Source: Pseudomonas moorei (GTDB taxonomy: Bacteria; Pseudomonadota; Gammaproteobacteria; Pseudomonadales; Pseudomonadaceae). From it: a DNA stretch of 64,000 bases. Numbering within the stretch: position 1 is the first letter of the stretch; every line of letters starts with the position of its first letter. Shown here piece after piece: positions 1 to 64,000 of this stretch. Location: positions 1 to 64,000 of the forward strand of contig NZ_VZPP01000010.1 of NCBI RefSeq assembly GCF_008801475.1. The letters run 5' to 3'. Position numbers and translations under genes: made by a program. Under the pieces are notes generated by a model. It ran no database searches and was not told where the DNA came from. It saw nothing but the letters and a program-made list of their open reading frames with translations.

Positions 1-254
1 CGTTGGTTACATCTTTGATTTCTCGCGGAGTAACTTGTGATGCTGATAATCTGTTGACTAGCAGTCTGACTCCACAAGCACCCACACGAATTGCTTGATT
101 CAGTTGTTAAAGAGCGGTTGGTTAAGATCTTTCGTCTCAACCGAGGCGCGCACTTACATGCACCACCCCTTATGCATCACCCTTAAAAGCTCTGATTTTA
201 TTAATAAAATCAACTACTTAGGCCAAAATCAGCTTCAAGCTGCTCGTTAGCGGG
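1..254 (-). ncRNA. rRNA operon 5' leader (partial; 16S gene lies off the left edge)
   Basis: Read on the minus strand this is the transcribed leader that precedes 16S rRNA in Pseudomonas. It contains the boxA antitermination element GCTCTTTAACA at 105-115, followed by the familiar CTGAATCAAGCAATTCGTG segment and the sequence ending at position 1 that normally sits shortly before mature 16S. boxA recruits the Nus/SuhB antitermination complex in rRNA operons. A perfect 18-nt palindrome, GATTTTATTAATAAAATC, lies at 194-211 in the leader. The 16S gene itself is not in the window. Confidence 0.85.
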
Positions 255-260
255 AGGCGA

Positions 261-316
261 ATACTACAGCATTAAAATAGGCCGTCAACCCCCGCCTAGA
301 AATTCTTTTTCCTTAC
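261..316 (-). promoter_or_regulatory. rrn P1-type promoter
   Basis: On the minus strand TTGACG (288-283) and TAGTAT (266-261) are separated by 16 bp. A GC-rich discriminator (CGCCTCCCGC) follows the -10, the usual sign of stringent control by ppGpp/DksA. Upstream of the -35, positions about 301-316 are A/T-rich, as expected for an UP element. Transcription would start near 254 and run left into the 16S leader. Confidence 0.8.
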
Positions 317-700
317 CAAAGAGCCTCGGTTGCCACTATAAAAACATCCAAGGTCCGTACAAAGCATCAGGGCAGCAGAGAACCCAGACCACGTCGTCAC
401 TGAATCGCCCCTTATTTCGAGGACGCAGACTGACCGCTTTTTGGCCGTTTTCTGGCTGTCACGACTGACCGGTTTGGGTCCTCAGTTGCCTATAGCAGCA
501 GGCCAGACTCCGCCGAATCTGATTGCTTTGTTCCCACAATGACCCACACAACATGCATCTCGTCGGAAACTCAAAAGGCGGGGAATCATAAACTTCCCCC
601 CGCCCGCCTGCTCGCGTCAAAATACACGCCAAGTATAAATTCATGTACACAAAAAGATGTACATCCAATTTAATCTATACTAATCAAGTCATTAATGTTA

Positions 701-724
701 GTTTCGAGTCTCCCTCGGGCACCA
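701..724 (+). other. tRNA 3'-end fragment (possible att site remnant)
   Basis: The sequence carries a T-loop-like TTCGAGT (703-709) and an acceptor-like CTCGGGCACCA (714-724) ending in an encoded CCA, and is followed within 10 nt by an intrinsic terminator, like the end of a tRNA gene. The matching 5' acceptor strand GCCCGAG is absent upstream, so no complete tRNA can be folded. The spacing between T-loop and CCA is one base shorter than standard. A Leu-type tRNA (GCCCGAG...CTCGGGCACCA) is the closest match I know. Displaced tRNA 3' ends are typical scars or attachment sites of integrated elements. Confidence 0.5.
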
Positions 725-733
725 AAATTAAGA

Positions 734-762
734 AAGGTCTTGCTTAGCAAGGCCTTTTTTTT
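734..762 (+). terminator. Intrinsic terminator after the tRNA fragment
   Basis: A 10-bp stem (AAGGTCTTGC at 734-743 with GCAAGGCCTT at 747-756, one G-T pair, loop TTA) is followed by a run of eight T (755-762). It would have ended transcription of the tRNA whose 3' end remains at 701-724. Confidence 0.8.
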
Positions 763-872
763 CGCCTGCAGAAAAGCCCTCGCCCCCCCACCCACCTGGA
801 GCTGGCTTGCCAGCGAAGCTCTTAAATTTCTCGCATCCTCGGTCGGTACGACCCCTCTCAAGGATTCCCCCC

Positions 873-1202
873 ATGGAACAACACCTGGAAACCGTCGCCC
901 TCTTCTCCCTCAAGCTGGCTTACGAATCGGAAGATTCAAGCCCGATTTTGCGTGACGACCTGGTCATGGGTGATTACCAGCGGGATGTGTTTGAGTTGCT
1001 GGTGCGGCGGGGGGATGTTGAGGCGATTCAGGTGAAGGTGGGTGAGTGTGTTGGGTTGGCGCTGGAGGCCTTAGGCGGAGTGGATAAACCTTTGGGGCGT
1101 GAATTGAATAAATTAGCGGCTGATTTCAGTGGTGCGCAATCGATGGACCAATTGGGTGCACCACTTTTCGCTATCAAGAATTACTTGAAAGATGTTTTAT
1201 AA
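873..1202 (+). CDS. Small hypothetical protein, 109 aa
   Basis: I do not recognise the family. The protein (MEQHLETVALFSLKL...) is acidic and mainly helical in appearance, without signal peptide or membrane segment. I chose ATG 873 over an in-frame start at 807 because the upstream part is low-complexity and matches no protein pattern, while MEQ... begins a coherent amphipathic sequence. There is no strong Shine-Dalgarno upstream of 873. It lies between the tRNA fragment and a convergent hypothetical gene, in what looks like an accessory stretch. Codon use is Pseudomonas-like in its first half and more AT-rich near the end. Confidence 0.55.
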   Translation: MEQHLETVALFSLKLAYESEDSSPILRDDLVMGDYQRDVFELLVRRGDVEAIQVKVGECVGLALEALGGVDKPLGRELNKLAADFSGAQSMDQLGAPLFAIKNYLKDVL

Positions 1203-1237
1203 GTAAAAGGGGCCAGATGAAGAGGATGAATTCCGCT

Positions 1238-1951
1238 TCAAAGCTGTGTGTATGCCTTCTCAAAGTTATCTAAAGCTTGGTCAACCTTGTATCGAAGCAT
1301 CAGAGACGCGGAAAGCTTTACCATCGCCTCGAACAGAATATGCCCCGATGGAATCTCACACTGTCCAACGCATCGACCGTAAGAATCGTCAGGTTCATAT
1401 GCATAGACAGTGTAAAAAACACCACGAGGCTCTCGGCACAATCCGACAGTTATGTGCGTAACCGAGTGATCCCTAACATTTGACTCCGGCAGTGAGAACT
1501 CCAATACGTCATCGAACGGAATGAACATAGCGGAAGCTGACATCACGAAGAGACCCGCGATATCCAGCGACTCTTCTACAGAATGCAGGTCAGGAGTGTT
1601 GTATTCGTGTTCAAGAACATTCCGCATCTTAACTACTTTGCGCAAAAGGCTTGGCGCCAATAAGCCTAGCGCACGCAATCGCTCTATTTTTTTCGGTACA
1701 TTCAATTCGAACGACTGATAACCAAAAGAAATCAGCAACTGATCAAGCTGACAGACAATTGCCCTCTTTGCATTAGTCGTTGCGTTGATAAGCGCAGACA
1801 GACCACCTCGTTCAAAATCGTCTTCTGCCAAGCTGAGGAACTCAGCAGGCGAAGTTTTTAGCTCCTCCAACGTAAAGCTGCCACCACCTAAATTTACTGC
1901 ACATTTGCTCAAATCGAATTCATGAGCGTGGCAAAACTCTTTGATATTCAT
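1238..1951 (-). CDS. Hypothetical protein with HEPN-like RxxxxH motif
   Basis: A 237-aa soluble protein of AT-richer composition than its neighbours, suggesting recent transfer. Residues 110-115 read RNVLEH, an R-x4-H motif embedded in a helical region, the arrangement seen at the active site of HEPN-domain RNases and in HEPN-type accessory proteins. The N-terminal ~100 residues are helical and the last ~80 include beta-rich stretches, with no family I recognise. No nucleotidyltransferase (MNT) partner is adjacent, so a HEPN/MNT pair is not supported. The function is unknown; HEPN is a motif-level inference only. Confidence 0.6.
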   Translation of the reverse strand: MNIKEFCHAHEFDLSKCAVNLGGGSFTLEELKTSPAEFLSLAEDDFERGGLSALINATTNAKRAIVCQLDQLLISFGYQSFELNVPKKIERLRALGLLAPSLLRKVVKMRNVLEHEYNTPDLHSVEESLDIAGLFVMSASAMFIPFDDVLEFSLPESNVRDHSVTHITVGLCREPRGVFYTVYAYEPDDSYGRCVGQCEIPSGHILFEAMVKLSASLMLRYKVDQALDNFEKAYTQL

Positions 1952-2154
1952 CTTAACGACCAGGCTAATGGGCAGCCCAAGTGGCTGCGGTAAACTCAGT
2001 CTATCAGCGACTCAACCGAGATCACTTACTCACGCAAAGTTGATTAGTGCTTGATAGCCCACAGTTGAATATGTTTTCGACCCAGCTACATTCGACGGAA
2101 AGCTCATTGTCGTCGAGGTTGCAGGAAAAGGATCTGCACGATACCCTCCCCACC

Positions 2155-2387
2155 GTCGCTGCCAATTCAGCGACCGGGTGTGAGAGCCCGAAATAATCAA
2201 GGCGCAAAGCGCCCCAAAACCTATCGTGGCGTTTTTTTTCGTCTGCGATATGGCTTTATGGCGGCTGTGCGTGGGAGACCTTCGGGTCTACCGGTTGCCT
2301 TGATTGCCGGTTTCTCACCCCACGCACGGCTGTCACCCAAGCCCGTGAGAAGGCTCGTGGCAACTCCTCAAATCAAGGATGTTGACC
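2155..2387 (+). ncRNA. C4-antisense-like structured leader RNA, copy A
   Basis: The element starts with a perfect hairpin (GTCGCTG 2155-2161 / CAGCGAC 2168-2174). Then come segments a1 (GTGAGA, 2180-2185) and b1 (AATCAAGGC, 2195-2203), an attenuator-like pair of hairpins ending in T8 (2201-2239), and a long stem (2260-2275 with 2320-2335) enclosing a UUCG-capped hairpin (AGACC/GGTCT) and a CCGG hairpin. The loop and flank of that last hairpin carry GCCTTGATT (2297-2305) and TCTCAC (2313-2318), complementary to b1 and a1. A second pair, a2 (GTGAGA, 2345-2350) and b2 (AATCAAGG, 2371-2378), overlaps the Shine-Dalgarno of the next ORF. This is the layout of the phage P1/P7 C4 RNA. A diverged copy lies at 40701-40941. 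Confidence 0.7.
2201..2239 (+). terminator. Attenuator-like terminator inside RNA copy A
   Basis: GGCGC (2201-2205) can pair with GCGCC (2209-2213) as a small hairpin. Alternatively CGCC (2210-2213) pairs with GGCG (2228-2231), directly followed by eight T, as a weak intrinsic terminator. The two are mutually exclusive. Copy B has the same arrangement with a stronger terminator stem. Confidence 0.5.
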
Positions 2388-2492
2388 ATGAACAATATAA
2401 ATCCGTTTGAAATTCGGCTTTCCCCTCTACGCAACCCCCAATCCCGCAACACCCTCCCCCACCACCTCTCCCTCATCGGAGGTGGCCAATGA
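2388..2492 (+). CDS. 34-aa leader ORF translationally coupled to DUF3077-like gene (copy A)
   Basis: ATG 2388 is preceded by AAGGA (2375-2379) at 8-nt spacing. That Shine-Dalgarno lies inside segment b2 of the upstream RNA, so pairing with the antisense segment would block it. The predicted peptide begins MNNINPFEIRL and ends ...LIGGGQ. Its last codons contain GGAGGT (2478-2483), the Shine-Dalgarno of the next gene, and its TGA overlaps that gene's ATG (ATGA, 2489-2492). Copy B has an equivalent 20-aa ORF beginning MNAIGL. The peptide sequences are poorly conserved, suggesting that translation matters more than product. Confidence 0.6.
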   Translation: MNNINPFEIRLSPLRNPQSRNTLPHHLSLIGGGQ

Positions 2493-2800
2493 CCCACCAA
2501 CCCGAACTCAAAACCATCGGCCTGACCCCCGCCCTCTACTGCGCGGACCAAGCGCTGTTCCATGTCACGCGCGACGTTCCCCTCGGTGATGCATTGGCCA
2601 TGGCTTCCGATTTTTTGTTTCTGGCCAAGGCGCTGACCCAGGACGCGGCGTATGCCAAGGACACGGACTATCAGGCCTGGGCGGCGCATTATTTGACGGC
2701 GATGAGCAAGGCGGTGGTGGATGATGCGGTGAAGGTTCTGACGCGGGATCGGACGTCGGTGTCCATGCCGAAGCGGGCGGGGGCCAAGTCTGGGGGGTAG
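2489..2800 (+). CDS. DUF3077-like small protein (copy A)
   Basis: A 103-aa soluble protein of the Pseudomonas family I recognise as DUF3077. It shows the conserved start (LKTIGLTP), the LFxV/I core and the C-terminal helix WAAHYLTAMSKAVVDDAVKVL. It is a paralogue of the gene at 41011-41289, where the equivalent helix is WASHFLQDMSKAIIDDVVKVL. No biochemical function is known to me. ATG 2489 overlaps the stop of the leader ORF and has a strong GGAGGT 5 nt upstream, so translation is probably coupled. A REP pair and a hairpin follow the gene. Confidence 0.8.
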   Translation: MTHQPELKTIGLTPALYCADQALFHVTRDVPLGDALAMASDFLFLAKALTQDAAYAKDTDYQAWAAHYLTAMSKAVVDDAVKVLTRDRTSVSMPKRAGAKSGG

Positions 2801-2812
2801 TGGTTGAGCGTT

Positions 2813-2901
2813 GTGGGGGCAAGCTTGCTGGCGATGGCGGTCTGTCAGTCAACTTCTCTGTTGAATTGGATGGCCTCATCGCTGGCAAGCCAGCTCCCAC
2901 A
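2813..2901. repeat. REP pair (BIME)
   Basis: Two inverted REP copies: GTGGGGGCAAGCTTGCTGGC at the left and the GCTGGCAAGCCAGCTCCCAC form at the right, separated by about 50 bp. They follow the DUF3077-like gene and resemble the many REP palindromes between genes in this window. Confidence 0.8.
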
Positions 2902-2931
2902 GGTTTTTGTGTGTTGGCGGGGGTAGGGATC

Positions 2932-2955
2932 AGCCCCGATTTTATTCGGGGCTTT
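2932..2955 (+). terminator. Hairpin terminator between convergent genes
   Basis: AGCCCCGA (2932-2939) pairs perfectly with TCGGGGCT (2945-2952), followed by a short T tract. It closes the DUF3077 cassette; the ion-channel gene converges from the other side. Confidence 0.65.
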
Positions 2956-2982
2956 CGATGGTTTGGCTTCAGCTTCGACGCC

Positions 2983-3324
2983 CTACTCCCCGTGCTCCAT
3001 CGCCTTTACGGTCACTTCAATCGCCCGAATACTGATCGCGGCAAAGATCGCGGTCATCAGCACGCCGTTGAAACCCAGCATGATCGCCAACACCCGCGAC
3101 ACCGCCAGTTTGGGCGCCAGGTCGCCGTAGCCGATGGTCAGGCCGGTCACGAAGGCGAAGTAGATGCCGTCGAACGGTTTCCAGCCTTCCAGGTAGCCGA
3201 TGATCAGGCCGAACAGCACGATCACGAAGATCAGGATGGAGAAGATCGGCCAGACCACCCGGAAGTAGAACCAGACGGTTTTGTAAAACTCATGACGCAC
3301 GTGGGCTGCGTGAGAGAGGCTCAT
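2983..3324 (-). CDS. Two-TM potassium channel family protein (Ion_trans_2)
   Basis: A 113-aa membrane protein with two hydrophobic segments (about residues 22-45 and 73-98) flanking a pore loop. It carries the potassium selectivity filter TIGYGD at 63-68. This is the minimal pore-domain architecture of KcsA-type channels; no cytoplasmic RCK or cyclic-nucleotide domain is present. It probably sits in the inner membrane as a tetramer and conducts K+. I chose ATG 3324 rather than 3369 because AGGAAA precedes it and the upstream 15 residues do not resemble the family. It is monocistronic and convergent with the DUF3077 cassette. Confidence 0.85.
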   Translation of the reverse strand: MSLSHAAHVRHEFYKTVWFYFRVVWPIFSILIFVIVLFGLIIGYLEGWKPFDGIYFAFVTGLTIGYGDLAPKLAVSRVLAIMLGFNGVLMTAIFAAISIRAIEVTVKAMEHGE

Positions 3325-3429
3325 GGCACAGGTTTCCTGGGTTGTCAGCACCCCATCAGCTTGGCACACGCAGAGGATTTTGAAGGTCGAACCCTAAGGG
3401 GCTTATAGCCGGGCTGACGCTCCCTGCCC

Positions 3430-3894
3430 TCATTCGATTTCAATGGGCCCTTTGGTCCCGGCATCGCTGTCGGTCCAGTAATCCTCCCCCGTCAACCGAC
3501 GATCACCCTGAATCGTGAAGGTGATCTTGCCCTGACGAAATTGCAGCGTGCCATCGGTGCGCTTGGCGTTGACCCGCTTGCCATTAACCCAGACCTGCTC
3601 CTTGGCATCGATGCGAATGGTGGCAACGGTCGCCCCCGAATCGCTTTTGGCCACCCATTGCCCGGCATACGGGGTCGGTGTGGTTGCACTGTCCGTCGCG
3701 GCTGGCGCTTGTGGATTACTGAACCCGGCCTTGGCATTTTCCGCCTGGGACTTGTGGATATCGCAGCCTTCCAGCTCGCTCATCTGGGTGCAGCCGGATT
3801 GCTCAAGTTGCTGGCGGTACTTGTCGTTGATGGCATGTGCAGGGGTTTGCACCCCGATCAACATGGCCAGTGCTGGCAGGATGATCCTTTTCAT
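3430..3894 (-). CDS. Periplasmic hypothetical protein, 154 aa
   Basis: It begins with a clear Sec signal peptide (MKRIILPALAMLIGVQTPAHA, cleavage after AHA at about residue 21). The mature part has a Cys pair (C35, C44), a Pro/Ala/Thr linker at about 62-75, and a C-terminal beta-rich domain of about 75 residues (YAGQWVAKSD...). It looks like a small exported lipocalin- or OB-like domain, but I recognise no named family. The product should be periplasmic. It is monocistronic and divergent from the PhoD-like gene at 4113. Confidence 0.7.
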   Translation of the reverse strand: MKRIILPALAMLIGVQTPAHAINDKYRQQLEQSGCTQMSELEGCDIHKSQAENAKAGFSNPQAPAATDSATTPTPYAGQWVAKSDSGATVATIRIDAKEQVWVNGKRVNAKRTDGTLQFRQGKITFTIQGDRRLTGEDYWTDSDAGTKGPIEIE

Positions 3895-4112
3895 AGGTCT
3901 ACTCGTGTGGTCAGGGTCTTCTCGAAGGCTGGCAAATTGCGTGGCAGGTTCACTGTGGTTGGTGCTTTTGACTCAAATGACCCACTGTTTATCCCAAGTC
4001 CAGTGAATTTCATGCATCGTCACCCGCGAGGGCTGCTCACAAGCCTTAACAGGTCGCCACGAAGACCTGCGCTATCATCGCCCGCCTGCGCACCCTAGAG
4101 CCTTGAACCCGG

Positions 4113-6035
4113 ATGTCTGCCACCCTGCCTTTGCCTGCTGATCATCATTCAATGCCCCCGGTCCTGGTCGGCCCGTTGTTACGGCGTCTGGAACCGACGC
4201 GGCTGGTGATGTGGCTGGTGGGCTCGCGGACGCTGGCGTTGACGCTGCGCGTGCAGGGCATCGCCGATATTCGCCTGGATGCCGGGCAATGCACGGTCAT
4301 CCAGGTGGGCACGCAGGCCTTCGTGCATTTGATCGACGTGCCGCTGGAGACCGCCCTGCCCTGGGACACGTTGATCGAGTACGACCTGCTGATCGACGAC
4401 GCACAAACAGGCATCGCCGACTGGGCGCCCCATCTGTTGTATGGCGATGCCCGGCGTCCGAATTTCGTTCTGCGCTCACGCATCGATCAGTTGCTGCACG
4501 GCTCCTGCCGCAAGCCCCATCACCCGTCGGCCGACGGTTTGCTGTGTGTCGATGCCTTGCTGGCGCAACCTCATGAAGCCCGGGAGCGCCCGGCGCTGTT
4601 GATGATGAGCGGCGATCAGGTGTACGCCGACGATGTCGCCGGGCCGATGCTGCGGGCCATTCATGCCTTGATCGAGCGACTGGGGTTGTTCGGCGAGCAC
4701 CTGGAAGGCGCCGTGGTCAGCGACAGCGCCAAACTCTACGAGCATCCCGCCAGCTACTACCACCGTGCGGATTTGTTACCGGCGCTTGAGAGCAACGAGA
4801 CCCTGCGCGAGCGATTTTTCGGCGGGGCGCGCAAGCCGATTTTCACCAGCAGCAATGCCGACAACCATCTGGTGACCTTCGCCGAAGTCATGGCCATGTA
4901 TGTGCTGGTCTGGTCGCCGACGCCCTGGACCTTGATCGCCCCGCAGCCGCCGGCCCTGACGCCGGACAGGGCTCAACGTTATGCGCTGGAACAAACCCGC
5001 ATCGATGGTTTCAAGGCCGGGCTCGGCCAAGTCGCCCGGGCGCTGGCGCACTTGCCGACGCTGATGATTTTCGATGACCACGATATTACCGATGACTGGA
5101 ACCTTTCCGCGCAATGGGAGGAAACGGCCTACGGCCATCCGTTTTCCAGGCGCATCATCGGCAACGCCCTGCTGGCCTACATGCTGTGCCAGGGCTGGGG
5201 CAACAACCCGGATGCCTTCAGCGGCGTCGTGGAAAAAGCGCGGCTGTTGAGTGCGACCGGGCAAGACCGTTACCTCGACAGCCCTGTGCAAGATGACTTG
5301 ATCGACCAATTGCTGAAGTTTCAGAACTGGCACTACGTGCTGCCTACCCAGCCGGCCATGGTGGTGATCGACACCCGCACCCGGCGCTGGCGCAGCGAAA
5401 TGAACCTCAAGCAACCCTCGGGCCTGCTCGACTGGGAAGCCTTGAGCGAACTGCAACAGGCACTGCTCGACCACCCGTGCGCGATCATCGTTTCGCCTGC
5501 GCCGATCTTCGGCGTGAAACTGATCGAGACCGTGCAGCGGGTGTTCAGTGGGTGCGGTTATCCACTGCTGGTGGACGCGGAAAACTGGATGGCCCATCGC
5601 GGTGCGGCGCAGGTGATCCTGAACATTTTCCGACACTCACGTACGCCGGCTAATTACGTGGTGCTGTCGGGGGATGTGCATTATTCCTTCGTCTACGAAG
5701 TGCTGATCCGACACCGCAAGGCCGGGCCGCATATCTGGCAGATCACCAGCAGCGGCATCAAGAACGAATTCCCCCGCGCCCTGCTCGAGTGGTTCGATCG
5801 CCTCAACCGCTGGCTGTACTCGCCGCGCTCGCCGCTCAACTGGCTGACCAAACGTCGACGCCTGCGCATCGTGCCGCACGTCCCCGAGCATGCCGAGGCC
5901 GGTGAACGGTTATGGAATTCGGCGGGGATCGGCCAGGTGTTTTTCAATGACCAGGGTCAGCCGCAGGATATCTATCAGCACAACGCCAGTGGTGCGCCGA
6001 AGACGCGCATGGTGCCACCTGCCAATGAGGACTGA
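4113..6035 (+). CDS. PhoD-like metallophosphatase
   Basis: A 640-aa protein of the alkaline phosphatase D / PhoD-like superfamily. Metal-binding signatures are visible: GDQVYADD (167-174), a DDHDITDDWN block near 320-330 and SGDVHYS near 516-522. This is the order found in PhoD-type phosphodiesterase/phosphomonoesterases. The N-terminal ~120 residues form a beta-rich domain. There is no signal peptide, so unlike classical exported PhoD this member should be cytoplasmic. The substrate cannot be told from sequence. It is a single gene, followed by a REP pair. Confidence 0.85.
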   Translation: MSATLPLPADHHSMPPVLVGPLLRRLEPTRLVMWLVGSRTLALTLRVQGIADIRLDAGQCTVIQVGTQAFVHLIDVPLETALPWDTLIEYDLLIDDAQTGIADWAPHLLYGDARRPNFVLRSRIDQLLHGSCRKPHHPSADGLLCVDALLAQPHEARERPALLMMSGDQVYADDVAGPMLRAIHALIERLGLFGEHLEGAVVSDSAKLYEHPASYYHRADLLPALESNETLRERFFGGARKPIFTSSNADNHLVTFAEVMAMYVLVWSPTPWTLIAPQPPALTPDRAQRYALEQTRIDGFKAGLGQVARALAHLPTLMIFDDHDITDDWNLSAQWEETAYGHPFSRRIIGNALLAYMLCQGWGNNPDAFSGVVEKARLLSATGQDRYLDSPVQDDLIDQLLKFQNWHYVLPTQPAMVVIDTRTRRWRSEMNLKQPSGLLDWEALSELQQALLDHPCAIIVSPAPIFGVKLIETVQRVFSGCGYPLLVDAENWMAHRGAAQVILNIFRHSRTPANYVVLSGDVHYSFVYEVLIRHRKAGPHIWQITSSGIKNEFPRALLEWFDRLNRWLYSPRSPLNWLTKRRRLRIVPHVPEHAEAGERLWNSAGIGQVFFNDQGQPQDIYQHNASGAPKTRMVPPANED

Positions 6036-6074
6036 AGGGATGACAGCCGTTCGTGATCATGACCGCAAACCTGT

Positions 6075-6172
6075 AGAGCCAGCCTGCTGGCGATGAACCC
6101 GGGTGCGCCGCGTTTAACCAGGCCACACGCGTTATCGTTGACGACCATCGCGAGCAGGCTCGCTCCTACAAT
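6075..6172. repeat. REP pair (BIME)
   Basis: A GAGCCAGCCTGCTGGCGATG form at the left and a CCATCGCGAGCAGGCTCGCT form at the right lie in the gap between the PhoD-like gene and the P-loop gene. Confidence 0.75.
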
Positions 6173-6202
6173 GGATCGTGTCACTCATGGAGGCGATGCC
6201 CA

Positions 6203-6703
6203 TTGGACCTCACTCGAACCCTGATCATCGGCAACTCAGGTTCCGGCAAGAGCTGGCTGGCTGAACGGCTGGCGCAGCAGTTGCACGCGCCATGCACCGA
6301 CCTTGATCGCCTTCACTGGATTTCTGACGAACACAGCATCGCCCGTCCCCGCAACGAAGCGTTGGCCATGGCACGGGTGGCGGCCAGTGAAGAACGCTGG
6401 GTCATCGAAGGCGTTTATGGCTGGATCGCCAGCGAACTCCTGCCCCGCGCCACCGCGTTGGTCTGGTTGAGTGTTGAAGATGAGGGCTGCGTGGCCAACA
6501 TTCGCCAGCGCGAGGCCGGGCGCGACGAAAATGACCCGTTGCTGATCGCCTTGCTGGACTGGGCCGGCAGCTATCGCCAGCGTGAGGGGTCCAGTGGGTT
6601 TGCTGCGCATCAGCGGTTGTTCGAGGATTTCACTGGCTCGCGCATTCAGCTGGCGAATCGGGCGCAAATCACCCACTTCGCCTCACAGACTCCGCCTGTG
6701 TAG
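6203..6703 (+). CDS. P-loop NTPase, adenylate-kinase-like (FlaR/topology-modulation type)
   Basis: A 166-aa protein starting with a Walker A motif, GNSGSGKS (about 10-17), followed by LDRLHW, typical of the small AAA/adenylate-kinase-like proteins often annotated as topology modulation protein FlaR. The usual Arg-rich lid (NIRQREAGRDEND) is present at about 109-121. Translation probably begins at TTG 6203, because GGAGGCG lies 8 nt upstream and the ATGs nearby are in another frame. The biological substrate is unknown. It converges with the ArgD-like gene. Confidence 0.75.
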   Translation: MDLTRTLIIGNSGSGKSWLAERLAQQLHAPCTDLDRLHWISDEHSIARPRNEALAMARVAASEERWVIEGVYGWIASELLPRATALVWLSVEDEGCVANIRQREAGRDENDPLLIALLDWAGSYRQREGSSGFAAHQRLFEDFTGSRIQLANRAQITHFASQTPPV

Positions 6704-6739
6704 GAGTCGCCACTAGCGGCTCCTGCACGATAGCCCGGT

Positions 6740-7915
6740 TCAGGCAGCTTTTATCGACAAAGCAACCCCCCTGACAATCATCTCCACCTCCCGCTCATCA
6801 ATCGTCAGCGGCGGCAGCAGGCGGATGATCTGGCCGCGGGTCACGTTGATCAGCAGGCCGTGATCCCGTGCGGCGATCAGGGACAGGTCGCGGATCGGTT
6901 GCTTGAGTTCGATGCCGATCATCAAGCCCTGGCCGCGTATCGCCAATACGTTCGGGTGGTCCGCCAGTTCCACGCGCAATCTTTCAAGCAGGCGTTCGCC
7001 CTGTATCCGCGCGTTTTCCCGCAGTTGCTGTTCTTCGATGATGTCCAGCACGGTGCACGCGACCCGACACGCCAACGGATTGCCACCGAAGGTGCTGCCG
7101 TGGCTGCCGGGGGTAAAGAGCTCGGCGGCTTTGCCACGGGCCAGGCAAGCGCCGATCGGGATGCCGTTGCCCAGGCCTTTGGCCAGGGTCATGACGTCCG
7201 GCACGATGCCTTCGTGCTGGAACGCAAACCACTGGCCGGTGCGGCCGATGCCGGTCTGGATTTCATCGAGCATCATCAACCACCCGCGCCGCTGGCACAG
7301 TTCGCGCACGGCTTTGAGATAGCCCGGTGGCGCCAGTTGCACGCCGCTTTCGCCCTGGATCGGCTCCATCAGGATGGCGACGATGCGTGAGCCATGGGCC
7401 TGTTGCACCTGATCCAGTGCCTTGAAATCGCCGAACGGCACCTTGACGAAATCCCCCGGCAACTTGTTGAAGCCCAGGCGCACGGCCGGGCCGTCGCTGG
7501 CAGACAGGGTGCCAAGGGTCCGGCCATGAAAGGCGTTCTCCATGACCACCACCAACGGTTGCTCGATGCCTTTGTGCCAGCCATGCAGCCGGGCGATTTT
7601 CAGCGCCGTCTCGTTGGCCTCGGCACCGGAGTTGTTGAAAAACGCCCGCTCCATGCCGGCCAGGTGCGTCAATTTCTGCGCCAGTTGCTGCTGCCAATCG
7701 ATGCTGTACAGGTTCGAGGTGTGCAGCAGCAAACCGGCCTGTTCACTGATGGCCGAGACGATTTTCGGGTGAGAGTGGCCGACGTTGGTCACCGCCACGC
7801 CAGCGACCGCGTCCAGGTACTCACGACCGGCCTGATCCCACAGGCGTGTGCCAAGGCCTTTGATGAAACTCAAGGCCAGGGGTTGGTAAGTGCTCATCAG
7901 GCAGGCGGCGGTCAT
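6740..7915 (-). CDS. ArgD-like class III aminotransferase
   Basis: A 391-aa PLP enzyme of the acetylornithine/succinylornithine/ornithine aminotransferase family. It has the [13 protein letters not shown] block at 94-106, the DEIQTG block with the PLP-binding Asp at 217-222 and the Schiff-base lysine K246 in LAKGLGNG. Length is normal for ArgD. It would transfer an amino group from an omega-amino (acetylornithine-like) donor to 2-oxoglutarate. The second catalytic landmark [14 protein letters not shown] is also intact. GAGGGAG lies 9 nt upstream of ATG 7915. It is divergent from a LysR gene that may control it. Whether it serves arginine synthesis or catabolism cannot be decided here. Confidence 0.85.
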
Positions 7916-8017
7916 GGCATCAAGCTCCCTCTATGGTTGGTGTTTTTGCAGTATGGTTAGCCACCAGAGCTGGATAAACCCGGCAAAACTTCAATCATTT
8001 TAAAGCCAGACTTGATA

Positions 8018-8923
8018 ATGGATCTGTTCCAGGCAATGAGCGTTTACGTGAAGGTGGTGGAAGCCGGCAGCATGACCGCTGCCGCCCAGCAATGTGAGAT
8101 GTCCACCACCATGGTCGGCAATCATCTCAAGGCCCTGGAGCAGCGCCTGGGGGTGCGCCTGCTTAACCGTACGACCCGGCGCCAGCGCCTGACGGAATTC
8201 GGCACGGCGTACTATCAGCGCTGCCTCGAAGTGCTGGGGCTGGTGGCCGATTCCGAGCGTCTGGCAGAGCAGACCCTCGATGAACCGAGCGGCACCCTGC
8301 GCATCACCGCACCCTTGACCTTCGGCACTGAGCGCCTGGCGCCGGCCTTGAGCGAGTTCAGCTTGCTAAACCCGCGGGTGAAACTGGACGTGGTGCTCAC
8401 CAATCGACGCCCGGACTTGCTCGACAATGGCTTTGACGTGGCCTTCCGCCTGGGCGCACTCGAGCCGTCGAACCTGATCGCCCGCCCGCTGATCGACTAC
8501 ACCCTGACCATGTGCGCCTCCAGGGAATACCTGGCACGTCGCGGCACCCCGGAAAAACCCGAAGACCTGCAACACCACGACTGCCTGGCGTTCGCCTACC
8601 CGGCCGGTGATGACTGGCAATCAGTGGCCAGGCAATGGCGCCTGCACGGTCCGGAAGGCGACGTCGAGGTGGCGGTCAGCGGTCCGATGCTGATCAACAG
8701 TTCGGCGGGGTTGCATCAGGCGGCGCGCACCGGCATGGGCATTGTGATGGTGCCCGATGCACTGGTGGAGCAGGACCTGCGCGACGGCAAACTGGTCGCC
8801 CTGATGCCGAGCTATCAACTGCCGAGCCGGCCGATGCACCTGGTTTATGCCCAGGATCGACATCGCCTGCCGAAACTGCGTCGTTTCGTCGACTTCGCCG
8901 TGCAGATGTGGGGCAAACACTAG
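8018..8923 (+). CDS. LysR-family transcriptional regulator
   Basis: A 301-aa LysR regulator with an N-terminal winged HTH (about 1-60, VKVVEAGSMTAAAQQCEMSTTMVGNHLKALEQRLGVRLLNRTTRR) and a C-terminal effector-binding domain (about 90-295). The DNA-binding part resembles the CrgA/DsdC-type subgroup that represses or activates a divergent neighbour, here the ArgD-like aminotransferase 102 bp away. ATG 8018 is preferred over TTG 8012, since it begins the conserved MDLFQAM start of this subgroup. Confidence 0.9.
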   Translation: MDLFQAMSVYVKVVEAGSMTAAAQQCEMSTTMVGNHLKALEQRLGVRLLNRTTRRQRLTEFGTAYYQRCLEVLGLVADSERLAEQTLDEPSGTLRITAPLTFGTERLAPALSEFSLLNPRVKLDVVLTNRRPDLLDNGFDVAFRLGALEPSNLIARPLIDYTLTMCASREYLARRGTPEKPEDLQHHDCLAFAYPAGDDWQSVARQWRLHGPEGDVEVAVSGPMLINSSAGLHQAARTGMGIVMVPDALVEQDLRDGKLVALMPSYQLPSRPMHLVYAQDRHRLPKLRRFVDFAVQMWGKH

Positions 8924-8998
8924 CCCGGCCGAGGTGCCTTGCACTAATCTGCGCGACGGGCCGTTCATATTGATATCAGGGCGCCAGGGAGAGCAGCG

Positions 8999-10012
8999 AT
9001 GGGTGAGGCATCCAACATCGAACCATTGAAGTTCAGCGCATCGGATTTGAACGACGACCTGCTGCCCACCATCCTGGAACTGGTCAGCGACGGCATCTGG
9101 GAGTGGAACGCCAACACCGGTTTCGTTTACCGCAACCCGGGCTGGTACGCCATGCTCGGCTATGCACCCCATTCCCTGGACAACAGCGTGTTGACCTGGG
9201 AAAGCCTGATCCACCCCGATGATTACCCACGGGTCATGGCGCAGTTCGATGCCTACGTGACGCAACGCGTGCCTGGCTATCAGTGCGAGTATCGCTGCCG
9301 CATGCAGGATGGCAGCTACACCTGGATCGAAGATCGCGGCTACATACTGGCGCGCAACGCCGACGGCTCCGTGGCGCGGATGGTCGGCGCGCACCGCAGC
9401 ATCGAAGACAAGAAGCGCCTGCTCGAAGCCCTCGAACGGCGCAACCACTCCCTCGAAGCCATGGTTGAGGAGCGCACCCGTGAGTTGTCGCGGGTCAATC
9501 AGCAACTGCAGCTTCAACTCGAAGAGAACCGCAAACTGGCGGAAACCGACGTCCTGACCTCGATCGCCAATCGTTATCGCCTGGAAAAAGCCCTGCCCGA
9601 GGCCTGCGAGCGCGCCCAGCGTTTTCGCCAGCCGCTGTCGCTGATCGCCATGGACATCGATGATTTCAAGAACATCAACGATCACTATGGCCATGCCCTG
9701 GGCGACGCCGCCCTGGTGCAGGTGGTCGACAACGTGAAGCACTGCGTCGCCGACAATCATCTGCTGGCGCGCTGGGGCGGCGACGAATTCATCATCATCC
9801 TTCCCGATACGCCGCTGGCCGAAGCGCGACGCCTGGCCGAAAACATCCGTGATCGCCTCGCCGGGTTACAGCCTGTCGGCGATTTTCACATCACCATGAG
9901 TTTCGGTGTGGTTCAGCGCTTTGACGAAGAGCAGCAGACCGGCCTGAAGGCGCGGGCCGATCAGGCGCTGTATCGCTCGAAAATCGCCGGCAAGGACATG
10001 ATCTCCGTGTAA
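8999..10012 (+). CDS. PAS-GGDEF diguanylate cyclase
   Basis: A 337-aa cytoplasmic signalling protein. A PAS domain of the PAS_3 fold with PAC segment spans about 25-140 (GIWEWNANTG...WIEDRGYILARN). A coiled linker of about 35 residues follows, then a GGDEF domain (about 175-335) with the intact catalytic motif RWGGDEF at about 259-265. It should make cyclic di-GMP from two GTP in response to a signal sensed by PAS. No RxxD inhibitory site lies five residues before GGDEF, so product inhibition through a canonical I-site seems absent. AGGGAG precedes ATG 8999. Confidence 0.92.
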   Translation: MGEASNIEPLKFSASDLNDDLLPTILELVSDGIWEWNANTGFVYRNPGWYAMLGYAPHSLDNSVLTWESLIHPDDYPRVMAQFDAYVTQRVPGYQCEYRCRMQDGSYTWIEDRGYILARNADGSVARMVGAHRSIEDKKRLLEALERRNHSLEAMVEERTRELSRVNQQLQLQLEENRKLAETDVLTSIANRYRLEKALPEACERAQRFRQPLSLIAMDIDDFKNINDHYGHALGDAALVQVVDNVKHCVADNHLLARWGGDEFIIILPDTPLAEARRLAENIRDRLAGLQPVGDFHITMSFGVVQRFDEEQQTGLKARADQALYRSKIAGKDMISV

Positions 10013-10028
10013 CAGCCGCCCCCGGCCC

Positions 10029-10736
10029 TCACATCCCCGCCTTCACCAGCACCGGTTTTTCCTGATAGCGATCCGGGTACAACTGCTTGAGTTGAGCCAC
10101 TTTCGGCAAGTCGTTGATCACGATGTAGGGATAGGTCGGGTGCTCGGTCAGAAAGTCCTGATGCTCTTCTTCCGCCGGGTAAAAACCGTTGTAGCTTTCC
10201 AGCTTGGTCACAATCGGTTTATCGAACGCATGAGCGGCGTCGAGCTGGCTGATGTAGGCCTGGGCCACCCGTTGCTGATCGCTGCTTTTAGTGAAAATGG
10301 CCGAGCGATACTGGGTGCCGGTGTCTGGCCCCTGACGGTTGAGTTCGGTCGGGTTGTGCGCCACCGAGAAGTAGATTTGCAGCAAGGTGCCATAGCTGAC
10401 CTGACTCGGGTCGAAGGTCACTTCGACCGACTCCGCATGCCCGGTGTTGCCACCGCTGACGCGCTCGTACCGGGCCGTGTTGGCCGCGCCACCGGCGTAC
10501 CCCGACACGGCGTTTTTCACGCCTTTGACATGCTGGAACACCCCTTGAACGCCCCAGAAGCAACCACCGGCAAACACGGCGGTTTCGCTGTGGGCCTGCG
10601 TGTTTTCATCCAGGGCCGGAGGTGGCAGGAGGACAGCCTCTTCAGCGCTGCCGAAAGAGAACGCCGAGCATTGACTGATGATGCCAGCGGCCGCCAGTCC
10701 CAATAAGGTTCGGCGCCAGGTGAACAGGTTTTTCAT
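10029..10736 (-). CDS. msrA: Periplasmic peptide methionine (S)-sulfoxide reductase MsrA
   Basis: A 235-aa protein with an N-terminal export signal (about 1-25, hydrophobic after RRTLLG) and an MsrA domain containing the catalytic GGCFWG motif (about 57-62) and the later SYNGFYPAEEEHQ segment. It reduces methionine-S-sulfoxide in proteins. It is the last gene of a three-gene set, msrB (12578-13108), dipZ (10766-12544) and msrA, all leftward and separated by about 30 bp. This implies a periplasmic repair system with its own electron supply. AGGAG lies 8 nt upstream of the ATG. Confidence 0.92.
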   Translation of the reverse strand: MKNLFTWRRTLLGLAAAGIISQCSAFSFGSAEEAVLLPPPALDENTQAHSETAVFAGGCFWGVQGVFQHVKGVKNAVSGYAGGAANTARYERVSGGNTGHAESVEVTFDPSQVSYGTLLQIYFSVAHNPTELNRQGPDTGTQYRSAIFTKSSDQQRVAQAYISQLDAAHAFDKPIVTKLESYNGFYPAEEEHQDFLTEHPTYPYIVINDLPKVAQLKQLYPDRYQEKPVLVKAGM

Positions 10737-10765
10737 GACGTTGACTCCTGAAGAATTGAGGTCGA

Positions 10766-12544
10766 TCAGCCGAAAGTAAAGGCGTAGGCCGATGCGCCCG
10801 GATCCAGAAACTCGATGCTGAACGTGCGGTCACTCACCCCGCCGTTCTGACGCACCAGTTGATACAAACGCTGTTCCGTTACGCGGCCACTGCCATCGGG
10901 CGCCACGTCCATGCCGTGGGCATCGCCCGGAGCCTTGCCATCGATCAGCACTTTGAAGCGCACCGGTTTGCCATCCGCGCCGGGGCCGAGCACCAGGTGC
11001 AAATCACGGGCGTGGAAGCGATAGACGATGCGGCTTTCCGGGGCGCTAGCGGTGGCCCGTTCCGATCCGACATGCCATTGGCCACCCAGGCTCCAGTCGT
11101 TGAGGGCCAACTGCTTCGGCGGGCTGTAGGTCGCCACTTTGTCCGGCACCAGCGAGGTCTCCGGCACGAAATGCTCGGCACGCTGATAGCCGACGTAGGT
11201 TTCCGGCGACTGCACTTCGTTGTTGTCCGGGGCCATCTGTACGCCATCGGCCTTGGCGTTGATCAGCCCGTCCGATACCTTGGTCGCGCCTGCTTCACGC
11301 AGCAATTGCTGGATGACCCGCTCCGATTCGGCGTACTCGCCTTCGCCAAAGTGGTGATAGCGGATACGCCCCTGGGCGTCGGCGAAATAGTGCGCCGGCC
11401 AGTATTCGTTGTTGAAGGCGCGCCAGATCTTGAACTCGTTATCGATGGCCACCGGGTAGTTGATTCCCAGGTCCTTCATGGCCTGGGTGACATTTTTAAC
11501 GTCGCGTTCGAAGGCGAACTCCGGGGCATGCACGCCAATCACCACCAGGCCCTGGTCGCGATACTTCTCGGCCCAGGCTTTGACATAGGGCAGCGTACGC
11601 AGGCAGTTGATGCAGGAGTAGGTCCAGAAATCCACCAGCACCACTTTGCCCTTCAAGGCCTGGGCATCGAGCGGTGGCGAGTTGAGCCACTGCACCGCGC
11701 CGCTCAGCGGTGGCAGGTTGCCTTCGACCGGCAAGCTGCCCGGGGCTTTGTCAGCCACTGGCAGCGCACCTTCTTCAGACACCGGGTTTTGCGCCGTCAT
11801 CGCCGCACTGTCACGGGGTGACTTGCCGGCCAGGCGTCCGACCAGCGCCTGCTCGATTCCGCCGGTCGAGGCCGTGGAGAACCGCGCCAGAATCCCGGTA
11901 TCGAGCCCCAGGGCAATCGCCGCCACCCCAACCAGCATCGCCGCGCCGAGGCCGCGACGCAGCCACTCCCCGGCACCGATCGAACGCTTCATCGCAGCGA
12001 AGACCTTACCGCCCAGCAGCAACGCCACGGCCAGGGAAGTCGCGGCACCGGCGGCATAGGCCAACAGCAACAAGGTGGTCTGGATACTCGCACCTTGCAG
12101 CGCCGCCCCGGTCAGCAACAACCCGAGAATCGGCCCGGCGCAAGGCGCCCACAGCAGGCCTGTGGCAACGCCGATCAGGAACGAAGCGCCGGGACGCGGC
12201 CGTGCATCGGCGCCGGCCACTTCCGACAGGCGACTGCCGGCCGCCACCAGCGGGCGGGTCAGGCGCTCAGCCAGTTGGGGCAACAACAGCGTCAGGCCGA
12301 ACAGCGCCACGAACACCAGCGCCAACCAGCGCCCGTACTGATTGAGTTGCACCACCCAACCCCCGCCGACCGCCGCCAGGGTGGCCACGAGCGCGAAGGT
12401 CAGCGCCATCCCGGCCAGCAGCGGCAAACCGCTTTTGATGAACGGCTGTCCGGTGCGGGCAAAAACGAACGGCAGGACCGGCAGAATGCACGGGCTGACA
12501 ATGGTCAGCACACCACCGAGGTAAGCAAGGAGCAGTAGCCACAT
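10766..12544 (-). CDS. DipZ-like thiol:disulfide interchange membrane protein
   Basis: About 592 aa. The N-terminal part (about 1-230) is a DsbD/CcdA-type transmembrane domain with the electron-relay cysteines in IVSPCILPVLP and LLWAPCAGPILG. A periplasmic thioredoxin-like domain follows, with CINC in FWTYSCINCLRTLPY, and a C-terminal beta-rich domain of about 150 residues (GGQWHVGSERA...) characteristic of DipZ. It should carry electrons from cytoplasmic thioredoxin across the inner membrane. Its position between msrB and msrA suggests that it feeds these reductases. ATG 12544 starts directly at the first membrane helix; an upstream in-frame ATG at 12559 is possible. Confidence 0.9.
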   Translation of the reverse strand: MWLLLLAYLGGVLTIVSPCILPVLPFVFARTGQPFIKSGLPLLAGMALTFALVATLAAVGGGWVVQLNQYGRWLALVFVALFGLTLLLPQLAERLTRPLVAAGSRLSEVAGADARPRPGASFLIGVATGLLWAPCAGPILGLLLTGAALQGASIQTTLLLLAYAAGAATSLAVALLLGGKVFAAMKRSIGAGEWLRRGLGAAMLVGVAAIALGLDTGILARFSTASTGGIEQALVGRLAGKSPRDSAAMTAQNPVSEEGALPVADKAPGSLPVEGNLPPLSGAVQWLNSPPLDAQALKGKVVLVDFWTYSCINCLRTLPYVKAWAEKYRDQGLVVIGVHAPEFAFERDVKNVTQAMKDLGINYPVAIDNEFKIWRAFNNEYWPAHYFADAQGRIRYHHFGEGEYAESERVIQQLLREAGATKVSDGLINAKADGVQMAPDNNEVQSPETYVGYQRAEHFVPETSLVPDKVATYSPPKQLALNDWSLGGQWHVGSERATASAPESRIVYRFHARDLHLVLGPGADGKPVRFKVLIDGKAPGDAHGMDVAPDGSGRVTEQRLYQLVRQNGGVSDRTFSIEFLDPGASAYAFTFG

Positions 12545-12577
12545 GGCGATTACCTGCAAAAAAATGAGGGGTGGGAA

Positions 12578-13108
12578 TCAGGCTGTCTTGGGTTGGAACT
12601 TCATCGCCAGGCCGTTCATGCAGTAGCGCAGCCCGGTGGGTTTGGGACCGTCATCAAAGACATGACCCAGATGCCCGCCGCAACGCCGGCAGTGCACCTC
12701 TTCGCGCAGCACGCCAAAGGAGTGGTCCTGACGGGTGGCCACGGCCTTGTCCAGCGGCATCCAGAAACTCGGCCAACCGGTATGGCTGTCGAACTTGGTC
12801 GCCGAGGAGAACAGCGGCAGGTCGCAACCGGCACAGGCAAACGTACCGTCGCGGTGCTCATTGTTGAGCGGGCTGCTGTAGGCCCGTTCGGTGCCCTCTT
12901 CACGGAGGATTTCGTACTGTTCGTCGCTCAGGATCGCGTGCCATTCACTGTCGCTGTGGGTCACTTCGAACACCTCCGCCGCGTCCGCCTGGCTGATCAG
13001 CGCAGTACTCGCGGAAAATTTGGGTAACAGGCCGATGGCCAGGGCTGCCACCCCCAGTCCGCCGCTCACTGCGAGAAATTGCCGCCGCGAAAATCGTCTT
13101 GAATCCAT
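12578..13108 (-). CDS. msrB: Tat-exported peptide methionine (R)-sulfoxide reductase MsrB
   Basis: A 176-aa protein with a twin-arginine signal (SRRFSRRQFLAVSGG near the N-terminus), a hydrophobic stretch to about residue 30 and a linker. The MsrB domain has the zinc-site CxxC pairs (CAGC and CRRC) and the catalytic block RYCMNGLAMKF. It reduces methionine-R-sulfoxide. A Tat signal fits export of a folded, metal-containing enzyme to the periplasm. GGAGG lies 5 nt upstream of ATG 13108; the ATG at 13120 would place the Shine-Dalgarno inside the gene. It is the first gene of the msrB-dipZ-msrA set. Confidence 0.92.
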   Translation of the reverse strand: MDSRRFSRRQFLAVSGGLGVAALAIGLLPKFSASTALISQADAAEVFEVTHSDSEWHAILSDEQYEILREEGTERAYSSPLNNEHRDGTFACAGCDLPLFSSATKFDSHTGWPSFWMPLDKAVATRQDHSFGVLREEVHCRRCGGHLGHVFDDGPKPTGLRYCMNGLAMKFQPKTA

Positions 13109-13246
13109 CGCCGCCTCCAAAAATCCTGGGCCGTTTTCATTGAACTCAGCCTAGGCTTGGGGTGATCGCCAAATCCTCACGGGGAGTTAAACAATTCGTG
13201 ATAACTCCGGCCGCGGAAAAGCCGCACAATGCCCGTGTATTTCAAT

Positions 13247-13329
13247 GGTGGGAGCGAGTCTGCTCGCGAGGGTGTGTCAGGTACGCTGGTGTCGCCTGAC
13301 ACACCCTCGCGAGCAGGCTCGCTCCCACA
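13247..13329. repeat. Long REP inverted repeat
   Basis: Two REP-containing arms of about 33 bp (one G-T pair) face each other across a 13-nt spacer. The arms run from GGGAGCGAGTCTGCTCGCGA to its complement, both including TGTGTCAGG at the loop side. It lies about 50 bp upstream of the response-regulator start, between divergent units. Confidence 0.85.
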
Positions 13330-13379
13330 ACGAGCAGCATTTCGCACAATGCATTCATTGCGCCGAAGGATTGAGCTGG

Positions 13380-14096
13380 ATGGAACAGACCAAACGTGTC
13401 CTCGTGGTCGAGGACGATTTGCATATCGCCGACCTTATCTGCCTGCACCTGCGCGATGAGCAGCTCGAGGTGGTGCACTGCGCCGATGGCAACGAAGGCA
13501 TGCGCCTGCTGCAGCAAGGCAGTTGGGATGCGCTGATCCTCGACCTGATGCTGCCCGGTGTCGACGGCCTGGAAATCTGCCGCCGCGCCCGTGCCATGGC
13601 GCGCTACACGCCGATCATCATCACCAGCGCCCGTTCCAGCGAAGTGCACCGGATTCTCGGTCTGGAACTGGGGGCCGACGATTACCTGGCCAAGCCGTTT
13701 TCCATGCTTGAACTGGTGGCCCGGGTCAAAGCGCTGCTGCGCCGGGTCGACGCCATGGCGCGCAACCTGAAAATGGATGCCGGCAGCCTGATCCTCGACG
13801 GCCTGGCCATCGACCCGATCACCCGCGAAGTGTCCCTCGACGGTCGGCGCCTGGACCTCACCCCGCGAGAATTCGACTTGCTGTATTTCTTCGCCCGCCA
13901 GCCCGGCAAGGTGTTTTCGCGCATGGACCTGCTCAATGCCGTATGGGGCTATAGCCACGAAGGCTACGAACACACGGTCAACACCCACATCAACCGCCTG
14001 CGCGCCAAGATCGAGACCGACCCGGCGCAACCGGTACGCATCCTGACGGTGTGGGGGCGCGGCTACAAATTCGCGACCGGGGAGGAGCAGCCATGA
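13380..14096 (+). CDS. OmpR-family response regulator
   Basis: 238 aa: receiver domain (about 5-120) with phosphoacceptor Asp in ALILDLMLPG and the conserved Lys in YLAKPF, then an OmpR/PhoB winged-helix DNA-binding domain (about 140-235, REFDLLYFFARQPGKVFSR...TVNTHINRLRAKIE). ATG 13380 is preceded by AAGGA and starts the canonical MEQTKRVLVVEDD. A longer in-frame start lies inside the REP hairpin and is unlikely. The stop overlaps the start of the histidine kinase by ATGA, so the two are co-translated. Confidence 0.95.
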   Translation: MEQTKRVLVVEDDLHIADLICLHLRDEQLEVVHCADGNEGMRLLQQGSWDALILDLMLPGVDGLEICRRARAMARYTPIIITSARSSEVHRILGLELGADDYLAKPFSMLELVARVKALLRRVDAMARNLKMDAGSLILDGLAIDPITREVSLDGRRLDLTPREFDLLYFFARQPGKVFSRMDLLNAVWGYSHEGYEHTVNTHINRLRAKIETDPAQPVRILTVWGRGYKFATGEEQP

Positions 14097-15613
14097 GGTT
14101 GACCCTGACACAACGCCTGTCGCTAGTGTTCGCCGTGTTGCTGCTGGTGTGCTGCGGCACGTCGGCGTGGATGCAGGTGCGCTCCAACCAGATGCACGAG
14201 CAGGAAGTGGTGCAAGGCTTGTCCCGGGACCTGGCGCAACACATCGCCAGCGACACGGTGCTGATGGACACCAAGGGCTTGATGCCCGGTGCCGTGCGCG
14301 ATCTGTTCAGCCAGTTGATGCTGGTCAACCCGAGTGTCGAGGTGTACCTGCTCGACACCGAGGGCAAGATTGTCGGCAGCGCCGCGCCAGAGGGTCGGAT
14401 ACGCCGCGAGCGGGTCGACCTGGCGCCGATCCAGCGCCTGCTCCGGGGCGACCCCTTGCCGATTCCCGGCGACGACCCACGCAGTGTCGACGGTCGCAAG
14501 GTGTTCAGCGCCGCGCCGCTCAAGGTCGATGGCAAACCGGCCGGTTATCTCTATGTGGTGTTGCTCGGCGAAGACCACGATCGCCTCGCCGAACGCGGTG
14601 CGACCAGTGCGGCGCTGAATACGGCGCTGCTGTCCATCGGCTTGGTGGCGTTGCTGTGCCTGATTGCCGGTCTCACGGCGTTCGCCCTGATCACCCGGCC
14701 ATTGCGCCGCCTGACTGAAACCGTCAGCCAGTTCGACATCGACGGCGTTCCGGTCACGCCGCCCACAGCGGCCCCGACGGAGAAAGCCGCCAGCCATGAC
14801 GAAATCGCCATACTCGACGCCACGTTCCGGCAGATGCAGGCGCGTCTGGGTGAGCAATGGCGCACCTTGACCCGCCAGGATCAGGAGCGCCGTGAACTGG
14901 TGGCGAACATTTCCCACGACCTGCGCACACCGCTCGCGTCGCTGCATGGCTACCTGGAAACCCTGTCGCTCAAGGACGCCACCCTGCCCCCCGCCGACCG
15001 TCGTCGTTACCTGGGCATCGCGCTGGACCAGAGCCGCAAGGTCGGTGGCCTGGCGCAATCGTTGCTGGAGCTGGTGCGGCTGGAACATGGCTTCGTGCAA
15101 CCGGTGCTGGAGCGCTTCTCCCTGACCGACCTGGCCCAGGACATCTTCCAGAAATTCGAACTGACGGCCGAGGCGCGCCAGGTCGAACTGAAGGCCACGT
15201 TTGCCTCTAACGTTTCGGCGGCCTGCGCTGATCTGGGGTTGATCGAGCGGGTGCTGACCAACCTGTTCGACAATGCGTTACGCCATACCCCGCCGGGAGG
15301 CGAGATCGAACTCGGCTTGCGGCCACAGGGGGCATTTATTGAAGTGACCGTCAGCGACACCGGCCCCGGCATCGCCCCCGAACTGCGTGAAGGCCTGTTC
15401 TTGCGGCCGTTCAATATCGGTGGGGCACGGCGTGATGGCGGGTTGGGACTGCGAATCGTGCATCGCATCCTGCAGTTGCATGGCCGCGATATTCAGTTGA
15501 TCGATGTGCCAGGGCGCGGCGCAACGTTCCGCTTTTCGCTGGCGGTGGATGAAGCCACTGCGTCGGCGTTGGCAGAGCGGTCGATGAACCTCAACACACC
15601 GGGAAAAGCCTGA
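14093..15613 (+). CDS. Sensor histidine kinase
   Basis: 506 aa. There are two membrane helices (about 7-27 and 172-195) bracketing a periplasmic sensor region of about 145 residues, then a HAMP-like segment. The HisKA box is SHDLRTPLASLHGYLETL (H at about residue 282). The HATPase domain has the N box (NLFDNALRHTP), G1 (DTGPGI) and G2 (GGLGLRIV). It is the cognate kinase of the overlapping response regulator. The periplasmic domain belongs to no sensor family I can name, so the signal is unknown. Confidence 0.93.
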   Translation: MRLTLTQRLSLVFAVLLLVCCGTSAWMQVRSNQMHEQEVVQGLSRDLAQHIASDTVLMDTKGLMPGAVRDLFSQLMLVNPSVEVYLLDTEGKIVGSAAPEGRIRRERVDLAPIQRLLRGDPLPIPGDDPRSVDGRKVFSAAPLKVDGKPAGYLYVVLLGEDHDRLAERGATSAALNTALLSIGLVALLCLIAGLTAFALITRPLRRLTETVSQFDIDGVPVTPPTAAPTEKAASHDEIAILDATFRQMQARLGEQWRTLTRQDQERRELVANISHDLRTPLASLHGYLETLSLKDATLPPADRRRYLGIALDQSRKVGGLAQSLLELVRLEHGFVQPVLERFSLTDLAQDIFQKFELTAEARQVELKATFASNVSAACADLGLIERVLTNLFDNALRHTPPGGEIELGLRPQGAFIEVTVSDTGPGIAPELREGLFLRPFNIGGARRDGGLGLRIVHRILQLHGRDIQLIDVPGRGATFRFSLAVDEATASALAERSMNLNTPGKA

Positions 15614-15617
15614 CGGA

Positions 15618-15850
15618 CCGCCATCGCGAGCAAGCTCGCTCCCACAGGGATCTCGGTCGTTCACCCATTCCGGCTACACCCACAAATCCTGTGGGAGCTG
15701 GCTTGCCGGCGATGGCGTCGGCACATTCAATCTCTACGTTGCCTGACACACCGCCATCGCGAGCAGGCTCGCTCACACTGTGGTTCTAGGCCGCTCACCC
15801 ATTCCGGCTACACCCACAAACCCTGTGGGAGCGCGGCTTGCCCGCGATGG
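15618..15850. repeat. Cluster of REP elements with a 134-bp direct repeat
   Basis: Four REP cores alternate in orientation. The block from TCACCCATTCCGGCTACACC through CTGTGGGAGC occurs at 15661 and again at 15795, a period of 134 bp. Nothing coding is seen in this 265-bp gap after the kinase gene. Confidence 0.8.
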
Positions 15851-15878
15851 CGTCATCCCTGACAACTGAAGATCCGGA

Positions 15879-16634
15879 TCAATCCCGATACCCCGGAGCC
15901 ACCCGCTCCAGCAAGCGCAACAACGCCGCCCAGGCCAACTGCATCGCATCCGGGTCGTTCAGTTCACCTTCATCCAGCGCTCGGCCAGGGTCATTGAACT
16001 GGCGCTCGGTGTGCTCACAGACTTCAGCCGGTGGCAGTACCAACTCGCCGGCGGCCTGCGCGGCCAGTTGGATGTCGCAGGCTTTTTCCAGGTAGTACAT
16101 GCGCATGAACGCCTGCCCCACGGTTTCGCCGACGGTTAACAAACCATGGTTGCGCAGCATCAGCACCGGCTTGTCCCCCATGTCTGCCACCAGCCGCTCC
16201 TGCTCGCTCAAATCCAGCGCCACGCCTTCGTAGTCGTGATAAGCAACCCGACCATAGAACTCCATGGAAATCTGATTCACCGGCAGCAAGCCGCACTTCA
16301 ACGCGGCCACCGCGCAGCCGGATTTGGTGTGGGTATGCAGTACGCATTGCGCATCCTCACGGGCGCCATGAATCGCGCTGTGAATCACAAACCCGGCCGG
16401 GTTCACCGGGAACGGCGACGGCTCCACGGCCTGCCCGTTCAAATCGATTTTCACCAGATTGGACGCGGTGATCTCATCGAACATCAACCCATACGGATTG
16501 ATCAGAAAATGATGCTCCGGCCCGGGGATACGTACCGAGATATGGGTAAAAATCAGATCGGTCATGCGAAAGTGCGCCACCAATCGATAACAGGCGGCCA
16601 GTTCCTCGCGTAAACGTTGCTCTATCGGGCTCAT
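15879..16634 (-). CDS. Class II aldolase/adducin family protein
   Basis: 251 aa with the zinc-binding layout of class II aldolases: HTHTKSG (first His pair) and RNHGLLTVGETVGQAF (later His). The family includes fuculose-1-phosphate and rhamnulose aldolases, but also many of unknown substrate. ATG 16634 overlaps the stop of the upstream COG0523 gene (ATGA), showing translational coupling; the alternative start 16652 would lie deeper in that gene. It is last of a leftward set: decarboxylase, amidohydrolase, GTPase, aldolase. The substrate is unknown. Confidence 0.88.
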   Translation of the reverse strand: MSPIEQRLREELAACYRLVAHFRMTDLIFTHISVRIPGPEHHFLINPYGLMFDEITASNLVKIDLNGQAVEPSPFPVNPAGFVIHSAIHGAREDAQCVLHTHTKSGCAVAALKCGLLPVNQISMEFYGRVAYHDYEGVALDLSEQERLVADMGDKPVLMLRNHGLLTVGETVGQAFMRMYYLEKACDIQLAAQAAGELVLPPAEVCEHTERQFNDPGRALDEGELNDPDAMQLAWAALLRLLERVAPGYRD

Positions 16635-17572
16635 GGGCGCACCACCTTGCAAGCGTCCAGCCCTTGCCCCAACGCGTCCCAGCCGTCGAAGCCACGGCGA
16701 GCGATGAACACCAGACGCGTCACGCGGGCCTGGGCCTCATCGGTAGCCGGCAGAAACTGACTGCGGGTGCCAACATGCTGCAACCAATGAGCCTTGTTGC
16801 CCTGCGCCAGCACCACCAGTCCCTTGACCCGAAAAACGTCGCTGGGCAACGCCTGCAACCAGCCGCGCAAGCCCTCGACATCCAGTGCCGCATCGCTCTG
16901 CCACAACCAGCTGCTGAACATTTCACCGTGATCGTCGTCCGACACCCGCGTCAGCGGCTTGAGCGTCCGAGGCTCAAGCTCCAGTTCGGTGTCCAGCCAC
17001 AGTGCATCCGGCAACTGCGACTGCACGCTTTCGTGCACCCGAGTCCTCTGCCCCAGGGCTTCACGCAACGCCTGCAATTGTTGTTCGTCGACCAGATCGG
17101 TCTTGTTCAACAGCAACAAATCGGCGGCCGCCACCTGCGCCCGAGCCAGTCGCGCATATTCACCTTCGAGTTGCAGGTGACGGGTGGCGTCGACCACGGT
17201 GATGACCATGTCCAGTTGCATCTGACTGCGCAGTTGCGGGTAGGCCAGGGTTTGCACGATGCGCTGCGGGTCGGACACGCCGCTGCATTCGATGACGATG
17301 CGCTCCAGCCGCGGCTCCAGTTGCGCCAGGCTGCCGAGCTGCGCCAGCAAGTCTTCCTGCACGGTGCAGCAGATGCAGCCGTTTTGCAGGCTGTACACGG
17401 CATCCGTGACTTCGGAAACGATGGCCGCATCGATGTTCAACTCACCGAAATCGTTGACGATGACGGCCAGGCGACTGCCCTGCGCACGGCGCACCATGCG
17501 GTTGAGCAAGGTGGTTTTACCGGCGCCGAGAAACCCCGACACCACGGTCACGGCAATACGTTGTGCATCCAT
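16631..17572 (-). CDS. COG0523 (CobW-like) metallochaperone GTPase
   Basis: 313 aa. G1 P-loop is GFLGAGKTT (about 13-21), followed by the family's CxCC metal-binding motif in NGCICCTV and NKTD as G4. The C-terminal CobW_C-like domain ends the protein. COG0523 proteins load zinc, cobalt or other metals into client enzymes. ATG 17572 shares one base with the stop of the amidohydrolase gene and its own end overlaps the aldolase start, so all three are co-translated. The amidohydrolase (and the zinc-type aldolase) are plausible clients; this is inference from position. Confidence 0.88.
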   Translation of the reverse strand: MDAQRIAVTVVSGFLGAGKTTLLNRMVRRAQGSRLAVIVNDFGELNIDAAIVSEVTDAVYSLQNGCICCTVQEDLLAQLGSLAQLEPRLERIVIECSGVSDPQRIVQTLAYPQLRSQMQLDMVITVVDATRHLQLEGEYARLARAQVAAADLLLLNKTDLVDEQQLQALREALGQRTRVHESVQSQLPDALWLDTELELEPRTLKPLTRVSDDDHGEMFSSWLWQSDAALDVEGLRGWLQALPSDVFRVKGLVVLAQGNKAHWLQHVGTRSQFLPATDEAQARVTRLVFIARRGFDGWDALGQGLDACKVVRP

Positions 17573-19317
17573 CACGCCTTGCCCTCCAGCACGGGAGGCT
17601 CGCCCTGCCAGACCGCTTTGAGCCCCAGCGCTTGCAGCGTCGAATGACGGTCGTAGACCAGTTGCCCGTCGACGAAGGTCAGCAGCACCTGAGTCTGGTG
17701 GATGTAGTTGCGCGCCGGTTCGGCGAACAGGTCACGGTCGATCACGATCAGGTCCGCTGACTTGCCGACTTCCAGGCTGCCGGTGGTTTTTTCCAGGCCC
17801 ATGGCCACGGCACCGTTGCGGGTGATCACGTTCAACGCCTGCTCAAGACTGATCGGATCGCCGAAGCACGCCGGGTCGTCGTTCCATGGGTTCTGCCGGG
17901 TGACCATGGTTTCCAGCGCCAGCCATGGGTCGATGGACGCCACCGGCCAGTCGGTGCCCATGACCGCCGTGCCGCCGGCTTCAAGCACGCCTTTGAAGTC
18001 GTAGATGCGCTTGAGGCGTTCCTGGCCGTAACCGGAACGCGCGCCGCTGGCGAATGGCGTCGGGTACCAGGCCGCCGGGGAAAATTCGGCGATGACGTTC
18101 AGTTCCTTGAAGCGCGGCAGGTTGCCGGGGTGCAGCAAGGTGCTGTGGGCGCACTGGTGGCGCACGCCACTGAAACCGTTGCGACGGCGGGCCTCGGCCA
18201 CGGCGTCGAGGAACACGTCCGACGCGCCGTCACCGGTGCAGTGGGCGATCACGCGGATGCCCTTGCGGTCCATGTCCACCACCATGTCGGTGATGTGCTC
18301 GGGGGTCAGGTTGAGCTTGCCGCGCCAGCTCGACTCTTGCGGCCATGGCGTCAGCAGGTACGAGGATTTCGGCTCGACCGTGCCGTCGAAGTGGAACTTC
18401 ACCGCGTTGGCACTCAGGCGCGCGCTGCGGTAGTAGTGACGTTCGCCCGCCAGCAGTTCCCAGCGACGGCGCACCGGGAAAATGTCGTCCTGCCAACTGA
18501 TCGCGGCTTCGATGCGCACGGTCAGTTCACCGCTGTCATCCAGTTCCTTCAGGGCCTGCAAGCGCTGTTCGCAGACGTGCACGTACTTGCTCGCCGTAAC
18601 GCCGCGCGAACTCTGGAAATGCACGCCATCGCGATAGGCGCGGCGCAGCACGCTGACCGGGGTCGGTGGCATGGCGGCGTGGATCATCGCGTAGGCACCG
18701 TCGATCATCAGGCCGGTGGGTTCGCCGGTCAGGTCATCACGTTCGAAATAACCGTTGCGCGGGTCGGCGGTATGGCGGTCGATCCCGGCCAGTTCCAGGG
18801 CCTTGGAGTTGACCATCATGGTGCCCCACATGCGGTCGAGCAGCGCCACGGGACGGTCCGGCATGACGCTGTCGAGCCAGGCGCGGCCCGGGGTCAAACC
18901 GGCCTCGCGAAAGGTGTAGCGCACCCAGTACTGACCGTAGATCCAGCCATCGCCCGGATGGCTGTCGGCATAGGCGAGGATGCTTTCGCGCAGTTGCTCT
19001 GGCGTCGGGTCTTCGATACCGACGTCGAGGTCGTCGCTGTAGCGCGGTGCCAGTGCGAGGTCGGGGTGGGTGTGCATGTCGTGCAGGCCGGGCATGCAAA
19101 AGGCGCCTTGCAGATCGTGCACCCGGGTGTTCGGCCCTTTGAAGGCTTCAAGCGCGCCGAGGCTGGCGACGCCGATCAACTTACCGTCGCGGATCGCCAG
19201 CGCCTCGGCCCAGGGGTTGGCCGGGTCCTGGGTGTAGATTCGACCGTTGGCGAGGATCAGGTCGGCGTAGGTCCCTTGTACGGAATGGGTAGAAGAGAAG
19301 TTGTCGGACTCAGCCAT
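17572..19317 (-). CDS. Amidohydrolase family protein (YtcJ / amidohydrolase 3 type)
   Basis: 581 aa. It has the amidohydrolase N-terminal metal motif HDMHTHPDL and later conserved His/Asp segments (VIAHCTGDGA, HQCAHSTLLHP, GTDWPV). This is the large YtcJ-like subgroup that includes N-substituted formamide deformylase. It probably hydrolyses an amide, amidine or cyclic C-N bond with a divalent metal. ATG 19317 has AAGGTGG just upstream; the ATG at 19356 lacks one. It lies between an AruI-like decarboxylase and a COG0523 GTPase, suggesting a guanidino- or amide-compound degradation route. The exact substrate is unknown. Confidence 0.85.
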   Translation of the reverse strand: MAESDNFSSTHSVQGTYADLILANGRIYTQDPANPWAEALAIRDGKLIGVASLGALEAFKGPNTRVHDLQGAFCMPGLHDMHTHPDLALAPRYSDDLDVGIEDPTPEQLRESILAYADSHPGDGWIYGQYWVRYTFREAGLTPGRAWLDSVMPDRPVALLDRMWGTMMVNSKALELAGIDRHTADPRNGYFERDDLTGEPTGLMIDGAYAMIHAAMPPTPVSVLRRAYRDGVHFQSSRGVTASKYVHVCEQRLQALKELDDSGELTVRIEAAISWQDDIFPVRRRWELLAGERHYYRSARLSANAVKFHFDGTVEPKSSYLLTPWPQESSWRGKLNLTPEHITDMVVDMDRKGIRVIAHCTGDGASDVFLDAVAEARRRNGFSGVRHQCAHSTLLHPGNLPRFKELNVIAEFSPAAWYPTPFASGARSGYGQERLKRIYDFKGVLEAGGTAVMGTDWPVASIDPWLALETMVTRQNPWNDDPACFGDPISLEQALNVITRNGAVAMGLEKTTGSLEVGKSADLIVIDRDLFAEPARNYIHQTQVLLTFVDGQLVYDRHSTLQALGLKAVWQGEPPVLEGKA

Positions 19318-19409
19318 GTAAGCCACCTTTGAGTTCAGGGCAGTAGGAAGATCCACCGTGCGCTTGGCATGTCGGGGACCTGAAAAATTGTTGTTGTTTT
19401 AGCCAGCGT

Positions 19410-21014
19410 TCAATCCGCCAGGAAAGTCGTGGCGTCGACCTCGATCATCAGCGGTTCGCGGGTATCGCCGAGTTGGCCAAGCAGCGCTCGCAAACCGGCG
19501 AGATTGCCCGCCCGGTGATGGACGACATGGCAGCTTTGCGCCAGTGCGGCAAAGTCCGGCGTGAGGATGTCGACCCCCAGCAACGGCACCTCGCGGGCGT
19601 TCATGTAGTCGCGGATTTCCGCATAGCTGGTGTTGTTCCACAGCAGCAGGGTCACCCCTGCGCCGGCCTCTTTGGCGGCGATCAGTTCGGCGCTGGAAAA
19701 CTGCAGGCCACCGTCCCCCACCAATGCCACCACCGGACGCAACGGCTGGGCCAGCTTGGCGCCGATGGCCGCGGGCAAGCCGTAGCCCAGGGTGCCGTAG
19801 CCGCTGCCGGCGTTGAACCAACTGTTGGGCGTCGGTGCCCGGTAGCCCAAGGCTCCCTGATACACCGGTTGAGTCGAGTCGCCGACGATCAAGGGTTGCG
19901 GCAGCGCATCACGGACGGTATCGAGCAGTGCTTGCAGACGACACTGTTTGGCACTCCAGCCAGCGTGTTCGACGGCATTGACTCGCGTCACCCGATCACC
20001 GGCCCACGCGGGGTCAGCCTGGCGTTGCGGCAATCGCGCCAACAACGCGCGCAGGCCTTGTTCGGCATCCCCCAGCAGCCCCACCGCCGCCGCTTGCACG
20101 CCGAGCACTTGCAGGGGGTCGATGTCCAGGCGGATCAGCGGCGCCTTGAACGCCAAGGGGCCGAGGCCGAAAAAGTCATAGTCGGTTTCCCCCAGTTCGG
20201 TGCCGACGGCCAGCACCACGTCCGCCTCGGCGAACAGCTCGCGGCCATGGGCCGAGGACTGCACGCCGTCGAGCAGCAAGGGATGGTCGGGGGCCAGCAG
20301 ACCGCGAGCGTTGGTGGTCAGCGCGACCGGCGCCTGCAACCGTTCGGCGAGCAAGGTCAGGGTTTCGCTGGAACGACGCGCGCCACCACCGGCGAGGATC
20401 AAGGGTCGTTGTGCGTGGCTGAGCAAGCTGACCGCGGCCTCGATGGCTTCGGGGGCCGGGGCCGGTGCCGCGGGCAATGGACGCGGGCGCAGGTCCAGGC
20501 CGTCGGCGGACATTTCCAGCACGTCCAGCGGTATCTCGATGTGCACCGGACGCGGCCGGGTGCAGCCAAACAAGGCAAAGGCCCGCGCCAGCACTTCGGG
20601 CAATTGGTCCGGGTGCTGCAACGTGTGACTGAAGGCACAAACGCCAGCGACCAACGTACGCTGGTCCGGCAGTTCATGCAGGTGGCCATGGCCCAGGCGC
20701 AGGTGTTCGCGGCGATTGCAGGTGGAAATGACCAGCATCGGCACCGAGTCCGCGTAGGCCTGGCCCATGGCGGTGAGGATATTGGTCATGCCGGGGCCGG
20801 TGATGATGAAGCACACCCCTGGCTTGCCACTGGCCCGTGCGTAACCATCGGCCATGAAGCCGGCGCCCTGTTCGTGACGCGGGCTGATGTGCTTCAAACG
20901 GCTGCCGTGCAAGCCACGATAAAGCTCGACGGTGTGCACGCCGGGAATGCCGAAGACGTGTTCCACGCCATAGCCTTCCAGCAACTGAACGAGCGCCTCG
21001 GCACAACGGGTCAT
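19410..21014 (-). CDS. Thiamine-diphosphate decarboxylase, AruI-like (acetolactate synthase superfamily)
   Basis: 534 aa with all three ThDP-enzyme domains. The N-terminal PYR domain contains PRHEQGAGFMADGYAR (catalytic Glu), the middle domain is Rossmann-like, and the PP domain has GDGGLQFSSAELIAAKEAG...NNTSYAEI (Mg/ThDP motif GDG...NN). The opening, ALVQLLEGYGVEHVFGIPGVHTVELYRGL, is very close to what I recall of P. aeruginosa AruI, 5-guanidino-2-oxopentanoate decarboxylase of the arginine transaminase pathway. AGAGG precedes ATG 21014; the ATG at 21056 would add residues unlike the family. Other 2-oxo acids remain possible. Confidence 0.8.
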   Translation of the reverse strand: MTRCAEALVQLLEGYGVEHVFGIPGVHTVELYRGLHGSRLKHISPRHEQGAGFMADGYARASGKPGVCFIITGPGMTNILTAMGQAYADSVPMLVISTCNRREHLRLGHGHLHELPDQRTLVAGVCAFSHTLQHPDQLPEVLARAFALFGCTRPRPVHIEIPLDVLEMSADGLDLRPRPLPAAPAPAPEAIEAAVSLLSHAQRPLILAGGGARRSSETLTLLAERLQAPVALTTNARGLLAPDHPLLLDGVQSSAHGRELFAEADVVLAVGTELGETDYDFFGLGPLAFKAPLIRLDIDPLQVLGVQAAAVGLLGDAEQGLRALLARLPQRQADPAWAGDRVTRVNAVEHAGWSAKQCRLQALLDTVRDALPQPLIVGDSTQPVYQGALGYRAPTPNSWFNAGSGYGTLGYGLPAAIGAKLAQPLRPVVALVGDGGLQFSSAELIAAKEAGAGVTLLLWNNTSYAEIRDYMNAREVPLLGVDILTPDFAALAQSCHVVHHRAGNLAGLRALLGQLGDTREPLMIEVDATTFLAD

Positions 21015-21294
21015 GCAGCACCTCTTTGATGATGGGCCAGAGCGACCCGATGACAAGTTGGGCTAGTATTGTTGAACCAACCAATACAACAATCGATTTT
21101 TTTTGGCCTGACTGTTCAATTTACGTCACCATATAGCTCTGACCTTTGTGGTGGGAAGCTGGACTGTGCCGCAGGTGGATGGCTCGGCTGACCGATGCAA
21201 TGGGGGCCGCTGCGCGACCCGGCGGGAGCAAGCTCCCTCGCCACAGGGGGGGCGTGTCGTATTTGGTTTTTTTAACTATTGAGCGGGATGATTT

Positions 21295-22200
21295 ATGCGT
21301 TTTCCATCGATGACAGCCCTGCGCGCCCTGGACGCGGTTGCCCGCCTCGGCAGCGTGTCGGTCGCGGCCCGTGAACTGAACCTGACTCGAAGCGCCATCA
21401 GCCACCAGATCAGCAAGCTGGAGGAATGCGTCGGTTTTGCCCTGACCGAGCGCATTGGCCGGGGCATCGGCCTGACCTGGCAAGGCGAACGTTATGCCCG
21501 GGAGGTGCACGGGATTCTGTTGAACCTGCTCGATGCCGGTCAGTTGGTCGGCGACCAGGAAGTCTCCGGTCGGCTGTGCATCAGTTGCGCACCGGGATTC
21601 GCCACCTATTGGCTGTGCCACCACATCGGCGCGTTTTTGCGGCAGTACCCGCAAGTGCAATTGCAGCTGATTTCACCGCGCACCCCGGACGACACTCATA
21701 ATCCGAATGTCGATCTGTTCATTGCCTACGGGATTGGCGACTGGCCGGAAATGATCGTTGAAGAAATCGTGGCCTTGCGCTTCTTCCCGGTGTGCAGCCC
21801 ACGGCTGATCAACGCATTGGGCGGGCTCAAAAGCCCGCAGGAACTGAGCAATTACCCGTTGTTGCACATGACCGACTACTCCGACTGGCGCGTCTGGCTG
21901 ACCGCCGCCGGGGCCTCAGGGGTCAACGCGGTCAGCGGCATTCTGTTCTCCGACGCACACTGCGCGCAGTCCGCCTGCATTGCCGGCCAGGGCATCGCCA
22001 TCGGTGACAACCTGATCAGCGGCGATGCCTTGTCCAAGGGGCTGCTGGTGCGCCCATTCGACATCACCATCGACCTGCACCGTGGCTACTACCTGGCCGC
22101 CGACCCGCAAAAAGCCGACCGCGCAGCGGTCCAGGCCTTCAGCAACTGGGTCAAGACCCAGCTTCAATCCTCGCACCAGACCTGGCAGGACACCCTGTAG
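21295..22200 (+). CDS. LysR-family regulator (GcvA-like)
   Basis: 301 aa with a winged HTH opening typical of the GcvA/AmpR subgroup (MRFPSMTALRALDAVARLGSVSVAARELNLTRSAISHQISKLE) and an effector domain. It is divergent from the AruI-like decarboxylase and lies upstream of the ABC transporter, so it is the likely local regulator of both. The 280-bp gap on its left holds a REP-like GGAGCAAGCTCCCTCGCCAC and the two start regions. Confidence 0.9.
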   Translation: MRFPSMTALRALDAVARLGSVSVAARELNLTRSAISHQISKLEECVGFALTERIGRGIGLTWQGERYAREVHGILLNLLDAGQLVGDQEVSGRLCISCAPGFATYWLCHHIGAFLRQYPQVQLQLISPRTPDDTHNPNVDLFIAYGIGDWPEMIVEEIVALRFFPVCSPRLINALGGLKSPQELSNYPLLHMTDYSDWRVWLTAAGASGVNAVSGILFSDAHCAQSACIAGQGIAIGDNLISGDALSKGLLVRPFDITIDLHRGYYLAADPQKADRAAVQAFSNWVKTQLQSSHQTWQDTL

Positions 22201-22239
22201 GAACCACGCGGTGTGTCAGGCGCTGGCCATGTTGAATGG

Positions 22240-22537
22240 GCTGGCCCCATCGCGGGCAAGCCACGCTCTCACAGTGTTCGTGGATGTACGCCGAGTCCGT
22301 GAACGCCCCAAATTCTGTGGGAGCTGGCTTGCCAGCGATGGCGGTGTGTCAGGCGGCATTGATGCTGAATGTGCCGGCCCCATCGCGGGCAAGCCCGCTC
22401 CCACAGTGTTCGTGGATGTACGCCGAGTCCGTGAACGCCCCAAATTCTGTGGGAGCTGGCTTGCCAGCGATGGCGGTGTGTCAGGCGGCATTGATGCTGA
22501 ATGTGCCGGCCCCATCGCGGGCAAGCCCGCTCCTGTA
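22240..22537. repeat. REP cluster with a 132-bp tandem duplication
   Basis: A unit of 132 bp starting GTGTTCGTGGATGTACGCCG and containing two REP cores in opposite orientation occurs twice head to tail (22274-22405 and 22406-22537, the second diverging in its last few bases). A further REP lies at 22245-22272. The two copies are almost identical, so the duplication is recent. No gene is seen from 22201 to 22685. Confidence 0.9.
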
Positions 22538-22712
22538 AGGGTCGACTTTCCTGGCGCAAAAACACGCCGCAATTGAGTAATAAAACTAACCAATAGGCGC
22601 AAAATAATTCCATTGATGTAGCGATATTTTTAACAATAATAAGCCCAAAGCCCATTTCGGATTCGCATCCGTCCTCGTACGTCTTATGGGCAATAAAAAG
22701 AGGAACCTCATC

Positions 22713-23804
22713 GTGTCCAGCCGTTCAGCGATTCAGCTCAGCGCACAAGGTATCAGCCAGTATTACGGTCGTTTCGCGGCGCTGGATAACGTCGATCTTG
22801 ACGTTCGCCAAGGCGAATTTCTTACCCTGCTGGGTCCTTCCGGCTCGGGCAAAACCACCTTGCTGATGATCCTGGCCGGCTTTCTCAGCCCGACATCGGG
22901 CAAGCTGATGGAGCAAGGCGTCGACATCATCAAGCGCTCGGCCGAGAAGCGGAACTACGGCATGGTGTTCCAGGGTTATGCGCTGTTCCCGCACATGACC
23001 GTGGCGGACAACGTCGCCTATCCGTTGCGCATCCGCAAAGTCGCGGCCGAAGAACGCCAGCGTCGGGTCAAGCACATTCTTGATGTGGTCGGCCTCGGTG
23101 CGCACATGCACAAGAAACCCGCTGAAATGTCCGGCGGTCAGCAACAGCGTGTGGCGATTGCCCGGGCGCTGGTGTTCGAACCGGAACTGCTGCTGCTCGA
23201 CGAGCCACTGTCGGCACTGGACAAGAACCTGCGCGAACAGCTGCAAACCGAATTGCAGCGCATCCACCGTCAGGTCGGGACCAGTTTCGTCTTCGTCACC
23301 CACGACCAGAACGAAGCCCTGGCCCTGTCGTCGCGCATCGCGATTTTCAACCATGGCAAGCTGACGCAGGTCGACACCCCGGAAAACATCTACAACCGCC
23401 CCGAAAGCCGTTTCGTCGCCGAATTCCTTGGCAAGATGAACCTGTTCCCCCTGGCCGACATGTCCCGCAACGGCCCCACCGCCAGCGGCCGCTGCGGCAC
23501 CAGCATCCTCCATGCCCTCGCCCCGGCCCCCCTGAGCAAAGAGCCCATCGTGCTGGCCGTGCGCCCCGAGCACATGGAACTGCACAGCGAGTGCCCGACC
23601 CGCGACGGCTACAACGTCATGCCTGCACAGCTCACCGACAAGGTCTATCAAGGCTCCAGCACTCACCTGGCCTTGAAGGTCGGCGGCGATACCTTGCCGA
23701 TCAACCTCTCCGTGCCCGGCAACCACCCTGGCGCATCGATGCCCAGCGGTGCGCCCGTGTGGTTGAGCTGGCCGGTGCAGCAAAGCTTCCTGCTACAGGC
23801 CTGA
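22713..23804 (+). CDS. ABC transporter ATP-binding protein (PotA-like)
   Basis: 363 aa. It has Walker A GPSGSGKTT, signature MSGGQQQR, Walker B LLLLDEPLSALD and H-loop VFVTHDQ, then a C-terminal TOBE domain (from about residue 265). This is the ATPase of a spermidine/putrescine-type importer. GTG 22713 is chosen because AGAGGA lies 8 nt upstream; an in-frame ATG at 22686 has no convincing Shine-Dalgarno. The binding protein and two permeases follow with gaps of 90, 10 and 7 bp, forming one operon. Confidence 0.9.
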   Translation: MSSRSAIQLSAQGISQYYGRFAALDNVDLDVRQGEFLTLLGPSGSGKTTLLMILAGFLSPTSGKLMEQGVDIIKRSAEKRNYGMVFQGYALFPHMTVADNVAYPLRIRKVAAEERQRRVKHILDVVGLGAHMHKKPAEMSGGQQQRVAIARALVFEPELLLLDEPLSALDKNLREQLQTELQRIHRQVGTSFVFVTHDQNEALALSSRIAIFNHGKLTQVDTPENIYNRPESRFVAEFLGKMNLFPLADMSRNGPTASGRCGTSILHALAPAPLSKEPIVLAVRPEHMELHSECPTRDGYNVMPAQLTDKVYQGSSTHLALKVGGDTLPINLSVPGNHPGASMPSGAPVWLSWPVQQSFLLQA

Positions 23805-23894
23805 CACCGAAAAAATTTGCGTCACAAAGCTCTCTTCCAACGACAACAAAAAGGCCGGTGCCCACGCAGGTGCCCGCCGACTGAGGACTTGTCC

Positions 23895-25007
23895 ATGCGC
23901 CAGGATCACCAACAAGACTGCATCGAAGTGCTTATCGAAAAGGCCCGTGACGGCCAGATCAACCGTCGCACCTTCATCCAGGCCATGGGCCTGCTGGCAG
24001 CGGTGCCCCTGGCACTGCGCAGCGGCATCAGCTGGTCGGCCGACAAGCCGCTGGTGGTGGTCAACTGGGGCGGCGATGCCCTGAATGCATTCCGTTCGGC
24101 ATGGACCGACACCTTCACCAAAAACACCGGCATTCAAGTGCGCATCGACGGCGCCGGCCCGACCGAGGGCGCGATCCGCTCGCAACTGGCCAGCGGCCAA
24201 CCGAGCTGGGACGTGGTCGACGTCGAGAGCTACAGCGCTCTCGTGCTGGGCCGCGAAAAAATCCTGCAACCGCTGGACTACAACCTGATCAAGCGCGACC
24301 AGGTGGCCCCGGCGCTCGCCTCGGATTTCGGCATCGCCAGCTACCAGTTCAGCTACGTGATGGCTTGGGACAGCGCCAAATTTGGCGACAACGGCCCCAA
24401 GACCTGGGCCGATTTCTGGGACGTGAAGAAATTCCCCGGCAAACGCACCCTGTACAAGTGGATGAACGGGATGCTCGAAGCGGCGCTGCTCGCCGACGGC
24501 GTACCGGCCGATCAGCTGTACCCGCTGGACGTGCCACGGGCCATGAAGAAGATCGACGAGATCAAACCTCACGTGCTGTCGTTCTGGAGCTCGGGCGCCG
24601 AGAGCCAGCAACTGATGGTCGACGGCGAAGTGTCGGTCGGCGCGATCTGGCACACCCGCGCCAAGCTGCTCAGCGAAGACACCGACAACCGCGTGCGCTG
24701 GAGCTTCGACAACGGCTTCATCAACTCCAGCAGTTGGGCGGTGCTTTCCGGCAACCCGGCCGGCACGCAACCGACGATGCAGTTCATCCAGCAAGCGTTG
24801 CAACCCGAAGGCCAGCTCAAACTCTTTGAACTGCTGGGCAACGGACCGTCGAACAGCGCCACGGAAAAAATGATGACGGCCAAGCAACTGGAAGCCAACT
24901 GCGCCTCCGAAGCCAACCTGAAAAAACAGATCGCCCTCAACGCCCAGTGGTACGCCGACAACTACTCCAAAGCCCTGGAAGAGTACCTGACGCGGCTGTC
25001 CAAGTGA
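23895..25007 (+). CDS. ABC transporter substrate-binding protein (polyamine type)
   Basis: 370 aa of the SBP_bac_8/PotD-like class (LVVVNWGGDALNAFRSAW..., WDVVDVESY..., WADFWDVKKFPGKR). The N-terminus carries a twin-arginine-like signal, INRRTFIQAMGLLAAVPLAL, at about 22-41, suggesting Tat export to the periplasm, unusual among binding proteins but common in this subgroup. ATG 23895 starts MRQDHQQDC; a longer in-frame start at 23817 reads into non-coding-like sequence. The ligand is unknown; a cationic amine or guanidine fits the neighbouring AruI-like enzyme. Confidence 0.9.
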   Translation: MRQDHQQDCIEVLIEKARDGQINRRTFIQAMGLLAAVPLALRSGISWSADKPLVVVNWGGDALNAFRSAWTDTFTKNTGIQVRIDGAGPTEGAIRSQLASGQPSWDVVDVESYSALVLGREKILQPLDYNLIKRDQVAPALASDFGIASYQFSYVMAWDSAKFGDNGPKTWADFWDVKKFPGKRTLYKWMNGMLEAALLADGVPADQLYPLDVPRAMKKIDEIKPHVLSFWSSGAESQQLMVDGEVSVGAIWHTRAKLLSEDTDNRVRWSFDNGFINSSSWAVLSGNPAGTQPTMQFIQQALQPEGQLKLFELLGNGPSNSATEKMMTAKQLEANCASEANLKKQIALNAQWYADNYSKALEEYLTRLSK

Positions 25008-25017
25008 GCCATCGATC

Positions 25018-25890
25018 ATGACCATGACCCTGACGTCCACCTTGAGCAAACCCAAGCCCCGGTTCAGTTCGCCGGGCCTGGAGCGCGGTTTGCTGCTGTT
25101 TCCGCTGCCGGTGTTGCTGCTGATTTTCTACGTGCTGCCATTTCTCGGTGTGGTCGGCTGGAGCTTCTCGCTGCCGACGCCGGGCATCGAGCAATACCAG
25201 CGCATCGCCACCGACCCGGCGATTCACGAAATGCTCTGGCGCACCCTGCGCCTGTGCATGACAGTCAGTTGCCTGGCCCTGGTGATCGGTTATCTGCTGG
25301 CGTACTGCTGGGTGTTCAGCCCGCCGTTCTGGCAACGGGTGGTGGAGATCTGCATCTTCATTCCGTTCTGGATTTCCGTGCTGGTGCGGGCCTTTGGCTG
25401 GTTGATCGCCCTGCGCAGCAACGGCGTACTCAACAACGGCCTGATGGGCATGGGATTGATCGATCAGCCACTGCAACTGAGCCGCAATGAAATAGGGGTG
25501 GTCATCGGCATGCTGCACGTGATGATCCCGTACGCAGTGTTCCCGCTGCTGTCGACCATGCGCCAGCTGGATCAACGGGTGCTCATGGCCTCGCGCGGCC
25601 TGGGTGCCGGTGCCCTGCGTACCTTCTGGCAGGTGCTGCTGCCGCAGACCCTGCCGGGGATACTGGGTGCCTTCATCATGGTCTTCGTGTTCTGCCTGGG
25701 CTTCTTCATCACCCCGGTGCTGTTGGGCGGCGGGCAAACGGTAATGATCGCCGAATACGTGTTCCTGCAAATGTTCCAGACCAGCAATTGGGGCCTGGGG
25801 GCGACACTGAGCGTGGTGCTGCTGGCCCTGGTCAGCGCGTTGATCTGGGTGTTGCTGAAAATGACCCGCGTGAACCGACTGGTAGGCTGA
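25018..25890 (+). CDS. ABC transporter permease (PotB-like)
   Basis: 290 aa with about six transmembrane helices and the EAA-type loop (ASRGLGAGALRTFWQVLLPQTLPG at about 198-221) that contacts the ATPase. First of two permease subunits, as in PotABCD-type importers. Start is ATG 25018, 10 bp after the binding-protein gene. Confidence 0.9.
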   Translation: MTMTLTSTLSKPKPRFSSPGLERGLLLFPLPVLLLIFYVLPFLGVVGWSFSLPTPGIEQYQRIATDPAIHEMLWRTLRLCMTVSCLALVIGYLLAYCWVFSPPFWQRVVEICIFIPFWISVLVRAFGWLIALRSNGVLNNGLMGMGLIDQPLQLSRNEIGVVIGMLHVMIPYAVFPLLSTMRQLDQRVLMASRGLGAGALRTFWQVLLPQTLPGILGAFIMVFVFCLGFFITPVLLGGGQTVMIAEYVFLQMFQTSNWGLGATLSVVLLALVSALIWVLLKMTRVNRLVG

Positions 25891-25897
25891 GATCACT

Positions 25898-26725
25898 ATG
25901 AATACCCATCGCACAAGCCTGAGTACGCGGCTGCTGGCCGTGATCGCCATGGCCTTCATGCTGTTCCCGCTGCTGACGGTCATTCCGGTGTCCTTCACCA
26001 GCAAACGCTTCCTGTCGATGCCCGAGGGCAACTGGTCGCTGCGCCACTACGAGGCGCTGGTCAGCAACCCTGACTGGTTCCATGCCATCAGCCAGAGCCT
26101 GAGCATCGCGTTTGCCACCAGCATCATCGCCACGTTGCTGGCTGCCAGCTTCAGCCTCGGTATCTGGTACATGCGCTCGAAACTGGCCACGGCGCTGATC
26201 GGCCTGGTGCTGTTGCCGATGGCGATTCCGCCGGTGATCTCCGCGTTGGTGCTGTACTTTATGGAAACCAAACTCGGCAGCTACGCACCGGGGATCGGTT
26301 ATGACACCCCGACCGGCGTGGTGATTGCCCATGTGATCATGGTCGTCCCATACGGCGTAGTGACCATGCTGGTGGCCCTCAGCCAGATTGACCGGCGCAT
26401 CGAACTGGCCTCGCGCAACCTCGGCGCCAGCCTGATGCAGACCACCTTCATGGTGATCCTGCCCAACCTGAAACTGGGCCTGGCCTCCACCGCGCTGCTG
26501 GGGTTCGCCCTGTCGTGGGAAGAGGTGGCGGTGACGCTGTTCATCACCAGCGTCAACGTCGACACCCTGCCCAAACGTATCTGGAGCGGCTTGCGCGATA
26601 ACGTCGACCCGAGTGTCGCGGCGATTTCGGTGTTGTTGATCTCGCTGACCCTGCTGGTGCTGATCGGGCGGTTGGTGGTGCAGCATCTGGCGGACAAACG
26701 GGCGCAGAAGCTGTTGCATCGGTAA
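25898..26725 (+). CDS. ABC transporter permease (PotC-like)
   Basis: 275 aa with six predicted helices and an EAA-type loop (ELASRNLGASLMQTTFMVILPNLKLG). Second permease of the importer, 7 bp after the first. The operon ends at the terminator at 26749-26779. Confidence 0.9.
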   Translation: MNTHRTSLSTRLLAVIAMAFMLFPLLTVIPVSFTSKRFLSMPEGNWSLRHYEALVSNPDWFHAISQSLSIAFATSIIATLLAASFSLGIWYMRSKLATALIGLVLLPMAIPPVISALVLYFMETKLGSYAPGIGYDTPTGVVIAHVIMVVPYGVVTMLVALSQIDRRIELASRNLGASLMQTTFMVILPNLKLGLASTALLGFALSWEEVAVTLFITSVNVDTLPKRIWSGLRDNVDPSVAAISVLLISLTLLVLIGRLVVQHLADKRAQKLLHR

Positions 26726-26748
26726 ACATGTCGCAACCGAAACCAAAG

Positions 26749-26779
26749 GCCCCGCTTCGTTATGAACCCGGGGCTTTTT
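26749..26779 (+). terminator. Intrinsic terminator of the ABC operon
   Basis: GCCCCG (26749-26754) pairs with CGGGGC (26769-26774), followed by TTTTT. Confidence 0.8.
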
Positions 26780-26796
26780 GCATTTGCGCCGCCCCT

Positions 26797-26963
26797 GTAG
26801 GAGCGAGCCTGCTCGCGATGGCCTCACGGGCAACGCGTTCATCCAACATGAACGTGTAATCGTTGACGTCCATCGCGAGCAGGCTCGCTCCTACAGGGCA
26901 CCGCGTTTATCCCGCTTGAGCGCGTAATCGTTGACTTCCATCGCGAGGCTCGCGCCTACAGAA
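26797..26963. repeat. Three REP elements with a short direct repeat
   Basis: REP cores at about 26799-26822, 26870-26900 and 26938-26962 (GGAGCGAGCCTGCTCGCGATG and complements) are separated by copies of a CGTAATCGTTGAC-containing spacer. This fills the 365-bp gap between the ABC operon and the next gene; nothing coding is seen. Confidence 0.8.
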
Positions 26964-27090
26964 GTGCAAAAAATGACCAGCCGCCTGTTGATCCGTGACA
27001 ACGCCGCCCCGGTCCAATAGATTAGTCGGCCTGAAAAGGCCCCCGTGCTTTCTCGCCTCTATTCAAGTTAAAAGAAGTAGTGAATTTTCA

Positions 27091-27795
27091 ATGTCCGATT
27101 CCAACACCGCTGAATCCGTAGTCACCTTGTCGTCCAAAGCGGAATACGAAAACTCCATCAATCTTTCACAACACGTGCCTCAGGCGAAAACCATCAGTGA
27201 GATGGTCCTGGACGCTTTTCAATCGAGCCGTGAAAGCGATCAGATCCGTGAGCTGCGCGCCGCGATTCGCCAGGCCCACGACAGCTTCGACGATGACAAG
27301 GCTTACGAGCTGATGGGCCAGCTCAAGCAGCTCAAGGACGCCGAAGCGGCCGACATCGCAGCCCTGGAAGACCTGAGCAGCAAGTTCCCGATCAGCCGCA
27401 TTCTCTCCAGCTTCAAGGACGACCCGGCGTTTCAGGAGATCGTTTACGGGCTGGCGTTGAAGGTGTTGAACCAGACGCACCAGGCCATCAGCAACCCGAG
27501 CAGCGGCAAGAGCAAGGCGGCGCGGGCCAAGAAAGACGTCGAAGTGTTCACCATCAGCAAGGACGGCATGAGCGTGACCCTGCCGCTGCGCACCCCGCGT
27601 TCGCGCTTGAACCTTGACCGTGAAGCCCTGGAGTTCCTGGGCTTTACCTTCGTTGGCGAAGGCGATGAAGCGGAGCTGGAAAGCGAAACGTTCCTGGACA
27701 GCACGGGCGCGGAACAAGCGGTCAACCGCAAAAACATCATCACCGCCCTGCAGCAGCAAACCGCGTTCGACGGTTACAGCATCGCCGCGCAGTAA
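27091..27795 (+). CDS. Conserved hypothetical protein, 234 aa
   Basis: ATG 27091 begins MSDSNTAESVV; a longer in-frame start at 26995 is unlikely. Residues about 45-105 form a charged, coiled-coil-like helical region (REL RAAIRQAHDSFDDDKAYELMGQLKQLKDAEAADIAALEDL, written with a break). The C-terminal part (about 145-234) is beta-rich (VFTISKDGMSVTLPLRTPRSR). It is cytoplasmic, with no motif I can assign. It is monocistronic, with its own terminator at 27870. I believe close relatives occur across Pseudomonas, but no function is known to me. Confidence 0.7.
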   Translation: MSDSNTAESVVTLSSKAEYENSINLSQHVPQAKTISEMVLDAFQSSRESDQIRELRAAIRQAHDSFDDDKAYELMGQLKQLKDAEAADIAALEDLSSKFPISRILSSFKDDPAFQEIVYGLALKVLNQTHQAISNPSSGKSKAARAKKDVEVFTISKDGMSVTLPLRTPRSRLNLDREALEFLGFTFVGEGDEAELESETFLDSTGAEQAVNRKNIITALQQQTAFDGYSIAAQ

Positions 27796-27869
27796 TCCGA
27801 TACACCCTCGGCTTGCCCTGTAGCAAGGGGGCAAGCCCCTCGCCACAAGACCTCATCGCCTCATTTAAG

Positions 27870-27896
27870 AGCCCCGCCCCAGCGCGGGGCTTTTTA
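27870..27896 (+). terminator. Intrinsic terminator
   Basis: GCCCCGC (27871-27877) pairs with GCGGGGC (27884-27890), followed by TTTTT. It ends the 27091 gene; a REP-like GCAAGGGGGCAAGCCCCTCG precedes it. Confidence 0.85.
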
Positions 27897-28019
27897 TTGC
27901 CCGTGATTCCTCGCAATCCGCGATTACTCTTCCAGAATCGACGCCAGAACCACCTTCCCTTAACCCTTGAGCACCACGGGTCCGCCTGCGGGAAGGCGTC
28001 AACTCACTTTCCAGCTCAA

Positions 28020-28046
28020 GACCTCAGTGGTGCGATTGCTGAGGTC
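28020..28046 (+). promoter_or_regulatory. Inverted repeat covering the Shine-Dalgarno of the MocR gene
   Basis: GACCTCAG (28020-28027) and CTGAGGTC (28039-28046) are perfect 8-bp arms around an 11-nt loop. The right arm includes the Shine-Dalgarno GAGGT just 4-5 nt before ATG 28050. It could be an RNA hairpin that hides the ribosome site, or an operator for autoregulation. Confidence 0.5.
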
Positions 28047-28049
28047 ATC

Positions 28050-29480
28050 ATGAACACGACGCCCTTGTATCGTCAGTTAGCCCACCATTACCTGGATGCC
28101 ATCCGCAGCGGCACCCTGAAAACCGGTGAACGATTTCCCTCGATTCGGCTGATGATGGAAAAGCACGCCGTCAGCCTGTCAACCGCGGTGCAGGTGTGCC
28201 GCGAGCTGGAAGACTACGGGGTGCTGGAAGCACGGCCACGTTCCGGCAACTACATCCGCCAGCCCGACACACCGGTCAAGCCCGCGCCCGCCGCCCCGCC
28301 ACCACCTCTGGACACCGGGATCTATGTCGGCATTCATGAACAGGTGTCCTCGGTGCTCAAGGCCAGTCAGCGGGCGACGATCAAGGTCAATTTCGCCAGT
28401 GCCTACTGCGCACCGGAGCTGTACCCGATCAAGACCCTGCAAGACAACATGATCAAGGCGCTGCGTCACGATCAGCATTTGCTCGGTGCCGCCGGCTCGA
28501 CCTGCGGCAACAGCGCATTGCGCAACATCCTGGCCCGCCGGGCGCTGACCACCAAGACCAACCTCACGGCCGATCGCATCGTGATCACCAACGGTGCCAC
28601 CGAAGCGATCAATCTGGCATTGCGCGCCGTGACCCGGCCCGGCGACACCGTGGCCGTGGAATCGCCAACCTTTTACGGCCTGCTGCAAATTCTCGAAAGC
28701 CTGAATCTGCGGGTGCTGGAAGTCCCGGCCACGCCCCACAGCGGGATCAATCTGCTGGCCCTCGAACAACTGCTGCAAGGCCCGGAACCGATCAAGGCGC
28801 TGATCGTCATGCCCAACCTGCACAACCCGCTGGGCAGCGTCATGCCCGATGCCAACAAGGCGCGGCTGGTTCAGTTGTGCACCGAACACAACACCGTACT
28901 GATCGAGGACGACACCTACGGTGATCTGGTGGACACCGAGCAGCCGTTGTCCACGCTCAAGCACTGGGATAGCACCGGCAACCTGATCTATTGCGCCTCA
29001 CTGAACAAAACCCTGGCGCCGGGCCTGCGCCTGGGCTGGATCAGCGCCGGGAGATGGCACGACCGCGTGGAGATGCTCAAACATACCCAAACCCGCTGTT
29101 GCGAGGCGTTGTCGCAACTGGCGGTCAGTGCCTTCATGGGGACACCGTCCTATGAGCGTTACCTGCGGCGTTTGCGCAAAACCCTGACACAACAGCGCCA
29201 GCAGATGAGCGCAGCCATCACCCGCTACTTTCCCGAAGGCACCGGCGTGACCCACCCGCAAGGCGGTACGTTGCTGTGGGTGGAACTGCCGCGCGAGCAC
29301 TCGGCCATGGCGTTTTTCCATGAGGCGCTGAAGGTCGGCATCCAGATTTCCCCTGGGGATATCTTTTCCAATGCCAGGCGTTTCAATCACTTCGTGCGCA
29401 TTGGCTGCGGAGCGCCGTATTCAGCAAAAATCGACGAGGCGCTGCAGACCTTGGGCCGTATCCTGAAGAACCATGGCTAA
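28050..29480 (+). CDS. MocR-type regulator (GntR HTH + aminotransferase domain), gene 1
   Basis: 476 aa. An N-terminal GntR winged helix (about 1-70, RFPSIRLMMEKHAVSLSTAVQVCRELEDYGVLEARPRSGNY) and a proline-rich linker precede a fold-type I aminotransferase-like domain. The PLP lysine is in SLNKTLAPGLRLGW. MocR proteins use PLP or its amino-acid adduct as effector. ATG 28050 is the natural start of the HTH; upstream in-frame sequence contains a terminator and is not coding. It sits at the right-hand... lower-coordinate end of the biosynthetic cluster and points towards it, so it may be its regulator or a neighbour. Confidence 0.9.
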   Translation: MNTTPLYRQLAHHYLDAIRSGTLKTGERFPSIRLMMEKHAVSLSTAVQVCRELEDYGVLEARPRSGNYIRQPDTPVKPAPAAPPPPLDTGIYVGIHEQVSSVLKASQRATIKVNFASAYCAPELYPIKTLQDNMIKALRHDQHLLGAAGSTCGNSALRNILARRALTTKTNLTADRIVITNGATEAINLALRAVTRPGDTVAVESPTFYGLLQILESLNLRVLEVPATPHSGINLLALEQLLQGPEPIKALIVMPNLHNPLGSVMPDANKARLVQLCTEHNTVLIEDDTYGDLVDTEQPLSTLKHWDSTGNLIYCASLNKTLAPGLRLGWISAGRWHDRVEMLKHTQTRCCEALSQLAVSAFMGTPSYERYLRRLRKTLTQQRQQMSAAITRYFPEGTGVTHPQGGTLLWVELPREHSAMAFFHEALKVGIQISPGDIFSNARRFNHFVRIGCGAPYSAKIDEALQTLGRILKNHG

Positions 29481-29536
29481 CCCACAGGGGATTGTCACTG
29501 AACACAGGATTCGAGCACGACCACCATCAACTGGGG

Positions 29537-29621
29537 GGGCTGGCTTGCCGGCGATGGCGTCGTGTCAGTCACATCGATGGTGAATGTGCCGCCGCCATCG
29601 CGAGCAAGCTCGCTCCTACTG
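29537..29621. repeat. REP pair
   Basis: A GGCTGGCTTGCCGGCGATGG form and a GCCATCGCGAGCAAGCTCGC form lie between convergent genes (MocR and the MBL-fold hydrolase). Confidence 0.75.
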
Positions 29622-29634
29622 GTTTGGGTTTTCT

Positions 29635-30435
29635 TCAGGTCGGGGACTGGTGCAGGCTGATGATGTGCGGGTCGTCGTTCCAGTGCGGGAAGCGTTCGGC
29701 GATCAGTGGGTCGTGACCGGGAATCACGTGGTCTTCGCTGTCGGCCAGGCGGTCGATTTCGCTGAAGGCTTCAAGGGTCTGCGCCAGGTCGTCGAGGATC
29801 GGGAACGGGCTGCGCTCACGGATGTTGACCCACAAATGCGCGGCGTCCGAGGCCAGCACGATCCATCCTCGCGCGGTATTGACCCGCACCACCTGACTGC
29901 CGGGCGTATGCCCTCCCACGGGGTGCAGCGTCACACCGGGCATCACCTCGACCGTACCGCTGTGCAAGCGCATCCGCCCTTCGAACAACGGCGGCAGCGC
30001 CGACATCACATCGTCGACCTCGTAGGTTTTATTCACCGTGCGATGAGCCATTTTCGGCCCGGTGCAGAAGCGCAGTTCCGCTTCCTGCAGATGCACCGTG
30101 GCCTTGGGAAACAGGGCGAGATTGCCGGCATGGTCCCAGTGCAGATGCGTCAGGATCAGGTGCTCGACCTGCGCCGGATCGATGTCCAGTTGCCGCAGGG
30201 ATTCTTCCGGCAGGCGATACATCTGACGATTGCGCCGATCCGCCGTGGCCGGTTGAAAACAGGTGTCGACCACGATCACCTGCTGCTCGTTGCGGATGAC
30301 CCAGAAGTAGTAATCCAGCGGCATCGGCGCATTGGGATCACCACAGCAGGCGTCGTAAAGGAAATTCTCCCGTGCGGTGCGCTGGGCATTGGCGCCGACA
30401 CGGATGGCGAACACTTCGTACACAGGAACTGACAT
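29635..30435 (-). CDS. N-acyl homoserine lactonase-family metallo-beta-lactamase-fold hydrolase
   Basis: 266 aa. The metal motif HLHWDHAG (H-x-H-x-D-H, about residues 105-112) is followed by GGHTPGSQ, the bridging Asp in LASDAAHLW and a terminal IPGHDP His. This is the AHL-lactonase-like branch of MBL hydrolases; in a biosynthetic cluster such enzymes often open a lactone or lactam, or act as a self-resistance or hydrolytic step. GGAGGCG lies 5 nt before ATG 30435. It is the last gene of the lower operon, 14 bp after the AurF-like gene. Confidence 0.85.
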   Translation of the reverse strand: MSVPVYEVFAIRVGANAQRTARENFLYDACCGDPNAPMPLDYYFWVIRNEQQVIVVDTCFQPATADRRNRQMYRLPEESLRQLDIDPAQVEHLILTHLHWDHAGNLALFPKATVHLQEAELRFCTGPKMAHRTVNKTYEVDDVMSALPPLFEGRMRLHSGTVEVMPGVTLHPVGGHTPGSQVVRVNTARGWIVLASDAAHLWVNIRERSPFPILDDLAQTLEAFSEIDRLADSEDHVIPGHDPLIAERFPHWNDDPHIISLHQSPT

Positions 30436-30449
30436 GGGCGCCTCCGGGT

Positions 30450-31409
30450 TCAGGCCGCTGCGGTGGTTTTGAGGGTCGGACGAAAATCGAAATCGATCTG
30501 CTCGCTGATGCCCAGATCCTGCGCCAGACGATGCAGACCGCTGTAGTCGCGCATGATGGTGGCGTTCTTGTTGCTCTCGCGGGTGTCGGCAATGATCTGC
30601 GCGGCGTCTTCGACCCCAAGCTGCGTCAGAATCGCCTCCCACATCGAGTAGTCCTGGGCGATAAAGGCACTCAGCGCTTGCGACAAAGTACGAGCGAAAA
30701 ATGCCCGCTGAGGCGGCTGCATGTTGCCGTACATCACCTTGGCCACTTCGGCCAGCACCTTGCTGTGGGCGTACTCGTCGCGATTGTGCTGTTCGGCCAC
30801 GCGACGGTTCTGCGGCTGGATGGTCTGGTCGTCAGCCAGCAGGTCCAGATAGGCGTTGACGCTGATCTCGGCCACCACCGCAAAGGTGATCGCCGCCAGA
30901 TCCTTCTGCCATTGCTCGGTCAGCGTTTCACGCAGGGCCAGCAGGCGCAGATAAGTGACGGACGGCGGCAAGTCCAGATCCTGATCCAGCGCCCGCTCCA
31001 GCCTGGTCCGTTCGATGGCCCGCAGGTGCATCAGCGTGTGGTAATGCTCGTCGATCAGGGTTTGCTGCATCGCCTCGCGGAAATGCCAGTCGTCCTTGCC
31101 CAGGTACTGGTTGGCAATGACGCTCAGTGCCGGATTCACGACGTGTTCTTCGGCGGTGACGGTGCGCAGGTTGTAGCCGATCCAGCCCCAGGTCACCACG
31201 CGGCTCTTGAGCGCTTCGCTCAAGGCCTGGAATTTGGGGTGATGGAAAAACGGCACCATGCCCTCGGGGTAATCCGGGCGCGCCGGGTCGAACACTTCAT
31301 CGACCGACCACTTGTCCGGCGAGCAGACGGTGGCGCGCCGGGTCCAGGCCTGATTGAGCCGCACGATCAGTTGATGATCGACCTTGGCGATCTCGATTGC
31401 TGTTTGCAT
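30450..31409 (-). CDS. AurF-like diiron N-oxygenase
   Basis: 319 aa of the AurF (p-aminobenzoate N-oxygenase) diiron family. The ligand set is visible: Glu at 87/88 (TAEEHV), E121 and H124 (DEHYH), E181 (VAEISVN), then H208, E212, H215 (EQHNRDEYAH). The H-x3-E-x2-H spacing equals that of AurF. Such enzymes oxidise amines stepwise to hydroxylamine, nitroso or nitro, and in other clusters build N-N bonds or diazeniumdiolates. It therefore looks catalytically competent. No NRPS is nearby, so the substrate is likely a free amino-acid derivative or small amine. Confidence 0.88.
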   Translation of the reverse strand: MQTAIEIAKVDHQLIVRLNQAWTRRATVCSPDKWSVDEVFDPARPDYPEGMVPFFHHPKFQALSEALKSRVVTWGWIGYNLRTVTAEEHVVNPALSVIANQYLGKDDWHFREAMQQTLIDEHYHTLMHLRAIERTRLERALDQDLDLPPSVTYLRLLALRETLTEQWQKDLAAITFAVVAEISVNAYLDLLADDQTIQPQNRRVAEQHNRDEYAHSKVLAEVAKVMYGNMQPPQRAFFARTLSQALSAFIAQDYSMWEAILTQLGVEDAAQIIADTRESNKNATIMRDYSGLHRLAQDLGISEQIDFDFRPTLKTTAAA

Positions 31410-31475
31410 GATGCGATACCTGTAAGACGCGTACCCACAAGGGGTACGCCAAAAGAATGAAGGGCGACGGAAAAA

Positions 31476-32234
31476 TCAGGCCAGCCAATAGCGGGTCAGG
31501 TGGCGCGCCGGGTCAGTGTAACGGCTGCGGGCGTGGATCATCCGCCAGTTGTCCCAAATCAGCATGCACCCGTCGGGAATCAGCACCGGAATGTTGTGCT
31601 CAACGAAATACGCCTCGCCGAGTGCTGCAAACCGGGCCAGGGGCGAGGTGCTGTTGACGACCCGGGATTGCTGCAAGGCTTCCTTGGAAGGATTCACATC
31701 GCCGTAGTGAAACTGGTTGTAACTGAAGCGGAAAATGTCGCCCTCTTCTGTCGGCGTCAGGATGTACTCCTTGACCCGGCACTGCGCGGGTTCGCCAGGT
31801 TTGGCGGTGGCGACGAACTCCACCGGCGTGTCATTCAACCACTCGCGCAACTCCGGTTCACTGCGTTCCAGGGACCTCAGGAATTCGTAACCGTCCACCA
31901 GCCCGGTGTGCCCGCCACCGCAGGTCGCCTGCTTGTGACAATGCAGAGCCAGGTAACGCGGTGGCGGTCCGTATACCGGCGCTTCGGTATGCGGGCCGAT
32001 GCCGTTCATGCTCTGGGAGTACGGCAAGTCTTCGTAGCCCGGCTTGCGGGTAATGGCAAAGGCCACTTGCCCGTTGAACTGCGGAATGACCGGGCCGAAC
32101 TCATGCAATGTGCCGGTCACGTCATGGGCGAACTCGCCGGGGGTCAGGACAGTCCAGCCACGGGTCGACAATTCTTCATGGCGATGATCGAGTGAGACGT
32201 AAGGTTTGGACGCAACAATCCCTTGATTTGGCAT
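31476..32234 (-). CDS. Fe(II)/2-oxoglutarate-dependent dioxygenase (TauD/TfdA-like)
   Basis: 252 aa. The facial triad is visible as H82-x-E84 (PHTEAP; Glu instead of the more common Asp) and H234 (WRMIHARSRY), with the 2-oxoglutarate-binding Arg near the end (RHLTRYWLA). TauD-like enzymes hydroxylate, desaturate or cyclise small substrates; in clusters, CAS/VioC-like members act on free amino acids. AGGAA lies 7 nt before ATG 32234. The gene follows the class IV aminotransferase by 21 bp and precedes the AurF-like gene. Confidence 0.85.
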   Translation of the reverse strand: MPNQGIVASKPYVSLDHRHEELSTRGWTVLTPGEFAHDVTGTLHEFGPVIPQFNGQVAFAITRKPGYEDLPYSQSMNGIGPHTEAPVYGPPPRYLALHCHKQATCGGGHTGLVDGYEFLRSLERSEPELREWLNDTPVEFVATAKPGEPAQCRVKEYILTPTEEGDIFRFSYNQFHYGDVNPSKEALQQSRVVNSTSPLARFAALGEAYFVEHNIPVLIPDGCMLIWDNWRMIHARSRYTDPARHLTRYWLA

Positions 32235-32255
32235 GGTGTGATTCCTGGCGGTTGA

Positions 32256-33128
32256 TCAGGCGTTTACGGTTGAGGTGTACGCGGCAATGAACTGGCGACA
32301 GGCATCACCCGGTCGATAGTGCTGCTCATCGATGCTTTGCACGGGGGTGATTTCGGCGGCGGTGCCGGTGAGAAAACACTCATCGAAGTCGCCCAGTTGC
32401 GCAGGCAGAATCGTCGCTTCGACCACCTGGTAATCCAGGGCCCTGGCCAGCTCGATCACGGTCTGCCGGGTAATGCCGTTGAGGAAACAGTCGGGCACCG
32501 GCGTGTACAGCGTCCGGCCTTTGACGAAGAACACGTTGGCGCTGGTGGCTTCGGCGACGTGGCCGCGCCAGTCGAGCATCAAGGCGTCGTGGTAACCGCT
32601 GTTTTCCGCGTCGTGCTTGCTCAGTGTGGCGATCTGGTAATGCCCGGACGCCTTGGCCTCAAAAGGACTGCTGCTCGGCGGTGGACGTCGCCAGGTGGCG
32701 GTCTTCAACCGGATACCGGCCATGCGCGCCGCCGGATCGAAATAGCTCGGCCATTGCCAGCAAGCGATGGCCACATGCACACGGTTGAAGCGCGCCGAGG
32801 TGGAAATCATCTCGCTGCCGCGCCAGGCCACGGGTCGCAGGTAACCGTCGCTGACGTTGTTGCGTTGCAGCAGTTCATGGCTGGCCGCTTCCAGTTCGGC
32901 CAGTTCGAACGGAATGGCGAAATCCATCAATTGCGCCGAGCGATACAGACGCTCACTGTGTTCGCGCAGCTTGAAGATCTTGCCGTTGTAGACGCGCTCC
33001 CCTTCATACACCGTGCTCGCGTAATGCAAGCCGTGACTGAGCACATGCAGGCGCGCTTGCGACCACTCGACGAACTCGCCGTCGAGCCAGATCCATCCTT
33101 CGCGTTGATCAAACGGGATACCACTCAT
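32256..33128 (-). CDS. Class IV aminotransferase (IlvE-like)
   Basis: 290 aa. The Schiff-base lysine is K159 in FEAKASGHYQ, matching the position in IlvE, and the C-terminal phosphate-binding LTGTAAEITPV is intact. It resembles branched-chain amino-acid aminotransferases, also D-amino-acid and 4-amino-4-deoxychorismate family members. In this locus it probably makes or removes the amino group of a pathway intermediate; it may equally be a duplicated IlvE supplying the precursor. It is closely spaced (31 bp) after the KamA-like gene. Confidence 0.87.
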   Translation of the reverse strand: MSGIPFDQREGWIWLDGEFVEWSQARLHVLSHGLHYASTVYEGERVYNGKIFKLREHSERLYRSAQLMDFAIPFELAELEAASHELLQRNNVSDGYLRPVAWRGSEMISTSARFNRVHVAIACWQWPSYFDPAARMAGIRLKTATWRRPPPSSSPFEAKASGHYQIATLSKHDAENSGYHDALMLDWRGHVAEATSANVFFVKGRTLYTPVPDCFLNGITRQTVIELARALDYQVVEATILPAQLGDFDECFLTGTAAEITPVQSIDEQHYRPGDACRQFIAAYTSTVNA

Positions 33129-33159
33129 GTCCTTGTCTCCCCTGTGTTCAAGATTCGTC

Positions 33160-34512
33160 CTACGCCGTTTGCAGCAGGACCGGTATCAATTCGGGCGCTG
33201 ACTCAAGCAACCGCTCAGGCTCGTTCTGAAAGAAAAACCTTCGCTCGCCAAAGGCGGGCTGCAAGTCATCGAACCAGGTCACCTGCGGGTCGAAGCGCGC
33301 GTAAAAGGTGCGCAACACCCATTGCGGATCGCGGGCCTGGAGGAACTGCAGGACAAAGACTTTTTCCCCGGCGACGGTCTCGATGCCATTGATCAGCACC
33401 TTGCCGTAGAAGGTGCTCATGGACGGCCCGCGCACCGTGCGCGCCAGGCCCGACACCGTGCGGTACGCGGCCTGGAAGATTTCGAATGCCCGGGCCAGCG
33501 GCATCGCGAAGTAATGGCTGGGGCCGGTGTCGCGCTCGACGAACATGTAATAAGGCACCGCCCCGAGCCGAACGCCTTCGGTCCATAGCGCCGCCCAATC
33601 GGCAGGGTTTTCATTGATATGGCGGATCACCGGCGCCTGCATGCGCAGGGTGGCGCCCGTGGAGCGGATGCGTTCGACAGCCTGACGGGCGATGTCCTGG
33701 CGGATCTCCACCGGGTGGTTGTAGTGGCCCATGATCGACAGGTTTTTCCCGGCCGCGACGATCCGTTTGAACAGCGTCAGCAGCTGCGGCGCGTCCTTGT
33801 CGCTGACGAATCGTTGCGGCCAATAGGCCACCGACTTGGTACCGATGCGGATGCTTTTCAGGTGGGGCAGTTCCAGCAGTGGCTCGATGTACCCGGCCAG
33901 GGATCGGCTGTTCATGATCAGCGGGTCGCCGCCGGTGATCAGCACGTCGGTGACCTCGGTGTGCACTCGCAGGTAACTCACCAGTTCCTGGGATTCGCGC
34001 GCATTGAACTTGAGTTCTTCTTCGCCGATGAACTGCGCCCAACGGAAACAGAAGGTGCAGTACGCATGACACGTCTGACCGGCACCGGGGAAAAACAGCA
34101 CGGTCTCGCGGTACTTGTGCTGAATGCCTGGCAGGACTTTTCCGTCGAGGGTGACGCCGTTGTGCGTCAGTTGCCCTGCCGGGTGCGGGTTCATGCGCAG
34201 CCAGATCGCCTCGATCCTTCGCTTGATGGCCGCGCTGTCGTCCTGCTCGATCAACTGCTTGAGCGATTGGTACTCGTCTGGCAGCAGCATGTCCTTGTGG
34301 GGAAAGGTCATGCGGAAAATCGGATCGTCCGGAATGTTGTTCCAGTCGATCAGTGTTCCCAGCACGTATTCGTTGGTGCGAAACGGCATGACCCGGGCCA
34401 CCACGGTCATGGCCTCCTGCAACGCCGGCGTCAGCCGCTGCCAGTAAGGCGTGTCGCGGATGGTGCGGGAGTTATAGGGTTTGTATCTTTCGTGCTCCGA
34501 CAGTCCTTGCAT
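33160..34512 (-). CDS. KamA-like radical SAM protein (lysine 2,3-aminomutase family, divergent)
   Basis: 450 aa. The radical SAM cluster C148-x3-C152-x2-C155 (CHAYCTFC) and the SAM-binding GGDP (194-197) are intact. Family landmarks PYYMFVERDTGPSHYF (about 320-335) match the YYxxxxD...G..HF block of lysine 2,3-aminomutase, including its substrate-contact Asp. The PGGGGK motif that holds PLP in true aminomutases is not there; the aligned region reads GPSMSTFYGK (K371). It may bind PLP differently or catalyse another radical reaction. A beta-amino acid product is thus likely but not certain. AGGAG precedes ATG 34512. Confidence 0.85.
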   Translation of the reverse strand: MQGLSEHERYKPYNSRTIRDTPYWQRLTPALQEAMTVVARVMPFRTNEYVLGTLIDWNNIPDDPIFRMTFPHKDMLLPDEYQSLKQLIEQDDSAAIKRRIEAIWLRMNPHPAGQLTHNGVTLDGKVLPGIQHKYRETVLFFPGAGQTCHAYCTFCFRWAQFIGEEELKFNARESQELVSYLRVHTEVTDVLITGGDPLIMNSRSLAGYIEPLLELPHLKSIRIGTKSVAYWPQRFVSDKDAPQLLTLFKRIVAAGKNLSIMGHYNHPVEIRQDIARQAVERIRSTGATLRMQAPVIRHINENPADWAALWTEGVRLGAVPYYMFVERDTGPSHYFAMPLARAFEIFQAAYRTVSGLARTVRGPSMSTFYGKVLINGIETVAGEKVFVLQFLQARDPQWVLRTFYARFDPQVTWFDDLQPAFGERRFFFQNEPERLLESAPELIPVLLQTA

Positions 34513-34542
34513 GGCAGCGCTCCTGGTCTGTGCTGGCGGTGG

Positions 34543-35187
34543 TTACGGGATGGCTGGCGCTTTGCGCTCTATGTCCATCCAGGCCCGGACGCTGTCGCGA
34601 TCCCATTGGCGCTGCACATACGCCGCCAGGCGCGCCGGGACCGGATCACCATTGGCAACCAGTCGGTTGAGCATGATCGCCAGGTCGGTGTCGGCAATGC
34701 TCCAGTCGCCAAACAGGTGATCGGCACCCTCCTCCAGCAAGCGGTCCGCCACAAAGAACAAACGGTCGACCGCGGCCCGGGCCTCGTCGGACAGCGGATT
34801 GTCTTTTTTGCCGAAGTACACAAGATCGAACGGGCGCTCCCTGCGCACCACGAGCAGATCGCTGCGCAACCAGGCCTGCAGTTGACGGGCCCGGGCGCGT
34901 TGCTTGATGTCTTGCGGATAAATTCTTTTTGAACCTGGAGCGAGCTCCTCCAGATATTCGGCAATGGCTGAAGATTCCGAAAGCGCAAAACCTTCATGAA
35001 CCAGCACTGGGATTTTGCAAGTAAGAGAAAGATTTCTATAACTTTCGAGATAGTTTTCACGCGCCTTTAAATCCAGCGTGATCAAGTCAAATGAAAGTTG
35101 CTTCTCCTTTAAAGCCACAAACGCCGACATGGCAAAAGCGCTGACATAATCCGCACCCAGATACAGCTTTAACTTCGTACTTTCCAT
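34543..35187 (-). CDS. Glutathione S-transferase family protein
   Basis: 214 aa with a thioredoxin-fold N-terminal domain (KLKLYLGADYVSAFAMSAFVAL...KIPVLVHEGFALSESSAIAEYLEE, including the glutathione-binding VP and ES residues) and a helical C-terminal domain with the N-capping-box segment (LFGDWSIADTDLAIMLNRL). First gene of the lower operon (gst, kamA-like, aminotransferase, dioxygenase, aurF-like, MBL). It may detoxify or conjugate a reactive intermediate. ATG 35187 has GGGAG upstream. The N-terminal third is AT-richer than the rest. Confidence 0.87.
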   Translation of the reverse strand: MESTKLKLYLGADYVSAFAMSAFVALKEKQLSFDLITLDLKARENYLESYRNLSLTCKIPVLVHEGFALSESSAIAEYLEELAPGSKRIYPQDIKQRARARQLQAWLRSDLLVVRRERPFDLVYFGKKDNPLSDEARAAVDRLFFVADRLLEEGADHLFGDWSIADTDLAIMLNRLVANGDPVPARLAAYVQRQWDRDSVRAWMDIERKAPAIP

Positions 35188-35263
35188 AGAACGCTCCCTT
35201 GCACCAAACACATTAATCCGTTGCATTTGAAGCGATCGTAGTAAGTTGATTAAGTGCTGAACA

Positions 35264-35299
35264 GATACAGAAATTACCTGTTTTTATCGATACAGAAAT
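35264..35299. promoter_or_regulatory. Direct repeats GATACAGAAAT 25 bp apart (candidate MocR operator)
   Basis: GATACAGAAAT occurs at 35264-35274 and 35289-35299, same orientation, 25 bp start to start, in the AT-rich gap just upstream of the gst-led operon. MocR regulators such as GabR and PdxR bind pairs of direct repeats, so these are candidate sites for one of the two MocR proteins that flank the cluster. Confidence 0.5.
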
Positions 35300-35343
35300 C
35301 AGCGCACATCAATCGCCAAAGAGCATTTTTGAGGTGTACAAAC

Positions 35344-35374
35344 AAAAAAGGGAGTCAGCGTAGGCGGACTCCCT
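35344..35374 (-). terminator. Intrinsic terminator between the two halves of the cluster
   Basis: On the minus strand GGGAGTC and GACTCCC (35373-35367 and 35356-35350) form a 7-bp stem followed by TTTTTTG. It lies 21 bp beyond the cupin gene, so the exporter-ligase-RidA-cupin unit ends here and the gst-led unit must have its own promoter. Confidence 0.85.
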
Positions 35375-35394
35375 GGTGTGCAACTGAGAAGAAA

Positions 35395-35880
35395 TTACAG
35401 CGGGCGAGGTGTCAGGCCAACGTTGGCAGCGTGATTGGATAGCAATGCCATCTGCGGCATGTTGCTGAGGTTGAGCATGGCCAGCGGCTCGGTGGTGCTG
35501 GTGTTGACGAAGCCGTGACGGGTCCATGCCGGCACCAGCAATACATCCCCGGGACCGATGTTTACCTCCTCTGCATCCCCCAGGGACAAGGCGCCGCTGC
35601 CGGACTGGATGATAAAAAGATGCCACCAGGCATGGACATGGCCATCGAGCGTCGAACCCGGCACCAGCCATTGCATGGACACCGCCATGCCGGGTGTCAG
35701 TTGGCAACCTTCGACAGTGTTATCGTGGGCCAGCGCAACAATATCGACGTCGCTGGCCTCAAGGGCCTGACGCATATCGCCAAGTTCAGCACTTTTCCAC
35801 ACACGAGGTTTGATCGGCTGCCGATCCAGACTTTGGCGAAAGTTCTTATATGAAAAAAACGCACCCTGAACGTTATTCAT
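35395..35880 (-). CDS. Cupin-domain protein
   Basis: 161 aa with a single cupin barrel: metal-binding motif 1 is GHVHAWWHLFIIQSG and motif 2 PGDVLLVPAWTRHGFVN. Small cupins in biosynthetic loci act as isomerases, dioxygenases or N-N bond forming enzymes (when fused), or as sensors. ATG 35880 has GGAAA upstream; a start at 35916 is weaker. Last gene of the upper unit. No substrate can be named. Confidence 0.85.
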   Translation of the reverse strand: MNNVQGAFFSYKNFRQSLDRQPIKPRVWKSAELGDMRQALEASDVDIVALAHDNTVEGCQLTPGMAVSMQWLVPGSTLDGHVHAWWHLFIIQSGSGALSLGDAEEVNIGPGDVLLVPAWTRHGFVNTSTTEPLAMLNLSNMPQMALLSNHAANVGLTPRPL

Positions 35881-35963
35881 TAGCTGTTTCCAACTTATTC
35901 TGCCGAATTGAGTCACCCGACCTTAGGCCAACCCTTCAACAGTGTAAAGCCGGACAACTTCAT

Positions 35964-36458
35964 TTATAACGCCGACGGGCGCAGCGCCACGATCATATCA
36001 ACTTCAATGGCCGCATTTTTCGGCAATTGATAAACACCGACTGTGGTGCGCGTATGTTTCCCCGCATCACCCAGTACATGACTGAACACATCCGACGCAC
36101 CGTTGGCGACTTCACTGAGGTCGACAAAATCGGCCGTGGACTTCACATACACTGTTATCCGGATCAAGGATTTGATCTTGTCCAGCGAACCAATGGCATC
36201 CACGATCAGCGCCAATCCCCGCATTGCACTGATGCTCGCGGCCGCTTGCGCATCCGCCATGTTGAGCTCCAGTCCGACCCGTCCCGGGTAGTGGATTTTG
36301 CCGTTCATGCGCGGCACCAGACCGCTGATATACAGTTCATCGTGATGACGAATCAGCGGTGCGTAATGCCCGCCTGCGGTGTTCTCGCCATAGATGTCGT
36401 AGTCGAATTCCCGTGCCAGAGCGATGAAGCGCTCATCACAGGTCATGTGTTCACTCAT
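35964..36458 (-). CDS. RidA (YjgF/YER057c/UK114) family protein
   Basis: 164 aa including a RidA domain (about 35-164) with ISGLVP, YVKSTADFVDLSEV and the C-terminal GVYQLPKNAAIEVDMIVAL block, where PKNAxIEV replaces the usual PxxxLVEI and so lacks the conserved Arg of classical RidA enamine deaminases. Members without that Arg belong to the Rid1-7 subgroups with other or unknown roles. RidA homologues in clusters hydrolyse reactive imines/enamines or tailor intermediates. AGAGGG lies 8 nt before ATG 36458. Confidence 0.82.
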   Translation of the reverse strand: MSEHMTCDERFIALAREFDYDIYGENTAGGHYAPLIRHHDELYISGLVPRMNGKIHYPGRVGLELNMADAQAAASISAMRGLALIVDAIGSLDKIKSLIRITVYVKSTADFVDLSEVANGASDVFSHVLGDAGKHTRTTVGVYQLPKNAAIEVDMIVALRPSAL

Positions 36459-36519
36459 TGACGTAACCCTCTTGATCAATACTGCAAAAAACATCGATCG
36501 CTGCTGCTTGATCCAGGAC

Positions 36520-37800
36520 TCAACCCACAGCCCTTGTCGGCGCTGCCAGGCCGGTGATCCCAACACTTGATTCAATGGCCTCGGCCAGACGTGACAGGTC
36601 CAGGCTGAGGTGCTCGTACTGCTCGTTGAACAACACGATGTGGCCGATGAACGAGAAGTTGTCTTTCACCAGTGCACTGACCGAATCACCGATGCGCTTG
36701 GTCAGCACCGCTTCCACCAGTTCGATGTTCAGCGACCGGGCCAGCGACTGGATGTCCGGAACATCCCGCAGGATGCCGCCAGCGTTCGCTCGCAACAGGC
36801 GTATGCCGCAGTAGCCGCGCGGCACGGGATCATGGCTGTCGAGGTGGCCTTCCACGGCCCAGCGGACCCAGCGTTCCCACGGGTCGAAATCGATGAACGC
36901 CTTACGTGCCAGGTCCCAGATGTGCATGCCCCCCGGGCGCATGTTGGTTTCCACGGCCGAGGTGCGGTGATTGGCCCTGTGGAAGACTTCGTTGTGCCAG
37001 GCCCCGTTGTGCTGCGATACCAACCCGGCCATGTGCCGCCCGGCGGCCATCAGCCGAGCCTGCGCGTCCGCCGGCAAAGGCGCGGGCACCACTTGCTGGA
37101 TCTCGGCGCGGTAGGCGCCGTCGGTGGTGGTTTTCTCGGTGATCCAGGTACTTCCCGCGACATGGTCCCAGCTGTATTCCCGGGCGTTCTGGATCAACTC
37201 TTCGAGCACGATGCCGCCCTCGCGATAGGGCTTGAGGGCCTGCCATGCCTCGTCGCACTCGGACGGGTGCCGAATGACCCGGCAGCCGCGGCTGGCTCCT
37301 TCACAGGCAGGCTTGATGAACGCCTTGCCGCCCATTTCGATCACGCGCTGACGCAGTTCCGGAAGGCTTGTGATCCGGGTGGAAACGATCGGCCGATAAT
37401 CCTCGGGCGCCGCCGCGGCAGTCGCTTCGAGCTGGCGGAAGATCTGTTTGTCCAGGCCCGCCCGCGCCTCGGCCGGGGTGATACCGGGCAGACCGAAATG
37501 ACTGGCCAGCGCCGCACCGAGTAGTACACCGCGATCGGAAAACGGCAGCACGCCGATGAGTTTCCAGCGATCGGCATTCAGGCAACCGACCACCAGTTCG
37601 AGAGAGGCCGGAACGTCTTTCTCGGCCAGCGATGTACTGCACACGTGATCGGCGACCTGATCGTCTCCGGGCTGGATCTTCTCGACCAGCAGGATGAGCC
37701 GCGCGTTGTACAACGACTTGCACAGCTCGCGCAGCTTCGGGATATCGTGGACCCGACTGCCGTTGTACCCGACCACTACTACGCATGAAGTCGTATTCAT
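36520..37800 (-). CDS. ATP-grasp ligase
   Basis: 426 aa with an N-terminal pre-ATP-grasp region (about 1-100) and an ATP-grasp domain. Visible landmarks are GGKAFIKPACEGASRGCRVI (ATP-binding Lys and glycine-rich loop), GGIVLEELIQNAREYSWD (adenine and catalytic region) and AVETNMRPGGMHIWDL, matching the metal-binding ExNxRxGG. It resembles the carnosine synthase/BacD L-amino-acid ligase class that joins a carboxylate to an amine with ATP. It is the likely bond-forming enzyme in a cluster that has no NRPS. Start is ATG 37800. Confidence 0.85.
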   Translation of the reverse strand: MNTTSCVVVVGYNGSRVHDIPKLRELCKSLYNARLILLVEKIQPGDDQVADHVCSTSLAEKDVPASLELVVGCLNADRWKLIGVLPFSDRGVLLGAALASHFGLPGITPAEARAGLDKQIFRQLEATAAAAPEDYRPIVSTRITSLPELRQRVIEMGGKAFIKPACEGASRGCRVIRHPSECDEAWQALKPYREGGIVLEELIQNAREYSWDHVAGSTWITEKTTTDGAYRAEIQQVVPAPLPADAQARLMAAGRHMAGLVSQHNGAWHNEVFHRANHRTSAVETNMRPGGMHIWDLARKAFIDFDPWERWVRWAVEGHLDSHDPVPRGYCGIRLLRANAGGILRDVPDIQSLARSLNIELVEAVLTKRIGDSVSALVKDNFSFIGHIVLFNEQYEHLSLDLSRLAEAIESSVGITGLAAPTRAVG

Positions 37801-37842
37801 AAAATCCCCGACTTGCAAAATGAAAACCGAAACGGCGATGAC

Positions 37843-38943
37843 TCAGTCATGCAGCGACGCGATTGATTTACGGTTGAGCCAGTACCAGACCAGAATCCCG
37901 CCCGCGCCGATGGCCGCCAGCACCAGCGCGTTGTAGGGCGGCGGCATGACCCGCATGATCAACACGGTCAACCCGGCACCGACACCCAGGGACACTTCCT
38001 TGACGAACATGTTGTTCTGCTTGACCGAGAAGTAGTCGAGGTGACTGAACGCACACTCGGCGATGGACAGCACCGCCACCCAGACCAGCGCGCCGACCAG
38101 GGTTTCGACGTGGAACGCCGCCGGTGAAGACAGCACCGCGAAACCGATGACGATGATGGCGATCACTGTCAGCACCTTGAAGCGTCCGGTGCGCTCGATC
38201 AGTTTCATGACCGGCACTTGCGCGAACACCACCACGGCGCTGTTGAGGATCAGCATCAGCCCGTACCAGCCCGGCAGTTCGCCGGTCTTGAGCAGGATCG
38301 CTTGCGGCAGGATCGAGAACACGCCAAAAAGCTTGATGCCCATGATGACGCCGGCGATGACCCACGGCAGTTTGTTGCGCCAGCCGCTGCCTTCTTGGCC
38401 GGCGGGACGGGCAACCACGGGGTCGCAGGTGAAGGTCGCCCCCATGGCGATGGGAAGGCAAAGCAGGACAAAACCGGCGGCGCCGAGGAAAAACATGGCC
38501 GGGGTCAGCAGTGGCGACAGCAGGATCAGCCCTGCCAGCAGGCTGCCCATGTTCATGGCAACCCGGTTATAGGCCGCGCCTTCCTTGGTCTGTGCCGCTT
38601 CGCTCTTGATCAGGTAACCGGCAATGGCAATGCCGTAGGCAAACAACGCCGCGGCAAACATGACCACGCCCTGGTTGTGGGTGACGGCCAACAGCACCAG
38701 GCCGGCGGCAGCGCACAACAGCGTGACGCTCAGGGAGCGGCGACCGAGCACCAGTAACGTCAACGGCAGCAGCAGCAACAAGGCCCGATACCCCAGGGCC
38801 AGAATGCTGTTGGTGGCGGTGTCGAGCCAGACGTTGGCCTTGCCCAACACCGCGAACAGCGCAACGGCCGTGATGATTCGAATGGTGAACAACCGCAGGT
38901 TGATCACCGGTTTCGCCACGACAACGGTTGTTTCCAAACTCAT
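37843..38943 (-). CDS. MFS-type membrane transporter
   Basis: 366 aa with about 10-11 hydrophobic helices and a central cytoplasmic loop (CDPVVARPAGQEGSGWRNK). It fits the major facilitator fold, slightly shorter than the usual 12-helix size. First gene of the upper unit and co-directional with the ATP-grasp gene (42-bp gap), it is a plausible exporter of the cluster product, as BacE is for bacilysin. ATG 38943 is preferred to 39009, whose upstream residues are polar and non-membrane. It is divergent from MocR gene 2. Confidence 0.8.
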   Translation of the reverse strand: MSLETTVVVAKPVINLRLFTIRIITAVALFAVLGKANVWLDTATNSILALGYRALLLLLPLTLLVLGRRSLSVTLLCAAAGLVLLAVTHNQGVVMFAAALFAYGIAIAGYLIKSEAAQTKEGAAYNRVAMNMGSLLAGLILLSPLLTPAMFFLGAAGFVLLCLPIAMGATFTCDPVVARPAGQEGSGWRNKLPWVIAGVIMGIKLFGVFSILPQAILLKTGELPGWYGLMLILNSAVVVFAQVPVMKLIERTGRFKVLTVIAIIVIGFAVLSSPAAFHVETLVGALVWVAVLSIAECAFSHLDYFSVKQNNMFVKEVSLGVGAGLTVLIMRVMPPPYNALVLAAIGAGGILVWYWLNRKSIASLHD

Positions 38944-39030
38944 GCAGCACCTCACAAACCTTGGCGACTGAACGACCGGCAACAGGTCGACAATCCGAAA
39001 ACTCTCCAAAGCGATGGTAGAAAGAGATGC

Positions 39031-39059
39031 TTGTCTTGATCAGAGCAAGTTCGTATAGA
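39031..39059 (+). promoter_or_regulatory. Candidate promoter of MocR gene 2, with dyad
   Basis: TTGTCT (39031-39036) and TATAGA (39054-39059) are 17 bp apart, 36 bp before ATG 39095. The -10 lies within an inverted repeat AGTTCG (39048-39053) / CGAACT (39066-39071), placed well for autoregulation or for control of the divergent exporter. Confidence 0.45.
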
Positions 39060-39094
39060 ATCAAACGAACTTTACTGCCGGAGAGACCAGTAAA

Positions 39095-40513
39095 ATGCAG
39101 GCTCAGCGAGCAGTGATCGCCGCTATCGAGTTCCAGCCAGGTGTGCCGCTGGTCCAGCAAATCGTCGATCAACTAACCGTGGCGATCAGTCAGGGCGGCC
39201 TGCCCCACGGCTCCAGGCTGCCGCCGATTCGCGAACTCTCCGACTTGATGCACGTGGGCAAGTCCACGGTGGTCGACGCCCTGGACCGCTTGCGGGCCAA
39301 GGGCCTGGTGGTTTCCCGCCAGGGTTCCGGGCACTACGTGCACCGTTCCAGCAGCACCCTGCCAGCCAACGCCGGGCCGGACCTGCTCCCGCAAGACACC
39401 CTCAGCGTGGTCCGCCGTGCGGTGCTACTGGACAATGGCAAGCTGCGCCCGGGGGCCGGTTTTCTGCCGTCCTCGTGGTTGCCTGCCGAAGAATTGCTCA
39501 AGGCCGTGCGCGGAACGCTGCGCGCGACCAGCTTGCGCATGGGCGAATACGGCAACGCCAGCGGTTACCTGCCATTGCGCCAGGCCTTGCGGGTCAAGAT
39601 GTCGACCTTGGGCATTGAGGCGCCGGTGGAGCAGATCATCACCACCGCCAACACCGTCCAGGCCATCGACATGCTGATGCGCCTGCTGGTCAAACCCGGC
39701 GACACGGTGCTCCTCGACGACCCGTGTTACTTCACGATGCACACCAATCTGGCCTGGCATGGCGTGAAGGTCATTACCATCCGCCGCGAGTGCGACGGCA
39801 TGGACCTGGACGCGTTCGAGCAATTGCTGATCACCCATCGTCCCGTGCTCTACATGACCAACAATGCCCTGCATAACCCGACCGGGCACTCGTTCACCTC
39901 GGCCCAGGTTTACCGCCTGGTGGAGCTGAGCCATCGCTACAACTTCCACATCCTCGAAGACGATTTGTACTGCGACATGCAGCAACGCCGAACGCCGCGC
40001 CTGGCCGCGAGCGGGCTGGACAATGTCTCTTACGTCTCCGGGTTTTCCAAGACCCTGACCGCCAATAGCCGCGTCAGCTTCGCGGTGCTGTCACCGCAAC
40101 TGGCGGCGCGGATGGTGACGCTGAAAATGGCCTGCGGCGGCATGACTTCGGAAATGGCCGAGCAGATCATCTGCACCATGCTCAGCGATGGCAGCTACGC
40201 CAAACACATGCGCCGCACCGTGGACCGGCTCTACGAGTCGAACAGCCGGGTGGCGGCATGGCTGGGCGAAGCCGGGTGTTCGGTGTCGTCGCTGCCGGGG
40301 GAAGGGTTGTACATCTGGACCCGATTGCCGGAAGGATTCAAAGCCGAGTGCCTGGCCAGAAAGGGTCTGGAAATTGACCTGGTACTAGCACCGGGAACCA
40401 TGCTCAGCAAAGCCGCGGATGCCAATCAGTTTCTGCGCTTCAACGTGGCACACAGTGATCATGTGCAGGTGCGGGAGCGATTTTTCCGGTTGTTGGACAT
40501 GCCGCACAAATAA
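39095..40513 (+). CDS. MocR-type regulator (GntR HTH + aminotransferase domain), gene 2
   Basis: 472 aa: GntR winged helix (about 15-85, LPHGSRLPPIRELSDLMHVGKSTVVDALDRLRAKGLVVSRQGSGHYV) and an aminotransferase-like domain with PLP lysine in SGFSKTLTANSRV. It is divergent from the exporter-ligase operon, 151 bp away, and is the best candidate pathway-specific regulator of the cluster. The sequence MQAQRAVIAAIEF starts with ATG 39095. Confidence 0.9.
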   Translation: MQAQRAVIAAIEFQPGVPLVQQIVDQLTVAISQGGLPHGSRLPPIRELSDLMHVGKSTVVDALDRLRAKGLVVSRQGSGHYVHRSSSTLPANAGPDLLPQDTLSVVRRAVLLDNGKLRPGAGFLPSSWLPAEELLKAVRGTLRATSLRMGEYGNASGYLPLRQALRVKMSTLGIEAPVEQIITTANTVQAIDMLMRLLVKPGDTVLLDDPCYFTMHTNLAWHGVKVITIRRECDGMDLDAFEQLLITHRPVLYMTNNALHNPTGHSFTSAQVYRLVELSHRYNFHILEDDLYCDMQQRRTPRLAASGLDNVSYVSGFSKTLTANSRVSFAVLSPQLAARMVTLKMACGGMTSEMAEQIICTMLSDGSYAKHMRRTVDRLYESNSRVAAWLGEAGCSVSSLPGEGLYIWTRLPEGFKAECLARKGLEIDLVLAPGTMLSKAADANQFLRFNVAHSDHVQVRERFFRLLDMPHK

Positions 40514-40530
40514 CTGACTGTCTTCGATCC

Positions 40531-40622
40531 TGTGGGAGCGGGCTTGCCCGCGAAAGGGCCGTCACATTCAGTTTCAATGTCGCCTGACCCACCGCCATCG
40601 CGGGCAGGCCCGCTCCCACAGG
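40531..40622. repeat. REP pair
   Basis: CTGTGGGAGCGGGCTTGCCC and its inverse GGGCAGGCCCGCTCCCACAG lie about 50 bp apart after MocR gene 2 and may end its transcription. Confidence 0.8.
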
Positions 40623-40700
40623 GGGTTCGGTGTGCAATAAGATCCCCGGCCACCAGATCGCCACGATTGCCGACCTCATCCTGACTGACTAACTTTGCCC

Positions 40701-40941
40701 GTCGCTGCCAATTCAGCGACCGGGCCTGATAACCCGGGTAAGATACGGGCGCACAAGCGCCACCAATCACGATTGCCGGCGCTTTTTTATGCCTGCACAC
40801 TCGTGCAATGGCGGCTGTGCGTGGGAGACCTTCGGGTCTGCCGGAATCCCGTATCTCCGGTTTATCAGCCTGCGCACAGCTGCCACCCATTCGCCTGATA
40901 ACGAACGTGGCAGCTCTCAACTTTAAACGGGAGCTTTACTC
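40701..40941 (+). ncRNA. C4-antisense-like structured leader RNA, copy B
   Basis: Same architecture as 2155-2387. Hairpin GTCGCTG/CAGCGAC (40701-40720). Segments a1 (GCCTGATAAC, 40724-40733) and b1 (GATACGGG, 40742-40749). An attenuator pair: GGCGC/GCGCC hairpin versus AGCGCC...GGCGCT stem with T6 (40756-40788). A long stem GGCTGTGCG/CGCACAGC (about 40813-40821 and 40873-40880) encloses the AGACC-UUCG-GGTCT hairpin and a CCGG hairpin with CCCGTATC (40848-40855) and TTATCAG (40862-40868). These are complementary to b1 and a1. Segment a2 (GCCTGATAAC, 40893-40902) is an exact repeat of a1, and b2 (ACGGG, 40927-40931) is the leader ORF Shine-Dalgarno. Confidence 0.7.
40756..40788 (+). terminator. 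Attenuator-like terminator inside RNA copy B
   Basis: AGCGCC (40756-40761) pairs with GGCGCT (40778-40783), followed by TTTTT. The left arm can instead pair with upstream GGCGC (40748-40752), giving an exclusive alternative. It should end part of the transcription before the antisense segment. Confidence 0.6.
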
Positions 40942-41004
40942 ATGAACGCTATTGGTCTGTCTGCTTCGAACGTCATCCATCGCCTCCAACCCAACAGGAG
41001 GTGA
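40942..41004 (+). CDS. 20-aa leader ORF upstream of DUF3077-like gene (copy B)
   Basis: ATG 40942 is preceded by ACGGGAG (40927-40933) at 8-nt spacing; this Shine-Dalgarno is target segment b2 of the RNA. The peptide MNAIGLSASNVIHRLQPNRR ends within AGGAGGTGA, so its last two codons form the Shine-Dalgarno of the DUF3077-like gene, which starts 6 nt after the stop. Arrangement as in copy A, but with a short gap in place of the ATGA overlap. Confidence 0.6.
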   Translation: MNAIGLSASNVIHRLQPNRR

Positions 41005-41010
41005 ATCCCA

Positions 41011-41289
41011 ATGACCATTCCACAAGACCTGAAAACCATCGGCCTCACCCCCTTCTCCTACCACGCCAACGCCCCGCTGTTCCGCATCAACGCCGGCGTC
41101 CCGGTAATCGCCGCCCTCTCCCACGCTTCCGACCTGCTCCACCTCGCCAAACTCCTCGCCTCAGACGCCACCATGGTCCGCGACTCCGACCGACACGCCT
41201 GGGCCTCGCACTTCTTGCAGGACATGAGCAAGGCCATCATCGATGACGTGGTGAAGGTGCTCGATGCACCGTGCAACAACCGCGCATAA
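41011..41289 (+). CDS. DUF3077-like small protein (copy B)
   Basis: 92-aa paralogue of the 2489 gene. It shares LKTIGLTPF, LFRINAGVPVIAALSHASDLLHLAKLLA and the helix WASHFLQDMSKAIIDDVVKVL. The central part of copy A differs considerably (CADQALFHVTRDVPL), so the two are old duplicates. It is soluble and of unknown function. Strong AGGAGGT lies 8 nt before ATG 41011. Confidence 0.82.
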   Translation: MTIPQDLKTIGLTPFSYHANAPLFRINAGVPVIAALSHASDLLHLAKLLASDATMVRDSDRHAWASHFLQDMSKAIIDDVVKVLDAPCNNRA

Positions 41290-41290
41290 A

Positions 41291-41326
41291 TGAAAAAGCC
41301 CCGCGATTCTTTTGAATGCGGGGCTT
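41291..41326. terminator. Bidirectional intrinsic terminator
   Basis: AAAGCCCCGC (41293-41302) pairs with GCGGGGCTTT (41316-41325), with A and T runs outside. It serves the DUF3077-like gene and the convergent toxin-antitoxin operon. Confidence 0.8.
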
Positions 41327-41346
41327 TCAGCTATTCGTTGTCTCGA

Positions 41347-41661
41347 TCAAACCACTGCCAGTCGATCTACCATATCCGGGAATTTCTCAACCAGTCTAAT
41401 CAACAAGGCCGCCTGAGCGTTAGGCTTTGATTTTTCCTGCTCCCAGTTTCTCAAGGTACTGGGGCTAGTGCGAATTCGCTTGGCGAAAACGGCTTGGGAC
41501 ATGTGTAACTTTTCCCTTAGTGCAACGATTTCCTGCGCTCCCACCTCTGGAGCCGGAATGTCCTCCACAGTCGTATTGCGCAACGTAATCTTGCCTTCGC
41601 GTTGAGCCGCCATCTCGTCAACGCCTTGCATCAACTCTGCAAACAGGTCGCGCTTTTTCAT
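41347..41661 (-). CDS. HigA/NadS-type antitoxin (XRE-family HTH)
   Basis: 104 aa with a C-terminal HTH_XRE domain (about 44-98): REKLHMSQAVFAKRIRTSPSTLRNWEQEKSKPNAQAALLIRLV. The layout, with an N-terminal extension that would wrap the toxin, is usual for antitoxins of HigBA/RelE-like pairs whose toxin gene comes first. Its ATG overlaps the toxin stop (ATGA, 41658-41661), coupling translation. It should repress the operon through the palindrome at 42010-42030. Confidence 0.88.
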   Translation of the reverse strand: MKKRDLFAELMQGVDEMAAQREGKITLRNTTVEDIPAPEVGAQEIVALREKLHMSQAVFAKRIRTSPSTLRNWEQEKSKPNAQAALLIRLVEKFPDMVDRLAVV

Positions 41662-42002
41662 GGGGTACCTCGTACTTTCAACTCTGTCTCTATGGCTTTC
41701 TTGAGCGCCTTCTCTTGGTCAGCGGTCAAATTCTCAAGCTCATCTTTGTCATAAATTGCAAACATCCAGAACTGGCCATCATTCATAAGCCAATAATAGA
41801 TAACCCGCAAGCCACCTCGCTTGCCTTTCCCCCGGCGCTCATCGGCCCAGCGTAGCTTTCGGAAACCTCCCGTATGAGGCATCACATCGCCCGCGTGCGG
41901 ATTCAGCTGCATGTGGCTTTGTAGCGCACGATACTCATCGTCCGTCAGATAATTGCCAACGGTGGCGGTAAAGGATGTGATTTCGAAGAATACGGTTCGC
42001 AT
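41658..42002 (-). CDS. HigB/RelE-type toxin
   Basis: 114 aa starting MRTVFFEITSFTATVGNYLTDDEYRALQSHMQLNP. It matches the RelE/HigB-2 group, with the KLRWADERRGKGKRGGLRVIYYW core of basic catalytic residues and the C-terminal LTADQEKALKKAIETEL helix. These toxins are ribosome-dependent mRNA endonucleases. ATG 42002 is the better start: the alternative at 42113 would place the operator palindrome inside the gene and adds residues unlike the family. Confidence 0.88.
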   Translation of the reverse strand: MRTVFFEITSFTATVGNYLTDDEYRALQSHMQLNPHAGDVMPHTGGFRKLRWADERRGKGKRGGLRVIYYWLMNDGQFWMFAIYDKDELENLTADQEKALKKAIETELKVRGTP

Positions 42003-42009
42003 CGCGCAA

Positions 42010-42030
42010 CTATAGGCAATTTGCCTATAG
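42010..42030. promoter_or_regulatory. Operator palindrome of the toxin-antitoxin operon
   Basis: Ten-base arms CTATAGGCAA and TTGCCTATAG form a perfect inverted repeat around a central T, 8 bp upstream of the toxin start. The octamer TCGCGCAA flanks it on both sides as a direct repeat (42002-42009 and 42031-42038). Its TATAGG/CCTATAG arms also offer a -10-like sequence, so antitoxin binding would block RNA polymerase. Confidence 0.75.
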
Positions 42031-42100
42031 TCGCGCAATACAATGAGCCATCTCTTGATGAACTTGCCGACAGTCTTGACCGACAGACAGCAACCCAACA

Positions 42101-42136
42101 AAAAGCCCCGCACTTCTCTCGAAGGCGGGGCTTTTC
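42101..42136 (-). terminator. Intrinsic terminator of the cyo operon
   Basis: AAAAGCCCCGC (42101-42111) pairs with GCGGGGCTTTT (42125-42135), symmetrical and usable in both directions. It lies 18 bp after cyoE. Confidence 0.85.
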
Positions 42137-42153
42137 AATTCAGCATTCGACGC

Positions 42154-43041
42154 TTAAGGCGCGTACGTCAGCAACAGCTCGGTCGGCACTTTGAAGTCCA
42201 GGGACATCATCACGCTCAGCGCGGTAATGGTGAAGATCGAGAACACGAACAGCTTGCGTGCCCAGACCGTGTCATCCACTGCCTTGTAGCCGGTCCAGGC
42301 CATGTACAGCCAGTACATGCCCATGGCCGCGGCGACGGCGAGGTAGCTCATGCCGGCGTAGCCGCTGAAGGTCAACATCAAGGTCGCCACGAGGAAGGCC
42401 AGGATGTAGATCAGGATGTGCTTCTTGGCCACTTCGATTCCGCGCTTGACCGGCAGCACCGGGATCGATGCAGCCAGGTAATCGTTGAAGCGGAAGATCG
42501 CGATGGCATAGGAATGCGGCATCTGCCACAGGCTGAACATCACCAGCAGGGTCAGCGCAGCCATGTCGAAGGTGTTGCTCACGGCCACGTAACCGATTAC
42601 CGGCGGCATGGCGCCCGACAGACTGCCCACCAGCGTGCCGTGAACCGACTTGCGCTTGAGGTACAGGCTGTAGAAGCCGACGTAGATGACGAAACCGATT
42701 ACCGCAAACAGCGCGGCCAACGGGTTGGCCACCTTGTACAACAGCGCAACGCCGGCGACACCCAGGACGGTCGCGTAGATCAGGGCCAGTTTCAGGGAGA
42801 TCAGGCCCTGGACCAGCACCCGGTTCTTGGTGCGTTCCATCTTCAGGTCGATGTCGCGGTCGATGCAGTTGTTGAACACGCAACCGGAGGCGACCACCAG
42901 GGACGTGCCGATCATGGCGGCCAGGAAGATGGCCAGATCGACATGCCCTTTGGAGGCCAGGAAAAATCCGCCTGCCACAGAAAGCACGTTACCGAAAATG
43001 ATCCCCGGTTTGGTGATTTGGATAAAGTGCTTAAAGGACAT
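42154..43041 (-). CDS. cyoE: Protohaem IX farnesyltransferase (haem o synthase)
   Basis: 295 aa with about nine membrane helices and the two prenyltransferase Asp-rich motifs ([15 protein letters not shown] and the loop near [10 protein letters not shown]). It makes haem O from protohaem and farnesyl diphosphate for the cytochrome bo oxidase encoded just upstream. Last gene of cyoABCDE. Confidence 0.95.
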
Positions 43042-43052
43042 CCGGACTCACC

Positions 43053-43394
43053 TCACTTCGCCATCATGAACGTGTGGATGCTGAACATGATCCACAGCGA
43101 CAGACCTACCAGCAGGACAATCACGATCGCGGCAAAAACAAACGCAATCACGTTGTTACGCTGCGCGGCCGAACGGTCCAGGTGCAGGAAGTACACCAGG
43201 TGCACCAGCACCTGGATGACGGCCATGGCGACGACGATCATCAGGGTGATCGACTTCGGCAGCGTCGGGAACATGACCAGACCGAACGGGATCAGGGTCA
43301 GGATCACCGACAGGATGAAGCCGATGCCGTAGGACTTGACGCTGCCGTGACCGGCGTCGTCGTGACCATTGTGGGAATGAGCTGCGTTAGCCAT
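43053..43394 (-). CDS. cyoD: Cytochrome o ubiquinol oxidase subunit IV
   Basis: 113 aa with three membrane helices and a His-rich N-terminus (AAHSHNGHDDAGHGS). Accessory subunit of the bo-type oxidase, between cyoC and cyoE. Confidence 0.93.
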   Translation of the reverse strand: MANAAHSHNGHDDAGHGSVKSYGIGFILSVILTLIPFGLVMFPTLPKSITLMIVVAMAVIQVLVHLVYFLHLDRSAAQRNNVIAFVFAAIVIVLLVGLSLWIMFSIHTFMMAK

Positions 43395-44021
43395 TTACAT
43401 AGTCCCCATCAGATAAACAACCGTGAATACGCAGATCCACACCACGTCCAGGAAGTGCCAGAACAGGCTCAGGCAGCTCAGACGGGTCTTGTTGGTCGCC
43501 GTCAGGCCGTTTTTCTGCACCTGATACATCATGATCGCCATCCAGATCAGACCGCTGGTCACGTGCAGACCGTGGGTGCCGACCAGAGTGAAGAACCCGG
43601 ACAGGAAGCCCGAACGGTTAGGGCCGTAGCCCTCGGAGATCAGCATGTGGAACTCGTTGATCTCCATGCCGATGAAGCCGGCACCGAACAGGAAGGTCAT
43701 GGCCAGCCAGCCCAGGACCTGCTTCTTGTTGCCACGGAAGAACGCCAGCATGGCGAAGCCGTAGGTGATCGAACTGAACAACAGCAGAGCGGTTTCGCCC
43801 AGCACGTATGGCAGTTCGAAGATGTCGTGGCCCGACGGGCCACCCGCTACGTTGTTAACCAGTACCGCGTACGCTGCGAAGATCGACGCAAACAGAATGC
43901 AGTCGGTCATCAGGTAGAGCCAGAAACCGAATACGGTCATCTCGCCCGAGTCGTGGTGGTGGTCATCGTGCCCATGGTCATGACCATGGGCGTGTCCAAC
44001 ATTGGTCACTAAGTTCGACAT
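43395..44021 (-). CDS. cyoC: Cytochrome o ubiquinol oxidase subunit III
   Basis: 208 aa with five helices and an unusually His-rich N-terminal tail ([17 protein letters not shown]). It is the COX3-like subunit of the bo oxidase. cyoD starts right after its stop. Confidence 0.95.
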
Positions 44022-44024
44022 GGT

Positions 44025-46055
44025 TTAAGCCTGTTCCAACGAGGTTTCAACACGGGTGGCGGTGGCCGGGATTTTCCCTGCCGCTACCAGACGCTTGTGC
44101 TGCTCGGCTTCGATGCGTTCGATCACGTCGACCGGCACGTAGTAGCCTTGATCATCACGAGCGGCGTGGATCGCGAAGTAGATCACGGTGCCGGCCAGGC
44201 TAGCGATGGCCAGCCACCAGATGTGCCAGATCATCGCGAAACCGAACACGGTCAACAGAGCGCCCATGACCACACCGGTGGCGGTGTTGTTTGGCATGTG
44301 GATCGGCTCGTACTTGGCCGTAACCTTGTACGCAGTGCCGTTTTCCTTGGCTTCGGTGAACGGATCGACAACGTCAGCCTTCGGCAGCACGGCGAAGTTG
44401 TAGAACGGAGGTGGCGACGAGGTCGACCATTCCAGGGTGTGTGCATTCCACGGGTCGCCGTGGTCGCACATGTTTTCCGGCTTGTTGCGGTCACGCACGC
44501 TGACGTACAGCTGGATCAACTGGCAAGCGATACCCACGGCGATCATCACCGCACCGAACATGGCGACGTACAGGTACGGCACCCACTCAGGGTTGGTGGT
44601 GGCGTTCAGACGACGGGTCATGCCCATGAAGCCCAGTGCATAGAGCGGCATGAAAGCGACGAAGAAGCCGCTGATCCAGAACCAGAACGCTGCCTTGCCC
44701 CAACCTTCGTGCAGCTTGAAGCCGAACGCTTTAGGGAAGTAGAAGCCGAAGCCGGCGATGTAACCGAATACCGCGCCGCCGATGATCACGTTGTGGAAGT
44801 GCGCGATCACGAACAGGCTGTTGTGCAGAACGAAGTCAGCACCCGGGATGGCCAGCAGTACGCCGGTCATGCCGCCGATGGCGAAGGTCACCATGAAGCC
44901 CAGGGTCCACAGCACCTGGCTGGTGAAGCGCAGACGGCCCTGGTAGATGGTGAACAGCCAGTTAAACAGTTTCACACCCGTCGGGATGGAAATCAGCATC
45001 GTCGCCAGACCGAAGAAGGCGTTGACGCTGGCACCCGAACCCATGGTGAAGAAGTGGTGCAGCCAAACCATGAAGCCCAGGATCGAGATCGCGCCCGATG
45101 CGTAGATCATCGAGTGGTGGCCGAACAGTTTCTTGCCGGTGAAGGTCGAGATGACTTCGGAGAAGATACCGAACGCCGGCAGGATCAGGATGTACACCTC
45201 AGGGTGACCCCAAGCCCAGAACAGGTTGACGTACATCATCGGATTGCCACCAAGTTCATTGGTGAAAATGTGGAAATCCATGTAACGGTCAAGCGTCAGC
45301 AGTGCCAGGGTAGCGGTCAGGATCGGGAACGAAGCCACGATCAGGACGTTGGCCCAGGTGCAGGTCCAGGTGAAGATCGGCATGTCCATCAGCTTCATGC
45401 CAGGGGTACGCATTTTCAGCACGGTGGCCAGGAAGTTGACCCCCGTTAGCGTTGTCCCCAGACCCGATAGCTGTAGCGCCCAGATGTAGTAATCCATCCC
45501 CACGCCAGGGCTGTACTGCAGACCCGACAGCGGCGGATAGGCAACCCAACCGGTCTTGGCGAATTCGCCGACGCCCAGGGACAGGTTGATCAGCACCACG
45601 CCGGAAACCAGCAGCCAGAAGCTCAGGGAGTTCAGGAACGGGAAGGCAACGTCACGCGCGCCGATCTGCAGCGGCACTGCAAGGTTCATCAGGCCGGTGA
45701 AGAATGGCATCGCCATGAAGATGATCATGATCACACCGTGAGCGGTGAAGATCTGGTCATAGTGTTCAGGTGGCAGGTAGCCCGGCGAACCCTCGGTGGC
45801 CATGGCCAACTGGGTACGCATCATGATGGCGTCGGCAAAACCGCGCAGCAGCATGACCATGGCGACGATGATGTACATCACGCCGATTTTCTTGTGGTCG
45901 ACCGACGTCAGCCACTCGGTCCACAGGTAGGTCCACTTCTTGAAGTAGGTGATTGCAGCGAACAACGCCAGACCACCGAGCGCGATCATGGAGATGGTCA
46001 CCATGACAATCGGCTCGTGGAACGGGATCGCTTCCCAACTTAATTTACCAAACAT
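44025..46055 (-). CDS. cyoB: Cytochrome o ubiquinol oxidase subunit I
   Basis: 676 aa with some 15 membrane helices. Haem and copper ligands are in the expected blocks ([24 protein letters not shown] with the Cu-B His-Tyr pair, [19 protein letters not shown]). It is the catalytic core that reduces oxygen and pumps protons. It lies in the operon cyoABCDE, 3 bp after cyoA and 3 bp before cyoC. Confidence 0.97.
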
Positions 46056-46058
46056 CGT

Positions 46059-47003
46059 TTACTCCTCTGCCCCGGCAGCTGAATGCGAACTCGAGTCCAT
46101 CCCTTCCATTTGGGCCACTTCTTTCTCTTCTTTCTCGTGCTTGACCTTAGGGCCCGGTTTCATGCCTTCGTACTTGTCGACGATGGTCTGGAACAGGTTT
46201 GGGGTCACCGAGGCGTAGAGCTCGACTGGGTTGTTCTGGCTTGGCTTGGAAAGGGCTGCGTATTCAGCTTGTTCAAGCTGTTTAGGTGCCTTTTTGACTT
46301 CACTTACCCAGGCGTCGAAATCTTCCTGGGAAGTTGCGATCGCTTTGAATTTCATACCGGTGAAACCCGCGCCGCTGTAGTTGGCGGAGATACCGTCCAT
46401 TTCAGCGTTCTGGTTGGCGATCAGGTGCAGTTTGGTCTGCATGCCCGCCATCGCGTAGATCTGGCCGCCCAGAGCAGGGATGAAGAACGAGTTCATCACG
46501 GCGTCGGAAGTGATCTTGAAGTTGATCGGCGTGTGCGCCGGGAACACGATCTTGTTGACCGTGGCGATGCCTTGTTCCGGGTAGATGAACAGCCACTTCC
46601 AGTCCAGCGCGACCACTTCGATGGTCACAGGCTTGACGTCCGATTCCAGCGGCTTGTACGGGTCAAGGGCGTGGGTCGACTTGTAGGTGACATAACCCAG
46701 GGCAATGATGATCAGAATTGGAACCGCCCACACCGCGATCTCGATCTTGGTGGAGTGGTTCCATTTCGGGGTGTAGGTGGCGTTAGCGTTGGACGCGCGG
46801 TATTTCCAGGCGAACAGGAAGGTCATGACGATGACCGGAACCACGACCAACAGCATCAGCAGCGTTGCGGTGATGATCAGGTTTCGCTCGTCCAGACCGA
46901 CCTGGCCCTTGGGATTGAGCAAGGTCATGTTGCAGCCTGACAGCAACAACGTGCCAATCAGCGGCAATAAGCCTAGTAGTCTGGGGTACCTGTTTTTACT
47001 CAT
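46059..47003 (-). CDS. cyoA: Cytochrome o ubiquinol oxidase subunit II (lipoprotein)
   Basis: 314 aa. It starts with a lipoprotein signal (LLSGC lipobox near residue 24), two further helices and a cupredoxin-like periplasmic domain that lacks the Cu-A ligands, as in quinol oxidases. ATG 47003 is chosen over 47057; AGAGGT lies upstream and the shorter form has the lipobox at the expected place. First gene of cyoABCDE. Confidence 0.95.
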   Translation of the reverse strand: MSKNRYPRLLGLLPLIGTLLLSGCNMTLLNPKGQVGLDERNLIITATLLMLLVVVPVIVMTFLFAWKYRASNANATYTPKWNHSTKIEIAVWAVPILIIIALGYVTYKSTHALDPYKPLESDVKPVTIEVVALDWKWLFIYPEQGIATVNKIVFPAHTPINFKITSDAVMNSFFIPALGGQIYAMAGMQTKLHLIANQNAEMDGISANYSGAGFTGMKFKAIATSQEDFDAWVSEVKKAPKQLEQAEYAALSKPSQNNPVELYASVTPNLFQTIVDKYEGMKPGPKVKHEKEEKEVAQMEGMDSSSHSAAGAEE

Positions 47004-47774
47004 CTCACGACCTCTAAAGCAGCTTGCGCAATGCAGTTGGGTTTTGATCGCCAACACTTCACCCTGCCAAGGGTTGGCATTTTTCTTGGATTGAATAAGG
47101 GCTGGCCCGTCGTGCGTCAGACGCGTTTCGACAAATCCTGAGCTAGCGTTGAGTTCTTATTCGAATTCGTGGTCAAAGGCCTTGTTACAGACCAATTCCA
47201 TTTGGTGCGGATAATTGGAGGCACCGACACCAGGGGGTCGCATGAAGCCACCCGGCCTCTCGACACCCGGTTTCTGCTCATCCACCTGAGCCAGGGCGAG
47301 CAGAGTCGGGAATTCAGTGCGGGCGATTGTAGATATGTAGCGTTTTATAAACCATGTCTCATCCCGAAATAATTTTTATCCAAACCAGCAACAATCCTTA
47401 CCGGTTTTCGCAAAAGTGGCGCATCTTATCGAAATTGATTCTCAACAAAAAACACCAAAAAAAGTAGGGCTACCACCCGCGATTCAGACAGTATCGGCGC
47501 CTCTCAAGACGCCGCCGACCTGGCCCCAGCCCCGATATGACAAGGGCTCTGGCAAATTGCCAGGGTCTGTTAAAACTGCCTGTTCCGGCCTCGCCGATGC
47601 AAAACCGCCAGCCCGCAAATCGGGCCAGTTTCGTTGCGTGACGACGAACCAATCCGACGCCCTGGCGACCGCTGCGACACTCAAGATGTGACAACATGTC
47701 GCACACGTATCGCACCCCTCCTTGCCACACATCACGGCCTTTTTACAGGCCCACTGAAGTGCACGCTGCAAGAC
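47004..47774. other. Long intergenic region upstream of cyoA
   Basis: 770 bp without a credible gene. The part nearest cyoA (to about 47200) should carry the cyo promoter; TTGACC (47173-47168 on the minus strand) is a possible -35, but no good -10 follows at the right distance. Positions 47330-47470 are AT-rich. Six-frame reading shows only overlapping short frames without ribosome sites. Confidence 0.5.
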
Positions 47775-47811
47775 AAAAAAAGCCCCGGCGCCCTCATTGA
47801 GGGCCGGGGCG
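47775..47811 (-). terminator. Intrinsic terminator of dsbB
   Basis: On the minus strand a GC-rich stem (GCCCCGGCCCTC / GAGGGCGCCGGGGC) is followed by seven T. It lies 34 bp after the dsbB stop. Confidence 0.85.
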
Positions 47812-47844
47812 TTTTCATGCATCGCGGTGAATGCGCCGCAGAAC

Positions 47845-48354
47845 TCAGCGCAGGCTTTTGCGGTTACGCACGGTCAGCAGCGGCACCAGCACGACGACCA
47901 GCACGAAGGCCACCAGCGCCCACTGCGCCAGGGACAGACCGAGGATCGGCGGGTAGGGTGTAGAGCAGAATCCGTCGACCTGGAAGCCCAGGGGGAAGAT
48001 CTTCGCCAGCGGCAGACCGTCCACAATCGGCTGCAACACATCGATGCCGCAACTGACTGCCGGATAAAACTGCGTGTAGACGTGATGCCCCGCCACCCCG
48101 ACGCCTGCCAATGCGCAGATCACGACCAGGGTTTCAAAAAGGGTGATGCTGCGGCGCGTGCTCATGGCAGCGCCAATGAAGGCGAAGAGCGCGATCAACA
48201 GCAGCGCATAGCGTTGCAGGATGCACAATGGGCACGGCGCTTCACCCAGCACGATTTGCATGTACAGAGCGCCGCCGATCAGCGCCAGGCAGATGATGCC
48301 CAGCAACACCAGGTAGCGTCGTTCACGGCCCAACCGCATCGTTTCCTCGCTCAT
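47845..48354 (-). CDS. dsbB: Disulfide bond formation protein B
   Basis: 169 aa with four membrane helices. Quinone-linked cysteine pair CPLC (about 41-44) in the first periplasmic loop and the second pair (CGID and GFCSTPYPP) in the other loop are intact. It reoxidises DsbA and passes electrons to ubiquinone. Monocistronic. ATG 48339 (MRLGRERR) is an alternative start. Confidence 0.93.
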   Translation of the reverse strand: MSEETMRLGRERRYLVLLGIICLALIGGALYMQIVLGEAPCPLCILQRYALLLIALFAFIGAAMSTRRSITLFETLVVICALAGVGVAGHHVYTQFYPAVSCGIDVLQPIVDGLPLAKIFPLGFQVDGFCSTPYPPILGLSLAQWALVAFVLVVVLVPLLTVRNRKSLR

Positions 48355-48511
48355 CGCGTTTCCCTTGAAGGTTTCGATTGCCCGCCAGTCTACACGCTGC
48401 CCTGGTTTTTGAGAGCCTGGCGCGATCCGGAGGGATGTCGGGGGAATAGACGATAAGCGGGTTAAGAAGGGATTAACTTTCGGTCTTTTTTCAGTTCAGG
48501 ACCGAGGTGTA

Positions 48512-48606
48512 GCCATCGCGGGCAAGCCACGCTCCCACAGGGTTCGCGTCGTACACACCAAATTGGATCGACGCAGATCCTGTGGGAGCGTGGCTGCCCG
48601 CGATGA
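48512..48606. repeat. REP pair downstream of hmp
   Basis: CATCGCGGGCAAGCCACGCT and CTGTGGGAGCGTGGCTGCCC form an inverted pair about 40 bp apart, between dsbB and hmp; it may act as the hmp terminator or protect its mRNA end. Confidence 0.75.
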
Positions 48607-48643
48607 AGACGACGCGGTGAGACTGACTCACCGCGCCTGGGAC

Positions 48644-49825
48644 TTACTCCAGCGCCGCAGCCGGCCCGAAGAACTCATAACGGCTTTGCTTCTCCGGCAC
48701 ACCCAAGGCCTTGAGGTGGCGCTTGACCGCCGCCATGAAACCTTTGGGGCCCAGGAAGTAAGCATCCACGTCGCGCTCTTGCGGCAACCACGCGGCCAAC
48801 TGCTCCTGGCTCAACAACCCGACCTTGTGCGCTGCCGGGCTTACGCCATCGTCTTCGTCGTAGCAATAGAAGCGCTTGAGTTGCGGGTGACGCTCGGCCA
48901 GACCGTCGATCCAGTCACGGAACGCGTGAACGCTGCCGTTGCGGGCGCAATGAATGAAGTGCACCGGGCGCTCGGTCTCCAGCGCCGCTTCGAGCATCGC
49001 CAGGGTCGGGGTGATGCCGACGCCACCGCTGATCAACACCAGCGGTTTGTCACTGGCAGTCAGGGTGAACTCGCCCGATGGCGGGAACAGCTGGATGCTC
49101 GCGCCAACGTGCAATTGATCGTGCAGGTGGTTGGAAGCGCGACCGCCGGTTTCCCGCTTGACGCTGATGCGGTACTGACCTTTGTTCGCCAGGGCCGACA
49201 GCGAATAGTTACGACGAATTTCTTCGCCATCGAGGATCAGTTTCATGCCGATGTACTGGCCTGGCTCTGCCGCCAGGATCGGGCCTTTGTCCGCCGGTTC
49301 GAAGTAGAACGAGATGATTTCCGCGCTTTCCTCGACCTTGGCCGCCACGATGAATTCCCGCGCCCCGCGCCAGCCGCCCGGTGCCTGCTCTTTCTGATCG
49401 TAGATGCTGGTTTCAGCACCGATCAGGATGTCCGCCAGTTGACCGTAAGCCGCCCCCCACGCCGCAATCACTTGAGGGGTGGCGATTTCCTCACCCAGCA
49501 CTTCAGCGATCGCGCGCAGCAGGCAGGTGCCGACGATCGGGTAGTGTTCCGGCAGGATTTGCAGGGCCACGTGCTTGTTGATGATCTTGGCCACCAGGTC
49601 GCCCAACTGGTCGAGCTGGTCGATGTGACGGGCGTACATCAGTACTCCGTTAGCCAGGGCGCGTGGCTGGTCACCGCTGGCCTGGTGGGCCTGATTGAAC
49701 AGCGGGCGCACTTCTGGATATTCGGAGAGCATCATGCGGTAGAAGTGAGTGATCAATGCCTCGCCACCGCTTTCCAGCAGCGGCACAGTGGATTTGACGA
49801 TGGCACGGTCTTGGGCGCTAAGCAT
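48644..49825 (-). CDS. hmp: Flavohaemoglobin (nitric oxide dioxygenase)
   Basis: 393 aa. Globin domain (1-145) with proximal His in NKHVALQI, FAD domain (about 150-260) with RNYSLS, and NAD domain with GGVGITPTLAML and YFLGPKGFM. It converts NO to nitrate with NAD(P)H. AGGAG lies 8 nt before ATG 49825; the in-frame ATG at 49915 would run into the operator region. Divergent from norR, its expected activator. Confidence 0.95.
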   Translation of the reverse strand: MLSAQDRAIVKSTVPLLESGGEALITHFYRMMLSEYPEVRPLFNQAHQASGDQPRALANGVLMYARHIDQLDQLGDLVAKIINKHVALQILPEHYPIVGTCLLRAIAEVLGEEIATPQVIAAWGAAYGQLADILIGAETSIYDQKEQAPGGWRGAREFIVAAKVEESAEIISFYFEPADKGPILAAEPGQYIGMKLILDGEEIRRNYSLSALANKGQYRISVKRETGGRASNHLHDQLHVGASIQLFPPSGEFTLTASDKPLVLISGGVGITPTLAMLEAALETERPVHFIHCARNGSVHAFRDWIDGLAERHPQLKRFYCYDEDDGVSPAAHKVGLLSQEQLAAWLPQERDVDAYFLGPKGFMAAVKRHLKALGVPEKQSRYEFFGPAAALE

Positions 49826-49930
49826 AAAGTGACTCCTGGGCAACAAGGTTTTTTCAACGTTTGCCCTATGCCTATCAGTTTCCATGCCAATATTTATTTC
49901 GTTATAAATCAACAACTTAAATTATAGATA

Positions 49931-49967
49931 GTCATATCGACACGACCTGCTTTATAGTCATACCGAC
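49931..49967. promoter_or_regulatory. Two NorR/FhpR-like boxes
   Basis: GTCATATCGAC (49931-49941) and GTCATACCGAC (49957-49967) both fit the GT-N7-AC core of NorR sites, lie 26 bp apart and share nine of eleven or more bases. They are in the hmp-norR intergenic region, 106-142 bp upstream of hmp, where enhancer-binding proteins sit. A matching sigma-54 promoter for hmp was not found with confidence (TTGGCATGGAAACTGAT on the minus strand is only partial). Confidence 0.65.
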
Positions 49968-49981
49968 TACATGGAGTCACT

Positions 49982-51532
49982 ATGACTGCAAAATCCCTGC
50001 TGACCGCCCTGCTACCACTGGTCTCGGACCTGTCCCGCGAACTGCCCGAAGGCGAGCGCTATCGGCGCTTGCTGGAAGCCATGCGCGCCCTGCTCCCCTG
50101 CGATGCGGCCGCCCTGCTGCGCCTCGATGGCGAATGGCTGGTGCCGCTGGCCGTCGACGGCTTGAGTACCGACACCCTCGGCCGCCGCTTCAAGGTCAGT
50201 GAACACCCGCGTTTCGCAGCCTTGCTCAGCGGTTCCGGGCCGACCCGGTTCGCCGCCGACAGCAACCTGCCCGACCCTTACGACGGCCTGGTCGAGGGCC
50301 TCGATGACCACCTGGAAGTCCATGACTGCATGGGCTGCCCGCTGTTTATCGACGAGCGCCCGTGGGGCCTGCTGACCCTCGATGCCCTTGATCCGGAACA
50401 GTTTCAGCCGATCGAACTCGATTCACTGGAAGCCTTCGCCAGCCTCGCCGCCGCCACGGTCAATGCCGCCGAGCGCATCGAACGCCTGAACAATCGCGTC
50501 GAGGATGAACACCAGCGGGCCGAGGTCTACCGCCAGGCCAGCGGCCAGCAGAACCGCGAGATGATCGGCCAGAGCAAGGCGCACAAACGCCTGGTGGAAG
50601 AAATCAACCTGGTGGGCGGCAGCGACCTGACCGTGCTGATCACCGGGGAGACCGGGGTTGGCAAGGAACTGGTGGCGCAGGCCATTCACGCCGCCTCGGC
50701 CCGCGCCGACAAACCGATCATCAGCCTCAACTGCGCCGCCTTGCCCGACACACTGGTGGAGAGCGAACTGTTCGGCCATGTGCGCGGTGCCTTTACCGGG
50801 GCGTTGAATGATCGGCGCGGCAAATTTGAACTGGCCAATGGCGGCACCCTGTTTCTCGATGAAGTCGGCGAGTTGTCGCTGACCGTACAGGCCAAGTTGC
50901 TGCGGGTCTTGCAAAGCGGACAGCTGCAGCGACTGGGATCGGACAAGGAGCATCAGGTCGACGTGCGCCTGATCGCGGCGACCAACCGCGACCTGGCAGA
51001 GGAAGTGCGCAGTGGCCGTTACCGCGCCGACTTCTATCACCGCCTCAGCGTTTACCCACTATTAGTACCGGCCCTGCGTGATCGCGGGCGGGACGTTCTG
51101 TTGCTCAGCGGCTACTTTCTGGAACAGAACCGCTCGCGCATGGGACTCAACAGCTTGCGCTTGAGCACCGATGCCCAGGCCGCGTTACTGGCTTACGACT
51201 GGCCGGGCAACGTGCGTGAACTGGAACACTTGATCGGCCGCAGCGCCCTGAAAGCCTTGGGTAACTGCAAGGAACGACCCAAGATTCTCAGCTTGAGCGC
51301 GGCGGACCTGGATCTGCCCAATGCCAATGCTGAAGCACCCGTCGCGCCAACGGCCCCGGCCGCCGTGACGCTAGTCACGGGGGATTTGCGCGAGGCCACC
51401 GAAAACTATCAGCGCCAGTTGATCGGCGCGTGCCTGGAGCGGCATCACAACAACTGGGCGAGTGCCGCGCGTGAACTGGGCCTGGATCGGGCGAATCTTG
51501 GGCGCATGGCCAAAAGGCTCGGCATGAAGTAA
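49982..51532 (+). CDS. norR: NO-responsive sigma-54 activator NorR (FhpR)
   Basis: 516 aa: N-terminal GAF domain (about 20-165) that senses NO through a non-haem iron, AAA+ domain (about 190-420) with Walker A GETGVGKE and the sigma-54-contact loop GAFTGA, and a C-terminal Fis-type HTH (NNWASAARELGLDRANLGRMAKRLG). Divergent from hmp. In P. aeruginosa the equivalent regulator FhpR activates fhp. Confidence 0.93.
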   Translation: MTAKSLLTALLPLVSDLSRELPEGERYRRLLEAMRALLPCDAAALLRLDGEWLVPLAVDGLSTDTLGRRFKVSEHPRFAALLSGSGPTRFAADSNLPDPYDGLVEGLDDHLEVHDCMGCPLFIDERPWGLLTLDALDPEQFQPIELDSLEAFASLAAATVNAAERIERLNNRVEDEHQRAEVYRQASGQQNREMIGQSKAHKRLVEEINLVGGSDLTVLITGETGVGKELVAQAIHAASARADKPIISLNCAALPDTLVESELFGHVRGAFTGALNDRRGKFELANGGTLFLDEVGELSLTVQAKLLRVLQSGQLQRLGSDKEHQVDVRLIAATNRDLAEEVRSGRYRADFYHRLSVYPLLVPALRDRGRDVLLLSGYFLEQNRSRMGLNSLRLSTDAQAALLAYDWPGNVRELEHLIGRSALKALGNCKERPKILSLSAADLDLPNANAEAPVAPTAPAAVTLVTGDLREATENYQRQLIGACLERHHNNWASAARELGLDRANLGRMAKRLGMK

Positions 51533-51682
51533 CGCCGGGCTTGCCACCTCACCGCAGGAGTCGTGCTAAAACCAATGGATTGGTATTGGCCCTAAAGCCT
51601 GCCCGCAACAAGTCGATAACCCGGCATCGAAGTTGTTGGCGGTCCTCGCGATCGCCCATCACCTTTTCCCAAGAAGGTACTT

Positions 51683-52585
51683 ATGTCTTCCACCAAAGCC
51701 CGCGCAGATTCACTTTCGCTTCTGCTGTTTACCTTGCGCAGCGGCAAGTTGATGGCAATCAACCTGCTCAAAGTCAGTGAAATCATCCCCTGCCCGCCGC
51801 TGACCAAGCTGCCGGAGTCGCACCCTCACGTCAAAGGCATCGCCACGCTGCGTGGCGCGTCGCTGTCGGTGATCGACCTTAGCCGGGCCATCGGCGAACG
51901 ACCGCTGGAAGACCCGAACGGCGGCTGCCTGATCGTCACCGACGTCAGTCGCTCCAAGCAGGGCCTGCACGTTCAGGCGGTGAGCAAGATCGTTCACTGC
52001 CTGACCACCGATATCCGTCCGCCGCCCTTCGGCTCTGGCGGCGTGCGCTCGTACATCACCGGCGTGACCTCGGTCGATGGCACCCTGGTGCAGGTACTGG
52101 ACATCGAAAAAGTCATCCACGGCATCGCCCCGGTGCAGATCGAATCGGCACCAACCGAACTGAGCATGGAAGACGCTGAGTTGTTGGGCAACGCACGGAT
52201 TCTGGTGGTGGATGACAGTCAGGTGGCCCTGCAGCAATCGGTGCACACATTGCGCAATCTCGGCCTGCAATGCCATACGGCCCGCAGCGCCAAGGAAGCC
52301 ATCGACTGCCTGCTGGATCTGCAAGGCACCGCCCAACAGATCAACCTGATTGTCTCCGACATCGAAATGTCTGAAATGGATGGCTACGCCTTCACCCGAA
52401 CCCTGCGCGAAACCCCGGACTTTGCCCACCTCTATGTGCTGCTGCACACCTCACTGGACAGTGCGATGAACAGTGAAAAGGCGCGCCTGGCCGGTGCCAA
52501 TGCGGTGCTGACCAAGTTCTCCTCGCCAGAACTGACCCAGTGCCTGATCACGGCTGCCAAGGCCGTGGCTGAACAGGGTCATTGA
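51683..52585 (+). CDS. cheV: Chemotaxis coupling protein CheV
   Basis: 300 aa: CheW-like domain (about 10-160) followed by a receiver domain (about 172-298) with phosphoacceptor in LIVSDIEMSEMDG and Lys in VLTKFSS. It couples chemoreceptors to CheA and is itself phosphorylated. No other che gene is adjacent. Confidence 0.93.
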   Translation: MSSTKARADSLSLLLFTLRSGKLMAINLLKVSEIIPCPPLTKLPESHPHVKGIATLRGASLSVIDLSRAIGERPLEDPNGGCLIVTDVSRSKQGLHVQAVSKIVHCLTTDIRPPPFGSGGVRSYITGVTSVDGTLVQVLDIEKVIHGIAPVQIESAPTELSMEDAELLGNARILVVDDSQVALQQSVHTLRNLGLQCHTARSAKEAIDCLLDLQGTAQQINLIVSDIEMSEMDGYAFTRTLRETPDFAHLYVLLHTSLDSAMNSEKARLAGANAVLTKFSSPELTQCLITAAKAVAEQGH

Positions 52586-52588
52586 GTC

Positions 52589-53071
52589 TTGGCCGAGGAC
52601 TTTTGCTTTTTGATGCGGCGCAACCTCGCCGAGGCTGTGCTGGCCATCCCTTGGCCAAGCGATCTTCAATTGACCCGCTACCGTCCTGAACTCGCCGAAA
52701 CCGTCCACCAGCTGATGGCGCTGGGTTACCGCGAGGGCGGTGGTCGCGTACCGGAACTGGAGCGCTGGCAACGGCAATTTGAAACCGACCCCGAATACGA
52801 TCCCGAGCTGTGCTTTATTGCCCAAGATGCCGAAGGCGTGGTTGCCGTGTGCCAGTGCTGGACCAGTGCCTACATCAAAGACCTGGTGGTGCATCCACGG
52901 GCTCGACGACAAGGGTTGGGACGCGCCTTGCTGCTGCATGCGTTCACGGTGTTCCAGCAACGCCGCGAGGGCTTTGTGGATTTGAAAGTGCTGGAGGACA
53001 ACCTGCGCGCGCAGCGGTTGTATGAAAGCGTCGGGATGTATGTGGTGCGCCGGGAAGCGGTTCCAGCCTGA
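52589..53071 (+). CDS. GNAT-family N-acetyltransferase
   Basis: 160 aa with the acetyl-CoA-binding motif A in KDLVVHPRARRQGLGRALLLHA (R/Q-x-x-G-x-G/A) and motif B near LKVLEDNLRAQRLYESVGM. Substrate unknown. The start is uncertain: TTG 52589, 3 bp after cheV, or ATG 52613; neither has a strong Shine-Dalgarno. Confidence 0.85.
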   Translation: MAEDFCFLMRRNLAEAVLAIPWPSDLQLTRYRPELAETVHQLMALGYREGGGRVPELERWQRQFETDPEYDPELCFIAQDAEGVVAVCQCWTSAYIKDLVVHPRARRQGLGRALLLHAFTVFQQRREGFVDLKVLEDNLRAQRLYESVGMYVVRREAVPA

Positions 53072-53133
53072 CGATCACTCTCAATCATTCAGGCATAATC
53101 CGGTCCTTCGCCCTCCAAAAGGATTTCCGGCCC

Positions 53134-53460
53134 ATGAAAAACGCAGCCCTGACCCTGCTCTGCCTCACCGCCCTCGCCACCCAGGCCCACGCTTCCAGCC
53201 CCGACGCCTGGGCTGCCTACGACAAAACCGTACTCGTCAGTTGCACCAAGGCCAGTGGGCTGAAGAATGCCAAACCCGTCGGCAACGCCGCGCAGTTCGA
53301 TGACCGGGTCGGTTACAGCGCGCTTCTGCTGCAAGGTCAGTACCCGCAAAAACACATGAAAGGCGCACAAGGCACCGAACTGTGCCTCTACAACAAAAAA
53401 AGCAAAACCGCGTATGTCACCGAATGGGATTCGATTCGCCCCGCCGTCCAGGCACAGTGA
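53134..53460 (+). CDS. Small periplasmic hypothetical protein
   Basis: 108 aa with a clear Sec signal (MKNAALTLLCLTALATQAHA, cleavage at about 20-21). The mature part of about 88 residues has two Cys (C37, C89) that could form a disulfide. AAAGGA lies upstream of ATG 53134. No family recognised. Confidence 0.75.
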   Translation: MKNAALTLLCLTALATQAHASSPDAWAAYDKTVLVSCTKASGLKNAKPVGNAAQFDDRVGYSALLLQGQYPQKHMKGAQGTELCLYNKKSKTAYVTEWDSIRPAVQAQ

Positions 53461-53538
53461 GTGGCGCATAACTTGCTTCGGCAGCGCACTTCACGGTGAC
53501 ATTCTGTCGCCGCTTCCCTCGACGCGACCGAGCGCCCA

Positions 53539-54288
53539 ATGAATACGACGTTTTCCTGCGTAGGCTGTGGTAAATGCTGCAACGATCACCATGTGCCCCT
53601 GACCCTGGCCGAAGCCCGGATGTGGGCGGCCGATGGCGGGCAGGTGATCGTGCTGGTGGAGGCGTTCCTGGGCAACGGCCTGGGCCTGCCCGCACAGCAA
53701 CGCGACCACGCCGAACGCCGCTCGGCAGTGGTTCACAGTGGCGAATCCAAGGCGTTCGTCGCTATCACCTTTGCCGCCTACAACGTCGGTCCCTGTCGGA
53801 ATCTTGACGAGGACAACCTCTGCCGCATCTACGAGCGCCGGCCGCTGGTGTGCCGCATTTATCCGATGGAAATCAATCCGCACATTCCCCTAAACCCGGC
53901 GATCAAGGAATGCCCGCCCGAATCGTGGGAAAAAGGACCGGACCTGATCGTCGGCGGTGAGTTGGTCGACCGTGAGCTCATGGCGCTGATTCAACGCTCC
54001 CGTCAGGCAGATCGCGATGATATTCAGATGAAGGATGCGATTTGCGCGCTATTGGGCATTCGCACGACGGCGCTGAAGGGGGATGGATTTACCGCCTATC
54101 TGCCGGACATGGCCGAGTTTGTCACGATCATCGATGACCTGGCCGGGCAGACGCTGCCGCAGTGGGACAGCGAGTGGCTGTTCCATGTGTCCGGTGAGGA
54201 TATCGCCAGACAGGTCGTGGATGCCGGCGGGCAAGTGGTCACACAGGCGCCGGCGAACTACTCGTTTATTTCGTTGCGGGTGGCTTGA
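53539..54288 (+). CDS. YkgJ-family cysteine-cluster protein
   Basis: 249 aa. The N-terminal cysteine cluster CVGCGKCC (7-14) is followed by GPCRNL, NLCRIYERRPLVCRIYP, the set of conserved cysteines that bind metal (Zn or Fe-S) in the CxxCxxCC family UPF0153. Function unknown, cytoplasmic. Confidence 0.87.
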   Translation: MNTTFSCVGCGKCCNDHHVPLTLAEARMWAADGGQVIVLVEAFLGNGLGLPAQQRDHAERRSAVVHSGESKAFVAITFAAYNVGPCRNLDEDNLCRIYERRPLVCRIYPMEINPHIPLNPAIKECPPESWEKGPDLIVGGELVDRELMALIQRSRQADRDDIQMKDAICALLGIRTTALKGDGFTAYLPDMAEFVTIIDDLAGQTLPQWDSEWLFHVSGEDIARQVVDAGGQVVTQAPANYSFISLRVA

Positions 54289-54349
54289 GTCTGGAAAATG
54301 TGTCGCCTGCTCGCGATGACGGCAGGCCTGACACCGCAAAGCCTGAAAC

Positions 54350-54607
54350 CTAGCGCTTGCCCATCGAACGCCGAGTCCCCGGCGGTGCCATGCCCGGGGT
54401 CTTGGTGTGGCCATTCTTGGCGCCGTTCTTGTACCACGGCTGATTGGCGTTCTTGGCGCCGGCCAGTTCTCCTGGCTTGAACGGGAACTTGAACGCGGGG
54501 ATGGCGGCTTTGGTTTCGCTGTCGGCGCTGGAGTCGACGCTGTCTGGCAGCTCTGCCTGCTCGTCGCCCAAGGTGTCGGCGACCGGCGGTTGTTTCGGGG
54601 AAGTCAT
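54350..54607 (-). CDS. Small conserved hypothetical protein, 85 aa
   Basis: A Ser/Pro/Ala/Asp-rich, probably disordered N-terminus (MTSPKQPPVADTLGDEQAEL) and a basic C-terminal half (KNANQPWYKNGAKNGHTKTP). No signal peptide. I believe similar proteins occur next to housekeeping genes in Pseudomonas, but no function is known to me. A good reading frame with a ribosome site (GGAG) before ATG 54607. Confidence 0.65.
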   Translation of the reverse strand: MTSPKQPPVADTLGDEQAELPDSVDSSADSETKAAIPAFKFPFKPGELAGAKNANQPWYKNGAKNGHTKTPGMAPPGTRRSMGKR

Positions 54608-54774
54608 GAAAGCTCCGGGTGGTGCGTAAAGTGTCGGGCCCAGTCAACGAGCCACGAAAGGCGGCAGTATAACTGGATGAAGCGCTGCAAGCTGCTGTTA
54701 AGCGACTCGCACAAATCCCGGGAAGAATGTTAGCGTGCTCAGCATTCTCAACCGCCCAGACGAGCCCTGCGCCC

Positions 54775-55749
54775 ATGAAAAAGACCGTCCTCGCCTTCAG
54801 CCGCGTCACGCCTGAAATGGTCGAACGCCTGCAACAAGACTTCGACGTGATCGTGCCGAACCCGAAAAACGGCGACATCAATGCCCAGTTCAACGAAGCC
54901 TTGCCCCATGCCCACGGCCTGATCGGTGTCGGTCGTAAACTGGGACGCGCCCAACTGGAGAACGCCGCCAAACTGGAAGTGGTGTCCAGCGTTTCGGTGG
55001 GCTACGACAACTACGACGTCGCCTATCTCAATGAGCGCGGGATCATGCTCACCAACACGCCGGACGTGCTCACCGAAAGCACCGCCGACTTGGCGTTCGC
55101 GCTACTGATGAGCAGTGCCCGTCGTGTCGCTGAACTGGATGCCTGGACCAAGGCCGGTCAATGGCAAGCCACTGTTGGCGCACCGCTGTTCGGTTGCGAT
55201 GTGCATGGCAAGACTCTGGGCATCGTCGGCATGGGCAACATCGGCGCGGCCATCGCTCGCCGTGGGCGCCTGGGTTTCAACATGCCAATCCTCTACAGCG
55301 GTAACAGCCGCAAGACCGCGCTGGAACAGGAACTCGGCGCACAATTTCGCAGCCTGGACGAACTGTTGGCCGAAGCCGATTTTGTCTGCCTGGTAGTCCC
55401 ACTCAGCGAGAAAACCAGACACCTGATCAGCCATCGCGAACTGGCGCTGATGAAGCCGAGCGCAATCCTGGTAAACATTGCTCGCGGCCCGGTGGTCGAC
55501 GAGCCGGCGCTCATCGAAGCCCTGCAGAACAACCGCATTCGCGGTGCCGGGCTGGATGTGTACGAAAAAGAACCGCTGGCCGAGTCGCCATTGTTTCAAC
55601 TGAAAAACGCGGTGACCCTCCCGCACATTGGCTCGGCCACCCATGAAACCCGCGAAGCCATGGCCAATCGTGCCCTGACCAACCTGCGTAGCGCCCTGCT
55701 GGGTGAACGCCCACAGGATCTGGTCAACCCGCAAGTCTGGAAAGGCTGA
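54775..55749 (+). CDS. D-2-hydroxyacid dehydrogenase (2-ketogluconate / glyoxylate reductase, GhrB/TkrA type)
   Basis: 324 aa. NAD(P)-binding GMGNIGAAIARR, catalytic Arg in NIARGPVVDEPAL, Glu in LDVYEKEPL and His in LPHIGSATHETRE are all present. It resembles the GhrB/TkrA subgroup that reduces glyoxylate, hydroxypyruvate and 2-ketogluconate. ATG 54775 starts the conserved MKKTVLAFSRV; the in-frame ATG at 54727 lacks a ribosome site. Monocistronic. Confidence 0.88.
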   Translation: MKKTVLAFSRVTPEMVERLQQDFDVIVPNPKNGDINAQFNEALPHAHGLIGVGRKLGRAQLENAAKLEVVSSVSVGYDNYDVAYLNERGIMLTNTPDVLTESTADLAFALLMSSARRVAELDAWTKAGQWQATVGAPLFGCDVHGKTLGIVGMGNIGAAIARRGRLGFNMPILYSGNSRKTALEQELGAQFRSLDELLAEADFVCLVVPLSEKTRHLISHRELALMKPSAILVNIARGPVVDEPALIEALQNNRIRGAGLDVYEKEPLAESPLFQLKNAVTLPHIGSATHETREAMANRALTNLRSALLGERPQDLVNPQVWKG

Positions 55750-55913
55750 ATGAAAACGGGCAGGCGTTACAGTCGCCTGCCCGTTCACATTAATACCCAC
55801 GCATCCAACTTACCGATACATATCCTGCAATTCAGTTCACGGCCGAATAAATAATTCGCCGTATAAACTCCAGACTAAAACACCCCGACAGTTAGTTTTG
55901 GAGAACATAGGCC

Positions 55914-56423
55914 TTGAACCAAATCACAACCAACCACGCCATAAAGTTCAGCAAAGCCACGCTGATGTTATTCGTAAGTTTCTTCGGCTTGCTGGTGATA
56001 TACAGCAACATTACCGACTACGCCGCCAACTACGAGTATCTGTCACACATCCTCAGCATGGACACCACACACGAGGGTTTCAGGTACCGCGATCGGGCAA
56101 TCACTTCGCCGATACTCCAGCACCGGATCTATTGGATGATCATTACCCTTGAAGTCATGTATACAGCCTTCTGCATCATGGGCACCTACCTTTTATATAA
56201 GAACATCAATTCCAACGGCAAGAAATTCCACGAAGCGAAGAAGTTCGCGATCATTGGCTTATTGATTGCACTCTTTCTTTATTACCTCTGTTTCCAGGTC
56301 ATCGGCACCGAGTGGTTCAACATGGACGAGTCGCATCAATGGAACTATAAAGACTGGGCCCAGCACATCGTCGACTTCATCTTGCCTTCGCTGCTATACG
56401 TGGCGATCAGGATCGAGCGCTGA
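55914..56423 (+). CDS. DUF2165-family integral membrane protein
   Basis: 169 aa with four membrane helices (about 14-34, 75-95, 110-130, 148-165) and the conserved YSNITDYAANYEYLSHILSMD and W...MDES..W segments I associate with DUF2165. Inner-membrane protein of unknown function. Start is TTG 55914 with GGAG 10 nt upstream. AT-richer than neighbours, suggesting a separate history. Confidence 0.8.
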   Translation: MNQITTNHAIKFSKATLMLFVSFFGLLVIYSNITDYAANYEYLSHILSMDTTHEGFRYRDRAITSPILQHRIYWMIITLEVMYTAFCIMGTYLLYKNINSNGKKFHEAKKFAIIGLLIALFLYYLCFQVIGTEWFNMDESHQWNYKDWAQHIVDFILPSLLYVAIRIER

Positions 56424-56448
56424 AAACGCACTCGATCCTGATGCGACT

Positions 56449-57351
56449 TCAAGCCAACTTGCCAGTGCCCTGCAGGATTGGCGCCTTGGGTTTACGGAAC
56501 ACCAGGACGTTGCCCAGCATCACCAGCACCAGACCCACCAGGGCCGGCAACGTCCATTGGTAACCCTCGGCGAACGCCGATACATTCAGTGCCACCACCG
56601 GGAACAGCACCGTGCAATAGGCGGCGCGCTCCGGCCCCATGCGCCCGACCAGCGTCAGGTAAGCCGTGAAACCAATCACCGACCCCGGAATGACCAGGTA
56701 CAGCAACGAACCGATGTAGCGGGCACTCCATTCCACATCGAATGGAATCCCTTTGACCAGGCACCACACTGACAGCATCGCCGCGCCATAGGCCATGCCC
56801 CAGGCGTTGGTGGTCAGAGGCTTGAGCCCGGCTTTCTGTTGCAAGCTCGATAGCATGTTGCCCGCCGAGAAACACAGGGTGCCGCACAGGGCCAGGCCCA
56901 GACCCAGCAGGGTTTGCGGACTGGCGGTATGGCCGACCAGTTCCGGCCAGAACAACAGGCCCAGGCCGGACAAGCCCAACGCACCACCCATCAGCACGTT
57001 GCGGGCGATTTTCTGGCCGAAGAACACCCGAGCATTCAAGGCATTCCACAGCGTCGCGGTGGAGAACACCACGGCGACCAGACCACTGGGAATCCACTGG
57101 CTGGCCGTCAGGAAGCACATGAAGTTAACGCAAAACAGGCACAGACCTTGGGCCAGGCATATCAAATGCCCACGACGGTTCATCACCTGTAACCGCCGGC
57201 TGAGCAGCAACATCACGAACAGCACCAGCGCGGCGAGCCCAAAGCGGTAAACGATCGACACGGGAATCGCCACCACGCCCAACTGCCATTTCAGGGCAAT
57301 CCAGGTGGTGCCCCAGATCAGCACGGTCAGCAAATACAATGAAAGGTTCAT
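56449..57351 (-). CDS. EamA/DMT-family transporter
   Basis: 300 aa with ten membrane helices in two EamA repeats (LYLLTVLIWGTTWIALKWQLG... and LLGLGLALCGTLCFSAGNMLSS...). Usually exports amino acids or metabolites. ATG 57351 begins at the first helix; upstream in-frame sequence belongs to the divergent AraC gene. The AraC regulator 138 bp away probably controls it. Confidence 0.9.
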   Translation of the reverse strand: MNLSLYLLTVLIWGTTWIALKWQLGVVAIPVSIVYRFGLAALVLFVMLLLSRRLQVMNRRGHLICLAQGLCLFCVNFMCFLTASQWIPSGLVAVVFSTATLWNALNARVFFGQKIARNVLMGGALGLSGLGLLFWPELVGHTASPQTLLGLGLALCGTLCFSAGNMLSSLQQKAGLKPLTTNAWGMAYGAAMLSVWCLVKGIPFDVEWSARYIGSLLYLVIPGSVIGFTAYLTLVGRMGPERAAYCTVLFPVVALNVSAFAEGYQWTLPALVGLVLVMLGNVLVFRKPKAPILQGTGKLA

Positions 57352-57489
57352 GACAAAGGCTCCTCGATAGGTGCCCAGTGTCCGGCTTCGCGCCGTGGCG
57401 CACTTGCATAAACTTGCGCTTTTGTCGCGCCACTGGCTGGCAGGCGAACGCCTACGGAGTAGGATGCAAGGCGTTGGAGAGAACTGATC

Positions 57490-58365
57490 ATGCCCGCACT
57501 GGAAACCCTGCAAGTCTTTCAAGCCCTCAACCGCTCGCCCAATGCTCGCCTCGAGCACAGCGCCGAGCTCGGTGACGGCATGGCTGCAGCCTTGTGGAGC
57601 AATCATCATGACGCCCAGGATTACGAGGCGCCGAGCCACCACACGCTGTCCTGCTATATCGCCGGCGGCACGGGCACCTTTCGCCGTGATCAGCCCGGCA
57701 ACAAGGGAGGCCCGGACAAACTGTGCATCCTGCCGGCCGATCATCAGTCCGGCTGGGTGATCAACGGTGATATTCGCCTGGCCCATCTCTATTTCAGCCC
57801 CGAACAATTCGCCCTCGGCTGCGTCACGCTGCTGGACCGCGAACCTCGTGAAGTGCAACTGCGTGAAGGCACGTTCCTCGACGATCCACTGCAAGCCCGA
57901 CGCTTTCGGCAGATGATCACGCTCAATTGGGATGAACCCGGCGAACGCCTGCTCACCAGCAGCCTGGCCCACGAAATGCTCAGTCATGCCCTGCTCGGTC
58001 AGGTCGGCCTGCGCGACGGGTTGCGACTCAAGGGCGGGTTAGCGGCGCATCAGCGTCGTCAACTGGTGGAGTACATCGACAGTCAGTTGGCCGAAGCCAT
58101 CAGCCTGGGACAACTGGCAGCGCTGTGCGCCTTGTCGGAATACCACTTTGCGCGGATGTTCCGCGAAAGCTTCGGCCTGCCGCCGCATCAATATGTGCTG
58201 GCACGGCGACTGGGCCGGGCGCGGGAGCTGTTGCGCTCCACGTCGCAGCCGCTGGGGGACATCGCGCTGGCCTGCGGGTTTGCCAGTGCCAGTCACTTCA
58301 CCAATCGGTTTCGCCAGGTATTGGGTGGGACGCCTGGCGAGTATCGGCAGGCGTTTTTGCGCTAG
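57490..58365 (+). CDS. AraC-family transcriptional regulator
   Basis: 291 aa: N-terminal cupin-like sensor region and C-terminal double HTH (about 190-288, ISLGQLAALCALSEYHFARMFRESFGLPPHQYVLARRLGRARELL ... GFASASHFTNRFRQVLGGTPGEYR). Divergent from the DMT exporter gene, its likely target. Confidence 0.92.
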   Translation: MPALETLQVFQALNRSPNARLEHSAELGDGMAAALWSNHHDAQDYEAPSHHTLSCYIAGGTGTFRRDQPGNKGGPDKLCILPADHQSGWVINGDIRLAHLYFSPEQFALGCVTLLDREPREVQLREGTFLDDPLQARRFRQMITLNWDEPGERLLTSSLAHEMLSHALLGQVGLRDGLRLKGGLAAHQRRQLVEYIDSQLAEAISLGQLAALCALSEYHFARMFRESFGLPPHQYVLARRLGRARELLRSTSQPLGDIALACGFASASHFTNRFRQVLGGTPGEYRQAFLR

Positions 58366-58497
58366 TTTGCAGATTTCGGTGCCTGACAGGCCGCCATCGC
58401 GGGCAAGCCCGCTCCCACATTTGATCGCATTCTCGTGAAAGTACGCGGCCCCTTGGGAAGCGAGCTTGCTCGCGAAGAACGATGACGCGGTCTTCCG

Positions 58498-60924
58498 TTA
58501 GAACTCCAGCGTACTGGACAAGGTCACCTGCCGCGAATCGCCCATCGACACAAAGAACCGGCTCGCCGCCGAGGTGTAGTAAGTGCGGTCAAACAGGTTC
58601 TTCACATTGAGCTGAAACTTGACCTTTTGCCCATCGAGTTGCGTGTCGTAGGTGGCGAACGCATCGGCAACCGTGTAGCCCGGCAGCTCGAAATCATTCA
58701 CCGCGTTGCCCTCTCGTTCACCGACATAACGCGCCCCCGCGCCGACCCGCAGTTGATCGCCACCGATGACACTGCCGAAATCGTACACCGCCGATAGCGA
58801 ACCGCTGTTACGGGCCACGTTTTGCAGTTTCTTGCCCTCGTAGTCCGGGTCCTCGGTCACTTCGGCATCGGTGTAGGCGTAACTGCCGATCATGCTCCAG
58901 CGGTCACTCAGTTGACCGCTCAGGTCCAATTCAAGACCACGGGAACGCACTTCGCCGGCCGCACTGTAGATCGTGACCGGGCCTTCGGAATTAGCCACCA
59001 GCACGTTGCGTTTCTTGATATCGAACAGGGCGATATTGCCCGTTATCCGCCCCGGCATGTCGAGCTTGGCACCGATCTCCCAGGACTTGGCTTGTTCCGG
59101 CGCAACGCTGCCATCGAGCACGGTGCTGCTGCCGCTCAGGGGGGCGATGGTCGAGTTGGGTTTGAAGGATTCGGTGTAGCTGCCGTAGAACGACAGCTCA
59201 TCGGTGTAGCGATAGACGAGGCCGGCGCGCGGCACCCATTTCTGGCCGTTGCTGTCGGTGTTGGCCTTGAACGGCACACCTTTGCCGGCGTACTGGTCGT
59301 ACGTCTGGAAACGCCCGCCCGCTACAAGAATCCACTGGTCGGTGAGGTGGATCGAGTCCTGCACAAACACCGAATCACTGCGCAGCAAATCGGTCTGGGC
59401 GCTGTCGGCCGGGCTCACCGTGCTGCCTTCGACTTCACGACCATAGATCGGGTTGAGGTAGCTGAACGTGCTCAGGCTTTTCTGGCGGATCAGGTCGGCG
59501 CGATAGATCTTGCGGTACTCGTCATCAATACCGATCAACAGGTCGTGGCGCATGCCCGCAACATCGACCTTGCCTTCAAGACTGGCCGTGGCGAACCGGT
59601 CGGCGCTGATCGCATTCTGCGTGCCGTCCATGCTGCGGGTCAGGCTGCCCTTGCTGGTGTCGATGGCGGTGACACGCACTTGACTGGCGTCGTAGGTTTC
59701 GCGGTTCCAGCTATAGCCGAAGTGGGCGCTCCAGTTGTCGTCGAGTTCGTGATCGGCCTCGAAGTGATAGAGGTCCGAGCGCCCTTCCATGTCGTTGAAC
59801 GGCTCGTCGAGGCGCTCATTGCGCGAAATGTCCAGCGGATGGTTAGTGCGTGGATCAATCACCGTGCCACGGTCGAACGGGGTGAGAAATTCACGGTGCT
59901 CATAGGCCAGCAGCAACTTGGTGCGCTCGCCGAACCAGGCCAGCGACGGCGCCACCAGTGTCTCGCGATGCACGCCATAGTTGCGCCAGTAATCTTCGTC
60001 TTCGTGGTCCAGCACCATGCGATAGGCCAGCCCGGAAGTACCCAGGGCTCCGGTGCTGTCGAAGGTGCCGCCGCTGCCGTTCTTGCCGTCGCCGTAAGTC
60101 GAGCCACGCAGGGTCAAGGCGTTGTACTGCTCAAGCTCTGGTTTTTTGCTGACCATGTTCACCACACCGCCGGGGTCCTGAATCCCGTAGAGCAACGAAG
60201 CCGGCCCTTTGAGCACTTCAACCCGATCCACCGTGGCGTTCATGCCACGACCCTGCACCAGCGGCATGCCATCGCGCATGATCGAGCCGTTGCGGTTGTC
60301 GCCGAAGCCGCGGGTCATGACTGAATCCTGAGTACTGCCCAGCGTATTGCCTTGGGTAATGCCGCTGACATTGGCCAGTGCGTCATCCAGATTACGGGGT
60401 GCCTGATCGCGAATGACCTGGGCCGCAACCACGTTGACGGTCTGCGGGATCTCCTGAATCGGCGCGGAGGTGCGCATGACTGAACTGGTGGGGGGCGGCT
60501 GGTAGCTGGTGGATTGATCCATCTCCGAAGTAATGGTGGTCGCACCCAGGTTCAAGGCCCCCTCCGTGGGCTGCGGTTCCAGTGCGATGGTGTGATCGTC
60601 GGCGCGACGGAAGGTGAAACCTGAACCACTGAGCAAACGCTGCAGGGCCTGTTCAGCAGTCATCTGACCGTTGATCGCCGGGGCATTGAAGCCGTAGGGC
60701 GCTTCATCGGTGTAGACCACGCTGATGCCGGTGACACGGCTGAAATCGCTCAGGGCCTGGGGAAGCGGTTTGGCGTCCATCGAAAAACTGAACGGCGCGT
60801 ATTGCCGGGCACCGATGTCTGCGGCCCTTGCAGCACTCAGCGGCAGCAACGCCAAGGCCGAAAAGCTCAACGCAGAAACACCTAACCATTGTTTGACCGA
60901 ACCCGATTTTGCCCTGGACTTCAT
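58498..60924 (-). CDS. TonB-dependent siderophore receptor with signalling domain
   Basis: 808 aa. Signal peptide (about 1-34, LLPLSAARA), an STN/secretin-TonB signalling domain (about 45-115, LPQALSDFSRVTGISVVYTDE), a plug domain (about 150-260) and a 22-strand barrel ending with the C-terminal Phe (SSTLEF). The STN domain passes the ligand signal to the FecR-type protein encoded next. Size and plug resemble the ferrichrome/ferrioxamine receptors FiuA and FoxA, but ligand identity is not proven by the sequence. Confidence 0.9.
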   Translation of the reverse strand: MKSRAKSGSVKQWLGVSALSFSALALLPLSAARAADIGARQYAPFSFSMDAKPLPQALSDFSRVTGISVVYTDEAPYGFNAPAINGQMTAEQALQRLLSGSGFTFRRADDHTIALEPQPTEGALNLGATTITSEMDQSTSYQPPPTSSVMRTSAPIQEIPQTVNVVAAQVIRDQAPRNLDDALANVSGITQGNTLGSTQDSVMTRGFGDNRNGSIMRDGMPLVQGRGMNATVDRVEVLKGPASLLYGIQDPGGVVNMVSKKPELEQYNALTLRGSTYGDGKNGSGGTFDSTGALGTSGLAYRMVLDHEDEDYWRNYGVHRETLVAPSLAWFGERTKLLLAYEHREFLTPFDRGTVIDPRTNHPLDISRNERLDEPFNDMEGRSDLYHFEADHELDDNWSAHFGYSWNRETYDASQVRVTAIDTSKGSLTRSMDGTQNAISADRFATASLEGKVDVAGMRHDLLIGIDDEYRKIYRADLIRQKSLSTFSYLNPIYGREVEGSTVSPADSAQTDLLRSDSVFVQDSIHLTDQWILVAGGRFQTYDQYAGKGVPFKANTDSNGQKWVPRAGLVYRYTDELSFYGSYTESFKPNSTIAPLSGSSTVLDGSVAPEQAKSWEIGAKLDMPGRITGNIALFDIKKRNVLVANSEGPVTIYSAAGEVRSRGLELDLSGQLSDRWSMIGSYAYTDAEVTEDPDYEGKKLQNVARNSGSLSAVYDFGSVIGGDQLRVGAGARYVGEREGNAVNDFELPGYTVADAFATYDTQLDGQKVKFQLNVKNLFDRTYYTSAASRFFVSMGDSRQVTLSSTLEF

Positions 60925-61103
60925 GACTCATGACCTGTGTAGAACCGCAACGGATGCGAATGACTCGCAGTTTCAGCCACTACACGGATGGCATTCGGTT
61001 TTACCTCAGTAGAATTTTGAAAATAATCTTAGTGAGGGTGATTGGGTGCCTGAGATCGCGTTTTACCGCATGAACTGGCTTGTCAGCGAAGACGTCATAA
61101 AGG

Positions 61104-62093
61104 TCAGCGCAAAATAATCAAATGCCCCGAAAGCTGGTGCTGTTCAAATCCCAACACGCCCTGCAACGAACTCAACACCGCCTGCGGGTCCTTGCTCGGA
61201 AAGCTGCCACTGACCCGGCGCTTCGCCAGTTCATTGTTGAGCAGCACGATTCTACCGGGGTAATAACGCCCGAGATCCCGCACCACATCGGCCAACGGCG
61301 CCTTGTAGTAATTGAGCCAACCCTGGCGCCACGCCAACTGCGCTTCACTGTCCACCGCGTGGAATTTCTGCCCCACGCCTTCGCCGTATGCCACTTGCTG
61401 GCCGGCGGTGAGTATCTGCTGTGCGGCACTCTTGTCCGCCAACACGCCAACGCGACCGGACAACACCGTGACCTGCGCGCCATGGGGTTGCAGGCGCACC
61501 TCGAACTGCGTGCCCAGGACCCGAGCCTGGCCCTTCTCGGCGTCCACCACGAACGGCTCGCCGGTGTGGGTCACGCTGAAAAAACCGGCACCGCGCCGCA
61601 ACTGCACCCGCCGCTCGCCACGACTGAAATCCACCGCGATGGCACTGTCGGCATCGAGGGTGACCTGCGACTGATCGGCCAGTGTGATGGTGCGAATTTC
61701 CCCCGGCGCCGATACGTAATCGGCACCCAGGTCGTCGATCCAGCGCGATGGTTGCCAGCCCGCGCCGAGGCTGATCATCAGCAACAGGCACGCCGCCATG
61801 GCCAACGCCCCGGACCCGCTCCGAAGACTGCTGCGGCGTGGGCGGTTCATGGCGTCGAGATAACCTTGCAGGGCCACTGCCTCTTCATCCGCCAGGGTCC
61901 GTGCCGGGACTTCGCTCAACTCCCAGACCACCTGCGCTCGGGCATAGGCCTCGACATGCGCCTGATCGGCCTGCAACCACCGGCTGAAAGCAGCCTGATC
62001 AGCGCTGTCGGGCTGGTCACGCAGGAGACTCAACCAGGCCAGCGCCGCCTGTTCCTGAGCGAGCGTGGGGATCGCGCGTTTGCAGTCTTTCAC
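61104..62093 (-). CDS. FecR-family anti-sigma factor
   Basis: 329 aa: N-terminal cytoplasmic part with the DUF4880-like region (ALAWLSLLRDQPDSADQAAFSRWLQADQAHVEAY), one membrane helix (about 92-112, SGALAMAACLLLMISLGAGW), then the periplasmic FecR domain that contacts the STN domain of the receptor. It starts with GTG 62093, whose bases overlap the sigma stop (GTGA), so the two are co-translated. It controls the preceding sigma factor. Confidence 0.9.
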   Translation of the reverse strand: MKDCKRAIPTLAQEQAALAWLSLLRDQPDSADQAAFSRWLQADQAHVEAYARAQVVWELSEVPARTLADEEAVALQGYLDAMNRPRRSSLRSGSGALAMAACLLLMISLGAGWQPSRWIDDLGADYVSAPGEIRTITLADQSQVTLDADSAIAVDFSRGERRVQLRRGAGFFSVTHTGEPFVVDAEKGQARVLGTQFEVRLQPHGAQVTVLSGRVGVLADKSAAQQILTAGQQVAYGEGVGQKFHAVDSEAQLAWRQGWLNYYKAPLADVVRDLGRYYPGRIVLLNNELAKRRVSGSFPSKDPQAVLSSLQGVLGFEQHQLSGHLIILR

Positions 62094-62662
62094 TTGGCGT
62101 GCCCCGGCGCGCGCAGTTGAGGCTCGCGCAGGCTGGCCTTGCAGGCCTCGAGCGCACGCATCATGTGTTTTTCAACCGCACTTTGGGACAGCCCCATCGC
62201 TTTGGCGATCTCGGCGTACTTGCGGCCATGGATGCGATTGAGCAAGAAAATCTGCCGCGTACGTTCAGGCAATGCGCGTAACGCTGCCTCGACATGGCGC
62301 AAATCATTGCCCGCCTCCAGCGCCGCTTGTGGCTCACTGTCCACGCCGTCCGACGGTTCCGCCATCAAGCCTTCACTGGCCCGGACCCGCGTGGCCTCAC
62401 TGCGCAGATGGTCGATGGCAATGTTGCCGGCGCAGCGCAGCAGGTAGGTGCCGAGTTCTTCGACCTGCACCAGCGGCCGTCGCCAGAACCGCAGGAACAA
62501 GTCCTGCACCAGGTCCGCGGCCGTCGCCCGGCAACCGACCCGGCGACTGACCAGCGCTTCCATTTGCGACCGTTGCGAAAGGAACACATGAAGAAAATGC
62601 GCACGGTCGCCGCGCAGGTCATCACGTTGGATTTCATGGGGTTTGGGAGGAGGAGTGATCAT
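62090..62662 (-). CDS. ECF sigma factor (FecI/iron-starvation type)
   Basis: 190 aa with sigma region 2 (LVSRRVGCRATAADLVQDLFLRFWRR ... YLLRCAGNIAIDHLRSE) and region 4 (LPERTRQIFLLNRIHGRKYAEIAKAMGLSQSAVEKHMMRAL). With the FecR protein and receptor it forms a cell-surface signalling unit that raises receptor expression when the siderophore is bound. ATG 62662 is the only reasonable start before an in-frame stop. A Fur-like box lies about 210 bp upstream. Confidence 0.92.
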   Translation of the reverse strand: MITPPPKPHEIQRDDLRGDRAHFLHVFLSQRSQMEALVSRRVGCRATAADLVQDLFLRFWRRPLVQVEELGTYLLRCAGNIAIDHLRSEATRVRASEGLMAEPSDGVDSEPQAALEAGNDLRHVEAALRALPERTRQIFLLNRIHGRKYAEIAKAMGLSQSAVEKHMMRALEACKASLREPQLRAPGHAK

Positions 62663-62868
62663 CGAGCCAATGCTGCGCCAATGCGTCCTTTGGCCTGACC
62701 AGCCGCCTCATCGCGGCCGGACGCCGGCGATACGGCATCAACAACAGCAGCACGGCGCCGAGCATCAACGGTGAAGCGGGAGAACGTGCTGATGTTGCCC
62801 TTCATGTCGCGACCTGAAAACCGATGAAGCCGCGTGAACGTCACGGGCCTGCAAGGCCGCCAATACTA

Positions 62869-62885
62869 ATGATAAATATTCTCAT
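62869..62885. promoter_or_regulatory. Fur-like box upstream of the sigma gene
   Basis: ATGATAAATATTCTCAT is a 17-nt imperfect palindrome with ATGA...TCAT ends, as in Fur sites, in an otherwise gene-free 331-bp gap. It would place the sigma/anti-sigma operon under iron repression. Confidence 0.55.
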
Positions 62886-62929
62886 ACGCAAAAATAATGG
62901 TTAAGACCGCACTCCAATGTCGACAACGC

Positions 62930-62962
62930 TGAAAACGAAACGGGCCTGCAATGCAGGCCCGT
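62930..62962 (-). terminator. Intrinsic terminator of the HPF-like gene
   Basis: A perfect 11-bp inverted repeat (ACGGGCCTGCA / TGCAGGCCCGT) is followed on the minus strand by TTTCGTTTTC. It lies 32 bp after the stop at 62994. Confidence 0.8.
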
Positions 62963-62993
62963 TCAAGTGGGAAGTTAAAAAGTGGATCAGGCT

Positions 62994-63404
62994 TCAGCCG
63001 TTTTGCGCTGCCTGTTCGTTTTCAAGAAACTCTTCCTCCAGCAACTCATCCGCGTGAGCCCTGCGCTCGAACGGCACGACGGCGGCGCGGGGTTTGCCTC
63101 GCAATTTGCCGAACAGGTGTTCCAGCGCGTGCTCGAGTTTCTCGGCGGCTCCGTCGATCGCCAGTTCCAGGCTGGCGGCTTTATGGGTAACGGAAATCGG
63201 TTGGTGGCCTTTTGGCCGCGCTTCCAGCTGGCAGCGTAGATCGTGGGGACCGGGCTTGTCGCCGTTCTCGTCCCGCAGGTGAACCTCCACTCGGGTCAGG
63301 TTCTCCTCATAACGTTCGAGCGTGCTCTCAATGGTAGTACGTACCCACTCCTCCAGTCGGATGCTGCTTTGAATATGGTTATCGCTATTGACTTGGATTT
63401 GCAT
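62994..63404 (-). CDS. HPF/RaiA-family ribosome-associated protein
   Basis: 136 aa. An HPF-like domain (about 1-105, MQIQVNSDNHIQSSIRLEEWVRTTIESTLERY...VEVHLRDENGDKPGPHDLRCQLEARP) is followed by an acidic tail (ADELLEEEFLENEQ). Members of this family bind the 30S subunit and reduce translation in stress. The domain keeps the basic patch only partly, and the gene is not next to rpoN where the main hpf of Pseudomonas lies, so it is probably a second, stress-type copy. Confidence 0.8.
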   Translation of the reverse strand: MQIQVNSDNHIQSSIRLEEWVRTTIESTLERYEENLTRVEVHLRDENGDKPGPHDLRCQLEARPKGHQPISVTHKAASLELAIDGAAEKLEHALEHLFGKLRGKPRAAVVPFERRAHADELLEEEFLENEQAAQNG

Positions 63405-63618
63405 AGTTCATCCCTTATTTCAGCTAGCTCGCGAGAGGCCGGTCAGCTAAGCCCTTGGGCGTCATCACCGTGACCTCTTGATTACACAATCGGTCTGTAC
63501 GCTGAACAATTCAACCCCTAAAAAAAGATAAAGTTTTAATCGCAAAAAAAGCCGGACAATGGGCAAAAGCGCTGTTAATGTCGGGAGTTGAGTCGCCCCG
63601 CGCCTTTGTCATATTTGC

Positions 63619-63999
63619 TCACATCTGCTGATCCGCCAGTGGGTGCAGGCTGCGAAAAATCCCCGCCTCCTCCACCAGCCAGTCATGTACCGCCCGCACG
63701 CCCGGATGGCTCAGCGCACCTGGTGCATAGAGCAGCATGTAACGCTTGTGATTGGGCACCGCGAGGCCGAACGGCACGATCAATGCGCCGCGCTCCAGCT
63801 CGTCGTTGAGCAATGTGCGCCGCGCAATCGCCACGCCCATCCCGGCGATCGCCGCCTCAATGGTCAAATGATTGCGATTGAAGGTGTGCCCGCGCCGGAC
63901 ATCCGCGCCTTCGAAGCCGATGGCATTGAGATAGAACTCCCATTCCGCATATTCGTAGCTGCCCCGCCAGGCGGTGATGTCGTGCAACAGCGGAAAATG
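63619..63999 (-). CDS. LysR-family regulator, C-terminal part (cut by window edge)
   Basis: The frame is open to the right edge of the window; 126 residues are visible, starting ...HFPLLHDITAWRGSYEYAEWEFYLNAIG. This is the C-terminal half of the effector-binding domain of a GcvA/AmpR-like LysR protein (AAIAGMGVAIARRTLLNDELERGALIVPFG). The HTH lies outside the window. Confidence 0.85.
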   Translation of the reverse strand, partial: HFPLLHDITAWRGSYEYAEWEFYLNAIGFEGADVRRGHTFNRNHLTIEAAIAGMGVAIARRTLLNDELERGALIVPFGLAVPNHKRYMLLYAPGALSHPGVRAVHDWLVEEAGIFRSLHPLADQQM

Positions 64000-64000
64000 C

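Follow-up and report, generated by a model that had tools for sequence, protein, structure and literature searches.

A probable phage-derived C4 antisense lock ahead of a DUF3077 gene in a Pseudomonas chromosome

Architecture of the copy B unit

Our analysis covered a 64,000-nucleotide stretch of Pseudomonas moorei DNA (contig NZ_VZPP01000010.1, positions 1 to 64,000), hereafter the window, which holds two related units, copy A and copy B. Copy B is neighboured by chromosomal genes, namely a MocR-type regulator, a toxin-antitoxin-like pair and cyoE. The pair consists of two small minus-strand genes (41347-42113) that adjoin copy B and are kept at several homologous loci; we take it to resemble the HigA/HigB toxin-antitoxin system. 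The interval that separates copy B from the MocR-type gene contains an inverted REP-like repeat, formed by TGTGGGAGCGGGCTTGCCCGCGA and its near complement at 40531-40553 and 40598-40620.

The unit itself lies on the plus strand and opens with a c4-a1b1 element (Rfam RF03163; 40689-40740; 50.8 bits against a gathering threshold of 46.7). Its leader transcript carries a 5′ hairpin in the predicted fold, GTCGCTG/CAGCGAC (GTCGCTGCCAATTCAGCGAC, 40701-40720), followed by the upstream recognition 10-mer a1 (GCCTGATAAC, 40724-40733), which the fold places in a hairpin loop, and by b1 (AGATACGGG, 40741-40749). A GCGC and T-run 3′ of b1 (40779-40788) reads as a candidate terminator of a short IsrK-like RNA; the terminator scan did not call it, and neither a sigma-70-like promoter nor a plus-strand terminator was called in the scan of 40500-41320. 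The C4 antisense RNA follows (RF01695; 40804-40890; 79.8 bits, gathering 45), with stems P1, P2 (UUCG) and P3 in its fold. The P3 loop carries b′ (CCCGTATC, 40848-40855), which matches b2 over 6 nt versus 9 nt for b1, and the single-stranded a′ (TTATCAG, 40862-40868), complementary to a1 and a2, lies between P3 and P1. Immediately 3′ of C4 is the a2 target (40893-40902), with the same letters as a1; b2 (AAACGGGAG, 40925-40933), which matches b′ through ACGGGA, is the Shine-Dalgarno of a 20-aa leader ORF (40942-41004). The leader stop lies 6 nt ahead of the start of a 92-aa DUF3077 protein (PF11275; 41011-41289; 113.6 bits), an arrangement that suggests translational coupling. The original prediction had quoted these copy B segments, with a1 and a2 as identical 10-mers and b2 as the Shine-Dalgarno, and all were found in the window.

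It had also called the element an RNA switch; that this is a new kind of switch is ruled out by Rfam, which places copy B in the C4 family. A covariance-model score over gathering, three stems with b′ on the P3 loop and a′ in the linker from P3 to P1, a1/b1 upstream, and complementarity of a′ and b′ (7 and 6 nt) to a2 and b2 at the downstream ribosome-binding site were all found. On these sequence features, the copy B RNA is a C4 antisense RNA, a type known from phages P1 and P7.

In P1 and P7, C4 is cut out of its precursor by RNase P, and the ant product of P1 is an antirepressor. Citron and Schuster (1990) is cited in the C4-related literature. Copy B resembles the P1/P7 C4 in sequence, in its three-stem fold, and in carrying a1/b1 upstream, a′/b′ within C4 and a2/b2 at the downstream ribosome-binding site, all on the same strand. 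It differs in lying between chromosomal genes and in being one of many copies per genome; whereas the C4 of the P1/P7 immI operon controls the icd/ant antirepressor in a phage, the target here is a leader and a DUF3077 gene in a chromosomal context, with related units in phage contigs.

Copy A, the comparison unit (2141-2800, plus strand), comprises by Rfam and Pfam a c4-a1b1 element (2141-2194), an isrK match (2155-2239), C4 (2254-2340) and a DUF3077 gene (2489-2800). The GTCGCTG hairpin, which had been described as common to both copies, recurs as an exact duplicate at 2155-2174, and the shared core GGCGGCTGTGCGTGGGAGAC occurs in the window only at 40810-40829 and 2260-2279 (2 matches at up to 3 mismatches; 0.01 expected). 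Copy A scores over gathering for IsrK (RF01394; 50.8 versus 50 bits), and copy B does not. As far as the available portions of PMC4825925 describe it, the IsrK-orf45-anrP system of Salmonella Gifsy-1 similarly has a short 5′ RNA and couples a small leader ORF to the gene that follows it, and in copy A the stop of the leader and the start of DUF3077 overlap (ATGA), as in orf45/anrP; C4 is not named in those portions. Unlike that system, copy B has its stop and start 6 nt apart, and its product shows no relation by name or by Pfam.

Own-target pairing and three-site co-variation

The antisense of copy B had been proposed to have altered to suit its own target, and exact matching agrees with this. 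For the C4 of copy B, the longest matches to a2 and b2 are 7 and 6 nt on its own target versus 3 and 4 nt on that of copy A; likewise, the C4 of copy A matches its own target over 7 and 8 nt versus 3 and 4 nt on that of copy B. From this base pairing, the two copies are predicted to be orthogonal.

The 14 C4s of the P. moorei genome, 13 of which fold into a clean three-stem structure (L011 folds differently), were compared with all 14 targets in a matrix of ungapped helices. Own a2+b2 pairing averaged −26.2 kcal/mol versus −17.5 for permuted targets, none of 100,000 permutations was as good, and the own target ranked first for 11 of the 14 C4s (10 of 14 with wider windows). Bulge-tolerant duplex scoring gave a weaker signal: five of the 14 C4s had their own target in first place, that of copy B came seventh of 14, and only 35 (a2) and 1 (b2) of 20,000 permutations were not exceeded; we judged free duplex folding noisy as a specificity measure and used ungapped helices in its place, keeping both results. 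The 43 × 43 matrix of genome G097 gave −27.5 versus −18.9 (z −18.7; 0 of 20,000 permutations), and the own target ranked first for 30 of the 43 C4s. This excess of own pairing over every permutation, seen in both genomes, supports the compensatory change that had been claimed.

A wider set of 139 units, made up of 101 taken from genomes, less 5 duplicates, together with 43 homologues of copy B, is not independent, and species may recur in it. In this set, longest exact matches of at least 6 nt joined a′ to a1 in 136 units and to a2 in 134, and b′ to b1 in 97 and to b2 in 106, with a shorter b2 match in 33; with the targets of other units, such matches arose in 18.4% (a1), 15.6% (a2), 21.9% (b1) and 14.9% (b2). 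There were 34 distinct matched a strings. The five a2 misses comprised L007 and L011 in the P. moorei genome and L028, L085 and L097 in G097, the last a weak C4 match of 29.9 bits. The predicted C4/target pairing is well supported by these counts.

The expectation that each copy has a private recognition pair held for the b segments, which differ, and failed for the a segments. UUGGUAG is common to L003 and L009 and is used by at least nine copies in G097, and an a′ of UUAGUAG occurs in L007, L008 and L012. Because several copies have one a 7-mer in common, privacy rests on b; a wholly private code per copy is ruled out for a by these common 7-mers and kept for b. Once all copies in the genome were collected, the antisense fitted its own target in 12 of the 14. 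The exceptions, which are of the kind that had been named as refuting, are L007 and L011, which lack a matching a2 or b2. The former has an altered a2 and the latter no target gene downstream on its own strand; as the a′ of each continues to fit the a1 of the same unit, both are read as probably decayed units.

Searching the contigs of named Pseudomonas genomes with the copy-B protein yielded 58 homologues, 43 of them with C4. An a′ of the type CTGA[T/G]AA was present in 32 units, that of the window included, and all three sites were located in 31 (the remaining unit, L169, had no recognised a1). Every one of these 31 complete a1/a′/a2 triples was in step, with 8 T/T/T, 23 G/G/G and none mixed, as expected of compensatory change on a kept scaffold. 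On a tree of the neighbouring gene's coding sequence, the T/G code needs at least 8 changes, 5 of them forced by well-supported branches, and its labels are unclustered (8 changes versus a shuffled mean of 7.3); therefore, swapping of leaders between strains may have aided its spread. Two strain pairs speak against leader exchange alone. Of 272 positions, 4 separate L147 from L150, and three of these are the code position in a1, a′ and a2; L128 differs from L150 at six positions, again including those three. At the chromosomal site of copy B, defined by an adjoining MocR gene and/or cyoE (14 C4 loci plus the window), the code is T in 5 and G in 10 cases, a1 and a2 are matched in 15 of 15, and b2 is matched over at least 6 nt in 13 of 15. 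In nine copy-B homologues (L126, L127, L130, L131, L132, L138, L141, L151 and L155), b′ fits the leader start codon region (ATGCACG or TGCACG) and not the Shine-Dalgarno; their locks appear to be retargeted, yet still at translation initiation. As read from the aligned units, the three-site co-change is unusually clear here.

These data bear on the reading that the units are decaying prophage relics, with pairing that persists merely by recent ancestry. The two decayed copies among 14, the target-less C4 L028 in G097, the C4-less or truncated homologues and the presence of such units in phage contigs are all compatible with it. However, neutral decay would not alter three distant sites in step, nor would it keep own pairing above all permutations across the 43 units of G097, and 43 and 14 units per chromosome are many for debris. 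The relic reading is already disfavoured, and we regard it as improbable.

Copy number, guarded products and phage links

All 14 C4s of the 6.47-Mb P. moorei genome score over gathering, and none was found in 14 control genomes. Across 119 genomes of the genus, including that of P. moorei, a C4 match at E ≤ 0.001 occurred in 110 and one over gathering in 109; the median count was 13, with at least 10 in 73 genomes and at least 33 in 16. G097, searched alone, gave 43 matches, 42 of them over gathering. C4 was present in 17 of 273 further genomes drawn from across the class, with a highest count of 6 among the best 15 or fewer candidates per genome. Pseudomonas chromosomes can hold dozens of C4 locks, each ahead of its own small gene; this scale and this partner were not found in print in the accessible portions of the literature searched, nor was a link between C4 and DUF3077 or DUF6124 in the same portions, including those of PMC2864571, PMC5320573, PMC9630843, PMC4825925 and PMC12197685. 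The RNA is known; its amplification and its partners are unusual. The available text of PMC5320573 describes a single A. baumannii genome with many C4-like sRNAs and notes that 4 nt of difference bar cross-reaction between the C4s of P1 and P7. The Group 1 sRNAs described there are alike in being many per chromosome with varying a′ loops, and are expressed and apparently processed; unlike the units here, with their cis targets, co-variation and product families, they are proposed to have unknown targets.

The P. moorei genome has 11 DUF3077/DUF6124 genes, three DUF3077 and eight DUF6124 (one also a weak DUF3077 match), and nine of the 11 sit 3′ of a C4 on the same strand. The remaining two are a gene on contig C23, divergent from the orphan C4 L011, and a gene on C15 that has no C4. 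Pfam assigned no family to the products of L005, L006, L013 and L014, and NCBIfam gave no match for eight products. Of 30 loci in relatives found by the DUF3077 protein, 28 have a C4, in some cases about 0.5 kb upstream with an intervening ORF. DUF6124 was absent from the 273 other genomes of the class, and the copy-B protein from 13 other genomes of the order. Many products of C4 units (e.g., those of L003, L040, L050 and L084) have a conserved N-terminal PNPP/PDPP motif directly after the start codon. In P. putida KT2440, according to the available part of PMC9630843, a strain evolved on furfural has a DUF3077 pseudogene (PP_RS01475) altered to an open frame. The products are mostly 80-127 aa, with a helical hairpin predicted at low confidence. 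Modelling of DUF3077 reached a pLDDT of 56.7 without an alignment and 69.0 with 27 sequences; Foldseek found no fold match for the latter model (best E 2.0), and PDB sequences gave no match.

Ibs/Sib loci exemplify multiple non-cross-reacting type I toxin-antitoxin copies, and type I toxins are short hydrophobic peptides. A similar role, with C4 silencing a harmful small protein, would account for an antisense RNA on a small protein, the multiple copies and the private b segments. We nevertheless give it little credence, given that the guarded product is a 92-aa DUF3077 protein in copy B and that the products generally, with their size range and tentative helical hairpin, are not short hydrophobic peptides. 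C4-less homologues also argue against a strong toxin, for which a retained open frame would hardly be tolerable. C4 is missing in 15 of the 58 copy-B homologues, so the lock is dispensable or replaceable, and the frame is open in 10 of these 15 (L135, L139, L140, L143, L144, L145, L148, L152, L153 and L174), eight of which have an alternative Shine-Dalgarno hairpin or share its leader. This short leader is common to L135, L139, L140, L143, L144, L145, L148 and L152. In the four that were folded (L135, L140, L144 and L152), GAGAACUC, which derives from a1, forms a stem with GAGUUCUC across the Shine-Dalgarno, at modest z scores of −1.7 to −2.4; no such hairpin was seen in the fold of L153, which is related to the group. 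In the short-leader homologues, a cis lock built out of the former a1 may perhaps have taken the place of the antisense lock. Among the other C4-less homologues, C4 has been lost from between the b1 and a2 of L174, the start of L175 is damaged, and L178-L181 are partial genes.

Links to phages depended on the query. The copy-B protein retrieved no DUF3077 from INPHARED phages and plasmids, three further DUF3077/DUF6124 proteins found none in INPHARED phages, and the copy-B protein as a single query found none in IMG/VR. A DUF3077 profile, on the other hand, retrieved 45 IMG/VR contigs, 37 of them with C4; in these 37 units a2 matches in 37, a1 in 35 and b2 in 26, with 13 distinct codes. A phage-type repressor lies downstream in 20 of the 45 contigs, 19 of which have C4, and the primase of contig L192, whose repressor, primase and integrase were confirmed by PHROGs, is present in 22 of the 45.

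The viral targets also allow the units to be viewed as domesticated C4s that provide superinfection immunity, acting in trans on phages with the same a2/b2. The available portions of PMC5320573 suggest this for the A. baumannii C4-like sRNAs, and three IMG/VR contigs (L190, L193 and L194) have targets that fit the copy A C4 (7 and 8 nt). Those three contigs, however, have no match to the L192 repressor, primase or integrase and so may be host DNA, none of the 37 viral targets is matched over ≥7 nt in both segments by any of the other 13 C4s of the genome, and 12 of the 14 retain their own cis targets. On balance, we hold immunity in trans to be a poor prospect.

Several observations point toward repressor control. 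C4 precedes a Bro-N protein (43.4 bits) in L025 (G100:C1:6480806-6480892), and 9 of its 11 PHROG matches are named anti-repressor. The C4-less DUF6124 gene on C15 (L016/L105, G000:C15:108861) is divergent from an S24/HTH_3 repressor gene, orthologues of which are present in 17 of 25 genomes of the genus, with a DUF6124-like gene adjoining in 16 of the 17. A location of this DUF6124 gene within a pyocin or prophage cluster was considered and rejected, the surrounding 34 kb reading as metabolic-type genes. PHROGs placed DUF3077 in two families of unknown function only, and homology to a known antirepressor was not found there. An antirepressor-like role for the small DUF3077 and DUF6124 proteins is the best guess because of the phage-repressor neighbours, the Bro-N unit, the S24 pair, P1 ant and Gifsy AnrP; we put it tentatively, at a little under even odds.

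Proposed mechanism and meaning

Family membership, pairing, co-variation and copy number were established by computation. We consider it likely, with a probability of roughly 0.8, that copy B is a phage-derived C4 translational lock, standing alone in a Pseudomonas chromosome, on a leader and a DUF3077 gene. A single same-strand transcript would carry a1-b1, the C4 RNA and the mRNA for the 20-aa leader and the 92-aa DUF3077 protein, and C4 would be released by processing, presumably as by RNase P in P1/P7. Its a′ is computed to pair with a2 and its b′ with b2, the latter being the leader Shine-Dalgarno; this pairing would halt translation of the leader and thereby switch off the coupled DUF3077 gene. 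The a1-b1 segment, with the same recognition letters, may act as a decoy or remodeller that opens the lock, like IsrK in Gifsy-1. Changes in the recognition letters would be fixed jointly in a1, a′ and a2, so that units could diverge in specificity and coexist.

A broader proposal, which we advance as speculation and consider somewhat unlikely as a whole, is that Pseudomonas carries dozens of fast-diversifying, insulated antisense-locked units, with a common a class and a private b, that silence small phage-derived antirepressor-like proteins until they are individually opened. Such a network would stem from phage immunity, and its codes would be renewed by simultaneous three-site change.

The units offer a naturally occurring collection of antisense-target pairs, both matching and non-matching (43 in G097), for the study of how RNA specificity evolves, and strain pairs such as L147/L150 differ almost solely at the three positions of a single code. 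Most C4-locked genes fall in two families of unknown function, and DUF3077 and DUF6124 hereby gain a testable hypothesis.
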